In this document: positions 1 to 38,673 of the stretch, one piece after another
How the letters are laid out: every line of letters starts with the position of its first letter
Numbering within the stretch: the first letter of the stretch is position 1
Source of the DNA: a virus
DNA length: 38,673 nucleotides
IMG/VR virus record: IMGVR_UViG_3300041583_000437
Location: 1 to 38,673 of that record
Reading direction: 5' to 3' (one strand)
Notes under the pieces: generated by a model
Told to the model about the DNA's origin: nothing
The model's input: the letters and a program-made list of their open reading frames with translations, nothing else
Database searches by the model: none
Translations under genes and position numbers: made by a program

Positions 1-208
1 TCGAACCTGCGCGTGAGCGCCCCTGTAAGAGCCCCGTTCATCGAACCTGCGCGTGAGCGCCCCTGTAAGAGCCCCGGTCATCGAACCTGCGCGTGAGCGC
101 CCCTGTAAGAGCCCCGTTCATCGAACCTGCGCGTGAGCGCCCCTGTAAGAGCCCCGGTCATCGAACCTGCGCGTGAGCGCCCCTGTAAGAGCCCCGTTCA
201 TCGAACCC
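1..208. repeat. Five tandem 40-bp hairpin repeats at the left end
   Basis: Five copies of a 40-bp unit run head to tail from 1 to 200, followed by a 7-8 base stub. The copies are identical except for one base near the unit end, which alternates T, G, T, G, T, so the true higher-order unit is 80 bp. Each unit contains GCGC-GTGA-GCGC, a short perfect hairpin whose loop fits the GNRA type. No spacer sequence separates the units, so this is not a CRISPR array. It may be a protein-binding array, a packaging or replication element, or a structured transcript. The period of 40 is not a multiple of three, so coding is unlikely. Confidence 0.95.
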
Positions 209-224
209 GCCGGCCGCGTTCACC

Positions 225-322
225 AAAAGTAGTTTAATGCTAAACTATATTTCATTTAGTTTTTCCTAAAAGTAGTTTAATGTTAAACTATCTCTTTGGA
301 AAGTAGTTCAATGCTAAACCAT
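225..322. promoter_or_regulatory. Three dyad operator-like sites
   Basis: An AT-rich patch holds three near-copies of a 24-bp element at about 225-248, 268-291 and 300-322. The core of the first is TAGTTTA-ATGC-TAAACTA, a perfect 7-bp inverted repeat around four bases. The second keeps the arms with a GTTA/ATGT-type centre, and the third has two arm changes. Evenly repeated dyads of this kind are typical binding sites for a dimeric winged-helix regulator such as a MarR-type protein. No gene in the window is an obvious partner, so a host regulator is possible. Confidence 0.6.
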
Positions 323-412
323 ATCGGAGCCCCCGGGCGTATGGGGCCCCTTAAAATTACCCGCGCCGACCGAGAATCGGGGGGGATACCCAACTTATAC
401 CCAAGGGAAAAA

Positions 413-493
413 TCAGAGTATTGTCCAGTCGATCCCAATACGGAAACTGGAATCTGATTTTGAATTTGGACAACCAAAAGTTTCCAATACCAT
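413..493 (-). CDS. Possible 26-residue leader peptide, paralogous to the acb2 leader
   Basis: Reading leftward from an ATG at 493 gives 26 codons to a TGA at 415-413. The upstream GGGGG run is a weak ribosome site. The first 15 residues match the 38-residue leader at 26077-26193 at M, V, L, T, F, K, S and D positions without gaps. The DNA behind the similarity is better conserved than the peptide: about 36 of 50 bases match, and a hairpin at 487-466 is kept by compensating changes. It may therefore be a regulatory RNA or DNA element rather than a gene. I found no promoter directly upstream. Low confidence as a protein. Confidence 0.3.
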   Translation of the reverse strand: MVLETFGCPNSKSDSSFRIGIDWTIL

Positions 494-527
494 ACGCATC
501 CCCCGGAACCCGCCCCGGCCGGCCCTC

Positions 528-1160
528 GGGACCCTCGATCGGGGTCTCCTACCAGATCTGGTGGTGGGTCCCTTTGAGGGATACTACATGTAGTATGGGT
601 CCCTGGAGTCCGAGGTCGACGACACAAGATCTAGGGTGGGTCCCCTTGAACGGGCACCAGATGTAGACTCCTGAGGGCGGCAGGGTCCCCGGAACCGGGA
701 TCGGCACAGGATCTTGTGTGGGTCCCCGACACGGAACACCATATGTAGAAACCCGGGTCGGTTCTATCCGGGCTCGGGGCCCAGGTGAAAATAAAGTTGT
801 GGATACCCCTTGACAGACCTTGCCAGATACCCTATGTGTTGGGGGAAGGGGGGCTACGTTACAGGGTTCCTTGAGAGAACCCGAGCTGAGAAACCACTGA
901 GAAGCACTTGTGGAACTCAGAGGGCGCAAGCTGACAACAACCACCTCCGAACAAAACATAAAACCCTTCTAAGGGTACCTTCTAAGGGTACTCTATGAAG
1001 AGGGCTGAAGTTTGATTTGTTCTCTTTGACGAGATTGACTTATCGCCTGCGGCGCCTGAGGGACTTGGTGTCATGAAGCCCCGCAGGGCTTTCTTGTACC
1101 CGGGCCCGACACCGGGTCCCCTTGAGAGAGCACTGCATCGGAGTCCACTGAAGGGACCCT
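528..1160. repeat. Non-coding stretch of hairpin-forming repeats before the terminase genes
   Basis: No convincing gene lies between 494 and 1233. The stretch is built from degenerate repeats containing GGGTCCC. Three copies of a 31-32 bp unit ending in ATGTAG occur at 563-593, 635-666 and 717-748; the last two match at 23 of 32 positions. Between them a second unit recurs at about 597-632 and 683-714. Perfect palindromes lie at 551-562 (ACCAGATCTGGT) and 581-596 (ATACTACATGTAGTAT). Hairpins with 5-6 bp stems and 7-base loops lie at 864-882 and 975-991, a 13-bp tandem repeat at 966-991, and GGGTCCC at 1114-1120 can pair with 1153-1159. The position just before terS is where packaging sites usually sit. 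Confidence 0.75.
810..838 (+). promoter_or_regulatory. Candidate rightward promoter for the packaging/head genes
   Basis: A perfect TTGACA at 810-815 is followed after 17 bp by TATGTG at 833-838, which matches the sigma-70 -10 box in only its first three bases. If used, it would give a transcript leader of nearly 400 bases before terS, containing the hairpins at 864-882, 975-991 and 1205-1219. Confidence 0.4.
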
Positions 1161-1204
1161 GTACCGTAGCCCCACTTGAAATGTCCCTCGTTGGACGCTA
1201 TGTT

Positions 1205-1219
1205 CGCGGGAACCCCGCG
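1205..1219 (+). promoter_or_regulatory. Hairpin just before the terS ribosome site
   Basis: CGCGGG at 1205-1210 pairs with CCCGCG at 1214-1219 around a 3-base loop. The terS ribosome site (GAGGAG, about 1222-1227) starts three bases later, so the hairpin could influence initiation of terS. Confidence 0.5.
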
Positions 1220-1233
1220 ATGAGGAGAACCCC

Positions 1234-1620
1234 ATGGGACGCCCTAAGAAATACCGCTACACGCGTCAGACAGCGGAGAAGGTCCGTCAGATGGCCTCTC
1301 TGAAGATGTCCGTCACCACGATCGCTGACATCATCGGCATCCCCCCGAAGTCATGTTCCCGGTACTATGCCAAGGAGCTGGGTGAGGGACGTGCATTGGG
1401 GCAGGAAGCCGCCTCGAACGTGATCATGAACCTCATCGGCGCCAACGACTTCCAGGCAGCCAAGTTCTACCTTGAGACCTCTTCGGAGTGGAACAAGAAG
1501 AACGTGACCGAACTGTCGGGCCCGGATGGGGGCCCCCTCGAGGTGGAGGTCAACAACTCGGCCGTGGACATGTTGGCTCAGCTGTTGGGTCTCGACAACT
1601 CGGATGACGGGGACGAGTGA
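1234..1620 (+). CDS. Terminase small subunit
   Basis: This 128-residue protein is the probable small terminase subunit, which recognises phage DNA and hands it to the motor. The N-terminus has the short basic lead common in this group (M-G-R-P-K-K) and then a helix-turn-helix-like segment at about residues 12-50, with I-A-D-I-I-G-I as the turn region. The rest is helical and the end is acidic. The ATG at 1234 has a good ribosome site, GAGGAG, at 1222-1227. The stop overlaps the start of the large subunit, as in most terminase pairs. The call rests on the DNA-binding N-terminus, the size and the position before terL; sequence alone does not show the recognition site. Confidence 0.8.
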   Translation: MGRPKKYRYTRQTAEKVRQMASLKMSVTTIADIIGIPPKSCSRYYAKELGEGRALGQEAASNVIMNLIGANDFQAAKFYLETSSEWNKKNVTELSGPDGGPLEVEVNNSAVDMLAQLLGLDNSDDGDE

Positions 1621-4082
1621 TGAAGGCTCCGGTCCACATCAGCGACCTGCGGAAGCTCACCAAGTGGGAACAGAAGCAGATCCTCAAGAAACTCGGGCCT
1701 GCCCGGGCCGATGAGCTGATGCACACATGGACCTTCTTCGCACGTCCGAACCAGCTCCCACCAAACAACACCGATTGGTTCTGCTTCATGTTCCTTGCCG
1801 GCCGTGGAGCCGGTAAGGCCCTCGACGTTGACACCCCTATCCGGTGCGTTGACGGGTGGAAGCGTATGGGTGACGTGGTGGCTGGAGATCAGGTGTTTGA
1901 CGAGAATGGCTCCCCTTGCCGGGTCGTCGTGGCACACACCCCCTTCGTTTCTGAGGAGGCGTACCGAATCACCTTTGCTGACGGTGAGAAGATAGTCGCA
2001 TGCCGTGACCACCTGTGGGTGACCCATGACGCGTTGGAGCGTAAGCGCCTCAACCGGCGCGGAGACGTCATCCCGGGGGACTGGGCAGATAAACCGTACC
2101 TGACAACAAGAGACCTGTTCGAGACCCAGGTGTACGGCAAGCGCGGGGACCGAAACCACTCGATCCCACTGGCCAAGCCTCTCCAGACCGTACCGTGTCA
2201 CCTCCCTATCGACCCCTACATCTTTGGGGTTTGGTTGGGGGATGGGCACTCAGCCGGGGCTGCCCTCACAACGATGGAGCCTGAGATCGTTGAGGCGATG
2301 GAGAATGCCGGGTACACCCCTCGCAGGCACCAGAGCACGAACAACGGCCTGGCCTCCACCTACGGGTTTGGGTCGAAGGATGACGTCAGGGACCAGGAGA
2401 GCGGACGCATGCTCTCCAACGGGTCCGTCCACAGCTCCCTGAGGGCTCTGGGTGTCGTCAAGAACAAACACATCCCATGGGTGTACCTCAACGCGTCTGT
2501 GGAGGACCGGCTGGCTCTGTTCCAGGGGTTGATTGACTCTGATGGATATGTGGACAAGAACCTTGTCGAGTTCACCTCCTGCAACCGGAAACTAGCCGAG
2601 GACTTTATCGAACTGGCCGCCGGGTTGGGGGAGAAGCCGGTTCTTCGTGAGGGTCGTGCGACCTTGAACGGACGTGACTGTGGACCTAAATACCGGGTAC
2701 ACTTCCGTGCGGTAAACCCTCCGAGCCGTCTCCCACGGAAGGCGGCGCACTGGGTAGCCCCAGAGGAAACCAAACAGGCCCTGAGGAACCGTCACCGAAT
2801 GATCACGTCTGTTGTCCCTGTCGGGGTCACCCACGTCCGTTGTCTGACCGTCGACTCACCGAACTCGATGTTCCTGGCGGGCCGCTCCCTGACTCCCACT
2901 CACAACACTCGTTCCGGGGCCGAGTGGGTCCGTGACCAGGTCAAGCGTGGGAAGAAGCGTATCGCCCTCCTGGCCCCTACCGCGTCCGACTGTCGGGACA
3001 CCCTGGTCGAAGGTGAATCCGGGATCCTGGCCGTGTGCTGGGAGCACGACCGGGACCTGAAGGGGAACCTGGTAGGGAAGCCCAAGTACGAGCCCTCCAA
3101 GCGTCAGCTGACATGGGCCAACGGGGCCATCGCCAAGATGTACTCCGCGGAGGAGCCTGAGCGTCTTCGTGGTCCTCAGTTCGACGCTGCATGGGCTGAT
3201 GAGCTCTGTGCATGGTCCGACGATCAGGGAACCTGGGACATGCTCATGTTCGGTCTCCGCCTCGGGAAGCATCCGCAGATCTTTGTGTCCACGACCCCGA
3301 AGCCGCGCAAGCTGCTCAAGGACATCATGGGTGAGGAGACCACTTTGATCTCGACCGGGTCCACCTATGACAACGCGGAGAACCTGGCTCCGTCCTATCT
3401 CGCGAAGATGAAGGCCAAGTACGAGGGAACCAGACTCGGTCAACAGGAGCTTCACGCCCAGCTGTTGACGGAGGCTCAAGGGGCCCTGTGGGACAACACC
3501 CTGCTCGACGCCTGCCGGCTCGACGGGGAACCACCTGTGGACTTCCTCCGGATCGTGGTCGCTATTGACCCCGCCATCTCGACGAACAAGACCTCGGACA
3601 GCACCGGGATCGTCGTTGCGGCCCTGGGGACCGATGACAAGGTCTATGTCCTCAAGGACGTCTCCGGCCGGTACTCCCCTCAGGAGTGGGCCACGAAGGC
3701 GATCGACGAGTTCAAGTTGTTTGGCGCGGACCGGGTTGTCGCGGAGAAGAACCAGGGCGGGGACATGGTCAAGTACACCCTGAACACCATTGAACCGAAC
3801 CTGCCGATCCGTCTTGTCCATGCCTCCCGCGGGAAGGCTGCCCGGGCGGAGCCGGTCTCTGCCCTTTACGAGCAGGGCAAGGTGTGTCATGTCAAAGGTC
3901 TGATCGACCTTGAGGAGCAGATGGTTGAGTGGGAGCCCCTCTCCGGGATGGCCTCCCCGGACCGCCTCGACGCCCTTGTATGGGCAGTCACAGAACTGAA
4001 ACTGGGCGGGTCCACCCGTCCGACAATGTCCCTGGGGTACAAGGACGCCAAGTCCATCGAACGTGAAGAGGAACTGAACTGA
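1620..4082 (+). CDS. Terminase large subunit precursor with in-frame intein
   Basis: This gene encodes the packaging ATPase and nuclease. After removal of the intein (1818-2906) the exteins join to a 457-residue protein, a normal length for the HK97/GTA-type large terminase. The N-extein ends in G-R-G-A-G-K and the C-extein begins T-R-S-G-A-E-W, so splicing rebuilds the Walker A loop. Walker B lies in F-D-A-A-W-A-D-E-L, followed by the coupling segment S-T-T-P-K-P. The C-terminal nuclease shows V-A-I-D-P, V-A-E-K-N and D-R-L-D-A, giving the acidic metal ligands. I chose the ATG at 1620, which overlaps the terS stop; a GTG at 1617 would add one residue. The unspliced protein should be dead as an ATPase because its P-loop is interrupted. 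Confidence 0.95.
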   Translation: MKAPVHISDLRKLTKWEQKQILKKLGPARADELMHTWTFFARPNQLPPNNTDWFCFMFLAGRGAGKALDVDTPIRCVDGWKRMGDVVAGDQVFDENGSPCRVVVAHTPFVSEEAYRITFADGEKIVACRDHLWVTHDALERKRLNRRGDVIPGDWADKPYLTTRDLFETQVYGKRGDRNHSIPLAKPLQTVPCHLPIDPYIFGVWLGDGHSAGAALTTMEPEIVEAMENAGYTPRRHQSTNNGLASTYGFGSKDDVRDQESGRMLSNGSVHSSLRALGVVKNKHIPWVYLNASVEDRLALFQGLIDSDGYVDKNLVEFTSCNRKLAEDFIELAAGLGEKPVLREGRATLNGRDCGPKYRVHFRAVNPPSRLPRKAAHWVAPEETKQALRNRHRMITSVVPVGVTHVRCLTVDSPNSMFLAGRSLTPTHNTRSGAEWVRDQVKRGKKRIALLAPTASDCRDTLVEGESGILAVCWEHDRDLKGNLVGKPKYEPSKRQLTWANGAIAKMYSAEEPERLRGPQFDAAWADELCAWSDDQGTWDMLMFGLRLGKHPQIFVSTTPKPRKLLKDIMGEETTLISTGSTYDNAENLAPSYLAKMKAKYEGTRLGQQELHAQLLTEAQGALWDNTLLDACRLDGEPPVDFLRIVVAIDPAISTNKTSDSTGIVVAALGTDDKVYVLKDVSGRYSPQEWATKAIDEFKLFGADRVVAEKNQGGDMVKYTLNTIEPNLPIRLVHASRGKAARAEPVSALYEQGKVCHVKGLIDLEEQMVEWEPLSGMASPDRLDALVWAVTELKLGGSTRPTMSLGYKDAKSIEREEELN
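1818..2906 (+). mobile_element. Class 3 intein with LAGLIDADG homing endonuclease in terL
   Basis: The 363-residue insert starts with Ala, not Cys or Ser, and ends T-H-N before extein Thr. It has the three residues that define class 3 inteins: Trp67 two residues after His65 in block B, Cys342 in block F (R-C-L-T-V), and Thr361 just before the penultimate His362 in block G. In class 3 inteins the block F Cys makes the first attack, so Ala at position 1 is expected rather than a defect. Between the splicing halves lie two LAGLIDADG-type motifs, F-G-V-W-L-G-D-G at 136-143 and L-F-Q-G-L-I-D-S-D-G at 234-243, so the homing endonuclease looks complete. All splicing residues are present, and I expect it to be active. 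The homing target would be an intein-free terL P-loop. Confidence 0.93.
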
Positions 4083-5569
4083 TGACAAAACAGCTGACCC
4101 AGGGCGCCGCCTTCAAGGAGATGGGTGTTGGCGGGGTGAACACCCGCAACAAAGGATCATTCCTCCAGGACGAGTTCCTGCCGGAGCTCCGTGGCCGTCG
4201 GGCTGTTCGGAAGTACCGTGAGATGGCGGACAATGACCCCATCATCGGTGCAGCCCTGCATGCCATGAAACAGACCCTCCGGAACACCACCATCGACGTG
4301 GTCGCGGTTGATGAGAGCGCCGCAGCCGTGAAGGAGAAGGAGTTCGTTGAGTCCGTGCTCAAGGACATGGACCACAGCATTGAAGACTTCATCGCGGAGG
4401 TTCTCACCTTCCTGGAGTACGGGTGGAGCTGGTTCGAGGTCGTCTACAAGCGTCGGGACGGGATGAAGACCTCCACCCAAAAGTTCCGGTCCCTGTATAC
4501 GGACGGCCGGATCGGGGTCAGGAAGCTGGCGCCTCGGGCCCAGTGGACCACAGAACACTTCGAGATCACGGACCAGGGTGACATCATGGGGATGTGGCAG
4601 GAGGGCACGATCGGTAAGGGCCGGATCTTCCTCACCAAGGCCAAGAGCATTCACTTCCGCACCACCACCGTGAACAACGAGCCCGCCGGCCGGTCCGTCC
4701 TCCGGAACGCCTATGTCCCGTACACCTACCTCAACGCCCTTCAGCGGGTGGAGGCCATTGGGATTGAGCGTGAGCTCACCGGGATGCCCGTCGGCCGGAT
4801 GCCGGCTGAGTACCTGTCCCCGAACGCCACAAACGACCAGAAGGCGCTCCGCGCGTCCATGGAGAAGATCCTCCGGGACGTACGGTTCAACGACCAGGGG
4901 TACCTCCTTCTCCCGTCCGACACGTACACGGACAGCGAGGGGAAGGTCTCCAACGTCAAAATGCTCGACGTCGAACTGATCGCCTCCCAGGGGTCCCGCG
5001 CCATCGACACCCGGCCGGTGGTCAACGGGTACCAGACGGACATCGCCCGGACCGTCCTGGCGGAGTTCCTGATGCTGGGCTCAGGGGCGCAGGGCTCATT
5101 CGCCCTGTCCAAGTCCAAGACGGACATCTTCCTCCTGGCCCTCGAGGGGTACATGGGAACGATCGTGGCGTCGATGAACAAGCAGCTGCTCCCGGTCCTA
5201 TGGGAACTGAACGGTCTCGACTTCGACCTGATGCCGACGCTCAAGGCTGGTGACGTTGCTCCTCACGACCTCCGTGAGATCTCGGGCTTCCTCCGGAACC
5301 TGAACCAGGCGGGGATCTCCGTATCGGATCAGCCCCACATCGTCGACGACCTGCTCCGCGCAGCCGGCCTACCAAAGATCAAGCCGGAGATCCGGGAGGA
5401 AACCGAGCGGAAGGCCCAAGAGGACGCACAGACGGCCACAGAGGCTCAGGAGGGGGCCGGTACGCCCCCGACTGCACCCACCCCACCCACGGAGACGGAA
5501 GGCGCTACTGAGACCGCTCCGGGCCTCCCAGGGCAGGGTGAACCGGACAAGAAAGAACCGGGGGCTTGA
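4082..5569 (+). CDS. Portal protein
   Basis: The 495-residue product is the portal, the dodecameric ring at the head vertex through which DNA is packaged and ejected. The N-terminal half (about residues 30-250) has the Mu gp29/DUF935-like look, including D-N-D-P-I-I-G-A-A-L and L-E-Y-G-W-S-W-F-E-V. The last 60 residues are rich in Pro, Thr, Glu and Gly and are probably disordered. The ATG overlaps the terL stop by one base. The order terminase, portal, protease, scaffold, capsid agrees with the call. The stop codon lies inside the -35 box of a promoter candidate at 5566. Confidence 0.9.
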   Translation: MTKQLTQGAAFKEMGVGGVNTRNKGSFLQDEFLPELRGRRAVRKYREMADNDPIIGAALHAMKQTLRNTTIDVVAVDESAAAVKEKEFVESVLKDMDHSIEDFIAEVLTFLEYGWSWFEVVYKRRDGMKTSTQKFRSLYTDGRIGVRKLAPRAQWTTEHFEITDQGDIMGMWQEGTIGKGRIFLTKAKSIHFRTTTVNNEPAGRSVLRNAYVPYTYLNALQRVEAIGIERELTGMPVGRMPAEYLSPNATNDQKALRASMEKILRDVRFNDQGYLLLPSDTYTDSEGKVSNVKMLDVELIASQGSRAIDTRPVVNGYQTDIARTVLAEFLMLGSGAQGSFALSKSKTDIFLLALEGYMGTIVASMNKQLLPVLWELNGLDFDLMPTLKAGDVAPHDLREISGFLRNLNQAGISVSDQPHIVDDLLRAAGLPKIKPEIREETERKAQEDAQTATEAQEGAGTPPTAPTPPTETEGATETAPGLPGQGEPDKKEPGA

Positions 5570-5593
5570 CACCCCCGACTAACTTCTTATATT
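5566..5593 (+). promoter_or_regulatory. Rightward promoter for the capsid genes
   Basis: TTGACA at 5566-5571 is followed after 16 bp by TATATT at 5588-5593, a near-consensus sigma-70 pair. The -35 box overlaps the portal stop and lies in the loop of a small hairpin, CGGGGG at 5559-5564 with CCCCCG at 5572-5577. It would give protease, scaffold and capsid an extra transcript that ends at the terminator at 8652. Confidence 0.65.
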
Positions 5594-5611
5594 CAACCAA
5601 ACGAGAGAACC

Positions 5612-6415
5612 ATGGCAGACACCCCTGAACAGATCCAAAAAGCTGAATACCAGGGGCGCACGGTGTCTCTGGATAAGCCGTTTCGGCTCCCCGCTGGATC
5701 CTCGAAGAAGTTTGGGGTCTATGTCAAGGACGGCGAGAAGGTCAAGAAGGTGACCTTCGGGGACCCTAACATGGAGATCCGCCGGGATGATCCGGATGCG
5801 AGATCCAACTTCCGGGCCCGTCACAGCTGTGACACCCAAAAGGACAAGACATCGGCCGGGTATTGGTCATGTCGCATGTGGGACAAGGACGTATCAGTGT
5901 CTGAGATGACAAAGAGCTACGGGGTCGGGGACAAGGTCCGCTGGGGTTCCAGCGGCGGTGACGTGCCAGGGATCCCTGTGAAGATTGCCGGGACCAAGGA
6001 TGAGCCGGCCACCATCTCCAAGGCGTCCTTTGATGGTTCGATCTTTCGCGTTGACGAAGAGCAGCGGATGGTCTGGGGGTGGGCGTCTGTAACCAAGGTC
6101 AACGGGGAGTACGTCGTCGATCGGCACGGCCACGTGATCACTTCTGAGGTGATGCTGTCTGCGGCCACTGCCTTCATGGAGAAGACGATCCGGAAGGCCA
6201 AGACGGAACACTACGGCGACGTGGTGGGTGCCGTTATCCACTCCCTCCCAATGACCCAGGAGATCGCAAAGGCTCTCGGGATCTCATGTGAGAAAGAGGG
6301 CTGGATCATCGGCATGAAGATTTATGATGACGGCGTCTGGGAGATGGTCAAGGCAGGGGAGTTCCCCGCGTTCTCGATCGGCGGCCAGGGCGCCCTTATG
6401 GAGTTGGGTGAATGA
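5612..6415 (+). CDS. Head maturation protease, XkdF-like, with N-terminal DUF6321 domain
   Basis: The 267-residue product appears to be two modules. Residues about 12-92 match the small DUF6321-type phage domain, with F-G-D-P-N-M, F-R-A-R-H-S-C-D and G-Y-W-S-C-R-M-W. Residues about 140-267 match the XkdF-like prohead protease family, with W-G-W-A-S-V, V-V-D-R-H-G-H-V-I, a His-Tyr-Gly segment, H-S-L-P-M-T and the C-terminal A-F-S-I-G-G. The protease would cut the scaffold and possibly capsid during head maturation. The role of the first domain is unknown. The start ATG follows GAGAGAA and the stop overlaps the scaffold gene by four bases. I did not assign catalytic residues with certainty. Confidence 0.82.
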   Translation: MADTPEQIQKAEYQGRTVSLDKPFRLPAGSSKKFGVYVKDGEKVKKVTFGDPNMEIRRDDPDARSNFRARHSCDTQKDKTSAGYWSCRMWDKDVSVSEMTKSYGVGDKVRWGSSGGDVPGIPVKIAGTKDEPATISKASFDGSIFRVDEEQRMVWGWASVTKVNGEYVVDRHGHVITSEVMLSAATAFMEKTIRKAKTEHYGDVVGAVIHSLPMTQEIAKALGISCEKEGWIIGMKIYDDGVWEMVKAGEFPAFSIGGQGALMELGE

Positions 6416-7209
6416 CGAAACTGATCGCATCCCTCGACCTGGACGAGGTTTCTCTCGTTCGGGACCCCGCAAACCCTGAGGCGCGTGTCGCCCTCTTCAA
6501 GACAGGTGGACCTATGAAGGAAGACAAGATCGAGGAGCTCAAGAAGGAGCTCAACCCGGAGGACATGACCAAGGCTGAGGACATGCCGGCCGACGCGGAA
6601 GACGAGTCCGAGGACGAAACCAAACTCGAGATCGAACTCGAGAAGGCGAAGGCGGACATGGGAGAACTCCAGAAGTCCTACGACGCCCTTTCGGCTGCTG
6701 TTGACGCACTCGGATTCACGTTCGAAAACGGAGCCCTTGAAAAGGCGTCCGATGTGGAATACATTACGGTCGAAGGCGAGCGCATCGCCAAGTCGTCCGT
6801 CCCGGCGGTTATCCTGAAAGCCCTTGAGGCGAAGGACGCTGAGATCAAGAAGGCGGCTGACGCGCAAGCGATGACTGACCTCCGCAAGCGTGCGGGTGAC
6901 ATGTTCCCAAATCTGAGAGGGACCATTGACCAGCGTGCGGAGCTCCTGAAGTCCCTCGAGGGGATGCCGGAAGGTGTTCGGAAAGAGGTCACGGAGAGCC
7001 TGAAAGCCGCGGACCAGGCCATGGCCAAGGTTTACGGTGAGGAGGGGAAGGCCCCGGCGTCCGAAGACATGAAGGACCCTGAGGCGACCCTGAACAAGAT
7101 GGTGGATGATTTTGCTAAGGCGAACAAGACGACGTTCTACAAAGCTTACGCATCCGTTGTGAAAACCGCTGAGGGCCGGGCCCTTCTGAAACAGATTGAC
7201 AAGGAGTGA
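6412..7209 (+). CDS. Capsid scaffold protein
   Basis: This 265-residue, acidic and lysine-rich protein is predicted to be mostly helical, with a coiled-coil-like stretch at about residues 60-110. That, and its position between protease and capsid genes, fit an internal scaffold that shapes the prohead and is then degraded. The first 28 residues (S-L-V-R-D-P-A-N-P-E-A) resemble the end of XkdF-type protease polyproteins, which suggests protease and scaffold descend from a single fused gene now split. Its ATG overlaps the protease stop. The final codons include the ribosome site of the next gene. Confidence 0.8.
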   Translation: MTKLIASLDLDEVSLVRDPANPEARVALFKTGGPMKEDKIEELKKELNPEDMTKAEDMPADAEDESEDETKLEIELEKAKADMGELQKSYDALSAAVDALGFTFENGALEKASDVEYITVEGERIAKSSVPAVILKALEAKDAEIKKAADAQAMTDLRKRAGDMFPNLRGTIDQRAELLKSLEGMPEGVRKEVTESLKAADQAMAKVYGEEGKAPASEDMKDPEATLNKMVDDFAKANKTTFYKAYASVVKTAEGRALLKQIDKE

Positions 7210-7214
7210 TCACG

Positions 7215-7583
7215 ATGACCTCGTACACTGAGAACATGAAGACCCGGTCGTACATCGCCGGTGAAGACCTGTCCGCGTCCACGCAGCGCTTTGTCGCTCG
7301 TTCGGGTGCTGACGTTGCTGTGGCCGGTGCTGGTGAGGCGTCTGTCGGCGTCCTGATCGTCGGTGGTACCACGGGCCAGGCTGTTGCAGTTGCCTATGAC
7401 GGTGTTGTCCAGGTGATCGCCGCTGACGTGATCTCGGCCGGTGCCGCTGTCACCCCTGACGCTGATGGTGCCGCTGTTGCGGCTGACACCGCTGACGTTA
7501 TCGCAGCCTACGCACGTACGGACGCAGTCGCTGGGCAGATCCTGTCCGTTGACCTCGACCGTGGTGGCAACGTCGCTGCCTGA
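7215..7583 (+). CDS. Head decoration/capsid-stabilising protein
   Basis: The product of about 122 residues is rich in Ala, Val, Gly and Asp, with a pattern of short beta strands, as in the DUF2190-like and lambda gpD-like trimers that clamp the capsid surface. It lies directly before the major capsid gene, the usual place. I took the ATG at 7215 because AAGGAG at 7201-7206 is eight bases upstream; a GTG at 7206 would overlap that site. Family assignment is by composition, size and position, with no diagnostic motif. Confidence 0.7.
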   Translation: MTSYTENMKTRSYIAGEDLSASTQRFVARSGADVAVAGAGEASVGVLIVGGTTGQAVAVAYDGVVQVIAADVISAGAAVTPDADGAAVAADTADVIAAYARTDAVAGQILSVDLDRGGNVAA

Positions 7584-7618
7584 TCTGAAACGCTGAGAGC
7601 TCTAAGAGGAACCTCAAA

Positions 7619-8632
7619 ATGACCATCAATAAATCCTTCCTGACGGCCAGAGGCGTTCACGTCGACAAGCCGTTGACCAACCTGACGATTGCGTACCTGC
7701 AGTCGACCGCCTCGTTCATCGCCGACAAGGTGTTCCCGAACGTACCCGTCTCCAACCAGTCGGACAAGTACTACAAGTACGACCGGGAGTCGTTCAACAA
7801 GCGCGTCGACACCAAGCGCGCTGAGCGGACCCGTAGCCGTCGTGTTGGCATGTCCCTGTCCACGGACAACTACTTCGCCGAGGTCTACTCGCTGAACACG
7901 GACTTCTCGTTCCGTGAGCTGGCGAACGAGGACACCGCCCTGGACATCCGTTCCGGTGGTTCTTCGATGTTGACCCAGCGCATGCTGATCGACCGTGAAG
8001 TCCGCTTCGCTGAGACCTTCTTCGGTGCAAGCATCTGGGCGACTGAGATCGACGGTGTGGCCTCTGCACCTGGCGCCGGTGAGACCATCAAGTGGTCTGA
8101 CTACCTGGCCTCGACCCCGATCAAGGACGTGACTGACGCTCATCAGGCGTTCATGCTCAAGTCCGGCGGGATCAAAGCGAACACCATGATCCTGGGCAAG
8201 CGCACCCGTGACACCCTGGTGAACCACCCTGACTTCCTGTCCCGTGTTAACGGTGGGGCGACCACGTCGAACCCTGCTGAGGTCACTGACCTGTTCATCG
8301 CGTCCATGTTTGGGGTTCAGAACCTCCACGTCATGGAAGCTGTTGTGGACAACGCGGCTGACGGCCTGGCTGAGGCCCTGGACTTCATCGGGGGCGACCA
8401 CGCGCTGCTCCTGTACGTTGCTCCGAGCCCGGGCCTGATGCAGCCTTCTGCGGGTTACACCTTCACCTGGAACGAGCTGGACAACGCGTCCGGTCTGGGT
8501 GTGGAGGTTCGCTCCTTCACGGGTGACTGGCTGGCGGTGGACGACATCGCTGAGATGATCGAGGTCCAACTGGCCTACGACCAGAAGGTCACCGGCGCGG
8601 ATCTCGGGTACTTCTTCAACGAGATCGTCTGA
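7619..8632 (+). CDS. Major capsid protein
   Basis: This 337-residue protein is the main head subunit. Its length, its place after scaffold and decoration genes, the strong upstream site (AAGAGGAACC) and the strong terminator just behind it all fit the most abundant structural protein. The sequence (F-I-A-D-K-V-F-P-N-V-P-V near residues 33-44, Y-Y-K-Y-D near 52, then a D-I-R-S-G-G helix region) resembles major capsid proteins of HK97 fold in alphaproteobacterial siphophages. It has no long N-terminal delta domain, which agrees with a separate scaffold gene. Codon use is strongly GC-biased. Confidence 0.9.
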   Translation: MTINKSFLTARGVHVDKPLTNLTIAYLQSTASFIADKVFPNVPVSNQSDKYYKYDRESFNKRVDTKRAERTRSRRVGMSLSTDNYFAEVYSLNTDFSFRELANEDTALDIRSGGSSMLTQRMLIDREVRFAETFFGASIWATEIDGVASAPGAGETIKWSDYLASTPIKDVTDAHQAFMLKSGGIKANTMILGKRTRDTLVNHPDFLSRVNGGATTSNPAEVTDLFIASMFGVQNLHVMEAVVDNAADGLAEALDFIGGDHALLLYVAPSPGLMQPSAGYTFTWNELDNASGLGVEVRSFTGDWLAVDDIAEMIEVQLAYDQKVTGADLGYFFNEIV

Positions 8633-8651
8633 CCCACAGGGTCGCCAACGA

Positions 8652-8675
8652 GGGGGCCTCCGGGCCCCCTTTTTT
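8652..8675 (+). terminator. Strong intrinsic terminator after the major capsid gene
   Basis: GGGGGCC at 8652-8658 pairs with GGCCCCC at 8663-8669 around the tetraloop TCCG, and six T follow. This is a textbook rho-independent terminator 20 bases behind the capsid stop. Late genes downstream must rely on leakage or on new promoters such as that at 9369. Confidence 0.93.
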
Positions 8676-8694
8676 CTCTAACAGGAGCTGACAA

Positions 8695-9126
8695 ATGAGC
8701 ACCCGACACCCTTTCCAGTTCAACGTCCCGACCTTCGTCAAGATCCCCTTCACCGGGAAGAACCGCCGGTTCGCCCGTGGTGACTCCTTCGATTGGAAGG
8801 GCCTTGGGATCCCGGAGGACCGGGTTCTGCACATGTTCGCCCAGGGCTACCTCTTCCAGAAGGCGGTTGAGCCCGTGAAGTCCTCCCTGGACGTGTTCCG
8901 TGAGGAGATGCGTGAGATCCAGATGTCGGATCTCCAGAAGCTGGCCCGTGCTGAGGGCGCAGCCACCACGAACACCAAAGAGCGTCAGATCGAACTGATC
9001 TTTGAACACCGCCAACGTGTGGCCGCTGAGGATGCGATCCTGATGAAACGGGACCGGATGTCTGAGTCTGAGCTCGAGGCTGACCTAAACGCCCGTCGCG
9101 GCGACACCCCGGAGGATGACCAGTGA
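8695..9126 (+). CDS. Unknown head-region protein with SAP/HeH-like segment
   Basis: The 143-residue product follows the capsid terminator, with the site AGGAG nine bases before its ATG. The N-terminal half is beta-rich. Residues about 73-107 (M-S-D-L-Q-K-L-A-R-A-E-G followed by R-Q-I-E-L-I) resemble the SAP/HeH-type helix-extension-helix motif found in some phage head genes. The end is charged. The place in the operon suggests a head or connector accessory protein. I do not recognise the family with confidence. Confidence 0.65.
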   Translation: MSTRHPFQFNVPTFVKIPFTGKNRRFARGDSFDWKGLGIPEDRVLHMFAQGYLFQKAVEPVKSSLDVFREEMREIQMSDLQKLARAEGAATTNTKERQIELIFEHRQRVAAEDAILMKRDRMSESELEADLNARRGDTPEDDQ

Positions 9127-9365
9127 ACTCCCTTTTTGACCTGACCTCACCTGCCGTCGGCCACGCCTCCATCACCCCCCACGACACGGACCTCTTGTCC
9201 CCGCGTCCACGCTCTATCCGGGTGCTGACGGACGGGGACCTCGAGCTTCAACTCGCTGTTGACGGGGAGACGATCACGTATCCGGTGTTTGCGGGGGAGA
9301 TCCTCCCGGTGCAACCGATCCGGGTAAAGACGGGAACCACAGCCTCGGTCGTGTCCTGGTTCTAA
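9123..9365 (+). CDS. Head spike base protein, RCAP_rcc01079-like
   Basis: This 80-residue protein matches the small family in which a short S/T-P-x-D-x-x-D-L lead precedes R-x-I-R-V and then G-D-L-x-x-x-L, followed by F-A-G-E-I-L-P-V-x-x-I-R-V-K-T-G-T-T-A. In the Rhodobacter capsulatus gene transfer agent the family member is the base of the head spike. It begins with GTG at 9123, four bases inside the upstream gene, with GGAGG just before. The next genes would then be spike or fibre parts. The family link is from recalled patterns, so I rate it as probable. Confidence 0.72.
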   Translation: MNSLFDLTSPAVGHASITPHDTDLLSPRPRSIRVLTDGDLELQLAVDGETITYPVFAGEILPVQPIRVKTGTTASVVSWF

Positions 9366-9368
9366 CCC

Positions 9369-9397
9369 TTGAACCGGGGGGCATCCCGGGTTATATC
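9369..9397 (+). promoter_or_regulatory. Candidate rightward promoter for head-fibre genes
   Basis: TTGAAC at 9369-9374 is followed after exactly 17 bp by TATATC at 9392-9397. The spacer contains a short GC inverted repeat. TATATC also occurs as the -10 at 32132 and 38289. Lying shortly after the capsid terminator, it could restart transcription toward the fibre and neck genes. Confidence 0.5.
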
Positions 9398-9420
9398 TTT
9401 GAGACGCGCAGGAGGACCCC

Positions 9421-9639
9421 ATGGAGCTAAGCCTTTCACTCGCCCTGACAGCGACCCGGCGTAGAGCTCGTGGGGTCCTTCCTATTTTCAACTTCCTCCC
9501 TTTGGGGTCCAGTGGGATGTTGACTTCTGACGGGAGGCCCTTCCTCGTGCAAGAGCCGGTCTCTTTCAACTTTTTCACAGTGGAGTCGGAAGGGGTGCTC
9601 ACCTCTGACGGCACCCCTCTCATCGCCCAGGAGACCTAA
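9421..9639 (+). CDS. Small protein with two copies of an LTSDG module
   Basis: The 72-residue protein consists of a short basic lead and two repeats of about 23 residues. The first has F-N-F-L-P-L-G, then M-L-T-S-D-G and a Q-E end. The second has F-N-F, then V-L-T-S-D-G and Q-E. AGGAGG precedes the ATG. The same module appears once more behind the amber stop of the tail tip gene (23177-23251). A module used both at the head spike and at the tail tip suggests a docking or assembly tag for fibres; that is inference. I do not know a named family. Confidence 0.7.
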   Translation: MELSLSLALTATRRRARGVLPIFNFLPLGSSGMLTSDGRPFLVQEPVSFNFFTVESEGVLTSDGTPLIAQET

Positions 9640-9642
9640 GCT

Positions 9643-9714
9643 ATGGTACCGTTTCAGTCCGCCTACCTCGGGGCGAAATGGGGCTACTCGAACACACCGG
9701 CCCACTGGGCATAA
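9643..9714 (+). CDS. Possible 23-residue peptide
   Basis: An ATG at 9643, with AGGAG about ten bases upstream, opens 23 codons ending in TAA at 9712. The peptide is aromatic (Phe, Tyr, Trp) with no known match. It fits exactly between the LTSDG-repeat gene and the head fibre gene, leaving only short gaps, so translation is plausible. Evidence is limited to start signal and spacing. Confidence 0.35.
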   Translation: MVPFQSAYLGAKWGYSNTPAHWA

Positions 9715-9730
9715 TTGAAAAGGAACTAAA

Positions 9731-10864
9731 ATGGCTGTTTACACATCCGCGTTCACCGGTCCCCAGATTGACGATGGGATCACGAAGGGGCTCTCTGCCG
9801 TCCAACCGGATACGATAGACGGGTTGACCCTTGCGGGCTTGGCCGGTGTCTCCATTCCGGATCCGGTCCCGGAGAGTGGGGTCCTTATCTGGAACGAGGG
9901 TACGGCGTTGTGGGAAGCCCGCACCCCGACCCTGAACGACCTCGAGAACGTCGTTTACGCCCCGGCCGTACCCTCGGTCGGTAGGTCCGACAACTACACG
10001 GTGGAGTTCAACGTAGACGGCGCAGCATTTAAGTTGAACTCGTCTTCTACTTTTGTCGAACCTGTGGAGCCTATCTTCGTTGAGGATACCGGCTTTAGCC
10101 ACCGGACTATGTTGCTTAACCAAGACGAGTTCTCAGTGAGTTCTGAGGCAGCTGACGATGGATACACCTATGAAAACTATAGGGCCTCCTTATTTCAGCT
10201 ATCCCCAACACAGCTTTTTGTGGAAGGGTACACAGGTTTTAGTGCGTCTTCCCCGGGATTCCGCGTATATGCAGATGGCTCCAATTTTGCCGTTAATACG
10301 ACCTTCTCGGAATTTTCTCTTCAGAGCAATACCTTTGGGTTATTCCTGAATGATCCTGACACAGGTTCACAGTTCAGTCAAAACCTCTCACCGGAAGAGG
10401 TGTCAACCCTCGGCGGGAGCAGCGGCTTCACCTCATTCTACAACGTAATAACGACATACGACTCCTTTGACTTCATATCTCTTTCTGGGGGTGTTACGGC
10501 AAGTTTCTCGGCTGGGCTCACCGGACTTATGTTTGCTGCCGGTGACGGGGACAGTAGCCAGTACATTGAGATGTATACCGCTTCGGGTGTCTGTTCGACC
10601 TCGTTCCTCCTGCAGCTAGACTCCGGGTTCTCCGCCTTCGGTGAGCCAGCCCCGACGGTACAGCCGGGCGCTGTTGAAGATGTCTCCGTCACGGTTACCG
10701 TAGGGTCTCTCCCTGCTGTGGCCGGAACGGTCACCATTGCAGATGCGACAGCCCCCACAAACGAGGAGCTGTTGAAATACATCGTTGAGCTCGAGGCTAA
10801 GGTCCAAGCTCTTGTCACCATCATCGAGACGTACGGTCTCGCAACGCAGAGGGTAGAATCATGA
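9731..10864 (+). CDS. Head fibre protein
   Basis: The 377-residue product has the architecture of a head fibre. The N-terminus (about 1-110) contains the T-I-D-G-L-T-L-A-G and D-L-E-N-V-V-type repeats seen at attachment ends. The centre (about 110-300) is rich in Ser, Phe, Tyr and Thr beta strands, and the C-terminus (about 335-377) is a short coiled coil (N-E-E-L-L-K-Y-I-V-E-L-E). It follows the spike base gene, as the spike fibre gene does in GTA loci. From about 10080 to 10600 base composition shifts to AT, unlike the flanks and the ends of the gene, which suggests an exchanged receptor-facing centre. A tail fibre role is less likely at this position. Confidence 0.65.
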   Translation: MAVYTSAFTGPQIDDGITKGLSAVQPDTIDGLTLAGLAGVSIPDPVPESGVLIWNEGTALWEARTPTLNDLENVVYAPAVPSVGRSDNYTVEFNVDGAAFKLNSSSTFVEPVEPIFVEDTGFSHRTMLLNQDEFSVSSEAADDGYTYENYRASLFQLSPTQLFVEGYTGFSASSPGFRVYADGSNFAVNTTFSEFSLQSNTFGLFLNDPDTGSQFSQNLSPEEVSTLGGSSGFTSFYNVITTYDSFDFISLSGGVTASFSAGLTGLMFAAGDGDSSQYIEMYTASGVCSTSFLLQLDSGFSAFGEPAPTVQPGAVEDVSVTVTVGSLPAVAGTVTIADATAPTNEELLKYIVELEAKVQALVTIIETYGLATQRVES

Positions 10865-11136
10865 AGGTATCAACTCGCCGTGCACCCCGGATAGTTCGGG
10901 GGTCGGCCTGGATCTCGGCCCCAACGGCTGAGGTAATCTTTGCCCTTAAACTTGAGGGTGAGTTCCAGCGGGAGGTCCAAACCCCGATCTCTCGTGGTCT
11001 CGTCTTCACAAAGGTGACGAGGGATGTTACAGAGGTGTACGGGGTGCTCGTTGTGCAGGACCGTCCTGTCCTCACCCCAGAGATCCTTCGTGGGATCCAT
11101 GAGGCCATCGCCCAAGTAGCTTCCGAGCAGGAGTAA
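10861..11136 (+). CDS. Unknown protein between head fibre and connector genes
   Basis: This 91-residue protein overlaps the fibre stop by four bases (ATGA), which suggests coupled translation. It has alternating hydrophobic strands up to residue 70 and a short helix at the end (G-I-H-E-A-I-A-Q-V). No catalytic motif, membrane segment or signal is visible. The place suggests a structural or assembly accessory for the fibre. I do not recognise a family. Confidence 0.65.
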   Translation: MKVSTRRAPRIVRGSAWISAPTAEVIFALKLEGEFQREVQTPISRGLVFTKVTRDVTEVYGVLVVQDRPVLTPEILRGIHEAIAQVASEQE

Positions 11137-11138
11137 CC

Positions 11139-11573
11139 ATGACCGCGACCTACACCAACAACCCGATCGGTAACCTCATCGACCAGATCCGTCTGTTGGT
11201 GGGGGACACGGACGTCACGGACGCTCTGCTCCAGGACGAGGAGATCTCCTTTTTCCTGACCCAAGACGACAACGTCTACAAGGCGGCCGCTATCGCCGCA
11301 CGGACCATCGCGGGGAAACTTGCCCGGGCCGTGACGGAGACCAAGTTCGATGACGTCTCACAGAAGACCACGCCGCCCTCAGACCACTACCTGAAGCTGG
11401 CTGACGCCCTGGAGGTGCAGGCGAACCGTGTGTCCTCCCGGGTCTCCCTGGGGCTGTACGCTGGTGGCACCTCCGTGTCCGAGATGGCGACCGTCCGGGA
11501 GAACACAGATCGGGTGCCCGGTTTCTGGGATAACCAGTTCGACGCCCTCCCGAGCCCGGGGGTGCGGAAATGA
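11139..11573 (+). CDS. Head-tail adaptor (connector) protein
   Basis: The 144-residue product begins with the helix pattern of type-1 adaptors: D-Q-I-R-L-L-V-G-D-T-D, then L-L-Q-D-E-E-I-S-F-F-L, then a helix with Y-K-A-A-A-I-A-A-R-T-I-A-G-K-L-A. This pattern is common among adaptor proteins that sit under the portal and extend the DNA channel. AGGAG lies just before the ATG. The following three genes (closure, neck, terminator) fall in the canonical connector order. Confidence 0.8.
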   Translation: MTATYTNNPIGNLIDQIRLLVGDTDVTDALLQDEEISFFLTQDDNVYKAAAIAARTIAGKLARAVTETKFDDVSQKTTPPSDHYLKLADALEVQANRVSSRVSLGLYAGGTSVSEMATVRENTDRVPGFWDNQFDALPSPGVRK

Positions 11574-11935
11574 ACGCAGCAGGTCTTCGCAGGGGTCTCC
11601 GTGACCTGATCCAGAACACGGGCACTGATGTTGTCCTCGTGTCCCGGGCCGCTGGGACCTACTCCACGGAAACGGGGTCGATTACCCGTCCCACACCCGT
11701 CCAGACGCCCACCAGGGTGGCTGTAACGGATTTCATGGATGAGATCACCTCGGGGACGAACACGGCCCTGGCGACCCGGAAACTGCTCGTCTCCGCAGGG
11801 CTCTGTGCTGTCACCCCTCAGAAGGGGGATCATGTCACGGGCCTCGACGGAACAGCGATCGTCCTGCGTAAGAAAGATCTTGTCATGAGTGGGGTCTTCC
11901 TCGGGTGGATCCTGTATTGTGGGGGTGGGGCATGA
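11570..11935 (+). CDS. Head closure protein
   Basis: The 121-residue product has the size and beta-rich pattern of the head closure ring, which seals the packaged head and offers the tail-binding face. A V-V-L-V-S-R-x-A-G-T-Y-S-T-E-T-G strand pair near residues 20-37 is characteristic of this group. The ATG overlaps the adaptor stop. The call depends mostly on gene order. Confidence 0.72.
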   Translation: MNAAGLRRGLRDLIQNTGTDVVLVSRAAGTYSTETGSITRPTPVQTPTRVAVTDFMDEITSGTNTALATRKLLVSAGLCAVTPQKGDHVTGLDGTAIVLRKKDLVMSGVFLGWILYCGGGA

Positions 11936-12423
11936 CCACGAACTACGAGGACCTGTCGGAACGGACCAAGGCCCGGGTGGATGAGTTTGCCTACCGGTTC
12001 CTCCAAAAGGTGGGTGATCATCTCGTCGCCAACACCCCTGTGGTGACCGGTCGCATGAAGGGGTCCTGGAACATCACCACGTCCGCGTCAAGGGCGGCTG
12101 TGGGAAACAAGTACTTCTCCCAACCAAAGCAGAAGCCCCGTGGCGGGTTCGGGGATTCCAGGTCCCGGATGATGAGCAACGTGAGCCGGATGGCCATCTC
12201 CGCCCCCTCCGGGGCCATGGAGGGATCTTTTAGCGGGCTCATCGGATTTAAGGTGCAGGCGGGGAGACCAGTCTACATTGTCAACACAGCTCGTGCCCCA
12301 CACAACGACTACTACTACCCCGCTAAGGTGGATGACCACCGGGGCATCGTTCGGGGTACCTACCAGGCCATGGCTCAGTTCGCTGAGGAGGCCGCAACAG
12401 AGGCCAGGGGAGGAACCAAATGA
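11932..12423 (+). CDS. Neck/tail completion protein, HK97 gp10-like
   Basis: This 163-residue protein matches the HK97 gp10-like neck family: an N-terminal helix, then A-N-T-P-V-V-T-G-R-M-K-G-S-W-N at about residues 36-50, and the late segment P-V-Y-I-V-N-T-A-R-A-P-H-N-D-Y-Y. I use the ATG at 11932, which overlaps the closure stop in ATGA. It would join the head closure ring to the tail terminator. Confidence 0.82.
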   Translation: MTTNYEDLSERTKARVDEFAYRFLQKVGDHLVANTPVVTGRMKGSWNITTSASRAAVGNKYFSQPKQKPRGGFGDSRSRMMSNVSRMAISAPSGAMEGSFSGLIGFKVQAGRPVYIVNTARAPHNDYYYPAKVDDHRGIVRGTYQAMAQFAEEAATEARGGTK

Positions 12424-12848
12424 GCAGTTACAAGAGGATCCGCAGGGCGCTAGAGAAGCACCTTGAAAATACTCCCACGATACCTCATATCTTCTGGGAG
12501 AACACGAGCACGGAGAACCTGATCGGCACCGCTCACATGGAACCAAACTTTATCCCCCTGTCAAAGCGGCCGGCGGACGTAGGGGTGGCACCCACTGAGA
12601 GGTACGACGGTCTCTTCCAGGTCATCGCCTACGCCCCCCTGAAAGATGGTCCGGGCGCGGCAGAGGACCTAGCAGGTCTGATCCTTGACAGGTTCGCTCC
12701 TGGTGATATGTTAACGGACACGGTTGGCGGAGACGTCGCGGTCGTTCGTATCGACTACTCCGAGGCCGGAGGGGCCTACGAGGAACGCGGGTGTAACGCA
12801 CTCCCGCTCAACATTGGCTGGTACAGCTTCAGAGGACACAGAACATGA
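12420..12848 (+). CDS. Tail terminator protein
   Basis: The 142-residue product resembles the DUF4128-like tail terminator group, which caps the tail tube and binds the head. It has an N-terminal helix (Y-K-R-I-R-R-A-L-E-K-H-L), then P-I/W-E-N-type strands, and a late R-I-D-Y-x-E strand. GGGGAGGAA precedes the ATG at 12420. It lies directly before the tube gene, as expected. Confidence 0.78.
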   Translation: MSSYKRIRRALEKHLENTPTIPHIFWENTSTENLIGTAHMEPNFIPLSKRPADVGVAPTERYDGLFQVIAYAPLKDGPGAAEDLAGLILDRFAPGDMLTDTVGGDVAVVRIDYSEAGGAYEERGCNALPLNIGWYSFRGHRT

Positions 12849-13792
12849 CAGACACTTCCCAAGGCTCCCGCACCCGGCTCTCCTACATCGAGGAAGCAAC
12901 TGTTGGTGTGACCCCCGCTCCGGGCTTCAAGATGAAGAACATCCCGCTTACGACCCACTCCCTGGACATCACCAAGGACCGTGTTGAGGGCGACGACATC
13001 CTTTCGGACCGCATGCAGCGTGTTGACCGTCACGGTAACGTCCGTGCTGGTGGTGACATCGTTGCCTCTTTCCGTGAGGTCGATTACGATGACCTCCTGG
13101 CCTCCGGCTTCCTGTCGGACTGGGTCGTTGACGGGGGCGACGCTGACGTTGCCACCCTCAAGATCGGTACAGACCTGAAGACCTTCACCTTCGAGGACGC
13201 CTCCCTGGACATTGGTCAGTTCCGCATCACCCGTGGCCAGGCCGTGAACACGATCGCCATGTCTATCACACCGAACGCGATGGTCCGTTGCACGTTCTCC
13301 CTGGTGGGTACCGGCGGCGAGCAGAACCCCACCACGATCGGTGACGGCGCCAACACGGTGCACACCTCAGATGAGCCCTTTGACAGCTTCTCTGGTGTCC
13401 TGACGGACGAGGATGGGCCCCTGGGCCGGGTGTCGAGCCTCGAGCTCAACATCGCCAACTCCCTGTCCCCCCTGTTCGAGGTCGGGGCCAAGCAGGCGTT
13501 TGGTATTGAGTTCGGTAACGCGGTCGTGACCGGGAACCTGGTGGCCTTCTACAAGGACGCTGTTCTGATCAACAAGTTCCTGAACGAGACCGAGGGTACC
13601 CTTGAGGTTTCTCTTTCGAACCCGGTTGGATCTGCCATCTACACCATCACCCTCCCACGGATCAAGCTGAACGGGGCCTCCGTCCCGCTGGCGAACCCGC
13701 AGAGCCGTTTCGTGACGATCCCTATCGTTGCCTTGTATGACGCTGTCGAGGGATCTCCGATCACCATCACACGGGACCTGTCCCCGGCCTGA
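12845..13792 (+). CDS. Major tail (tube) protein
   Basis: The 315-residue product is the tail tube subunit, with the family's opening T-R-L-S-Y-I-E-E-A-T-V-G-V-T-P and later S-R-x-x-x-x-G-x-x-x-A-G-G-D-I at about residues 55-75. The long beta-rich body and the A-F-G-I-E-F-G-N-A region agree with Phage_tail_2-type tube proteins. The ATG overlaps the terminator gene stop. The strongly structured gap behind it (13798-13890) probably keeps tube protein far above the tail chaperones. Confidence 0.87.
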   Translation: MTDTSQGSRTRLSYIEEATVGVTPAPGFKMKNIPLTTHSLDITKDRVEGDDILSDRMQRVDRHGNVRAGGDIVASFREVDYDDLLASGFLSDWVVDGGDADVATLKIGTDLKTFTFEDASLDIGQFRITRGQAVNTIAMSITPNAMVRCTFSLVGTGGEQNPTTIGDGANTVHTSDEPFDSFSGVLTDEDGPLGRVSSLELNIANSLSPLFEVGAKQAFGIEFGNAVVTGNLVAFYKDAVLINKFLNETEGTLEVSLSNPVGSAIYTITLPRIKLNGASVPLANPQSRFVTIPIVALYDAVEGSPITITRDLSPA

Positions 13793-13797
13793 TGGTC

Positions 13798-13890
13798 TTG
13801 ACATCCCCCATGGAGGAAACTACATGGGGGTAAGCGGCGCCTAGCGCCCGAGGGGAGGTGTGTCGGGCATCTCCCCTTGTACCCCGACAC
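13798..13890 (+). promoter_or_regulatory. Structured gap: promoter-like boxes, hairpins and possible pseudoknot
   Basis: TTGACA at 13798-13803, then 17 bp, then TACATG at 13821-13826 make a promoter candidate. CCCCCATG at 13805-13812 is the exact complement of CATGGGGG at 13823-13830. A second hairpin lies at 13836-13848 (GGCGC-CTA-GCGCC). A third, AGGGGAG at 13851-13857 with CTCCCCT at 13871-13877, has in its loop GTGTCGGG (13860-13867), which is complementary to CCCGACAC at 13883-13890. The last two stems can form an H-type pseudoknot with loops of 2, 3 and 5 bases, or compete. The ribosome site of the next gene starts six bases later. No T run follows, so it is not a standard terminator. 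Confidence 0.6.
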
Positions 13891-13909
13891 CCGGCAAAGG
13901 AGACTTTTC

Positions 13910-14308
13910 ATGGATATTGCAAACATCGGCTCTGCGGCTGACACCGCCATCATCTCGATCTACCACCCGAGCACGGGTCAAACCTTGACGAACAATGACG
14001 GCTCTGAGATGACCGTCGAGGTATACGGCTCTGAGAGCTCGACGTACCGGAACGTGGTGCGGGAACAGCAGGACCGCCGGATGGCCCGTATCGCCAAAAC
14101 CGGGAAGTCTGCCCTAACCTCGGCCGAGCTTGAGGCGAACCAGCTTGAGGTTGTCGTGAAAGCGATCAAAGGTTGGACAATCACCCTGAACGGTGAGACC
14201 CCTGAGGTTACCCGCGAGAGCGTTGAAAAGGTCCTGACTTCTTACGGGTGGCTTCGTGTCCAGATCGAAGATGGGATCAGCAACTCCGCAAATTTTTTGA
14301 AGGGCTGA
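13910..14308 (+). CDS. Tail assembly chaperone, short form (lambda gpG-like)
   Basis: The 132-residue product is the short tail chaperone that binds the tape measure during tail assembly. The call rests on its place between the tube and tape measure genes and on the overlapping second frame reached by a -1 shift. AAAGGAG lies eight bases before the ATG at 13910. The helical C-terminal half (A-L-T-S-A-E-L-E-A-N-Q-L-E) fits the family. It ends N-S-A-N-F-L-K-G, where A-AAT-TTT-TTG forms the slip site. Confidence 0.82.
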   Translation: MDIANIGSAADTAIISIYHPSTGQTLTNNDGSEMTVEVYGSESSTYRNVVREQQDRRMARIAKTGKSALTSAELEANQLEVVVKAIKGWTITLNGETPEVTRESVEKVLTSYGWLRVQIEDGISNSANFLKG

Positions 14309-14667
14309 TTGAGGAGCTGAAGGAGTACGCTGAGTATTCTTTCCGCATGAACTTCCCTGATAAAGATGGGGTTTCGGAGCGGGTACGGCTGGAGCAGATC
14401 CAGGAACAGCTGGGGGAAACCCTAGAGGAACTGATCCCGCCACCCTTCCCCGAGCCCCTCACCGGATACTGGGAGTCATTCCTGGAATTGCACAGTGCGA
14501 GGGGTTCGGGCGAAAGCGGTCCGGCCCCTTTGTCATTTTCGGAGATCAAGGCCTGGGTGGATCTCACCTGTAAGGTCCTGTCCACCCGGGAGCTCTCTTG
14601 TATCAGGACCCTTGATCGGCTATATCTAAGAGAATACTCGGCCTTCCGGTCGGCTCAGCTGAGGTGA
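13910..14667 (+). CDS. Tail assembly chaperone, -1 frameshift product (gpGT-like)
   Basis: At 14290-14299 the bases A-AAT-TTT-TTG form two overlapping slippery heptamers in the frame of the short chaperone, AAATTTT and TTTTTTG. A -1 slip here enters the frame that is open to 14667 and gives a fusion of about 252 residues. The extension continues F-F-E-G-L-I-E-E-L and is acidic and helical. It has no convincing own ribosome site. This is the conserved G/GT arrangement of long-tailed phages, where a small fraction of fusion is needed for tail assembly. Confidence 0.8.
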
Positions 14668-14670
14668 GAC

Positions 14671-17600
14671 ATGGCAGACATTGCAGACATCGGCTTTAAG
14701 GTCGACACCGCACAACTCGACACCGCGAAGACCAAGGTCGATCAGCTGTTCAACGCTGTTCGGGAACAGACCGCTTCTGTCAACCAGGTCAACACCTCCA
14801 TCCAGGGGCTCACGCAGAGAGTTGCAGCAGGGGCAGATCGTCAGGTCCAGGCTCATCTAAGGACCCGTAAGGCTGTTGAGGGCACCACCTCAGCGATCTC
14901 TCAACTCACAGAACGGGTGGAGAGTGGCTCCACCCGGCAGATTCAGGCGCATGCCAGGACCCGTCGGGCGATCCAGGACGCAGCCGCTCAAGCTCAACTT
15001 TCGGCAGCTCAGCAGGCCACCGCCTACAAACAGATCGAGGCTGCTATCCAGCGGCAGAACCTTGTCGCGACCTCGTCGGCTATGGCTCAGTATGACCAGA
15101 TGGAGCGTCTGATCCGGCAGATGGGGAGAGTCCAGTCAGCGCAGAACCGTACCACCCAGGCAACCTCTTCCGCAGCCGCGCAAGCTAGGGTTGCTGCGCA
15201 GGCCACCCAATCCTTTCAGGACCGCCTTTTGGGGACGGCAAACGCTATCGCTGTTCTCAACGGACCTCTGGGCGGTGTCGCATCACGATTCAGCTCCATG
15301 GCTGTTCTCCTTGGCAGGTTTGGTATTGCCGGAGGTCTTGCCGCTGTGGCTGTTTCAGCTCTTTCTATGTACGCAGTGAACGCTGTTGCTAACTTTCGGG
15401 AGTTTGAGACCAGCTTTGCCCGGTTGAGCCAGCTGGCCGAGAACCTGGCGGGAAACCTTCAGATGACATCTGGGGAGATTCAAAACCTGATTGCGCAGAC
15501 CGCGTTCGCGACCCTTGAGAGTGTCCAGACAGTAACCGACGGTGTCATGAGCATCATCGGTCTTTCCGTGGTGACGAATGATAACATGAGCCGGATTATT
15601 AGCCTGTCGGCTGATATGTCAGCGGCCGGTATGGGGGATATTGGGTCCTCCGCTAAAACCTTGGCGATGGCACTTGATGACCCGGAGAGAGCCCTTACCC
15701 GGCTTAACCGACGTATCCAAATGTTTTCTGAGGACGAGATCAAGTCGATCCAGCTGATGGATAAAATGGGGTACTCCGCTGAGGCCCAGGCCGCAATCAT
15801 GGGCCGCCTGGAGGACACTGTCGGTGGGGTGTCGCAGGCTTACGGGGTCCTGGACGGGAACTTTGACACGATTAGCCAGGGTCTCCAGACGATCAGTCGT
15901 GAGGCGGGGTCTTTCCTCGTAGGGTTCTTCGCGCTCGAGGGGATCACAGGACTTGTCGCCTCCAACTTGAAGGAGTACGCGGACGCTCTGGATAAGGCGC
16001 GCGGTATCGGTTTGGCTGAAGAGATGGAGGTCATCAAATCAGCTATCGAGGAGAGTGACACAAAACTCAAAGGGCTTGTAGCCACAAGAGACATCTTGTC
16101 TCGCTCCACGGGGCTGACCGCAATGCTAGGGCTCGTGTACGCCGGTTTTGCAAATACAGAGGAGGACCGGAACGAGGCCCTGAAGCGTCAACTCGAGCAG
16201 CGTGCAGAACTGTCCGAACAAGAGAACAAGAGGGTGCAGGATCGTTTGAACCTTGTCTCGCGTGAGGTTGAGTTGACGCGGGAGCTTTTGTCCCTGTCCT
16301 CCGGTGAGGTCAAGTTCCGGGAGTTTGCCTCCAATCGGGGTGTGCCGCTGCAGGCTAAGAGCGAGGAGGATACGTCCTTTTTCAAGCGGGTCCGGGACGA
16401 ACTCAAGCTGACGGAGGAGCAGTACCTTGGTCTTCTCGCAAATACCCGTGAGTTGTTTGCTCTAGAGGGTCAACGGTCTCTGTCAACCGACGCCGCGAAC
16501 ATTGTGGATAAACTGAACGAGGAGGCCGCTGTCCAGGAAGTCTTGATTGCCAATTACGAGAAGTTGTCCACCCTTCCGACGGATATTCAGCGGGCTACGG
16601 TTGTCCGTCAACGCCTTATAAACGAAGGGGCCACTGAGGCGGACCCGGTAATCAAGGGGATCGATGCCGCTATTGCGCGTATCACGGCGGCCGACGCTGG
16701 TGTGGCCGAGAAAAAGGCCGGGGCTGGTTTGGAAACAGCCTATGATAACGCAGCAGAGTCAATCCAGGTGGCCTTGAACAATGCCCAAAAGATCGAAGTT
16801 GTTTCCGGAATGACCGCCGGACAAAAGGCTCGTGAGGAGGCCATTCAGAAGGCTATCAACGACCAGCTTGTCAAGGGCGCGATCACGGCTGAGGGTATGG
16901 CTGCTTTTAGGGCTGAACTGGAAATCCGGGAGGCCGGGATCCTTTCGGCTCTCGAGGGTCAGGCTGATGCGAACGCGAGGAACTTACAGCTTGACAAGGA
17001 GATGGAGGGGCTCACCGGGGCAAGGGATAACGCTCAGGCCACTCTTTCTTCCCTGCAGGCACAGCAGGTTGTCATGGGGCAGCTTGGCGTAAAGACAGAA
17101 AACAACTCGATCCTTTACGAAGCGATGGTCGTTGCCGTACAGGAGCAGCTTCGCCTGCAGAGTGAGGGTGTCACGTTGGCTGAGGACCTCTCAGACCGGA
17201 TCGGGGAAGCTGTAGACAGCACGTACGCGGCCGCCTCCGCAGCCCAGATCCTTGCGAACAACATGTCAAACGCCAACTCACAAGCAGCGGCCTACGCGGC
17301 CACCATGCGTTCAATTCAGTCTGGTGTCGTGTCTGATGAGGATAGGTCCCTGCAGGCGCGTGAGGTCCTTCGCTTGCGCAAGGCGGGGTCGTCTCCGGGA
17401 GAGGCTGAGGCGCAGGCCCTGGGCGCTGTCATGAGGGCTCAGTTTGACCGTAACCGTCCTGAGGGGTCCGGTGTTGGTCCCACACAGCAGCGTGCGGAAG
17501 AAGAGGCTCAGATCAAGGCTGCGGTCGACGCTCGCCGGCAGGCCCTTGGGGACACGGAGGCCCTGACAGAGTTTGAGAAGGCCCTTCGGGACTCCATTAA

Positions 17601-18603
17601 GGAAACCGGGAGTGCGGCCGCGAGCAGCTCTGACAATATCCAAAAACGAGTTGACACGGCGACGGAAGCTGTTCGTCGGATGATCGGCCAGCTGGACCCG
17701 GCTGCGGCCGCCGCTATGGCTTTGGCTAACGACATCGAGACCCTGGATGATGCCTTGGCTTTGGGTGTCATTACCGGTGACGAACACCTGGACATGATCC
17801 GTCGCCTTGCCATGGAGTACGAGCAGGCTAAGACCCCGGTGCAGGAGTTCTTCGCTGAGCTTGACAAGCAGATGACGGATTACAACTTCACCAAAAATGT
17901 TCTGACCTCGACCCAGGACGCTTTCGCTAATTTCCTTGGTGGCCAGTACGACGAGATGGAGACCTTTGAGGACGCTGTTCGTGCTATGGGCAAGAGCATC
18001 GCTGACACGGTCCGTCAACAGGCTGCTGACGCCTTGGCCGCATGGTCTATCAAACAGCTGACGATGGCCACCCAGAACGTCCTGGGCAAGTTCGGGATCG
18101 GTGGTGGCGTGACTGATACTGGGGGCGACGGGGGGGCCGCTGCTCTGTCCTCCGCAGGTTTGGTGCTCTCTGGGTCCGGTCGGTCTCTGGCGGGCTCTGC
18201 CCTGGCTCTGAATCAGGCTGCTGCCGCACTTGCCGCAAGTGGGGTCGGTGGCGCTGGTGGTGGTATTGCAGGGAAGGTCGCAGGAGCTGCCGCAGGGGAG
18301 TCCTCGGGCGACTGGTTCACAAATGCCCTGAGTGGGGTATTCGGTGGGTTCTTCGATGAGGGCGGGTATCTGCCCCCAGGTAAGATAGGTATTGCCGGAG
18401 AGCGTGGACCGGAGCTGATTGCTGGACCTGCTACCGTCACCAGCCGTCGGGAAACCGCCAAGATGATGTCTCCGGAGCGCCCTCAGGTGAACCAGAAGAT
18501 TATCAACGTCCTTGACCCTTCGATCGTTGCTGACTATCTCGAGGGTGGAGAGGGTGAGGAGGTCGTACTCAACATCCTGAAACGAAACGGGGTGATCGGA
18601 TGA
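14671..18603 (+). CDS. Tape measure protein
   Basis: The 1310-residue product sets tail length; at about 0.15 nm per residue, a tail of roughly 190-200 nm is expected. The N-terminus (D-I-G-F-K-V-D-T-A-Q-L) and the coiled-coil region to about residue 190 are typical of TMP_2-like tape measures. A hydrophobic glycine-rich segment at about 210-245 is a likely membrane-spanning stretch used in DNA ejection. The rest is mostly helical and ends with the common F-D-E-G-G-Y signature and G-E-R-G-P-E-L. GAGGTGAG precedes the ATG. It is the longest gene in the window. Confidence 0.95.
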   Translation: MADIADIGFKVDTAQLDTAKTKVDQLFNAVREQTASVNQVNTSIQGLTQRVAAGADRQVQAHLRTRKAVEGTTSAISQLTERVESGSTRQIQAHARTRRAIQDAAAQAQLSAAQQATAYKQIEAAIQRQNLVATSSAMAQYDQMERLIRQMGRVQSAQNRTTQATSSAAAQARVAAQATQSFQDRLLGTANAIAVLNGPLGGVASRFSSMAVLLGRFGIAGGLAAVAVSALSMYAVNAVANFREFETSFARLSQLAENLAGNLQMTSGEIQNLIAQTAFATLESVQTVTDGVMSIIGLSVVTNDNMSRIISLSADMSAAGMGDIGSSAKTLAMALDDPERALTRLNRRIQMFSEDEIKSIQLMDKMGYSAEAQAAIMGRLEDTVGGVSQAYGVLDGNFDTISQGLQTISREAGSFLVGFFALEGITGLVASNLKEYADALDKARGIGLAEEMEVIKSAIEESDTKLKGLVATRDILSRSTGLTAMLGLVYAGFANTEEDRNEALKRQLEQRAELSEQENKRVQDRLNLVSREVELTRELLSLSSGEVKFREFASNRGVPLQAKSEEDTSFFKRVRDELKLTEEQYLGLLANTRELFALEGQRSLSTDAANIVDKLNEEAAVQEVLIANYEKLSTLPTDIQRATVVRQRLINEGATEADPVIKGIDAAIARITAADAGVAEKKAGAGLETAYDNAAESIQVALNNAQKIEVVSGMTAGQKAREEAIQKAINDQLVKGAITAEGMAAFRAELEIREAGILSALEGQADANARNLQLDKEMEGLTGARDNAQATLSSLQAQQVVMGQLGVKTENNSILYEAMVVAVQEQLRLQSEGVTLAEDLSDRIGEAVDSTYAAASAAQILANNMSNANSQAAAYAATMRSIQSGVVSDEDRSLQAREVLRLRKAGSSPGEAEAQALGAVMRAQFDRNRPEGSGVGPTQQRAEEEAQIKAAVDARRQALGDTEALTEFEKALRDSIKETGSAAASSSDNIQKRVDTATEAVRRMIGQLDPAAAAAMALANDIETLDDALALGVITGDEHLDMIRRLAMEYEQAKTPVQEFFAELDKQMTDYNFTKNVLTSTQDAFANFLGGQYDEMETFEDAVRAMGKSIADTVRQQAADALAAWSIKQLTMATQNVLGKFGIGGGVTDTGGDGGAAALSSAGLVLSGSGRSLAGSALALNQAAAALAASGVGGAGGGIAGKVAGAAAGESSGDWFTNALSGVFGGFFDEGGYLPPGKIGIAGERGPELIAGPATVTSRRETAKMMSPERPQVNQKIINVLDPSIVADYLEGGEGEEVVLNILKRNGVIG

Positions 18604-19943
18604 TCGTACTAGGGTGGCATCGGCGGAGCCAGAAGGAGGAGTACCTTTTGGCCGGGACCGACAATAGGGGCTTCTCTCGGGACTTTGTAACGTCCCGGGA
18701 CTCCTCCGTCCGGCTTCGGGTGGAGAGCTCTTCTTCATTGTCCAACGATGAGGCGGCCGACGCGGAACTCCTCCTGAGACACTCTCAGCGGGCCCGGGAG
18801 GACATCATCTTCCCGATGACTGACCAGATGACCATGATCACGCAAGGCGCCTCCCTGGAGACCTCCGTCGTTGTGGGGCCTGATCGTGATTACTGGATGG
18901 GGTTCCTGGTGGTGTTCCGCGCGGACGGGTCCCGGGAATACCGGACGGTAACGAACCCTGGTGCCTTCATCCCTCCGGGGAACCCGAACGTGGTGGTTTT
19001 AGATACACCTATTTCCCTGAACATGGGGGACGAGGTGTTTCCCGGTTTCCAGGGGTTCCTACGGGACGGGGGTTCGATCACGAGGGACGGGTACAACAAC
19101 AACACTTTGTCTTTGACAGTGGAGTCTCGTCTCCGGTTCGGTCTTGTGCGGGCCCTTCCTGTCATCACCCCGATCATCGGGAAAGCCACCAAAACACCTT
19201 TGTCCGAGGGCTTGGAGACGACTGTCCGCCTGCCGCAGGAGTTCTTTGACAACGGGCTTGGGCCGGTCGCCGGGGAGCCTGAAACGAGCTTCCTAACTGG
19301 GCGCCGACAGCTGACCTTCAGGCCTCAGTCCCTGGCCGAGAAGAGGGCCCTGCGGACGTTCCTGCTGAGCCTTCAGGGTAAGGTGGGCCGGTTCATCCTA
19401 CCAGACTTCTCCCCATCCGCCATGGGCCCAACCCTACCCCTGGCCCAGAATGATGTGTCCGTGTTCTGTAATCCCCGGTCCGGCATCCCTCTCACAAGCC
19501 TTCTAGGGGACTACCTGGTGGCCCGCGTCGGGGGTCTTCTCTACGGGTCCCGGATCATCGGGGCAGAGGATAACACCCTCGTTATCGAACCTTTCCCCGT
19601 CGACGTGCCCGTGGGGTCCCCCGTGGGGCTTGGCTTCTGGTGCCGCTCCGATACGAACACGCTTACGTTTGAATCCACGGGCCCGCAGAAATACCGGATG
19701 GCGCTTGTTGCCCGGGAAACGGATGGGCCGGCCTTTACACCAACCACACTGAACCCGAAGGTGAACGTCTCCCTCGCGTACCTGCCGGTGTGGGTTAACG
19801 AGATCCCGCCATCCTTCCCTGTCGACGTCAGCCTTGCGGTTGTCCTCGTCGCCGAGATCGGCCTCCCGCCATCCTTCCCTGTCGACGTCAGCCTTGCGGT
19901 TGTCCTCGTCGCCGAGATCGGCCTCACTGAGACCGGTCTGTAA
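18600..19943 (+). CDS. Distal tail/minor tail protein
   Basis: The 447-residue product lies between the tape measure and the tail hub, where the distal tail protein is encoded. Its length and beta-rich body fit a minor tail protein that joins the tube end to the hub; the segment S-L-A-E-K-R-A-L-R-T-F-L-L-S-L-Q-G-K is typical of such proteins. The ATG overlaps the tape measure stop (ATGA). The C-terminus is odd: P-P-S-F-P-V-D-V then S-L-A-V-V-L-V-A-E-I-G-L occurs twice in exact copy, caused by a perfect 60-bp duplication at 19806-19925. No conserved domain is certain. Confidence 0.72.
   Translation: MIVLGWHRRSQKEEYLLAGTDNRGFSRDFVTSRDSSVRLRVESSSSLSNDEAADAELLLRHSQRAREDIIFPMTDQMTMITQGASLETSVVVGPDRDYWMGFLVVFRADGSREYRTVTNPGAFIPPGNPNVVVLDTPISLNMGDEVFPGFQGFLRDGGSITRDGYNNNTLSLTVESRLRFGLVRALPVITPIIGKATKTPLSEGLETTVRLPQEFFDNGLGPVAGEPETSFLTGRRQLTFRPQSLAEKRALRTFLLSLQGKVGRFILPDFSPSAMGPTLPLAQNDVSVFCNPRSGIPLTSLLGDYLVARVGGLLYGSRIIGAEDNTLVIEPFPVDVPVGSPVGLGFWCRSDTNTLTFESTGPQKYRMALVARETDGPAFTPTTLNPKVNVSLAYLPVWVNEIPPSFPVDVSLAVVLVAEIGLPPSFPVDVSLAVVLVAEIGLTETGL
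19806..19925 (+). repeat. Perfect 60-bp in-frame tandem duplication
   Basis: Bases 19806-19865 and 19866-19925 are identical. The duplication keeps the frame and adds 20 residues, a short hydrophobic strand with a Pro-rich linker, to the end of the minor tail protein. Complete identity suggests a recent event or an assembly duplication. Confidence 0.95.
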
Positions 19944-19965
19944 CCAGACCCGAACTGGAGACCAC

Positions 19966-20793
19966 ATGTCAAAGACCGTCTATGTATACCACTTCCTGTT
20001 CCCCGCCGGGTCCGGCCGGGGGCCCTACCGTCTTATCGGCATGGGGAGGAAGATCACCACCTCCGGGGTCGACGGAGATACGATCCCATTTGCCGTTGGC
20101 GGGGGCACGTTTGAGCACACCCCCTCATCGGTCTCTCACAGTCGCCTGGTCCACGAGGGCGTGGTCAAGAAGCAGACAGTCACCGTGACGCTCCCCTTGT
20201 CCGATCCACTGGCGCAGGAGCTCTCCGTGGGTGGGGTTGTAGCGGGGATCTCGGTCACCATCTTTGTCGTCGACCTGGATGACCCTGTGGACTCCTCCCT
20301 GGGGCGTGCTGTGGTGTGGAAGGGGCGTGTCACCGGGATCTCGAACAAGGAGACGAGCACCCAGATCGAGGTGGAGAGCCTGATGACCCGCCTCCGCCGG
20401 GAAGCGAACCGGGCGCGTTACTCACGGACCTGCAGGCATGCCCTCTATGGCCCCGGTTGCGGTGTCCTTCGGAGCGCCTTCCAGGAGACGAAGACGATCG
20501 ACGCTGTCAGCGAGGAGGGGCAGAAACTCACCCTGTCCGACTTTACCGGAGATTTTAGCCTGTCCGGTGGTCTGGTTGACTACTTGGGGTCTCTCTACTA
20601 TATTTTGGACTATACCTCTGGTGTTGCGACCCTGGATCGACCGTCGGATATCCCCGTTGGTGCCTCTGTCACGGTGAACCCGGGCTGCGAACGGACCCCT
20701 GGGGCATGCCTCCGGTTCAACAACATCGAGAACTATGGAGGGTTCCCATTCATCCCGAGGGATAACCCGTTCCAGCTGAACGAATTGGTCTGA
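19966..20793 (+). CDS. Tail hub protein, DUF2163 / BR0599 family
   Basis: The 275-residue product matches the hub proteins in which an N-terminal DUF2163-like beta domain (about 1-160) is joined to a C-terminal BR0599 domain. The C-terminal hallmark is visible: S-R-T-C-R-H-A-L-Y-G-P-G-C-G, then G-C-E-R-T-P-G-A-C-L-R-F, then E-N-Y-G-G-F-P-F-I-P. The four cysteines at roughly 158, 168, 237 and 244 are conserved in the family and may bind metal or an iron-sulphur cluster. GTA loci encode a related hub. I chose the ATG at 19966, preceded by GGAG. Confidence 0.85.
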   Translation: MSKTVYVYHFLFPAGSGRGPYRLIGMGRKITTSGVDGDTIPFAVGGGTFEHTPSSVSHSRLVHEGVVKKQTVTVTLPLSDPLAQELSVGGVVAGISVTIFVVDLDDPVDSSLGRAVVWKGRVTGISNKETSTQIEVESLMTRLRREANRARYSRTCRHALYGPGCGVLRSAFQETKTIDAVSEEGQKLTLSDFTGDFSLSGGLVDYLGSLYYILDYTSGVATLDRPSDIPVGASVTVNPGCERTPGACLRFNNIENYGGFPFIPRDNPFQLNELV

Positions 20794-20797
20794 GAAT

Positions 20798-23176
20798 ATG
20801 GCGTTTGATCCGATCTCCGTAGCCATCCAGCTTGCGATCTCGACGATCCTCTCCTTCGCCCTGGCCCCAAAGCCCCCGAAGATTGACCCGTCGAACCTGA
20901 ACGACCTGGACTTCCCCACCGCGAAGGAGGGGGATCCCCTTGGCGTGGTCTTTGGTCGGGTCTGGTCAAAGAGCCCGAATACCCTCTGGGCTGGGGACTT
21001 CCAGGCAACGGCGATCAAGGGTCCCCGTCGGTACGGGTTCTTTGGTCCTCGTGTCACCATCGGGTACAATTACACTCTGGGCCTACATATGTCCGTCAGT
21101 CACGGGGCACTGGACGCGTACCACAACCTCAAGTACGGGACAGATCAGTTCCCTATCACCTCCGGAAACAACTCTGTCTCTACGGAGAAGTTTACCTCTG
21201 AGTTCACCTGTTACGATGGGACCGTGGGCCAAGATGCTGACCCGTACCTCGTAAGCAAGATCACCTCCGGGGAATGGCCGTTGACCTTTGGCGCCAGGGA
21301 GTCCGGTTTACGGGGCCTCGCCCATGTGGTTTTCAAAGGGGCCCAACTTGGAAAGTCCCCCCAGCTTCGTCCGATGTCCTTTGAGGTCAGCCGGATCCCA
21401 CAGCGTGTCTTCGTGAACCCAACTTTATACTTCGATAACTTTCAAGAGGATGAAACCGGGGTTACCGGGGTGAGCCCTGCTGCGATAATATACGAGGTGC
21501 TCCGGAATGGAGAGTGGGGCCTTGGGGAGTTGGCGGAAAATATCGACATCGATACATTTCAGGCCGCCCACCTCAAACTGGTTGAGGAGGAGTTCTGGAT
21601 GAACCTCTTCTGGGCAAAGGACTCTAGCATCGAGGATCTGATCACGCTGGTACTGAACCACATTGACGGGTGGGTCTACATCGACCGAACCACGGGCAAG
21701 TTCGTTCTGCGCCTGAACCGGAGGGATTTCAACCTTTTGGACGTTCCCGAGTTGGAAGAGAATGATGTGATCTCCTGGGGAAACCTGGGTAGGCCCTCTG
21801 CTGAGGAGGCCGCGAACACGATCGTACTCACGTACAACAACAAGATTGATGGGGCCTCCGCCACGATCACAGAGACGAACCTGGCTGCGCGTCAACGGCA
21901 GGGCCGGCAGACCTTTGACAACCTTCAATACCCGGGTATCTCCTCTGAGGCCCTGGCCCGGACGATTGCCCGGAGGGAGGTGCGTAAACGATCCTTGGCA
22001 CTGCTGAACGGAAAGATCGATGTCCCGTTCACAACCGCCCTTCAGTTTCAACCCGGGGACCCGGTGTATGTCTACTCCCCGCGTAGAGGCATCGCAAAGA
22101 CCCTTTGCCGGGTGCAGAGCATAGAGCTGGGCACGAGTGGGTTTGAGGGCAAGGCCACCTTGCAACTGGTACAGGATACGTCTCTGGAGGCCACCTTGGC
22201 CACCGCAGAGGGGTTTGACAACCCCGGCAGCCCATTTGGTGTGTCCCTGCAACCGGTGCAGAACGAGGAGGCCGTGGAGCTGCCTTACAGCCCCGCTGTG
22301 TGGGCCCTGCAGAATGGGGTATCAGTCGAAACCTTTGACACCTCAGAGACCACCGTGGCCGGGAGCGCCTTCTTCACCCCGTTCTCCGGCGCCAATGGGG
22401 CTCTGTCCGTGTACTCCAAGATCGATGGAGGGGACCTGTTTGAGGAGCTGTCCCCGGATCCCCGGGCGCTTACGAATGCTCCTGTTCTGGCCTCACCGGA
22501 GAACACCTCGTTCACGGTCGACAACGTTGTCGGGGCCCTCTCTGACCTGATCGGGCAGATTTGCCTTCTCGGGGATGAGTGGGTTCGGGTTAACAGCGTG
22601 GCCGGCTCTACCCTGACCGTGCAACGGGGCTTCCTGGACTCTGTCCCCCTGGCGCATACCGTGGGGACCCGTATCACCGCATTGACCCTGGGCGAGGTCG
22701 CCTCGTTTGGTGCCGCCCCAGCTCGGTTCCGGCTCTTGTCAGAGTTCCGTGGGGACTTTCTCCCGGAGGCTCAGGCGACGCTCCTGTCTGTCCCGAACAC
22801 CCGCCGGGCCGCCCGCCCGTACCCGGCCGCAAACCTTCGTGTGGACGGTTCTCGGAACCCATCGACCAGAACTGGTCCCGTCACCATCTCCTGGGTCAAT
22901 CGGGATCGGACGACAGAGAGCCCATCATCCCCTGTAGGGTATACCTCGACCCTGAGCCGGACCGAGCCGGGTATCACGAACACTCTTCGGATCTATGGTG
23001 GGGCCTCCTCCGCAGGTCCGTTCACAACGCTTCTCCTGCAGGAGAACCTCGGAGTAGCCACCTCATACGCTTGGGACGGGGCCTTTACCGGTTGGGCCCG
23101 CGCGGAGGTCGTGGTGACGCGCAATGGCTTGTCAAACAGGCATCAGTTTCCTATTACCTGGGAGCAGTTGGAGTAG
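20798..23176 (+). CDS. Tail tip / host-specificity protein
   Basis: The 792-residue product is the large central tail tip protein. Its N-terminus has a hydrophobic helix (about residues 5-24), then D-F-P-T-A-K-E-G-D-P-L-G-V-V-F-G-R-V, which is typical of TipJ-like tips. The middle (about 200-470) is a hub-like beta/alpha body, and the end (about 690-790) contains fibronectin-like strands. It likely forms the tail tip and takes part in receptor contact and ejection. The stop at 23174-23176 is TAG, and the same frame stays open for 24 more codons that encode a recognisable module (see 23177-23251). No ribosome site better than GAGAAT is seen before the ATG. Confidence 0.85.
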   Translation: MAFDPISVAIQLAISTILSFALAPKPPKIDPSNLNDLDFPTAKEGDPLGVVFGRVWSKSPNTLWAGDFQATAIKGPRRYGFFGPRVTIGYNYTLGLHMSVSHGALDAYHNLKYGTDQFPITSGNNSVSTEKFTSEFTCYDGTVGQDADPYLVSKITSGEWPLTFGARESGLRGLAHVVFKGAQLGKSPQLRPMSFEVSRIPQRVFVNPTLYFDNFQEDETGVTGVSPAAIIYEVLRNGEWGLGELAENIDIDTFQAAHLKLVEEEFWMNLFWAKDSSIEDLITLVLNHIDGWVYIDRTTGKFVLRLNRRDFNLLDVPELEENDVISWGNLGRPSAEEAANTIVLTYNNKIDGASATITETNLAARQRQGRQTFDNLQYPGISSEALARTIARREVRKRSLALLNGKIDVPFTTALQFQPGDPVYVYSPRRGIAKTLCRVQSIELGTSGFEGKATLQLVQDTSLEATLATAEGFDNPGSPFGVSLQPVQNEEAVELPYSPAVWALQNGVSVETFDTSETTVAGSAFFTPFSGANGALSVYSKIDGGDLFEELSPDPRALTNAPVLASPENTSFTVDNVVGALSDLIGQICLLGDEWVRVNSVAGSTLTVQRGFLDSVPLAHTVGTRITALTLGEVASFGAAPARFRLLSEFRGDFLPEAQATLLSVPNTRRAARPYPAANLRVDGSRNPSTRTGPVTISWVNRDRTTESPSSPVGYTSTLSRTEPGITNTLRIYGGASSAGPFTTLLLQENLGVATSYAWDGAFTGWARAEVVVTRNGLSNRHQFPITWEQLE

Positions 23177-23251
23177 GCCGCTAACTTTAAGCCACTCGGG
23201 GCTGACGCATTGATCACATCGGACGGGGACTTGTTCCTCGCGAACGAGTAA
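23177..23251 (+). other. In-frame LITSDG module after the amber stop of the tail tip gene
   Basis: Directly behind the TAG, in the same frame, 24 codons run to TAA at 23249-23251. They encode A-N-F-K-P-L-G, then A-L-I-T-S-D-G and a final L-F-L-A-N-E. This matches the repeat in the protein at 9421-9639 (F-N-F-L-P-L-G, M-L-T-S-D-G). There is no in-frame start other than TTG, so the segment can only be made in full by reading through the TAG, or it was cut off by a nonsense mutation. Confidence 0.7.
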
Positions 23252-23262
23252 GGAAAAGTACG

Positions 23263-24240
23263 ATGAGCAACGGAATACTAACTCTTTTTGACCCAGACCT
23301 GTACACCAACGGGAATCTTGGTGTAGTTGGGGTGGTGCCATCTGTGTTTCCCGCCGGAACTGGAACTATAGGGTCCGGAGCACCACTTCCAGGGATTTCA
23401 GTTATACGGCCTCAGGTATTCTTGACGTCAAATCCGTCGGAGGGTGGTTTCGGTTTCTCGGGGTACATAGGGTCCATGGGCTATTACTCTACTTTTGGAT
23501 TTTTTCCTGGGTACCCGACACCTCCAGTGAACGCGGCGGGCAATGGAATCGTACTACTTTTCGCTCAGAATGCTGGGGCTTCGGTTCGCGTTTCCGGGCA
23601 CCCTACAGTCGTCCTTACCAGAGTTCCAGGGACTCCATCAAACCCAACAAATGGTCATGTTGAGGTACGTCTGTCGTACACGGTGGTCACACCTACTTCG
23701 ATCAACTGGTCCGCGAAACTGTACCTTAATGGCATCCTTACATACGCAGGATCAGCTTCTGGTGTTGCTGTCAGCGTGGACCTTATCCCAAGCCTTCGCG
23801 CCGGGTTGTCGTCTCCTGTCAGCGTGGCGATGAAGCATATGGTGTTTTACGACACTGATATCATTACAACCCCTCTTGGAATTACAAAAGTTCGCCAAAT
23901 AACAACGAACTCCCCTGACCTGAACCCCCCGGTGAATGACGCCACCTCGATCACCGTCCTGCCGGCCGGGGTAAACCTGAACCTGGACGGCACCAACCTC
24001 GGAAACGTCCTGGCGGGAGCTCTCATCCTCCGGGCGACGCCGAACACCCCCGGGGAGGTTGCCGAACTGGTGGCGACTGTCAGTGACGCGGGGCTTACCA
24101 CGCAGGAGGCTTTCGCGACTGGGACTTTGCCTCTTTTTTCCGTTGGGGACTACTACTTCCCCCTCACCGAGTTTTCTGCCGATGACCTGTATGGTGGCCG
24201 GCTGAACCTCAAATCCCTTGAGCCGGAAGCGTGGCCCTAG
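23263..24240 (+). CDS. Probable tail fibre / receptor-binding protein
   Basis: The 325-residue product follows the tail tip gene, as receptor-binding proteins do. Residues about 1-210 are rich in Gly, Pro, Ser, Phe and Tyr strands, like a carbohydrate-binding or jelly-roll lectin fold, though I see no diagnostic motif. Residues about 215-325 include regular strands and a D-D-L-Y-G-G-R-L end. Base composition drops in GC from about 23260 to 23900 and returns to the genome norm after that, so the first two thirds probably came by exchange. AAGGAAAAG precedes the ATG. Confidence 0.65.
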   Translation: MSNGILTLFDPDLYTNGNLGVVGVVPSVFPAGTGTIGSGAPLPGISVIRPQVFLTSNPSEGGFGFSGYIGSMGYYSTFGFFPGYPTPPVNAAGNGIVLLFAQNAGASVRVSGHPTVVLTRVPGTPSNPTNGHVEVRLSYTVVTPTSINWSAKLYLNGILTYAGSASGVAVSVDLIPSLRAGLSSPVSVAMKHMVFYDTDIITTPLGITKVRQITTNSPDLNPPVNDATSITVLPAGVNLNLDGTNLGNVLAGALILRATPNTPGEVAELVATVSDAGLTTQEAFATGTLPLFSVGDYYFPLTEFSADDLYGGRLNLKSLEPEAWP

Positions 24241-24285
24241 ACAATCCCGGCCCCATTCCTTATACCCTCCTGAAAGGAGTCCCAC

Positions 24286-24741
24286 ATGCTTTACCAAGGC
24301 TCAAAGAGGTACCTCGTCGACGAGGTCATCATTCACTGCTCCGCCACCCGGCCGTCCTGGTTTGGCAACAACACCCTCGAGGAGAAGATTGCCGAGATCC
24401 GTCGCTGGCACGTTGTCGACCGCAAATGGAAAGACATTGGGTACCACTTCCTCGTCGATCGGGACGGGAAGATTGGGCGGGGTCGCGCGGAGACCGTCCT
24501 CGGGGCCCACACGGCGGGGCAGAACGCGGGCACCCTGGGGGTCTGCCTGCTGGGCGGTCATGGCTCCTCGGAAAAGGACGCGTTTGAGGACAACTTCACC
24601 CCGGCTCAACGTACCTCACTCACGTGGCTGGTGCAGAACATTGCCTCCCGGACCCCAATCAAAAGGGTCACAGGGCACAACCAGTACGCCGCAAAGGCAT
24701 GTCCCGGGTTCCGGGTCCGCACTGAGGACTGGGTCAAATGA
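24286..24741 (+). CDS. Endolysin: T7-type N-acetylmuramoyl-L-alanine amidase
   Basis: The 151-residue enzyme cuts the amide bond between muramic acid and the peptide in peptidoglycan. It has the length of T7 lysozyme and the same residue order. Zinc ligands are His17 (V-I-I-H-C-S-A), His131 and Cys139 (A-C-P-G-F). Tyr53 (G-Y-H) and Lys137 are the catalytic pair, with His75 between. There is no signal peptide, so a holin is needed for exit. GAAAGGAG precedes the ATG. In T7 the same protein also inhibits the phage RNA polymerase, but no such polymerase is visible here. Confidence 0.95.
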   Translation: MLYQGSKRYLVDEVIIHCSATRPSWFGNNTLEEKIAEIRRWHVVDRKWKDIGYHFLVDRDGKIGRGRAETVLGAHTAGQNAGTLGVCLLGGHGSSEKDAFEDNFTPAQRTSLTWLVQNIASRTPIKRVTGHNQYAAKACPGFRVRTEDWVK

Positions 24742-25055
24742 GCGGCCCGAATGATGTGGTCCAGGACGTGGGCCGGCTTGAGGGAAAGGTCACGATGCTC
24801 TTGGAAACGATGCGACAAATCCAGAGCACGTTGGCGGACACTCAGCGGGTGCTCTCGCACATCGACCTGAAGGTGTCCCAGATCGAATCTCTGAAGTCGG
24901 AGATCGACAACGTCAAACGGAAGCTCTCCCAGATGGAGGTGGACGTCGAGAGCCTTCAGGGGTGGAGGAACCGGATCATTGGATTTGGTGCTGCTGCGGG
25001 GGCCCTGGCCGGATTCAGTGTAGACAAGATTATGAAGATAGTGATGGGGAACTGA
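24738..25055 (+). CDS. XhlA-like coiled-coil membrane protein
   Basis: The 105-residue product is a long coiled coil (about residues 8-75) followed by one membrane segment (about 80-97, F-G-A-A-A-G-A-L-A-G-F). This layout matches XhlA-like proteins of lysis cassettes. Its ATG overlaps the amidase stop. It probably sits in the inner membrane and helps the holin or release of amidase. A purely structural role cannot be excluded. Confidence 0.7.
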   Translation: MSGPNDVVQDVGRLEGKVTMLLETMRQIQSTLADTQRVLSHIDLKVSQIESLKSEIDNVKRKLSQMEVDVESLQGWRNRIIGFGAAAGALAGFSVDKIMKIVMGN

Positions 25056-25056
25056 G

Positions 25057-25266
25057 GTGAGGTCGAGGGGGCAGAAGACGTACAAACGTGAGGTCGCTAT
25101 AGGGTGTTTACTCTACTGCGCCTGGCTTGGTGTTGCCGCTGTGATCTGGGACAGTGCGCCCGCATTGGCTGCCATGAACGTGTTTGTCCCCTCCAGCTTC
25201 CTCTTCGCGGCCGGCGCCTTCGGTATTGACAGCTACATGAAGCAGAGGTCACCGGGAGAGACGTGA
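25057..25266 (+). CDS. Holin candidate
   Basis: The 69-residue product has a basic N-terminus and two hydrophobic stretches, about residues 13-31 (I-G-C-L-L-Y-C-A-W-L-G-V) and 40-58 (V-F-V-P-S-S-F-L-F-A-A-G-A-F-G), with a charged end. That is the form of a two-helix class II holin. It starts with GTG at 25057, one base after the upstream stop, with no strong ribosome site, so translation is probably coupled. The neighbours (amidase before, spanins after) support the call. Confidence 0.65.
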   Translation: MRSRGQKTYKREVAIGCLLYCAWLGVAAVIWDSAPALAAMNVFVPSSFLFAAGAFGIDSYMKQRSPGET

Positions 25267-25562
25267 TGTTGTGGAAGATGAGACTTGCGGTTGGGGCCGG
25301 GATCGGTGTTGCCCTCCTGGTGTCTGTTCTGTCCGGTCTGCTGATGAAGGCCCGGTTGGATGAGACCCGGTTGATGCTTGAACAGGTCACGGCTCAGATT
25401 GAGGCCACCACGGAGGCGGCACGCTTGATGGCAGCCCAGACGGATCTCTTGATCAGACAGATCGAAAGATCGATGCAGGAACGTACGGCCCGGGACCGGG
25501 CGATTGTGGAGGAGACGGATCAATGTTTGAACGAGCAGCTGCCCTCGGGCTTGTTGGACTGA
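25266..25562 (+). CDS. Inner-membrane spanin (Rz-like)
   Basis: The 98-residue product has an N-terminal membrane helix (about residues 6-26) and a periplasmic coiled coil (about 30-80), the layout of the inner-membrane spanin. The gene for the outer-membrane partner starts inside it in another frame, the classical nested arrangement. A GTG three bases earlier is an alternative start. It would span the periplasm and fuse the two membranes in the last step of lysis, which shows a Gram-negative host. Confidence 0.8.
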   Translation: MLWKMRLAVGAGIGVALLVSVLSGLLMKARLDETRLMLEQVTAQIEATTEAARLMAAQTDLLIRQIERSMQERTARDRAIVEETDQCLNEQLPSGLLD

Positions 25563-25756
25563 TCCTGGCGGGGTGCGGGGACAAGACTGCTGTGGTCCTG
25601 GATGTTACGCGGCTTGAGGTCTCTTGCCCGAACCCGACTGAACGGAAGCGTCTGTCCCACGGATCCACGTATCGGGACCTGGCCCTGTCCCGGTCTGAGG
25701 CAATAGCCGGGTGGGAGCGCTGCCACGGCGCCCTGGACGTGGTCAATCTGGAGTGA
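25523..25756 (+). CDS. Outer-membrane spanin lipoprotein (Rz1-like)
   Basis: The 77-residue product has a short signal with a clear lipobox, L-I-L-A-G-C, so Cys19 would be lipidated. It overlaps the end of the Rz-like gene by 40 bases. Two later cysteines may pair. It is larger than lambda Rz1 and not Pro-rich, but the lipobox and nested start make the call firm. Confidence 0.85.
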   Translation: MFERAAALGLVGLILAGCGDKTAVVLDVTRLEVSCPNPTERKRLSHGSTYRDLALSRSEAIAGWERCHGALDVVNLE

Positions 25757-25919
25757 CACCCGGTTACCGCCATCCGGGATCCCCTGGTATCGTCGGGGAT
25801 GGTTTGGGTTAAAAGGCCCACGTCGACCAGGTCAAGGAAACCCCGACCACAACTCCCAGGAAAAGGTCGACTAACCTGGAAGGCAACCCCGACAGGACCC
25901 ATCCCATCGGGTAACTCGT
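25757..25919. terminator. Convergent gap with imperfect repeats and a candidate terminator
   Basis: The late rightward block and the leftward block meet here. ATCCCC at 25779-25784 pairs with GGGGAT at 25795-25800, followed by a weak T-rich run (GGTTTGGGTT). Two imperfect direct repeats follow, each running from GTCGAC to CCCCGAC, at about 25822-25847 and 25866-25893. I see no long T tract on either strand, so termination may be rho-dependent. Confidence 0.45.
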
Positions 25920-26129
25920 TTAGCGGTGCATGACCGCTTTTACCGCCAACATAGCAGCTTCTTCTACCATATCAATGGCCCGATCCTGCGCCCGGGTCCC
26001 GTAAAGCACCGAAGCTGGTGTCGCCTGGTCGATCAGGTCGATCAACTCCGCAGCCTTCACCTTAATCGCGTCCACGTCAGGGTTTCCTGTCGGGTTGAAC
26101 CCACCTACAATTTGCTGTCCTTTGGTCAT
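25920..26129 (-). CDS. acb2: Acb2/Tad1-family cyclic-nucleotide sponge (anti-CBASS/anti-Thoeris)
   Basis: The 69-residue product matches the Acb2/Tad1 hairpin-domain family (also listed as DUF7681). The N-terminal part reads F-N-P-T-G-N-P-D-V-D-A-I-K-V-K-A-A-E-L, and the second helix reads R-A-Q-D-R-A-I-D-M-V-E-E-A-A-M-L-A-V-K-A-V. Known members form hexamers that bind signal molecules such as 3',3'-cGAMP (Acb2) or cyclic ADP-ribose isomers (Tad1), so CBASS or Thoeris defence is not switched on. Which ligand is bound here cannot be read from sequence. GAAGGAGAG precedes the ATG. It is the last gene of the leftward block and has its own promoter and leader, fitting early, separately controlled expression. 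Confidence 0.78.
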   Translation of the reverse strand: MTKGQQIVGGFNPTGNPDVDAIKVKAAELIDLIDQATPASVLYGTRAQDRAIDMVEEAAMLAVKAVMHR

Positions 26130-26193
26130 CGCTCTCTCCTTCGTGAACCAAATCTGATTTCAATTCTGAAAGCTCAAAAGTTTTCAGAACCAT
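26077..26193 (-). CDS. 38-residue leader ORF overlapping acb2
   Basis: An ATG at 26193 with a strong site (AAAGGAG) opens 38 codons that run 53 bases into acb2 in another frame. The peptide is acidic at first and then basic, with no known family. Its first 50 bases match the left-end element at 444-493, including a hairpin (26187-26182 with 26171-26166) that is maintained by compensating changes. Translation of this ORF would pass over the acb2 ribosome site, so it may control acb2 by coupling. A role as a peptide is unproven. Confidence 0.5.
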   Translation of the reverse strand: MVLKTFELSELKSDLVHEGESDDQRTANCRWVQPDRKP

Positions 26194-26349
26194 ACGTTTC
26201 TCCTTTTTTTGGGTCGGACCCCGCCGCGCCGCCTGGTGTGTCCTCGGGGCCACAGGGGTGTGTCCGAAGCGCAACACCGGGGGTGTGAGGGGCGCGGGGG
26301 GAAGGAGAGAACCCCGATTGCGCATTTGCCGGCTATGCCGCGCGCCCGT

Positions 26350-26383
26350 AGATCACATTTAGGTGATCTCACGAAGTTGTCAA
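26350..26383 (-). promoter_or_regulatory. Leftward promoter and operator for the leader and acb2
   Basis: A perfect TTGACA lies at 26383-26378 (minus strand), overlapping the end of the dNMP kinase gene. The -10 region, 16-17 bp on, is poor (TAAATG/AAATGT). It is covered by a 7-bp inverted repeat, AGATCAC-N6-GTGATCT, at 26350-26369. A weak -10 with a dyad on top suggests control by a bound protein. About 155 bases lie between it and the leader ATG (26194-26349); this GC-rich stretch holds no convincing gene. Confidence 0.5.
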
Positions 26384-26928
26384 GACCCGGCGATTATTTG
26401 CTGGATCTTCCGATGCAGGTCCTGTTCGGATCCGGTGTTGTCCAGGGAGAGCTCGAACCCGTTGAGACCGTCCTCCGACTTGTGTGAGCTGTTGTAGGAG
26501 ACCCCGGGTCGGGTGATCTCGATCATCATCCCTTGGAGGTCCCGGATGGCCCCCACCTCCTCCCAGAACCGAACGTCATCGATCACCACGTTCCCTCCTG
26601 CGGAGAGGATCTTTCTGGTCAGGCTCATGGTGATGTTCACCCAGAGGTTCGGGCCGATGAGTTCCCGTCCCCATTCGGTTCCCAGGGTCTGCATGGCGTA
26701 CCGTGCTGTGCGCCCCTCCAGGACGTCCAGGGGGGCCTCCTTGAGGTCTCCGTCGAGATGGCGGGTGATGGTGGCCGGGGTCATGCCAGAGGCCTCCAGG
26801 ATGGCTCTCAGGGCCCGCTTGATGGGGTCCGCGAACCGGAGCCGGGTGTAACCGAAACTGGTGATGGCGTCCGCCGTGGTGCTCTTGCCGGATTGGGCCG
26901 GGCCGGCCAGGCCGATCAGTCGTGTCAT
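26380..26928 (-). CDS. Deoxynucleoside monophosphate kinase
   Basis: The 182-residue enzyme should phosphorylate dNMPs to dNDPs for phage DNA synthesis. The P-loop is G-L-A-G-P-A-Q-S-G-K-S-T at residues 6-17. Later features are F-A-D-P-I-K (about 32-37), the R-x-x-x-Q-x-L-G-T-E segment (about 76-85) and V-V-I-D-D-V-R (about 113-119), all typical of the T4 gp1-like family. Its ATG overlaps the upstream stop (ATGA), after GGAAGAAG. Confidence 0.9.
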   Translation of the reverse strand: MTRLIGLAGPAQSGKSTTADAITSFGYTRLRFADPIKRALRAILEASGMTPATITRHLDGDLKEAPLDVLEGRTARYAMQTLGTEWGRELIGPNLWVNITMSLTRKILSAGGNVVIDDVRFWEEVGAIRDLQGMMIEITRPGVSYNSSHKSEDGLNGFELSLDNTGSEQDLHRKIQQIIAGS

Positions 26929-27125
26929 GTCTTCTTCCTCATCAGGTCGTTGATGGTCAGGTCACGAAACGCAGCCGTGGTCGGGTACTCCGCCACCAGG
27001 ATGTCCCGTCGGAAGACCATGTCCTCAAAAAAGTCGTCGTAGTCCTCCGAGGCTTGAATTTTAACGTCAAGGTCGAGGATCTCGTCAAGGATCTCCGGGT
27101 CCAGGGTGTCTCTCGTGTGGCTCAT
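26925..27125 (-). CDS. Unknown small acidic protein
   Basis: The 66-residue product is acidic and probably helical (E-I-L-D-E-I-L-D-L-D, then D-D-F-F-E-D-M) with a basic end. GGAGGGAGAG precedes the ATG at 27125. It overlaps the dNMP kinase start by four bases, so the two are probably translated together. I do not recognise a family. Confidence 0.65.
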   Translation of the reverse strand: MSHTRDTLDPEILDEILDLDVKIQASEDYDDFFEDMVFRRDILVAEYPTTAAFRDLTINDLMRKKT

Positions 27126-27190
27126 TGGTCTCTCCCTCCATGGTAGCGAAGCCAGGAGGCCCGGCAGTGGGCCTTCCCGAAGATGCGCAC
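27122..27190 (-). CDS. Possible 22-residue peptide fitted between two genes
   Basis: A GTG directly follows the TGA of the upstream 56-residue gene (TGAGTG), and the frame ends in a TGA that overlaps the next ATG (ATGA). The fit is exact at both ends. The peptide is basic and aromatic (I-F-G-K-A-H-C-R). Evidence is limited to its junctions. Confidence 0.35.
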   Translation of the reverse strand: MRIFGKAHCRASWLRYHGGRDQ

Positions 27191-27361
27191 TCAGAGCCCC
27201 CAGAACAGGAAAGGGCCCGCCAGGCGCTTGTCCCATTCCTCTTCTCCTTCTCCTTCTTCCTCATCCTCGTCGTCATCATCGTCCTCCGGGAGCTCCCCCA
27301 TGTCAAGCGTGGTCAGGATCAGTCCCTTGATGTAGTCCTCCACCTCGTCATTCCTGGCCAT
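27191..27361 (-). CDS. Small highly acidic protein
   Basis: The 56-residue product begins with M-A-R-N-D-E-V-E-D-Y-I-K and has a central run of about 20 Asp and Glu residues, then W-D-K-R-L-A-G-P-F. GGAGG lies five bases before the ATG at 27361. Such acidic tracts occur in DNA mimics and in proteins that bind basic partners, but there is no direct evidence here. It overlaps the upstream gene's end by 14 bases. Confidence 0.6.
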   Translation of the reverse strand: MARNDEVEDYIKGLILTTLDMGELPEDDDDDEDEEEGEGEEEWDKRLAGPFLFWGL

Positions 27362-27590
27362 GTTTGCCTCCGACGATGGGGGTCAGGAGTGCCTGGACGG
27401 CCTCACGGTGGCGCTTCGTGGTGGCCTGCAGCCTGATGGCAGCGTCGACACTCTTCGCGCGTGCTGCGTGTTTCCGGGACGCTCTCCATTCACCCAGGGA
27501 GGAGATCAGCTCGCGGCGCTTCTCGTCGAGGGTCTCATCCGCCGTCAACCTCCGTTTGTTCGGGGGCTGGGGTAGGGTGATGTTAACCAT
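27348..27590 (-). CDS. Unknown basic helical protein
   Basis: The 80-residue product is basic and helical (R-R-E-L-I-S-S-L-G-E-W, then I-R-L-Q-A-T-T-K-R-H). GGGAGAAAG precedes the ATG at 27590, which lies just inside the methyltransferase gene. No motif is known to me. It directly precedes the acidic gene, so the pair could interact; that is only a suggestion from charge. Confidence 0.6.
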   Translation of the reverse strand: MVNITLPQPPNKRRLTADETLDEKRRELISSLGEWRASRKHAARAKSVDAAIRLQATTKRHREAVQALLTPIVGGKHGQE

Positions 27591-28143
27591 GGTGCTTTCT
27601 CCCGTGGAAGGTGGTGGAACCATCGTTCGGGCCCGGCTTGTCAAACAGGTGCCAGCAGCAGTTGTCCTTCCCGGTGCTTTTGGAGCCTGGGATCCACTTC
27701 ACGCGGCCGATGGACACGATCCCCCGCAGGAGGGGGAGGAACGGGGCTGCCTGCTTTGTGTGCATCCAATCAGCGTCGAACAGGAGCCAGGTCGGACGGA
27801 GGTGCGTGAACCGCCAGATCATGGGGTGCAGCAGGGACCGGCCCCAGGGCGGGTTGGTGATGATGACGTCAGCCCCCTCGAGGTCGTTCTCCTCAAGCTG
27901 GAGGGCGTCCTTCTGTTTGATCCACTCAGCGCGGGGCTCCACGTCCAGGGCCCGGGTGAGGCGCCAGTTCAGGCCGATGTCGTCACCGATGTCGTCGAGG
28001 TGGTGAACCAGGTCACCGGCCCCGGCGCAGGGCTCACAGTAGGTCATGTTGGACGGGAGATGCGCCGCCAGGGCCCACACAGCCTCCTTCGGGGTCGGGT
28101 AGAAGTCCCGGGGCACTCGGGTGAAGTTCGATCTTTTTCCCAT
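27583..28143 (-). CDS. SAM-dependent DNA N6-adenine-type methyltransferase
   Basis: The 186-residue enzyme has the two key motifs of amino-methyltransferases: the SAM loop E-P-C-A-G-A-G-D-L at about residues 38-46 and the catalytic N-P-P-W at about 96-99. It also has D-F-Y-P-T-P near the start. The order (SAM loop before N-P-P-W) and absence of a large recognition domain fit small phage adenine methyltransferases. It may protect phage DNA from host nucleases. The ATG at 28143 overlaps the upstream stop. Confidence 0.82.
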   Translation of the reverse strand: MGKRSNFTRVPRDFYPTPKEAVWALAAHLPSNMTYCEPCAGAGDLVHHLDDIGDDIGLNWRLTRALDVEPRAEWIKQKDALQLEENDLEGADVIITNPPWGRSLLHPMIWRFTHLRPTWLLFDADWMHTKQAAPFLPLLRGIVSIGRVKWIPGSKSTGKDNCCWHLFDKPGPNDGSTTFHGRKHHG

Positions 28144-28436
28144 CACTCACTCCACTTCTCGAGCAGGTACGGGACCACGGCCCCACCGTTCTGTCTGGCA
28201 TACTTCTTAGCGTACGCCTCCACGGTCCAGATCCGGGCGCTCTCGAACGCAACCCCGAAGTGAACCTTCCGCCCCAGGGTGGGGTCGTACCGAGGTGTCC
28301 CCCAGTACTTCCCATCTTCCCGGCGGATCAGGTAAACGATCCGGTCCATGGTCACGGACCGAGCGTCCCGGTTCGGGTTCCGGGCCCAGGTCTCCTTCTG
28401 GAGTGCGCTGGGCCACTCTTTCGTCACTGCTGACAT
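28143..28436 (-). CDS. Unknown protein, 97 residues
   Basis: The product is basic and aromatic, with a possible beta sheet (I-V-Y-L-I-R-R-E-D-G-K-Y-W-G-T) and a C-terminal helix. AGGAG precedes the ATG. It overlaps the methyltransferase start, so the two are probably made together, but nothing shows that they act together. Family not recognised. Confidence 0.65.
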   Translation of the reverse strand: MSAVTKEWPSALQKETWARNPNRDARSVTMDRIVYLIRREDGKYWGTPRYDPTLGRKVHFGVAFESARIWTVEAYAKKYARQNGGAVVPYLLEKWSE

Positions 28437-28453
28437 CTCTTGATCTCCTCTGA

Positions 28454-28597
28454 TCAGAACCGGGTCTGGCCCTTGCGACCCTTACGGGCCTTGCTTGGTG
28501 GGGTTCCGTGGTAGGCGTGGGGGGCCTTGTAGTCGGAGCGGAAGAAGGTGATCGGGAGGAAGAAGCTGTTGAAAAGCTTCTGGGCTGAGTTCATCAT
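28454..28597 (-). CDS. Unknown small basic protein
   Basis: The 47-residue product has a hydrophobic first half (L-F-N-S-F-F-L-P-I-T-F-F) and a strongly basic end (S-K-A-R-K-G-R-K-G). AAGGAGAG lies before two tandem ATG codons; the first overlaps the upstream stop. It may be a membrane- or nucleic-acid-associated peptide, but no family is known to me. Confidence 0.6.
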   Translation of the reverse strand: MMNSAQKLFNSFFLPITFFRSDYKAPHAYHGTPPSKARKGRKGQTRF

Positions 28598-29388
28598 TTG
28601 GTCTCTCCTTCGGGTTTGCCGTACAGTCTCTTCATTGTGTCGATGCTGATCCACTGGTGATCGTAGACACCGTTCTCAACGTGCCGTTTGATGAGCACAC
28701 CTCGTTGCCAGAGGTTGTTCACACCGCCGGCCCAGGGGCTGTCATAGTCCTGGTAGACCCCGACAACGCAGCCCATGATGGTTTTTCCGCGTGCACCCGC
28801 CTTGACGCTGTAATCGAACGTGTGGGAGTGGCCGCAGGTGGAGCTCTGGAAGTTCTTCGCCACCAGAGAGGCGGCGTGGTGCATGCCCCCGATCGGGCGC
28901 CCCATGAGCCCGGAGACGAAATAGTGAGCGTACTGCACCCCGTCAACCTCGATGATGCCCGGTGTCATGCCGTCGTACTCGACAACCTCGTCATAGTTCG
29001 GACCCAGCTCCAGGTCCTTGAACGAGATCCCGAACCGGTCCCCGGCGTACTCGGGGGTGATGTCCAGGGCGCGCTTGATGCGGTGCTCGTGGTTCCCCTC
29101 ACAGAAGACCCGGAACGGGAGCTTCTTCTTCTGGCGCTTGATCGGGGCCCACATACGTTCCTGGAACTCCAGGTGAGCGTTGATGTCCGCCTCATAGGAT
29201 CGACCCACGAATGAGGCCTTGCCCTTGTCGTACGCGCTCAGGGAGCTCAGGTCCGCGCTGTCACCGATGTTGATGACCACATCAGGGCGGAGCCCCTCGA
29301 TCAGGGCCCCCAGCCAGTCGGCCCGGTCATTGTTGAAGCGTGGGTCCGCGTGTTGGTCTGGGATCACAAGGTGTGTGCGTCCGGTCAT
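28594..29388 (-). CDS. Calcineurin-like metallophosphoesterase
   Basis: The 264-residue product has the metal-binding motifs in order: D11-x-H13, G-D43, G-N99-H100-E, and G-H187-S-H189. These form the two-metal centre of phosphoesterases. The substrate is unknown; phage members may act on nucleotides, DNA ends or protein phosphates. I start at the ATG at 29388, four bases inside the upstream gene, and not at more distant starts, because the conserved part begins there. It lies among nucleases, so a role in nucleic-acid processing is likely. Confidence 0.85.
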   Translation of the reverse strand: MTGRTHLVIPDQHADPRFNNDRADWLGALIEGLRPDVVINIGDSADLSSLSAYDKGKASFVGRSYEADINAHLEFQERMWAPIKRQKKKLPFRVFCEGNHEHRIKRALDITPEYAGDRFGISFKDLELGPNYDEVVEYDGMTPGIIEVDGVQYAHYFVSGLMGRPIGGMHHAASLVAKNFQSSTCGHSHTFDYSVKAGARGKTIMGCVVGVYQDYDSPWAGGVNNLWQRGVLIKRHVENGVYDHQWISIDTMKRLYGKPEGETK

Positions 29389-29822
29389 GTCTTCTTTCTC
29401 TCTGCTTTGAGGACGCGGGCCCAGAGGTCGAGATAGTGCTCTGCGTCGATGACGGCCAGGGGCCTTTTGAAGTCGGCTTTGAGGACTACAACGGGCTCGT
29501 TCCCACCGTGCTCCTTTGCCTGGTCGTAGATCTTGTAGACGGCAAAGGACTTGTTGTTCTTGCACTCCGTCTGGATGGGGATGATGTCCAGGGCGTGGGG
29601 GCTCAGCTGGACGTCAGTCCCGTTCACGCCCATCGGGGTTGAGACCACATCACCGGCCCGGAGGCCAGGGATCTTGAGGAGGAGCTTGTCCCGGACCCAT
29701 TGCTGGAGCCGTCTCCCTTTTGCCTTTGCTGCTGCTGGTGTCACGATGTACTTTCCTCTGTACCGGAGATCCTCCCGCTCCTCCCGGAGCGAGGGTCTGT
29801 CGTTGCTGGGTTTCTTCCTCAA
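29385..29822 (-). CDS. PD-(D/E)XK-type nuclease, possible Holliday junction resolvase
   Basis: The 145-residue product has a conserved core: K-G-R-R-L-Q-Q-W-V-R-D-K near residue 35, G-T-D-V-Q-L-S near 68-74, and E-C-K at about 87-89, which supply Glu, Asp and the E-x-K pair of a PD-(D/E)XK site. Similar small proteins of phages are taken as resolvases or endonuclease VII/T7 gp3 substitutes. The start appears to be TTG at 29822, overlapping the previous stop, with GGAG upstream; there is no internal ATG before the core. Confidence 0.72.
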   Translation of the reverse strand: MRKKPSNDRPSLREEREDLRYRGKYIVTPAAAKAKGRRLQQWVRDKLLLKIPGLRAGDVVSTPMGVNGTDVQLSPHALDIIPIQTECKNNKSFAVYKIYDQAKEHGGNEPVVVLKADFKRPLAVIDAEHYLDLWARVLKAERKKT

Positions 29823-30670
29823 TCGACGATCTCCATGACGTTTGGTTCCTTCACCACGTCGATCAACCAGGTCGGTCCAGATGCATATAGGAACTTTCTC
29901 GCCTCAGGCCAACAGGTTTGTTTGAAATCGCAGTAGCGACATTCTGTCCCAAGCTGGGTGTTTGGTGAGGTCTTGGACTGAGGGACCGGTTTGAAGGCGC
30001 GCTCAGGGGGTTGGTCAGAGGCCAGGACGTCCCGCTTGCGGGCGATGACACCACGGATCAGTTCGAGCTCCGGGGTGAGGTCGTAGAGGTCGAGACAGAC
30101 CTTTCCGCTCTCCTTGCAGAGGACCAGGAACCCGGCCGTGGTCTTGTTCAGGACCAGGGGGTCATCCTGGGAGGCCTCGAGGTAGGCGGCCAGCTGCATG
30201 AGGTATCCGAACGGGTCATCCTCCCGGAGGCCGTTCTTGGCAAACTTCTCAAAGCCCCGGCCGGAGGCGGACTTGACGTCGATCAGAACCCCGTCGATGA
30301 CACAATCCCGGTGACCCACAACACCCTCGAGGTGCATGGTGTCCTGCTCCCCTTCCACCCGGTGACCGGATGCGGCTGCCAGGAGGAGGGCGTACTCCTC
30401 GATGATGTGACCATAGGCGAACTTGTTCAGGGTCTCCCGGCGAAGCTTCTCACGGGGCGCCTTGGTGTGCTGATACCAGAGCTGCCGGTCACAGGGCTTC
30501 CCCAGGGCGGACATCCGCAGGGCGGGGCCCATGGAGTTGCGTCCGAAGGCCTCCTTGAGCGCGGCGCCGGTGTTGAGACCGTACTTTGTCAGGAGTTCCG
30601 GTGTGAGCCCCTCTCCGGTCTCCACAACGTGGAGCATATCGTGAACCAGGGTTTCGATCGATTTTGACAT
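29819..30670 (-). CDS. Cas4/RecB-like exonuclease with Fe-S cluster
   Basis: The 283-residue enzyme has the PD-(D/E)XK signature (G-H-I-I-E-E-Y, G-H-R-D, L-I-D-V-K, then Q-L-A-A-Y) and four cysteines in the Cas4/AddB arrangement: one early, in G-K-P-C-D-R, and three late, in C-R-Y-C then C-W-P-E. It would degrade DNA from ends and take part in recombination-linked replication or host DNA breakdown. AAGGAG precedes the ATG. The T7 gp6 exonuclease is the functional parallel, but this is a different family. Confidence 0.87.
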   Translation of the reverse strand: MSKSIETLVHDMLHVVETGEGLTPELLTKYGLNTGAALKEAFGRNSMGPALRMSALGKPCDRQLWYQHTKAPREKLRRETLNKFAYGHIIEEYALLLAAASGHRVEGEQDTMHLEGVVGHRDCVIDGVLIDVKSASGRGFEKFAKNGLREDDPFGYLMQLAAYLEASQDDPLVLNKTTAGFLVLCKESGKVCLDLYDLTPELELIRGVIARKRDVLASDQPPERAFKPVPQSKTSPNTQLGTECRYCDFKQTCWPEARKFLYASGPTWLIDVVKEPNVMEIVD

Positions 30671-30682
30671 CTGCTTTCTCCT

Positions 30683-30889
30683 TCAGGCGTCTTTGGTTGG
30701 TGTGGTTTTGATGGTGACCGGCTCGAACCTGAAATGGACGATCGCTGCACCGGTGGCATCCTGTAGGGACTTGGCCAGGGCGTTCTGGTCTTCCGGAGTC
30801 GGGCAGGCCCCCGCGATCACCGTGGCGTACGTGTCCACAGAGGGTCCGGGGAAGGTCATGATGAACAGGGCTACGCAGAAAAGGTGCAT
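30683..30889 (-). CDS. Unknown small protein with hydrophobic N-terminus
   Basis: The 68-residue product starts with a hydrophobic stretch (L-F-C-V-A-L-F-I-M-T-F) that could be a signal or anchor, followed by a small alpha/beta part. GGAGG lies five bases before the ATG at 30889; a GTG at 30901 is an alternative. A hairpin without T run separates it from the SSB gene. Family not recognised. Confidence 0.6.
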   Translation of the reverse strand: MHLFCVALFIMTFPGPSVDTYATVIAGACPTPEDQNALAKSLQDATGAAIVHFRFEPVTIKTTPTKDA

Positions 30890-30914
30890 GGTGTCCTCCA
30901 CCGGATAGGGTGAA

Positions 30915-30930
30915 GGGGGCCGTAGCCCCC
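30915..30930 (-). promoter_or_regulatory. Intercistronic hairpin after the SSB gene
   Basis: GGGGGC and GCCCCC pair around TACG on the minus strand, closed by a C-G pair as in the very stable UNCG tetraloops. No T run follows (TTCACCC). It may protect the SSB message end or be a processing site. Confidence 0.6.
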
Positions 30931-30940
30931 CTCAGGTTTC

Positions 30941-31597
30941 TCAGAATGGGATAGAGTCGTCATCCGGACCGGCACCAGGTTCGGCCGGGGCCTTCGGGGC
31001 AGCCTTTGGGTCCGCCTTTGGTGCCGGCTTCGGGGTCTCATCCTCCCCACCGATAACTTCGTCGTACTCATCGTCACCGGACTTCTCAGGCCAGAACTCG
31101 ACCAGGGTGTCAATGATGATCTTCTGCAGCACGGCGCGGGCTGCCTGTTCGGTCTTCCCTTCCTTGTTGCGGATCTCGAACTTGTCGACGCGGATCTCCA
31201 GGGAGCCGGTGGACCCGTTACCGATCAGACCGTGCAGCTCCGGGTCGAACTTTGTTCCGTCGCGGAACACGATCTCAGCCTGTCCGCCGGCCGGGGCCGC
31301 CTTCGGGACCACGTGGAAGCGGGTGAAGCGGTAGGCGTAGCCCTCGTCGAACTCCTTCGGGAAGCCGGTCTCCTTGTCCAGCTTGGGCTTCTGGCGGGCG
31401 CCGGAGCGGGCGATCTTTGCAGCCTCTTCCTTCGACAGGCGGATCTCGATCTCGTAGCGGCCTGCGTCATCGTCCGAGACCATGTCGACGGGCTTGGACT
31501 TGATGAGGGCACCGAGGTGGTCCTTCATCACGCGGTTGAAGGAGAAAACCTTCGACCAGAAAAAGGTCCCGTTGATGATCAGTTTGGTGGTAGACAT
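30941..31597 (-). CDS. Single-stranded DNA-binding protein, T7 gp2.5-like
   Basis: The 218-residue product has an OB-type beta-rich body (about residues 1-165), then a flexible Lys/Pro/Ala linker and an acidic tail ending D-D-D-S-I-P-F. Such an acidic tail with a final Phe is the protein-contact signature of SSBs. It would coat single strands and bind the phage polymerase and helicase. GAAGGAGAG precedes the ATG. It is the second gene behind the promoter at 32132. Confidence 0.85.
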   Translation of the reverse strand: MSTTKLIINGTFFWSKVFSFNRVMKDHLGALIKSKPVDMVSDDDAGRYEIEIRLSKEEAAKIARSGARQKPKLDKETGFPKEFDEGYAYRFTRFHVVPKAAPAGGQAEIVFRDGTKFDPELHGLIGNGSTGSLEIRVDKFEIRNKEGKTEQAARAVLQKIIIDTLVEFWPEKSGDDEYDEVIGGEDETPKPAPKADPKAAPKAPAEPGAGPDDDSIPF

Positions 31598-31610
31598 GGT
31601 AGTCTCTCCT

Positions 31611-32105
31611 TCAGTTTGTGGAGTTGGTTGTGATAGCGGCGGATTTCTCCGCCTTCAGTTGGCGACGGTCGATCCGTGCCATTTCATCGGCGATCTTGAT
31701 CAGATAGCCGGCGAATTCTTGGAGGTCCCGGTACGAGAAGTCCTGGGACGGGGAGTTGATGGTAACGGAGGCCAGGCCGTCCGCGCCGATACCCATGTTC
31801 AGGAAGTGGACCTTGGGTCCGAAGTCCTTAAAGGTCTTGGAGAAGTCCGACTTCCCGACCGGCTTGCCGGCCACGTAGCGGTTGTCCCCGACGGTCTGGT
31901 CCAAACCTCTGGAAGGCAGCATGGGAGCTGAGAACCAGGAGTTGAAGTCAGGGTCGAACCAGGCGTCAACCCCCTGCGGAAATTTGCTGGTGTCCTGCGA
32001 ACGCTCAGACGCGTCCAAGATGGCCTCCCCGAGGGAGCTGAACCGAGTAGAGCCCGGGCCATGGTCGAGAATTGGTTTGAAACGGTGATGGGCGCGGTTC
32101 GACAT
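31611..32105 (-). CDS. Unknown protein before the SSB gene
   Basis: The 164-residue product is the first gene behind the promoter at 32132-32180. It has an N-terminal part rich in Phe, Ser and Pro (F-D-P-D-F-N-S-W-F-S-A-P) and a C-terminal helical part (F-A-G-Y-L-I-K-I-A-D-E-M). No active-site motif is visible. Linked to SSB by 13 bases, it may be a replication helper. Family not recognised. Confidence 0.65.
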   Translation of the reverse strand: MSNRAHHRFKPILDHGPGSTRFSSLGEAILDASERSQDTSKFPQGVDAWFDPDFNSWFSAPMLPSRGLDQTVGDNRYVAGKPVGKSDFSKTFKDFGPKVHFLNMGIGADGLASVTINSPSQDFSYRDLQEFAGYLIKIADEMARIDRRQLKAEKSAAITTNSTN

Positions 32106-32131
32106 CGTTCTCTCCTTCGCTGTCTGATTAG

Positions 32132-32180
32132 GATATAAGCTGGTTTTCTCGCGGGGTCAAGAGTCTAGGGGAACTTTTTT
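32132..32180 (-). promoter_or_regulatory. Leftward promoter P1 for SSB and nuclease genes
   Basis: On the minus strand an A-tract and GTTCC at 32180-32170 precede TTGACC (32160-32155), 17 bp and TATATC (32137-32132). The next ATG is 27 bases on. It is one of four promoters of the same build (others at 34436, 37749 and 38165). Confidence 0.72.
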
Positions 32181-32201
32181 ACACCCCTAGACGATTTTTT
32201 T
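32163..32201 (+). terminator. Inverted repeat with plus-strand T run
   Basis: GTCTAGGGG (32163-32171) pairs with CCCCTAGAC (32184-32192), a perfect 9-bp stem, and T7 follows on the plus strand. It would end rightward transcripts, although all genes nearby are leftward. On the minus strand the stem adjoins the P1 -35 box and could be an operator. Confidence 0.55.
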
Positions 32202-32207
32202 CTCAGG

Positions 32208-34217
32208 TCAATGACATTCAGACCAATTACGCCCGGTGTCCGTGGATCCCGCAAGAGGGCACTGGACGTTGAGCCGGCGGCCGACCTCCTCGATGGACCA
32301 GCGCTGGACCTCCCCGATGGTCTCCGCATCCTCCCGGGTGAGGCATTCGGTCTGCCACTCGTCGTGGACGAAGTTGATCTGACGGAACCACACACCGCGG
32401 GACTTGAGTTCGGTCCGCCAGAGGATGTTGGCGTGCTTCATGACACAGCTCTCACCGTTCTGCAGGATCCCGGCCAGGATGAGGCGCTCCGCCCGGCAGA
32501 CCACGAACCGGCCGTCCAGTCCGGTGAACCCGCCCTTCTTGGCCCACTTGGGTATCTTCCAGGACTTCAGCTTCCGGAGCCCCTCGATGTTGTCCATGAA
32601 GTCGTTCATGGCCCTCTCCGCCTGTCGGGTGTTGCAGCCCAGGATGTCAGCCACCTTCGGTGCGGTAGCCCCCAGGAGCCATGCGTAGATGAACGTCTTG
32701 GCGTCGTTACGGCTCTTGCACACATCCCCGAGGGCGTCTTTGTTGACGTTGTGGATATCCGTCTTGTCCTCCTTCTTCCCGTTGGCGATGGCGAAGGTGT
32801 AGGCCTCGTTCCCCAGGGTATGCGCCAGGACCCGGAGTTGGATCCCCTCGGCGTCCGTACCCACCTGCCAGCGCCCCGGAGGAACGCCCCAGAGGGCCCG
32901 CAGGGGGCCGTCGAACTCACCCTTGACCCGATCGATCGGGGACTTGTAGTCGGCGGCCATCTTGCGGTGGTGGTGTGCCGCGTCATGGGCCTCCGTCCAG
33001 GTCAGAGCCTGCTCAGGTCCGAGGTCGATCAGGTCATCACCGATCTCTGCCACCCACGAACCGTCTTTCTTGAACGGGTGGTTTGATGGGGAGAAGATGT
33101 TTGCAGCGTTCGGTTTGTTGTGAGACATCCTTCCGGTCCAGGAGCCGATCCCCATGAACGATCCGTGGATGCGATGGGTCTTCTCGTTGTAGGCCTGCAG
33201 CCACTGTGTGAGCATGTTCCGGCGCCCCTCGAGGGTCAGCCACTCGGCCAGGGCCTTTGCCCCATCAGGTGCGTTCCTGGGAAGCGTGGAGAGGTTGTTC
33301 TCGCTGCACTCCCAACCGTACCGTTCGAACTTGGCCTTGCGGTCAGGATCAGTGTTCCGTTCCCGGATGAAGTCCTTGTGCCCTTTGGTCTTGTCCACGG
33401 GCTTCCAGCCGTCCTCCCAGAGGCGGTCGATCCGTTGCTTGGGTGATGCTGGGTCGAACAGTCGATAGTCCTTGCAGACCAGCTCCTCCCCGTCCCGGAG
33501 CACCAGGGCGTACTTCCCGTAGGCGTCTGCGACGTTCTTGTAGAGGGATCCGTTCGCCTTGACCCGATACTTGATCCGGTTCACCTCCACGAGCTGCGGG
33601 GGGAAACAGACCTGGAACTCCTCCTCGAGGGTCTTCATCAGTCCATGGATATGGTCGAGGCGCTTCTGCCCGGAGACCGCGTCGAAGTAGAACCCGTTAG
33701 AAGACATGTCGGAACAGATCATTTGCATGTCATGCTCGACCCGCAAGGCCGCTGAGTTCTTCTTGTCCCGGATGAAGGGGAGGAGCTTCTTGTAGAGCTT
33801 GGACGTGACCAGAGTGTCCTGAATGCAGTAATCGACCATCTCCTGGGTCAGCACCTCGAACGCCTTGAAGTCCCCCTTCGGGAACCCGAGACGCTCCCCC
33901 CATGAGTCCAGGGAGTGACCCCCAGGACGGGCGCTGTCCTGTAGGCGGGAGACGATAACGGTATCGATCAGGCTCCGGAGAGAGACCTTGGTCCCGCTCA
34001 GGCGGTTGATGACGGGCACGTCGAAGTTGATGCCGTTGTGAGCGACCCAGGTCTTCACCGTTGGGACGAAGGCGGCCCAGCGGGCGCGCTCCTCCGGGTC
34101 AGAGTGAAGGTTGGTGAACACCTGCACCTCATCAGCCGGGAACGCCCGGGTGACGATGCAATGGATCTTGGACGGGGTCAGGGACTCGGTTTCGATGTCG
34201 ACGATGCAGACGCTCAC
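32208..34217 (-). CDS. DNA polymerase, family A, T7-type
   Basis: The 669-residue replicative polymerase has a 3'-5' exonuclease domain (Exo I D7-x-E9; Exo II H-N-G-I-N-F-D near 60-66; Exo III Y-C-I-Q-D near 130-134). The polymerase domain has motif A D455-A-E-G, motif B R503-x-x-x-K507-x-x-x-Y and motif C H618-D-E. The last residues N-W-x-E-C-H resemble T7 gp5. Relative to T7 the segment between N-I-F-S-P (about 374) and motif A is longer, with a His-rich stretch near 411-418, which I take as an insertion. Motif A reads D-A-E-G where T7 has D-A-S-G. It overlaps the upstream small gene by four bases. Confidence 0.95.
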   Translation of the reverse strand: MSVCIVDIETESLTPSKIHCIVTRAFPADEVQVFTNLHSDPEERARWAAFVPTVKTWVAHNGINFDVPVINRLSGTKVSLRSLIDTVIVSRLQDSARPGGHSLDSWGERLGFPKGDFKAFEVLTQEMVDYCIQDTLVTSKLYKKLLPFIRDKKNSAALRVEHDMQMICSDMSSNGFYFDAVSGQKRLDHIHGLMKTLEEEFQVCFPPQLVEVNRIKYRVKANGSLYKNVADAYGKYALVLRDGEELVCKDYRLFDPASPKQRIDRLWEDGWKPVDKTKGHKDFIRERNTDPDRKAKFERYGWECSENNLSTLPRNAPDGAKALAEWLTLEGRRNMLTQWLQAYNEKTHRIHGSFMGIGSWTGRMSHNKPNAANIFSPSNHPFKKDGSWVAEIGDDLIDLGPEQALTWTEAHDAAHHHRKMAADYKSPIDRVKGEFDGPLRALWGVPPGRWQVGTDAEGIQLRVLAHTLGNEAYTFAIANGKKEDKTDIHNVNKDALGDVCKSRNDAKTFIYAWLLGATAPKVADILGCNTRQAERAMNDFMDNIEGLRKLKSWKIPKWAKKGGFTGLDGRFVVCRAERLILAGILQNGESCVMKHANILWRTELKSRGVWFRQINFVHDEWQTECLTREDAETIGEVQRWSIEEVGRRLNVQCPLAGSTDTGRNWSECH

Positions 34218-34402
34218 TTCAGGCCCTCCATACAGGTCACGGGGTCAGCCCCCTGCAGGATGCAGAGGACCGAGGTCTGGGCTTCAGTGGCGCCGGCCAC
34301 CGCACCGAGGAGGCCAACGGAGGAGTGTACGAGCCCCACCTGGACCGTGGCCAGCAGAGCGATCAGCATCATAATCTTGAACGTGAAGTGGGCGAGGACC
34401 AT
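34214..34402 (-). CDS. Unknown small membrane or exported protein
   Basis: The 62-residue product starts with a hydrophobic segment (about residues 6-37) with small side chains in its second half, and ends with two cysteines at about 47 and 57 that could pair outside the membrane. GAAGGAG precedes the ATG. It is the first gene behind promoter P2 and precedes the polymerase by overlap. Possible functions include superinfection exclusion, but nothing here shows that. Confidence 0.6.
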   Translation of the reverse strand: MVLAHFTFKIMMLIALLATVQVGLVHSSVGLLGAVAGATEAQTSVLCILQGADPVTCMEGLK

Positions 34403-34435
34403 GGTTGTTCTCCTTCTCTTGGCTATTCTCTTTCA

Positions 34436-34484
34436 AACGTAGTCCCAGCGACCAGTCATCGCAAGGGTCTTCTGGAAGTTTTTT
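34436..34484 (-). promoter_or_regulatory. Leftward promoter P2 for the DNA polymerase
   Basis: On the minus strand A6 and CTTCC at 34484-34474 precede TTGCGA (34464-34459), 17 bp and TACGTT (34441-34436). The build and spacings are those of P1 without any gap, though the boxes are weaker. The ATG is 34 bases on. Confidence 0.62.
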
Positions 34485-34492
34485 CTGATCGG

Positions 34493-36019
34493 TCACAGCT
34501 GGGCCTCCTGCATGGTGTTGGTTTCGCTGTCGTACCGGAGGAAACCGCAGGACCCGGTCTTGCCCCAGGGACGGTTCTTGGAGCAGGTCAGGGTGGTGGT
34601 GTTTCGGATCTCCTCATCGTCATTCGTCAGGTCTCGCTCGAGGTCGATAACGATCCCGGCCTGCTTCCGGATCATTCGGCTGCTGCGGGTCTTACCGTCA
34701 TCGTTCACGTGGCTGATGATGACGATAGCGATCTGGAGATCCCGGCACATGCGGGCCAGGCGAGAGGACAGCTTGTCCAGTACCTTCCGCTCATCGTCCC
34801 CGTTCTCCGACTCCTGGTCGGCGACCTGATGTATGTGGTCCACAAATATGTACTGGCATCCGTAGACCGCGTGAGCGACCCGGATGTGTTCCAGGAGGGC
34901 ATAGGGATCGTCCTCTGCCCGCATGTCCATCACCAGCAGACGCTCCTCCTCGATCATTGGCCGCAGGGCGTTCAGGGCCTTTGCACGGAGCTCAGCGGAC
35001 CCGGCGGCGTACTTGAGGTTCTCCTGTACGGCGTACGAGGCCAGGCGCCCCACCACGACGCTCTTCTGCTCCTCGAGGTGCATGATGGCGACCTTGGCTA
35101 GGGGGTCGTTCTCCAGGGCGCACCACTCGAAGAACCCGATCAGTTCCGACTTCCCGACGCCCTCTTGGGCCAGGATGGTGGTCATGCAACCCTTCGTGAT
35201 CCCACGGATGACATCGTCCAGCCCGGCGTGCCCGGTAGGGAGGTACTCGTACGGAGGTTCCATCAGCAGCTCCTCGATCTGGTTCTCGCTGACCCAGAAG
35301 TTGTCGGGGGTGTACCGCTGGGGCTTGAGGGCGGACCACTTCAGATCGTCCCCATCGCCGGCCTCCAGGAACGCGTTGGCGTCCTTGTGTTTCGTCATGC
35401 CAACCTTGTACGTCTTGGTGGGGAACGCTGCGTAGAACTTGGCTGCGGCCGCCTGTCCCGGGCCGTCACTGTCGAATGCCAGAACGATCTCGGTGAAGCT
35501 GTTGAGGTACTCGTAGTTTGCCTTGAGGAACGGCTCACCGGCCCCGCCAGAGGCGCCCGACGGGATGCTCATGACAGGGTAGGACCCGTTCAGAACCTGG
35601 AACAGGGACGCAGCGTCGAACTCACCTTCGGTTAGGTAGATCCGCTTGGAGGAGCCGGCGTTGAACTCGGGCCCGAACAGGGTCTTAAGCTTGACCCCTG
35701 CGTCCTTCAACCAAAACTTCTTATCAGAGGCCAGGCGGTACTTGGTGGTCTCTTTGTACTTGAACGCGTACCGGACCGGGTCCCCGTCCTCATTGATCTG
35801 GGTCTGGATTCCGAACAGTTTGGCGTTGTCCGCCGAGATCCCACGGACCTCACGGAACTCTCCTTTGACGACTGGCTTCACGATCTTATCCTTCAGTTTG
35901 ACGTTTCCGCATGCTGAGTGGCAGTACCCGAAGTAGCCACCGGAAAAGATGGTGAACGCCTCCTTGGCGCTGCACTTGGGGCAGGGCTGATGGGTGGCCT
36001 CTGGCTCTTTGTGATCCAC
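34493..36019 (-). CDS. Primase-helicase, T7 gp4-like
   Basis: The 508-residue product carries a zinc-binding domain (Cys13, Cys16, Cys33, Cys37), a TOPRIM-type primase core (E131-G-E-F-D and D183-x-D185) and a DnaB-like helicase domain with P-loop G-V-G-K290-S and Walker B V-D394-H. It should unwind DNA in hexamer form and lay primers for the family A polymerase. The start is GTG at 36019 with AGAAGGAG before it. It is somewhat shorter than T7 gp4 but complete in motifs. Confidence 0.94.
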   Translation of the reverse strand: MDHKEPEATHQPCPKCSAKEAFTIFSGGYFGYCHSACGNVKLKDKIVKPVVKGEFREVRGISADNAKLFGIQTQINEDGDPVRYAFKYKETTKYRLASDKKFWLKDAGVKLKTLFGPEFNAGSSKRIYLTEGEFDAASLFQVLNGSYPVMSIPSGASGGAGEPFLKANYEYLNSFTEIVLAFDSDGPGQAAAAKFYAAFPTKTYKVGMTKHKDANAFLEAGDGDDLKWSALKPQRYTPDNFWVSENQIEELLMEPPYEYLPTGHAGLDDVIRGITKGCMTTILAQEGVGKSELIGFFEWCALENDPLAKVAIMHLEEQKSVVVGRLASYAVQENLKYAAGSAELRAKALNALRPMIEEERLLVMDMRAEDDPYALLEHIRVAHAVYGCQYIFVDHIHQVADQESENGDDERKVLDKLSSRLARMCRDLQIAIVIISHVNDDGKTRSSRMIRKQAGIVIDLERDLTNDDEEIRNTTTLTCSKNRPWGKTGSCGFLRYDSETNTMQEAQL

Positions 36020-36050
36020 GTTGTTCTCCTTCTGTGTGGGTGTTGGTGGT

Positions 36051-36070
36051 GGGAGGGGTTGCCCCCTCCC
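36051..36070 (-). promoter_or_regulatory. Intercistronic hairpin before primase-helicase
   Basis: GGGAGGGG and CCCCTCCC pair around GCAA (minus strand), a GNRA-type loop. No T run follows. A near-identical hairpin lies at 37306-37325. Either could be a processing or stability element. Confidence 0.6.
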
Positions 36071-36077
36071 GGTTCGA

Positions 36078-36752
36078 TCAGAGGGCGTCCTCGTCGTGCT
36101 GGTAGGCTGTCAGGACCTGTGCGAGGATCTCGCTCCCGGTCAGCTTCCCGTCCATCAAGACAGAGAAGTAATCGGACAAGGCCTCGAGGGCGGGCAGGTT
36201 CTCACCGGTGTCGACCCCCTCGTCGAAGAAACCGAAGATCACGCACCCCTCCGGGATCCCCATGGTGTCCGTCTCCTCCTCCTCCGGGAACAGAGCGGCC
36301 AGCCCCGGGAGGTTCCACTCCTCTTTCCCGCCGGCCCAGGTCGCGGTCCCGTCCAGGTTCCAGACCTCAAGGGCGCTCGTGGTGGAGCCCTTCAGCTGGC
36401 AACATACGGTCCCTGCCTCAGGGTCTACCGTGTCCAGGATGATCGTGTAGACGAACCCGTTGTTGGCGGTCAGGGTCAACATCCCCTCAGGGTCGAGGTC
36501 CGGCAGCTTGTTCCCGGAGCGGGAGGCATCCTCCGAAAGGGGGGCGAAGGCGGAGAGGCCGATGAGGTCCCAGGTCGAGTTCAGGCTCAGGGATTTCCCG
36601 GTGAGGTCCCAGGCGTAGGCGGCGCCGCCGCCGGATGCGTCTTTCAGACGTGCGTAGAGGACCCCATCGATCACCGCGACGGCGGAGTGGCGGGTCCCGT
36701 TCACAGAGGTCAGGGTCTGGTTCAGGCAGAATGTCTTACGTGCGTTTGTCAT
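36078..36752 (-). CDS. Unknown protein, 224 residues
   Basis: The product is beta-rich (about residues 1-150) and ends in an acidic helical part (A-L-E-A-L-S-D-Y-F-S-V-L). No active-site motif or membrane segment is visible. AAGGAGAA precedes the ATG. It is in the P3 operon before the primase-helicase. The 76-base gap upstream (36753-36828) has a GGGG/CCCC stem and no gene that I can support. Confidence 0.68.
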   Translation of the reverse strand: MTNARKTFCLNQTLTSVNGTRHSAVAVIDGVLYARLKDASGGGAAYAWDLTGKSLSLNSTWDLIGLSAFAPLSEDASRSGNKLPDLDPEGMLTLTANNGFVYTIILDTVDPEAGTVCCQLKGSTTSALEVWNLDGTATWAGGKEEWNLPGLAALFPEEEETDTMGIPEGCVIFGFFDEGVDTGENLPALEALSDYFSVLMDGKLTGSEILAQVLTAYQHDEDAL

Positions 36753-36828
36753 CGTGTTTCTCCTTCAGGACGACGTTTCGGTTCAGTAGATTTGGGGCTT
36801 CTCCAGGCAGGAACAACCCCGGATCGGG

Positions 36829-37275
36829 TCACACTTCCGTGAACCAATCAGTGATGCGGTCGTGGGCGACGGCGTAGACCCGTGCGGTCTTCCCGTTCTC
36901 GGTCCCTCGGCGATGCCCGGTGTCCACCAGGAAGCCCAGGGCGACCAGCTCCGAGACGCGGGGCTGCACCTCGATCCCCATGTAGTAGGTGGCCTCATAG
37001 GCGGTGATGGCGCCCTCCCCGGCAAACACGTCCAGAACCTCAAGCTGGGTCCCGGAGAGCCAGTTCTCGTTCAGCATCAGGATCAGGTGGTCAACGTCGA
37101 CCGCGACCCCTTCGAGCAGGAACTGGCCCACAAAGGCCTTCGCCTTGCGACGTGCGTAGACGGGGTTCTTCTCCGCCTCCAGGGTCTCGATGGCGGCCAG
37201 GTGGGGCCCGTCAGCGGCGACCATGGTCAACTCCCCGGTGTCGGTGTTGAATGTCAGGTGGATGGAACGCAGCAT
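36829..37275 (-). CDS. Unknown protein with winged-helix-like C-terminus
   Basis: The 148-residue product starts at the ATG at 37275 after GAAGGAGAG. The N-terminus has paired strands (S-I-H-L-T-F-N-T-D-T-G-E-L-T). Residues about 75-140 resemble a winged helix: E-N-W-L-S-G-T-Q-L-E-V-L-D-V, then V-S-E-L-V-A-L-G-F-L-V-D, then the wing G-K-T-A-R-V-Y. It could bind DNA and regulate early genes or the origin. This is inference from pattern only. Confidence 0.65.
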   Translation of the reverse strand: MLRSIHLTFNTDTGELTMVAADGPHLAAIETLEAEKNPVYARRKAKAFVGQFLLEGVAVDVDHLILMLNENWLSGTQLEVLDVFAGEGAITAYEATYYMGIEVQPRVSELVALGFLVDTGHRRGTENGKTARVYAVAHDRITDWFTEV

Positions 37276-37305
37276 GTGTCTCTCCTTCATCTGCTGTGGT
37301 GGTGT

Positions 37306-37325
37306 GGGAGGGTGTCACCCCTCCC
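37306..37325 (-). promoter_or_regulatory. Intercistronic hairpin after the 126-residue gene
   Basis: GGGAGGG and CCCTCCC pair around six bases. It resembles the hairpin at 36051-36070 in stem and flanks (CACCACCA follows both). Confidence 0.55.
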
Positions 37326-37332
37326 GGTGGTA

Positions 37333-37713
37333 TCAGTCGCGGTCCGCGTCCTTGAGCCCGGCGGCGTAACCGTTCATGTAGGCGCTCTGCTTGGCTGCCT
37401 CATGGCCCAGGCGTTCGATGGTGGCATTGACCAGCTCAAAGGTGTTGGACTGGATCTGAACGAGCAGCTTGGCCGTGTAGGAGGCCATCTCGATGCGGTC
37501 CTGAGCGGTCTCAGCCTCAACCTCCTTGCGACCCTGCATGAACCCGTCGGAGCGGGCACCGGCCAGGTCCGTGTCGTACTGGTTGAGGAGGCTCTCGTAG
37601 CGGGCAGCCAGGTCCAGGATCTCGTTCAGCACCGGGCCGTTGAGGTAGATAACGGAGTTCTTCTCGACGGAGGCGATGAGGTCCCGGTCAGAAAGTTTCT
37701 TAGAGTTTGCCAT
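37333..37713 (-). CDS. Unknown coiled-coil protein
   Basis: The 126-residue product is probably almost all helical, with a coiled coil at about residues 28-75 and a C-terminal Y-M-N-G-Y-A-A-G-L-K-D-A segment. AAGGAGAG precedes the ATG. It is the first gene of the P3 operon. Family not recognised. Confidence 0.65.
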   Translation of the reverse strand: MANSKKLSDRDLIASVEKNSVIYLNGPVLNEILDLAARYESLLNQYDTDLAGARSDGFMQGRKEVEAETAQDRIEMASYTAKLLVQIQSNTFELVNATIERLGHEAAKQSAYMNGYAAGLKDADRD

Positions 37714-37748
37714 GTGATCTCTCCTTCAGCTGGCGTCTTCGTTCAATG

Positions 37749-37798
37749 GATGTAGCGGGGGTTCCGTCGGATGACAAGGGCTAAGTGGAACTTTTTTT
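37749..37798 (-). promoter_or_regulatory. Leftward promoter P3 for the helicase operon
   Basis: On the minus strand A7 and GTTCC at 37798-37787 precede TTGTCA (37777-37772), 17 bp and TACATC (37754-37749). It aligns with P1, P2 and P4 without gaps. The ATG is 36 bases on. Confidence 0.72.
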
Positions 37799-37804
37799 CG
37801 TTCA

Positions 37805-38137
37805 TCACGGTTTTGTTACCGCCCCCTCGTATCGGCCCTCGTCGAAGCCCTTGTCGAACCCGGTCGCGTATCCGGCACGGTGCCCGGCCTGAAACCCCTC
37901 GGCGGAACGCTCAGCGACGGTGCGTCGGGCCACATAGTCGTCATCACCCGGTTCCCGCCCCTGGGAGGCCTCTCTGAGGTCTTCCTCGAGATTTGCCACC
38001 TCATCCCCCATCTCAACGGCAAGGGCTCTCAGCGTGGCCCACAGGCGCTCTCCGTCGGGGTGCAGATCGAGGTCGGTAACGGTCAGGGGTTTGATCGATG
38101 CGGGGATGAAAGCGGGGATCCGGTCGCGGTACTTCAT
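37805..38137 (-). CDS. Unknown early protein with Gly-x-x-x-Gly tail
   Basis: The 110-residue product is the first gene of the leftward block. It has a short beta part, an acidic helix (about residues 45-65) and a C-terminal run with glycines every four residues (G-Y-A-T-G-F-D-K-G-F-D-E-G-R). GxxxG runs of this sort pack helices together. AAGGAGAG precedes the ATG at 38137. Early position suggests a host-takeover or regulatory role, but no family is known to me. Confidence 0.65.
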   Translation of the reverse strand: MKYRDRIPAFIPASIKPLTVTDLDLHPDGERLWATLRALAVEMGDEVANLEEDLREASQGREPGDDDYVARRTVAERSAEGFQAGHRAGYATGFDKGFDEGRYEGAVTKP

Positions 38138-38164
38138 GAGGTCTCTCCTTCTCAAGGTCCCTTT

Positions 38165-38214
38165 GATGTAGTCGGCTATGCCCCATCTGTCCAGACCCTG
38201 TCGGATCTTTTTTT
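38165..38214 (-). promoter_or_regulatory. Leftward promoter P4 for the first early gene
   Basis: On the minus strand A7 and GATCC at 38214-38203 precede TGGACA (38193-38188), 17 bp and TACATC (38170-38165). The ATG is 28 bases on. The A-tract is the first of three GATC-T-run copies at 38204, 38223 and 38241. Confidence 0.65.
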
Positions 38215-38265
38215 CGATGTTTGATCTTTTTTCAACAACTGATCTTTTTTTTTGTCATCAACCCC

Positions 38266-38294
38266 TTGACAACTTCCTGGTGTCCCCCTATATC
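38266..38294 (+). promoter_or_regulatory. Rightward promoter reading into the AT-rich repeats
   Basis: TTGACA at 38266-38271, 17 bp, then TATATC at 38289-38294. T tracts lie just upstream, like an UP element. No gene follows; the transcript would consist of the repeat tract. The pair resembles the promoters at 9369 and 32132. Confidence 0.68.
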
Positions 38295-38299
38295 CCCCA

Positions 38300-38600
38300 A
38301 AGGGGACTTAAAGAAGATACTACTAAAGAAGAATACTACTAAAGAAGAGTACTACTAAAGAATACTACTTAAGTTAACAACGTTCTTCCTTGTAAAGAAA
38401 GAAAAGACTTAAGTAAGTACTTAAAGAGAAATACTTAAGTAAGTACTTAAAGAGAAATACTTAAGTTAACAACGTTCTTCCTTGTAAAGAAAGAAAAGAC
38501 TTTAGTAAGTACTTAAAGAGAAATACTTAAGTAAGTACTTGAAGAGAAATACTTAAGTAAGTACTTGAAGAGAAATACTTAAGTAAGTACTTTAATATTT
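38300..38600. repeat. AT-rich iterated tract, candidate replication origin
   Basis: About 300 bases are strongly AT-rich, unlike the rest of the genome. First come about three and a half copies of a 16-bp unit (TACTACTAAAGAAGAA) to 38370. Then a 92-bp block is repeated (38370-38461 and from 38462), made of one 40-bp part starting TAAGTTAACAACG and 26-bp units, of which there are five near-copies plus a partial one. Most 26-bp units contain the dyad TTAAGTA-AG-TACTTAA. Promoter plus adjacent AT-rich tract is the layout of the T7 primary origin, and the replication proteins here are T7-like. Positions 38601-38673 hold nothing that I can name. Confidence 0.65.
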
Positions 38601-38673
38601 GTTATTTTTATGACAACAAGGACATTGAAGAACTTTAGGGGAAATACTTAGGAGGGGCTCCGCCCAGAACCCC

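Follow-up and report, generated by a model that had tools for sequence, protein, structure and literature searches.

In roseophage CRP-6 (MK613348; contig L103), a promoter-like element of the form GTTGACTnnTCnCnAAATCnGACGTCATACATA is present in three copies, at 4093-4128(+), 8031-8076(+) and 42211-42167(-), which lie in front of the primase, gp18 and terS genes. At its start is a -35-like hexamer, TTGACT, and it is oriented toward genes. In another described system, the alpha-r14 or cuckoo sRNAs of alphaproteobacteria, an anti-Shine-Dalgarno motif is displayed in a hairpin loop (PMC10746234). The locus analysed here lies in a 38.7-kb virus record (the window, meaning the whole of that stretch) and can be set beside both. 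It contains two related AT-rich elements, copies A and B, which we read, with a probability of roughly 0.4, as old paralogous copies of a cis-acting regulatory DNA site of ~50 bp, putatively bound by a protein.

The repeated element and its surroundings

The late operon of the phage runs rightward and the early operon leftward (Table 1); the latter encodes DNA polymerase A, primase/helicase, exonuclease, resolvase, metallophosphoesterase and methyltransferase. Among the matches listed, the closest named relative of the portal protein is that of CRP-6 (56% identity), and the DNA polymerase is nearest to those of roseophages CRP-5 and ICBM2 (47%). No near DNA match to the first 25 kb of the window was found among phages. 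The product of the terL gene (1617-4082, +) has an intein-like insertion and measures 821 aa, compared with 458 aa in contig L011; its residues 298-346 carry a LAGLIDADG domain. A perfect 60-bp tandem duplication at 19804-19923 lies within a late gene or is an assembly effect.

Table 1. Positions of the two element copies, neighboring features and operons in the window
Feature	Position	Strand	Remarks
Copy A, AT-rich element, ATG at 493-491	448..503	-	within the 1.2 kb of noncoding DNA before terS; directed away from terS
Copy B, AT-rich element, ATG at 26193-26191	26148..26203	-	convergent intergenic region downstream of the last early gene
8-bp dyad TTCTGAAA-N10-TTTCAGAA in B	26164..26189	-	arms identical in L009; A (464-489) keeps 5/8 pairs
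Possible mini-ORF from B, ATG with early-type ribosome-binding site AAGGAGAAACGT	26079..26193	-	38 codons here, 17 in L009
Small Acb2/Tad1 hairpin domain gene with its own ribosome-binding site GAAGGAGAGAGCG	25920..26129	-	beside copy B; absent from L009
Second conserved noncoding block, early 3' UTR, predicted three-way junction	26290..26347	-	between kinase and B; conserved in L009
Deoxynucleoside monophosphate kinase, last early gene	26380..26928	-	upstream of copy B
Early operon	~38.1 kb down to dNMP kinase at 26380	-	
Late operon	terS 1234, terL 1617, portal 4082, head protease 5612; ends with lysis-type genes near 25.7 kb	+	

Copies A and B constitute an ungapped direct repeat of 53 nt (451-503 and 26151-26203), 72% identical and 25,700 bases apart. 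Both are situated in noncoding DNA, and copy A is followed by further noncoding DNA as far as the contig end. Their best 50-mer (451-500 against 26151-26200) matches at 36 of 50 positions, the joint highest direct match in the window at separations above 200 bases. An earlier note on this DNA had reported the same count for 493-444 against 26193-26144; the repeat stands but the count does not, as that register gives 32/50 and a shift is needed to reach 36. In 300 dinucleotide shuffles, made in 100-base blocks of both noncoding regions, the maximum was 33 and none (0/300) attained 36, so that the resemblance is due neither to chance nor merely to low complexity. The duplication is real. Within the window, AAACTTTTG has two occurrences, in A and B alone, and a search with the element profile found no third copy. 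The GC content of the element is 30-42%, against 60% for the genome.

Several other repeats were observed in the flanking noncoding DNA. The extreme left contig end (1-207) consists of about five 40-bp tandem repeats, which likely caused the assembly to break there. The palindrome TAGTTTAATGCTAAACTA is found three times in an AT-rich stretch (230-247, 273-290 and 304-321), where it probably provides operators for some regulator. Upstream of terS, at 547-749, three diverged repeats of the GGTGGGTCCC...ACATGTAG type, spaced by 73 and 82 bases, are candidate packaging or regulatory sites. At the other end of the window, in front of the early genes (38305-38591), tandem-like repeats based on AAGTACTTACTTAAGTATTTC could possibly form an origin or promoter array.

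The sole true homologue of the element in pattern scans of viral contigs was identified in a sister-phage contig, L009 (also contig L105), at 2552-2497(-). This contig is colinear with the window from 24.3 to 30.8 kb, with 82% identity in places, and its element is orthologous to B and occupies the same position, after the kinase gene. The two sequences differ at 2 of 55 positions (96% identical), while the aligned region overall is ~69% identical; B ranks joint first for conservation among all 52-nt stretches of the alignment, coding ones included, and is above most coding DNA. The excess over the regional average argues that B is under constraint at the nucleotide level. If B descends vertically, the duplication, at 72% identity, is older than the split of the two phages; exchange between phages could, alternatively, account for the likeness of B and L009. 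The earlier contention that the repeat reflects more than recent copying is thus upheld, both by these two identities and by the constraint on B.

Our knowledge of the element comes from three sequences, A, B and the L009 copy, none of which is an orthologue of A; the contigs closest in the packaging region, L011 and L012, stop short of its position. Scans of viral contigs with the patterns AAACTTTTG-N14-AAATCAGAT and TATGGTNNTGRAAACTTTTG returned 8 and 10 matches, respectively, and those other than L009 were discarded as being situated in unrelated sequence. The first pattern has 38 matches in 84,980 bacterial and archaeal species; these look like chance, since none is titled Rhodobacterales and none scores high on the element profile. 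Nothing convincing came from distant blastn searches with the L009 copy of B and with A against phages, with the L009 copy against plasmids, or from tblastn with the B peptide against phages.

One could envision that A is a decaying relic of the old duplication and that B alone is functional. The 28% divergence of A, its loss of 3 of 8 dyad pairs and its poorer ribosome-binding site would suit such a history, as would the contrast with B, which is nearly frozen between the phages. However, pure decay at such divergence would not be expected to leave AAACTTTTG and AAATCAGATT intact, and we regard this scenario as unlikely.

Pairing, coding potential and the neighboring gene

The earlier note proposed that the element is a leader whose hairpin is maintained by selection. 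It placed the ATG and the arms of the hairpin correctly, and the two pairs with compensated changes between A and B (C-G becoming U-A, A-U becoming G-C) do exist. The selection argument built on them fails. The full stem of B comprises 8 bp, and comparison with A shows 2 of these pairs compensated, 3 invariant and 3 broken; the earlier count had considered the surviving core alone. With differences at 3 of 8 positions in one arm and 4 of 8 in the other, random placement of the observed changes in the arms gives rise to two compensated pairs at a frequency of ~12% (p ~0.12), and 65 of 500 shuffles are as good as the observed A/B pairing. The covariation is therefore not significant, in a test that spans three sequences and has low power, and no further covariation was seen between B and L009. 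The predicted minimum-energy fold of copy A is a different one, in which the B-type hairpin does not appear. Two compensated pairs between two copies are insufficient for claiming a selected RNA structure; with three sequences, the evidence for structure is removed, while the structure itself is not disproved.

Folding calculations give a similar picture. The 8-bp hairpin is one that B and L009 are predicted to be able to form, but on the minus strand none of the isolated elements folds better than its shuffles (z from -1.2 to +0.2). Plus-strand z values are -3.6 for B, -1.1 for L009 and -0.6 for A. No Rfam family matches the window at the gathering score, or the interval 25700-26420 up to E = 2. 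A duplicated structured leader, with a hairpin upheld by compensatory change, could invoke the two compensated pairs and the fact that sliding the partners by 1-3 columns reduces pairing. Set against the three broken pairs, the chance level of the covariation, the different fold of A and the situation downstream of the element in L009, where there is no gene to lead into, these points leave it highly improbable.

That situation bears on the gene adjoining copy B, which the earlier note had taken for a probable anti-defense gene into which the leader leads. The gene type is borne out: the product, of 69 aa, matches the Acb2/Tad1 hairpin domain PF24729 (E = 1e-7), and the gene is likely a counter-defense gene. 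The leader role does not hold. Compared with L009, the window has ~240 extra bases directly after the element, containing the acb2-like gene and its ribosome-binding site. As L009 keeps the element without acb2, the gene represents an insertion beside a pre-existing element. No same-strand gene lies downstream of the L009 element before the convergent genes, and the regulated gene that should follow every occurrence of a gene leader is missing there, as it is after A.

The ATG raises a separate prospect, namely that the element provides a very short early peptide with its ribosome-binding site and initial codons (MVLKTFELSELKSDL... for B, MVLKTFDLSELKSDLDT for L009 and MVLETFGCPNSKSD... for A). 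The ATG is equally placed in all copies and is preceded in each by a G-rich or ribosome-binding-site-like stretch; in B this is of the early class (AAGGAGAAACGT-ATG), and the one residue change from B to L009, E to D, is conservative. However, the ribosome-binding sites of A and L009 are weak, the tails of the ORFs (26, 38 and 17 codons) are unrelated, and the peptide has no relative among 50,697 phage records. The differences between A and B are spread over codon positions 1, 2 and 3 as 5/4/5, with no third-position bias, and the majority alter the residue, which makes protein-level conservation between the copies unlikely. Between B and L009, all 13 of 13 synonymous codon positions are unchanged (p = 0.0016, relative to the pooled synonymous conservation of neighboring genes, in which 48% of fourfold and 75% of twofold sites are kept). 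Such sites are too conserved for a peptide and point to a constraint on the nucleotides beyond it. A mini-gene thus seems a doubtful explanation, about on a par with decay of A.

A possible DNA site or part of the early transcript

The features common to A, B and L009 are the blocks CGTATGGT, TG-R-AAACTTTTG and AAATCAGATT, arranged on the minus strand as CGTATGGT-N2-TG-R-AAACTTTTG-N14-AAATCAGATT; the stem is not shared by all three. These unpaired blocks fit a DNA site better than a folded RNA, and conserved blocks in noncoding DNA at regulatory positions are what a DNA operator would display. We infer that double-stranded DNA would be the functional form, and that a phage or host DNA-binding protein, either a regulator or an architectural one, may bind the two conserved blocks together with the intervening dyad. 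Each main noncoding region would then hold one copy of the site: one is the control region that precedes the packaging genes, the other the convergent region in which the early operon ends. A site of this type would account for the resemblance of A and B beyond all 300 shuffles, the near identity of B and L009 in a diverged region, the constraint on synonymous positions, the even distribution of differences over codon positions, and the low GC content. It also requires no transcript, and copy A, upstream of the early operon, bears no sign of leftward transcription. We favor it as making the fewest assumptions about AT-rich noncoding islands with shared blocks. On the other side, the small number of sequences and the lack of an A orthologue among them weigh against it, no known operator was identified, and the differences in the arms are many for half-sites of a single protein. 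Furthermore, the conserved stretch of B begins near a plausible ribosome-binding site, which would favor a role as RNA or ORF.

The main rival starts from the fact that B and another conserved block share one 3' UTR. B follows the last early gene on the same strand, and its region might function as an RNA element that is AU-rich and mostly linear, serving for instance as a site for an RNA chaperone of the Hfq type. The B hairpin may form in such an RNA, yet it would not be the feature that A and B have in common. The second block, 87 bases upstream, carries a loop whose sequence complements early ribosome-binding sites; possibly, B and this hairpin belong to a single non-coding RNA. The capacity of B and L009 for the 8-bp hairpin is in line with this idea, as is the strong GC-rich hairpin that follows the element in L009, where a 91-nt fold has z = -3.0. 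The unremarkable minus-strand folds of the elements alone, the non-significant covariation and the absence of an Rfam match argue the other way. Moreover, copy A has no known transcription in this direction and no anti-ribosome-binding-site block beside it. An RNA element is possible, though less probable than a DNA site.

The second block deserves attention in its own right. A three-way junction is predicted for it in both phages, but the fold is no more stable than those of shuffled sequences. One of its hairpins (26298-26315) has the loop UUCUCUCCUU, complementary to the consensus of early ribosome-binding sites, GAAGGAGAGA; on the plus strand, the exact GAAGGAGAGA occurs once, at this loop. 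A strong ribosome-binding site, GAAGGAGA(G/A)A, is common among the early genes on the minus strand, while the late genes, on the plus strand, have varied ones. Pairing of the loop is better at early gene starts than at late ones (p = 0.00018, for starts assigned by eye from the ORF list, that at 37290 being probably misplaced), and none of 2,000 random 10-mers from the genome (0/2,000) pairs as well with the early set. A control resembling the host ribosomal anti-SD also prefers early sites (p = 0.006), which indicates that part of the contrast reflects the generally stronger sites of early genes. A scan for the block recovered a relative in L009 only.

These features lend themselves to a more elaborate model, in which the early 3' UTR would encode a non-coding RNA made of the anti-ribosome-binding-site hairpin (26347-26290) and the AU-rich B. 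Through pairing of the loop with early sites GAAGGAGAGA, the early operon would silence its own translation in trans as the transcript accumulates, and A would carry the second domain elsewhere. We consider the model improbable as a whole, somewhat more so than the mini-gene. The neighboring hairpin offers a lead that is easier to test than A and B, since it predicts an early operon able to silence itself.

Comparison with described systems

The comparison with alpha-r14 concerns the hairpin at 26290-26347, not copies A and B. The two are alike in presenting an anti-Shine-Dalgarno motif in a loop. In the phage, however, there is a single motif-bearing loop, with UUCUCUCCUU rather than CCUCCUCCC; this loop fits the phage's own early-gene sites, the transcript is putative, and the hairpin has no Rfam match.

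The comparison with CRP-6 concerns the copies themselves. Homology of A/B to the CRP-6 repeat was considered and set aside: among 18 comparisons, the lowest p value was 0.003 before correction, and it gives no support after correction. Scanning for sigma-70 promoters (-35/-10 hexamers at 16-18 nt spacing) on either strand revealed none overlapping A or B. Whereas the CRP-6 element is directed toward genes, A points away from terS and B comes after the last gene, and both are devoid of a TTGACT-like hexamer. Should A and B prove to be a regulatory site, they would mark the control points of a marine phage group that is related to CRP-6 and has been little studied, and would offer a means of finding the phage or host factor binding to them. 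Most likely they are an ordinary site, a regulatory repeat of a known general kind: CRP-6, too, has a noncoding repeat with copies in front of terS and at further sites preceding genes.
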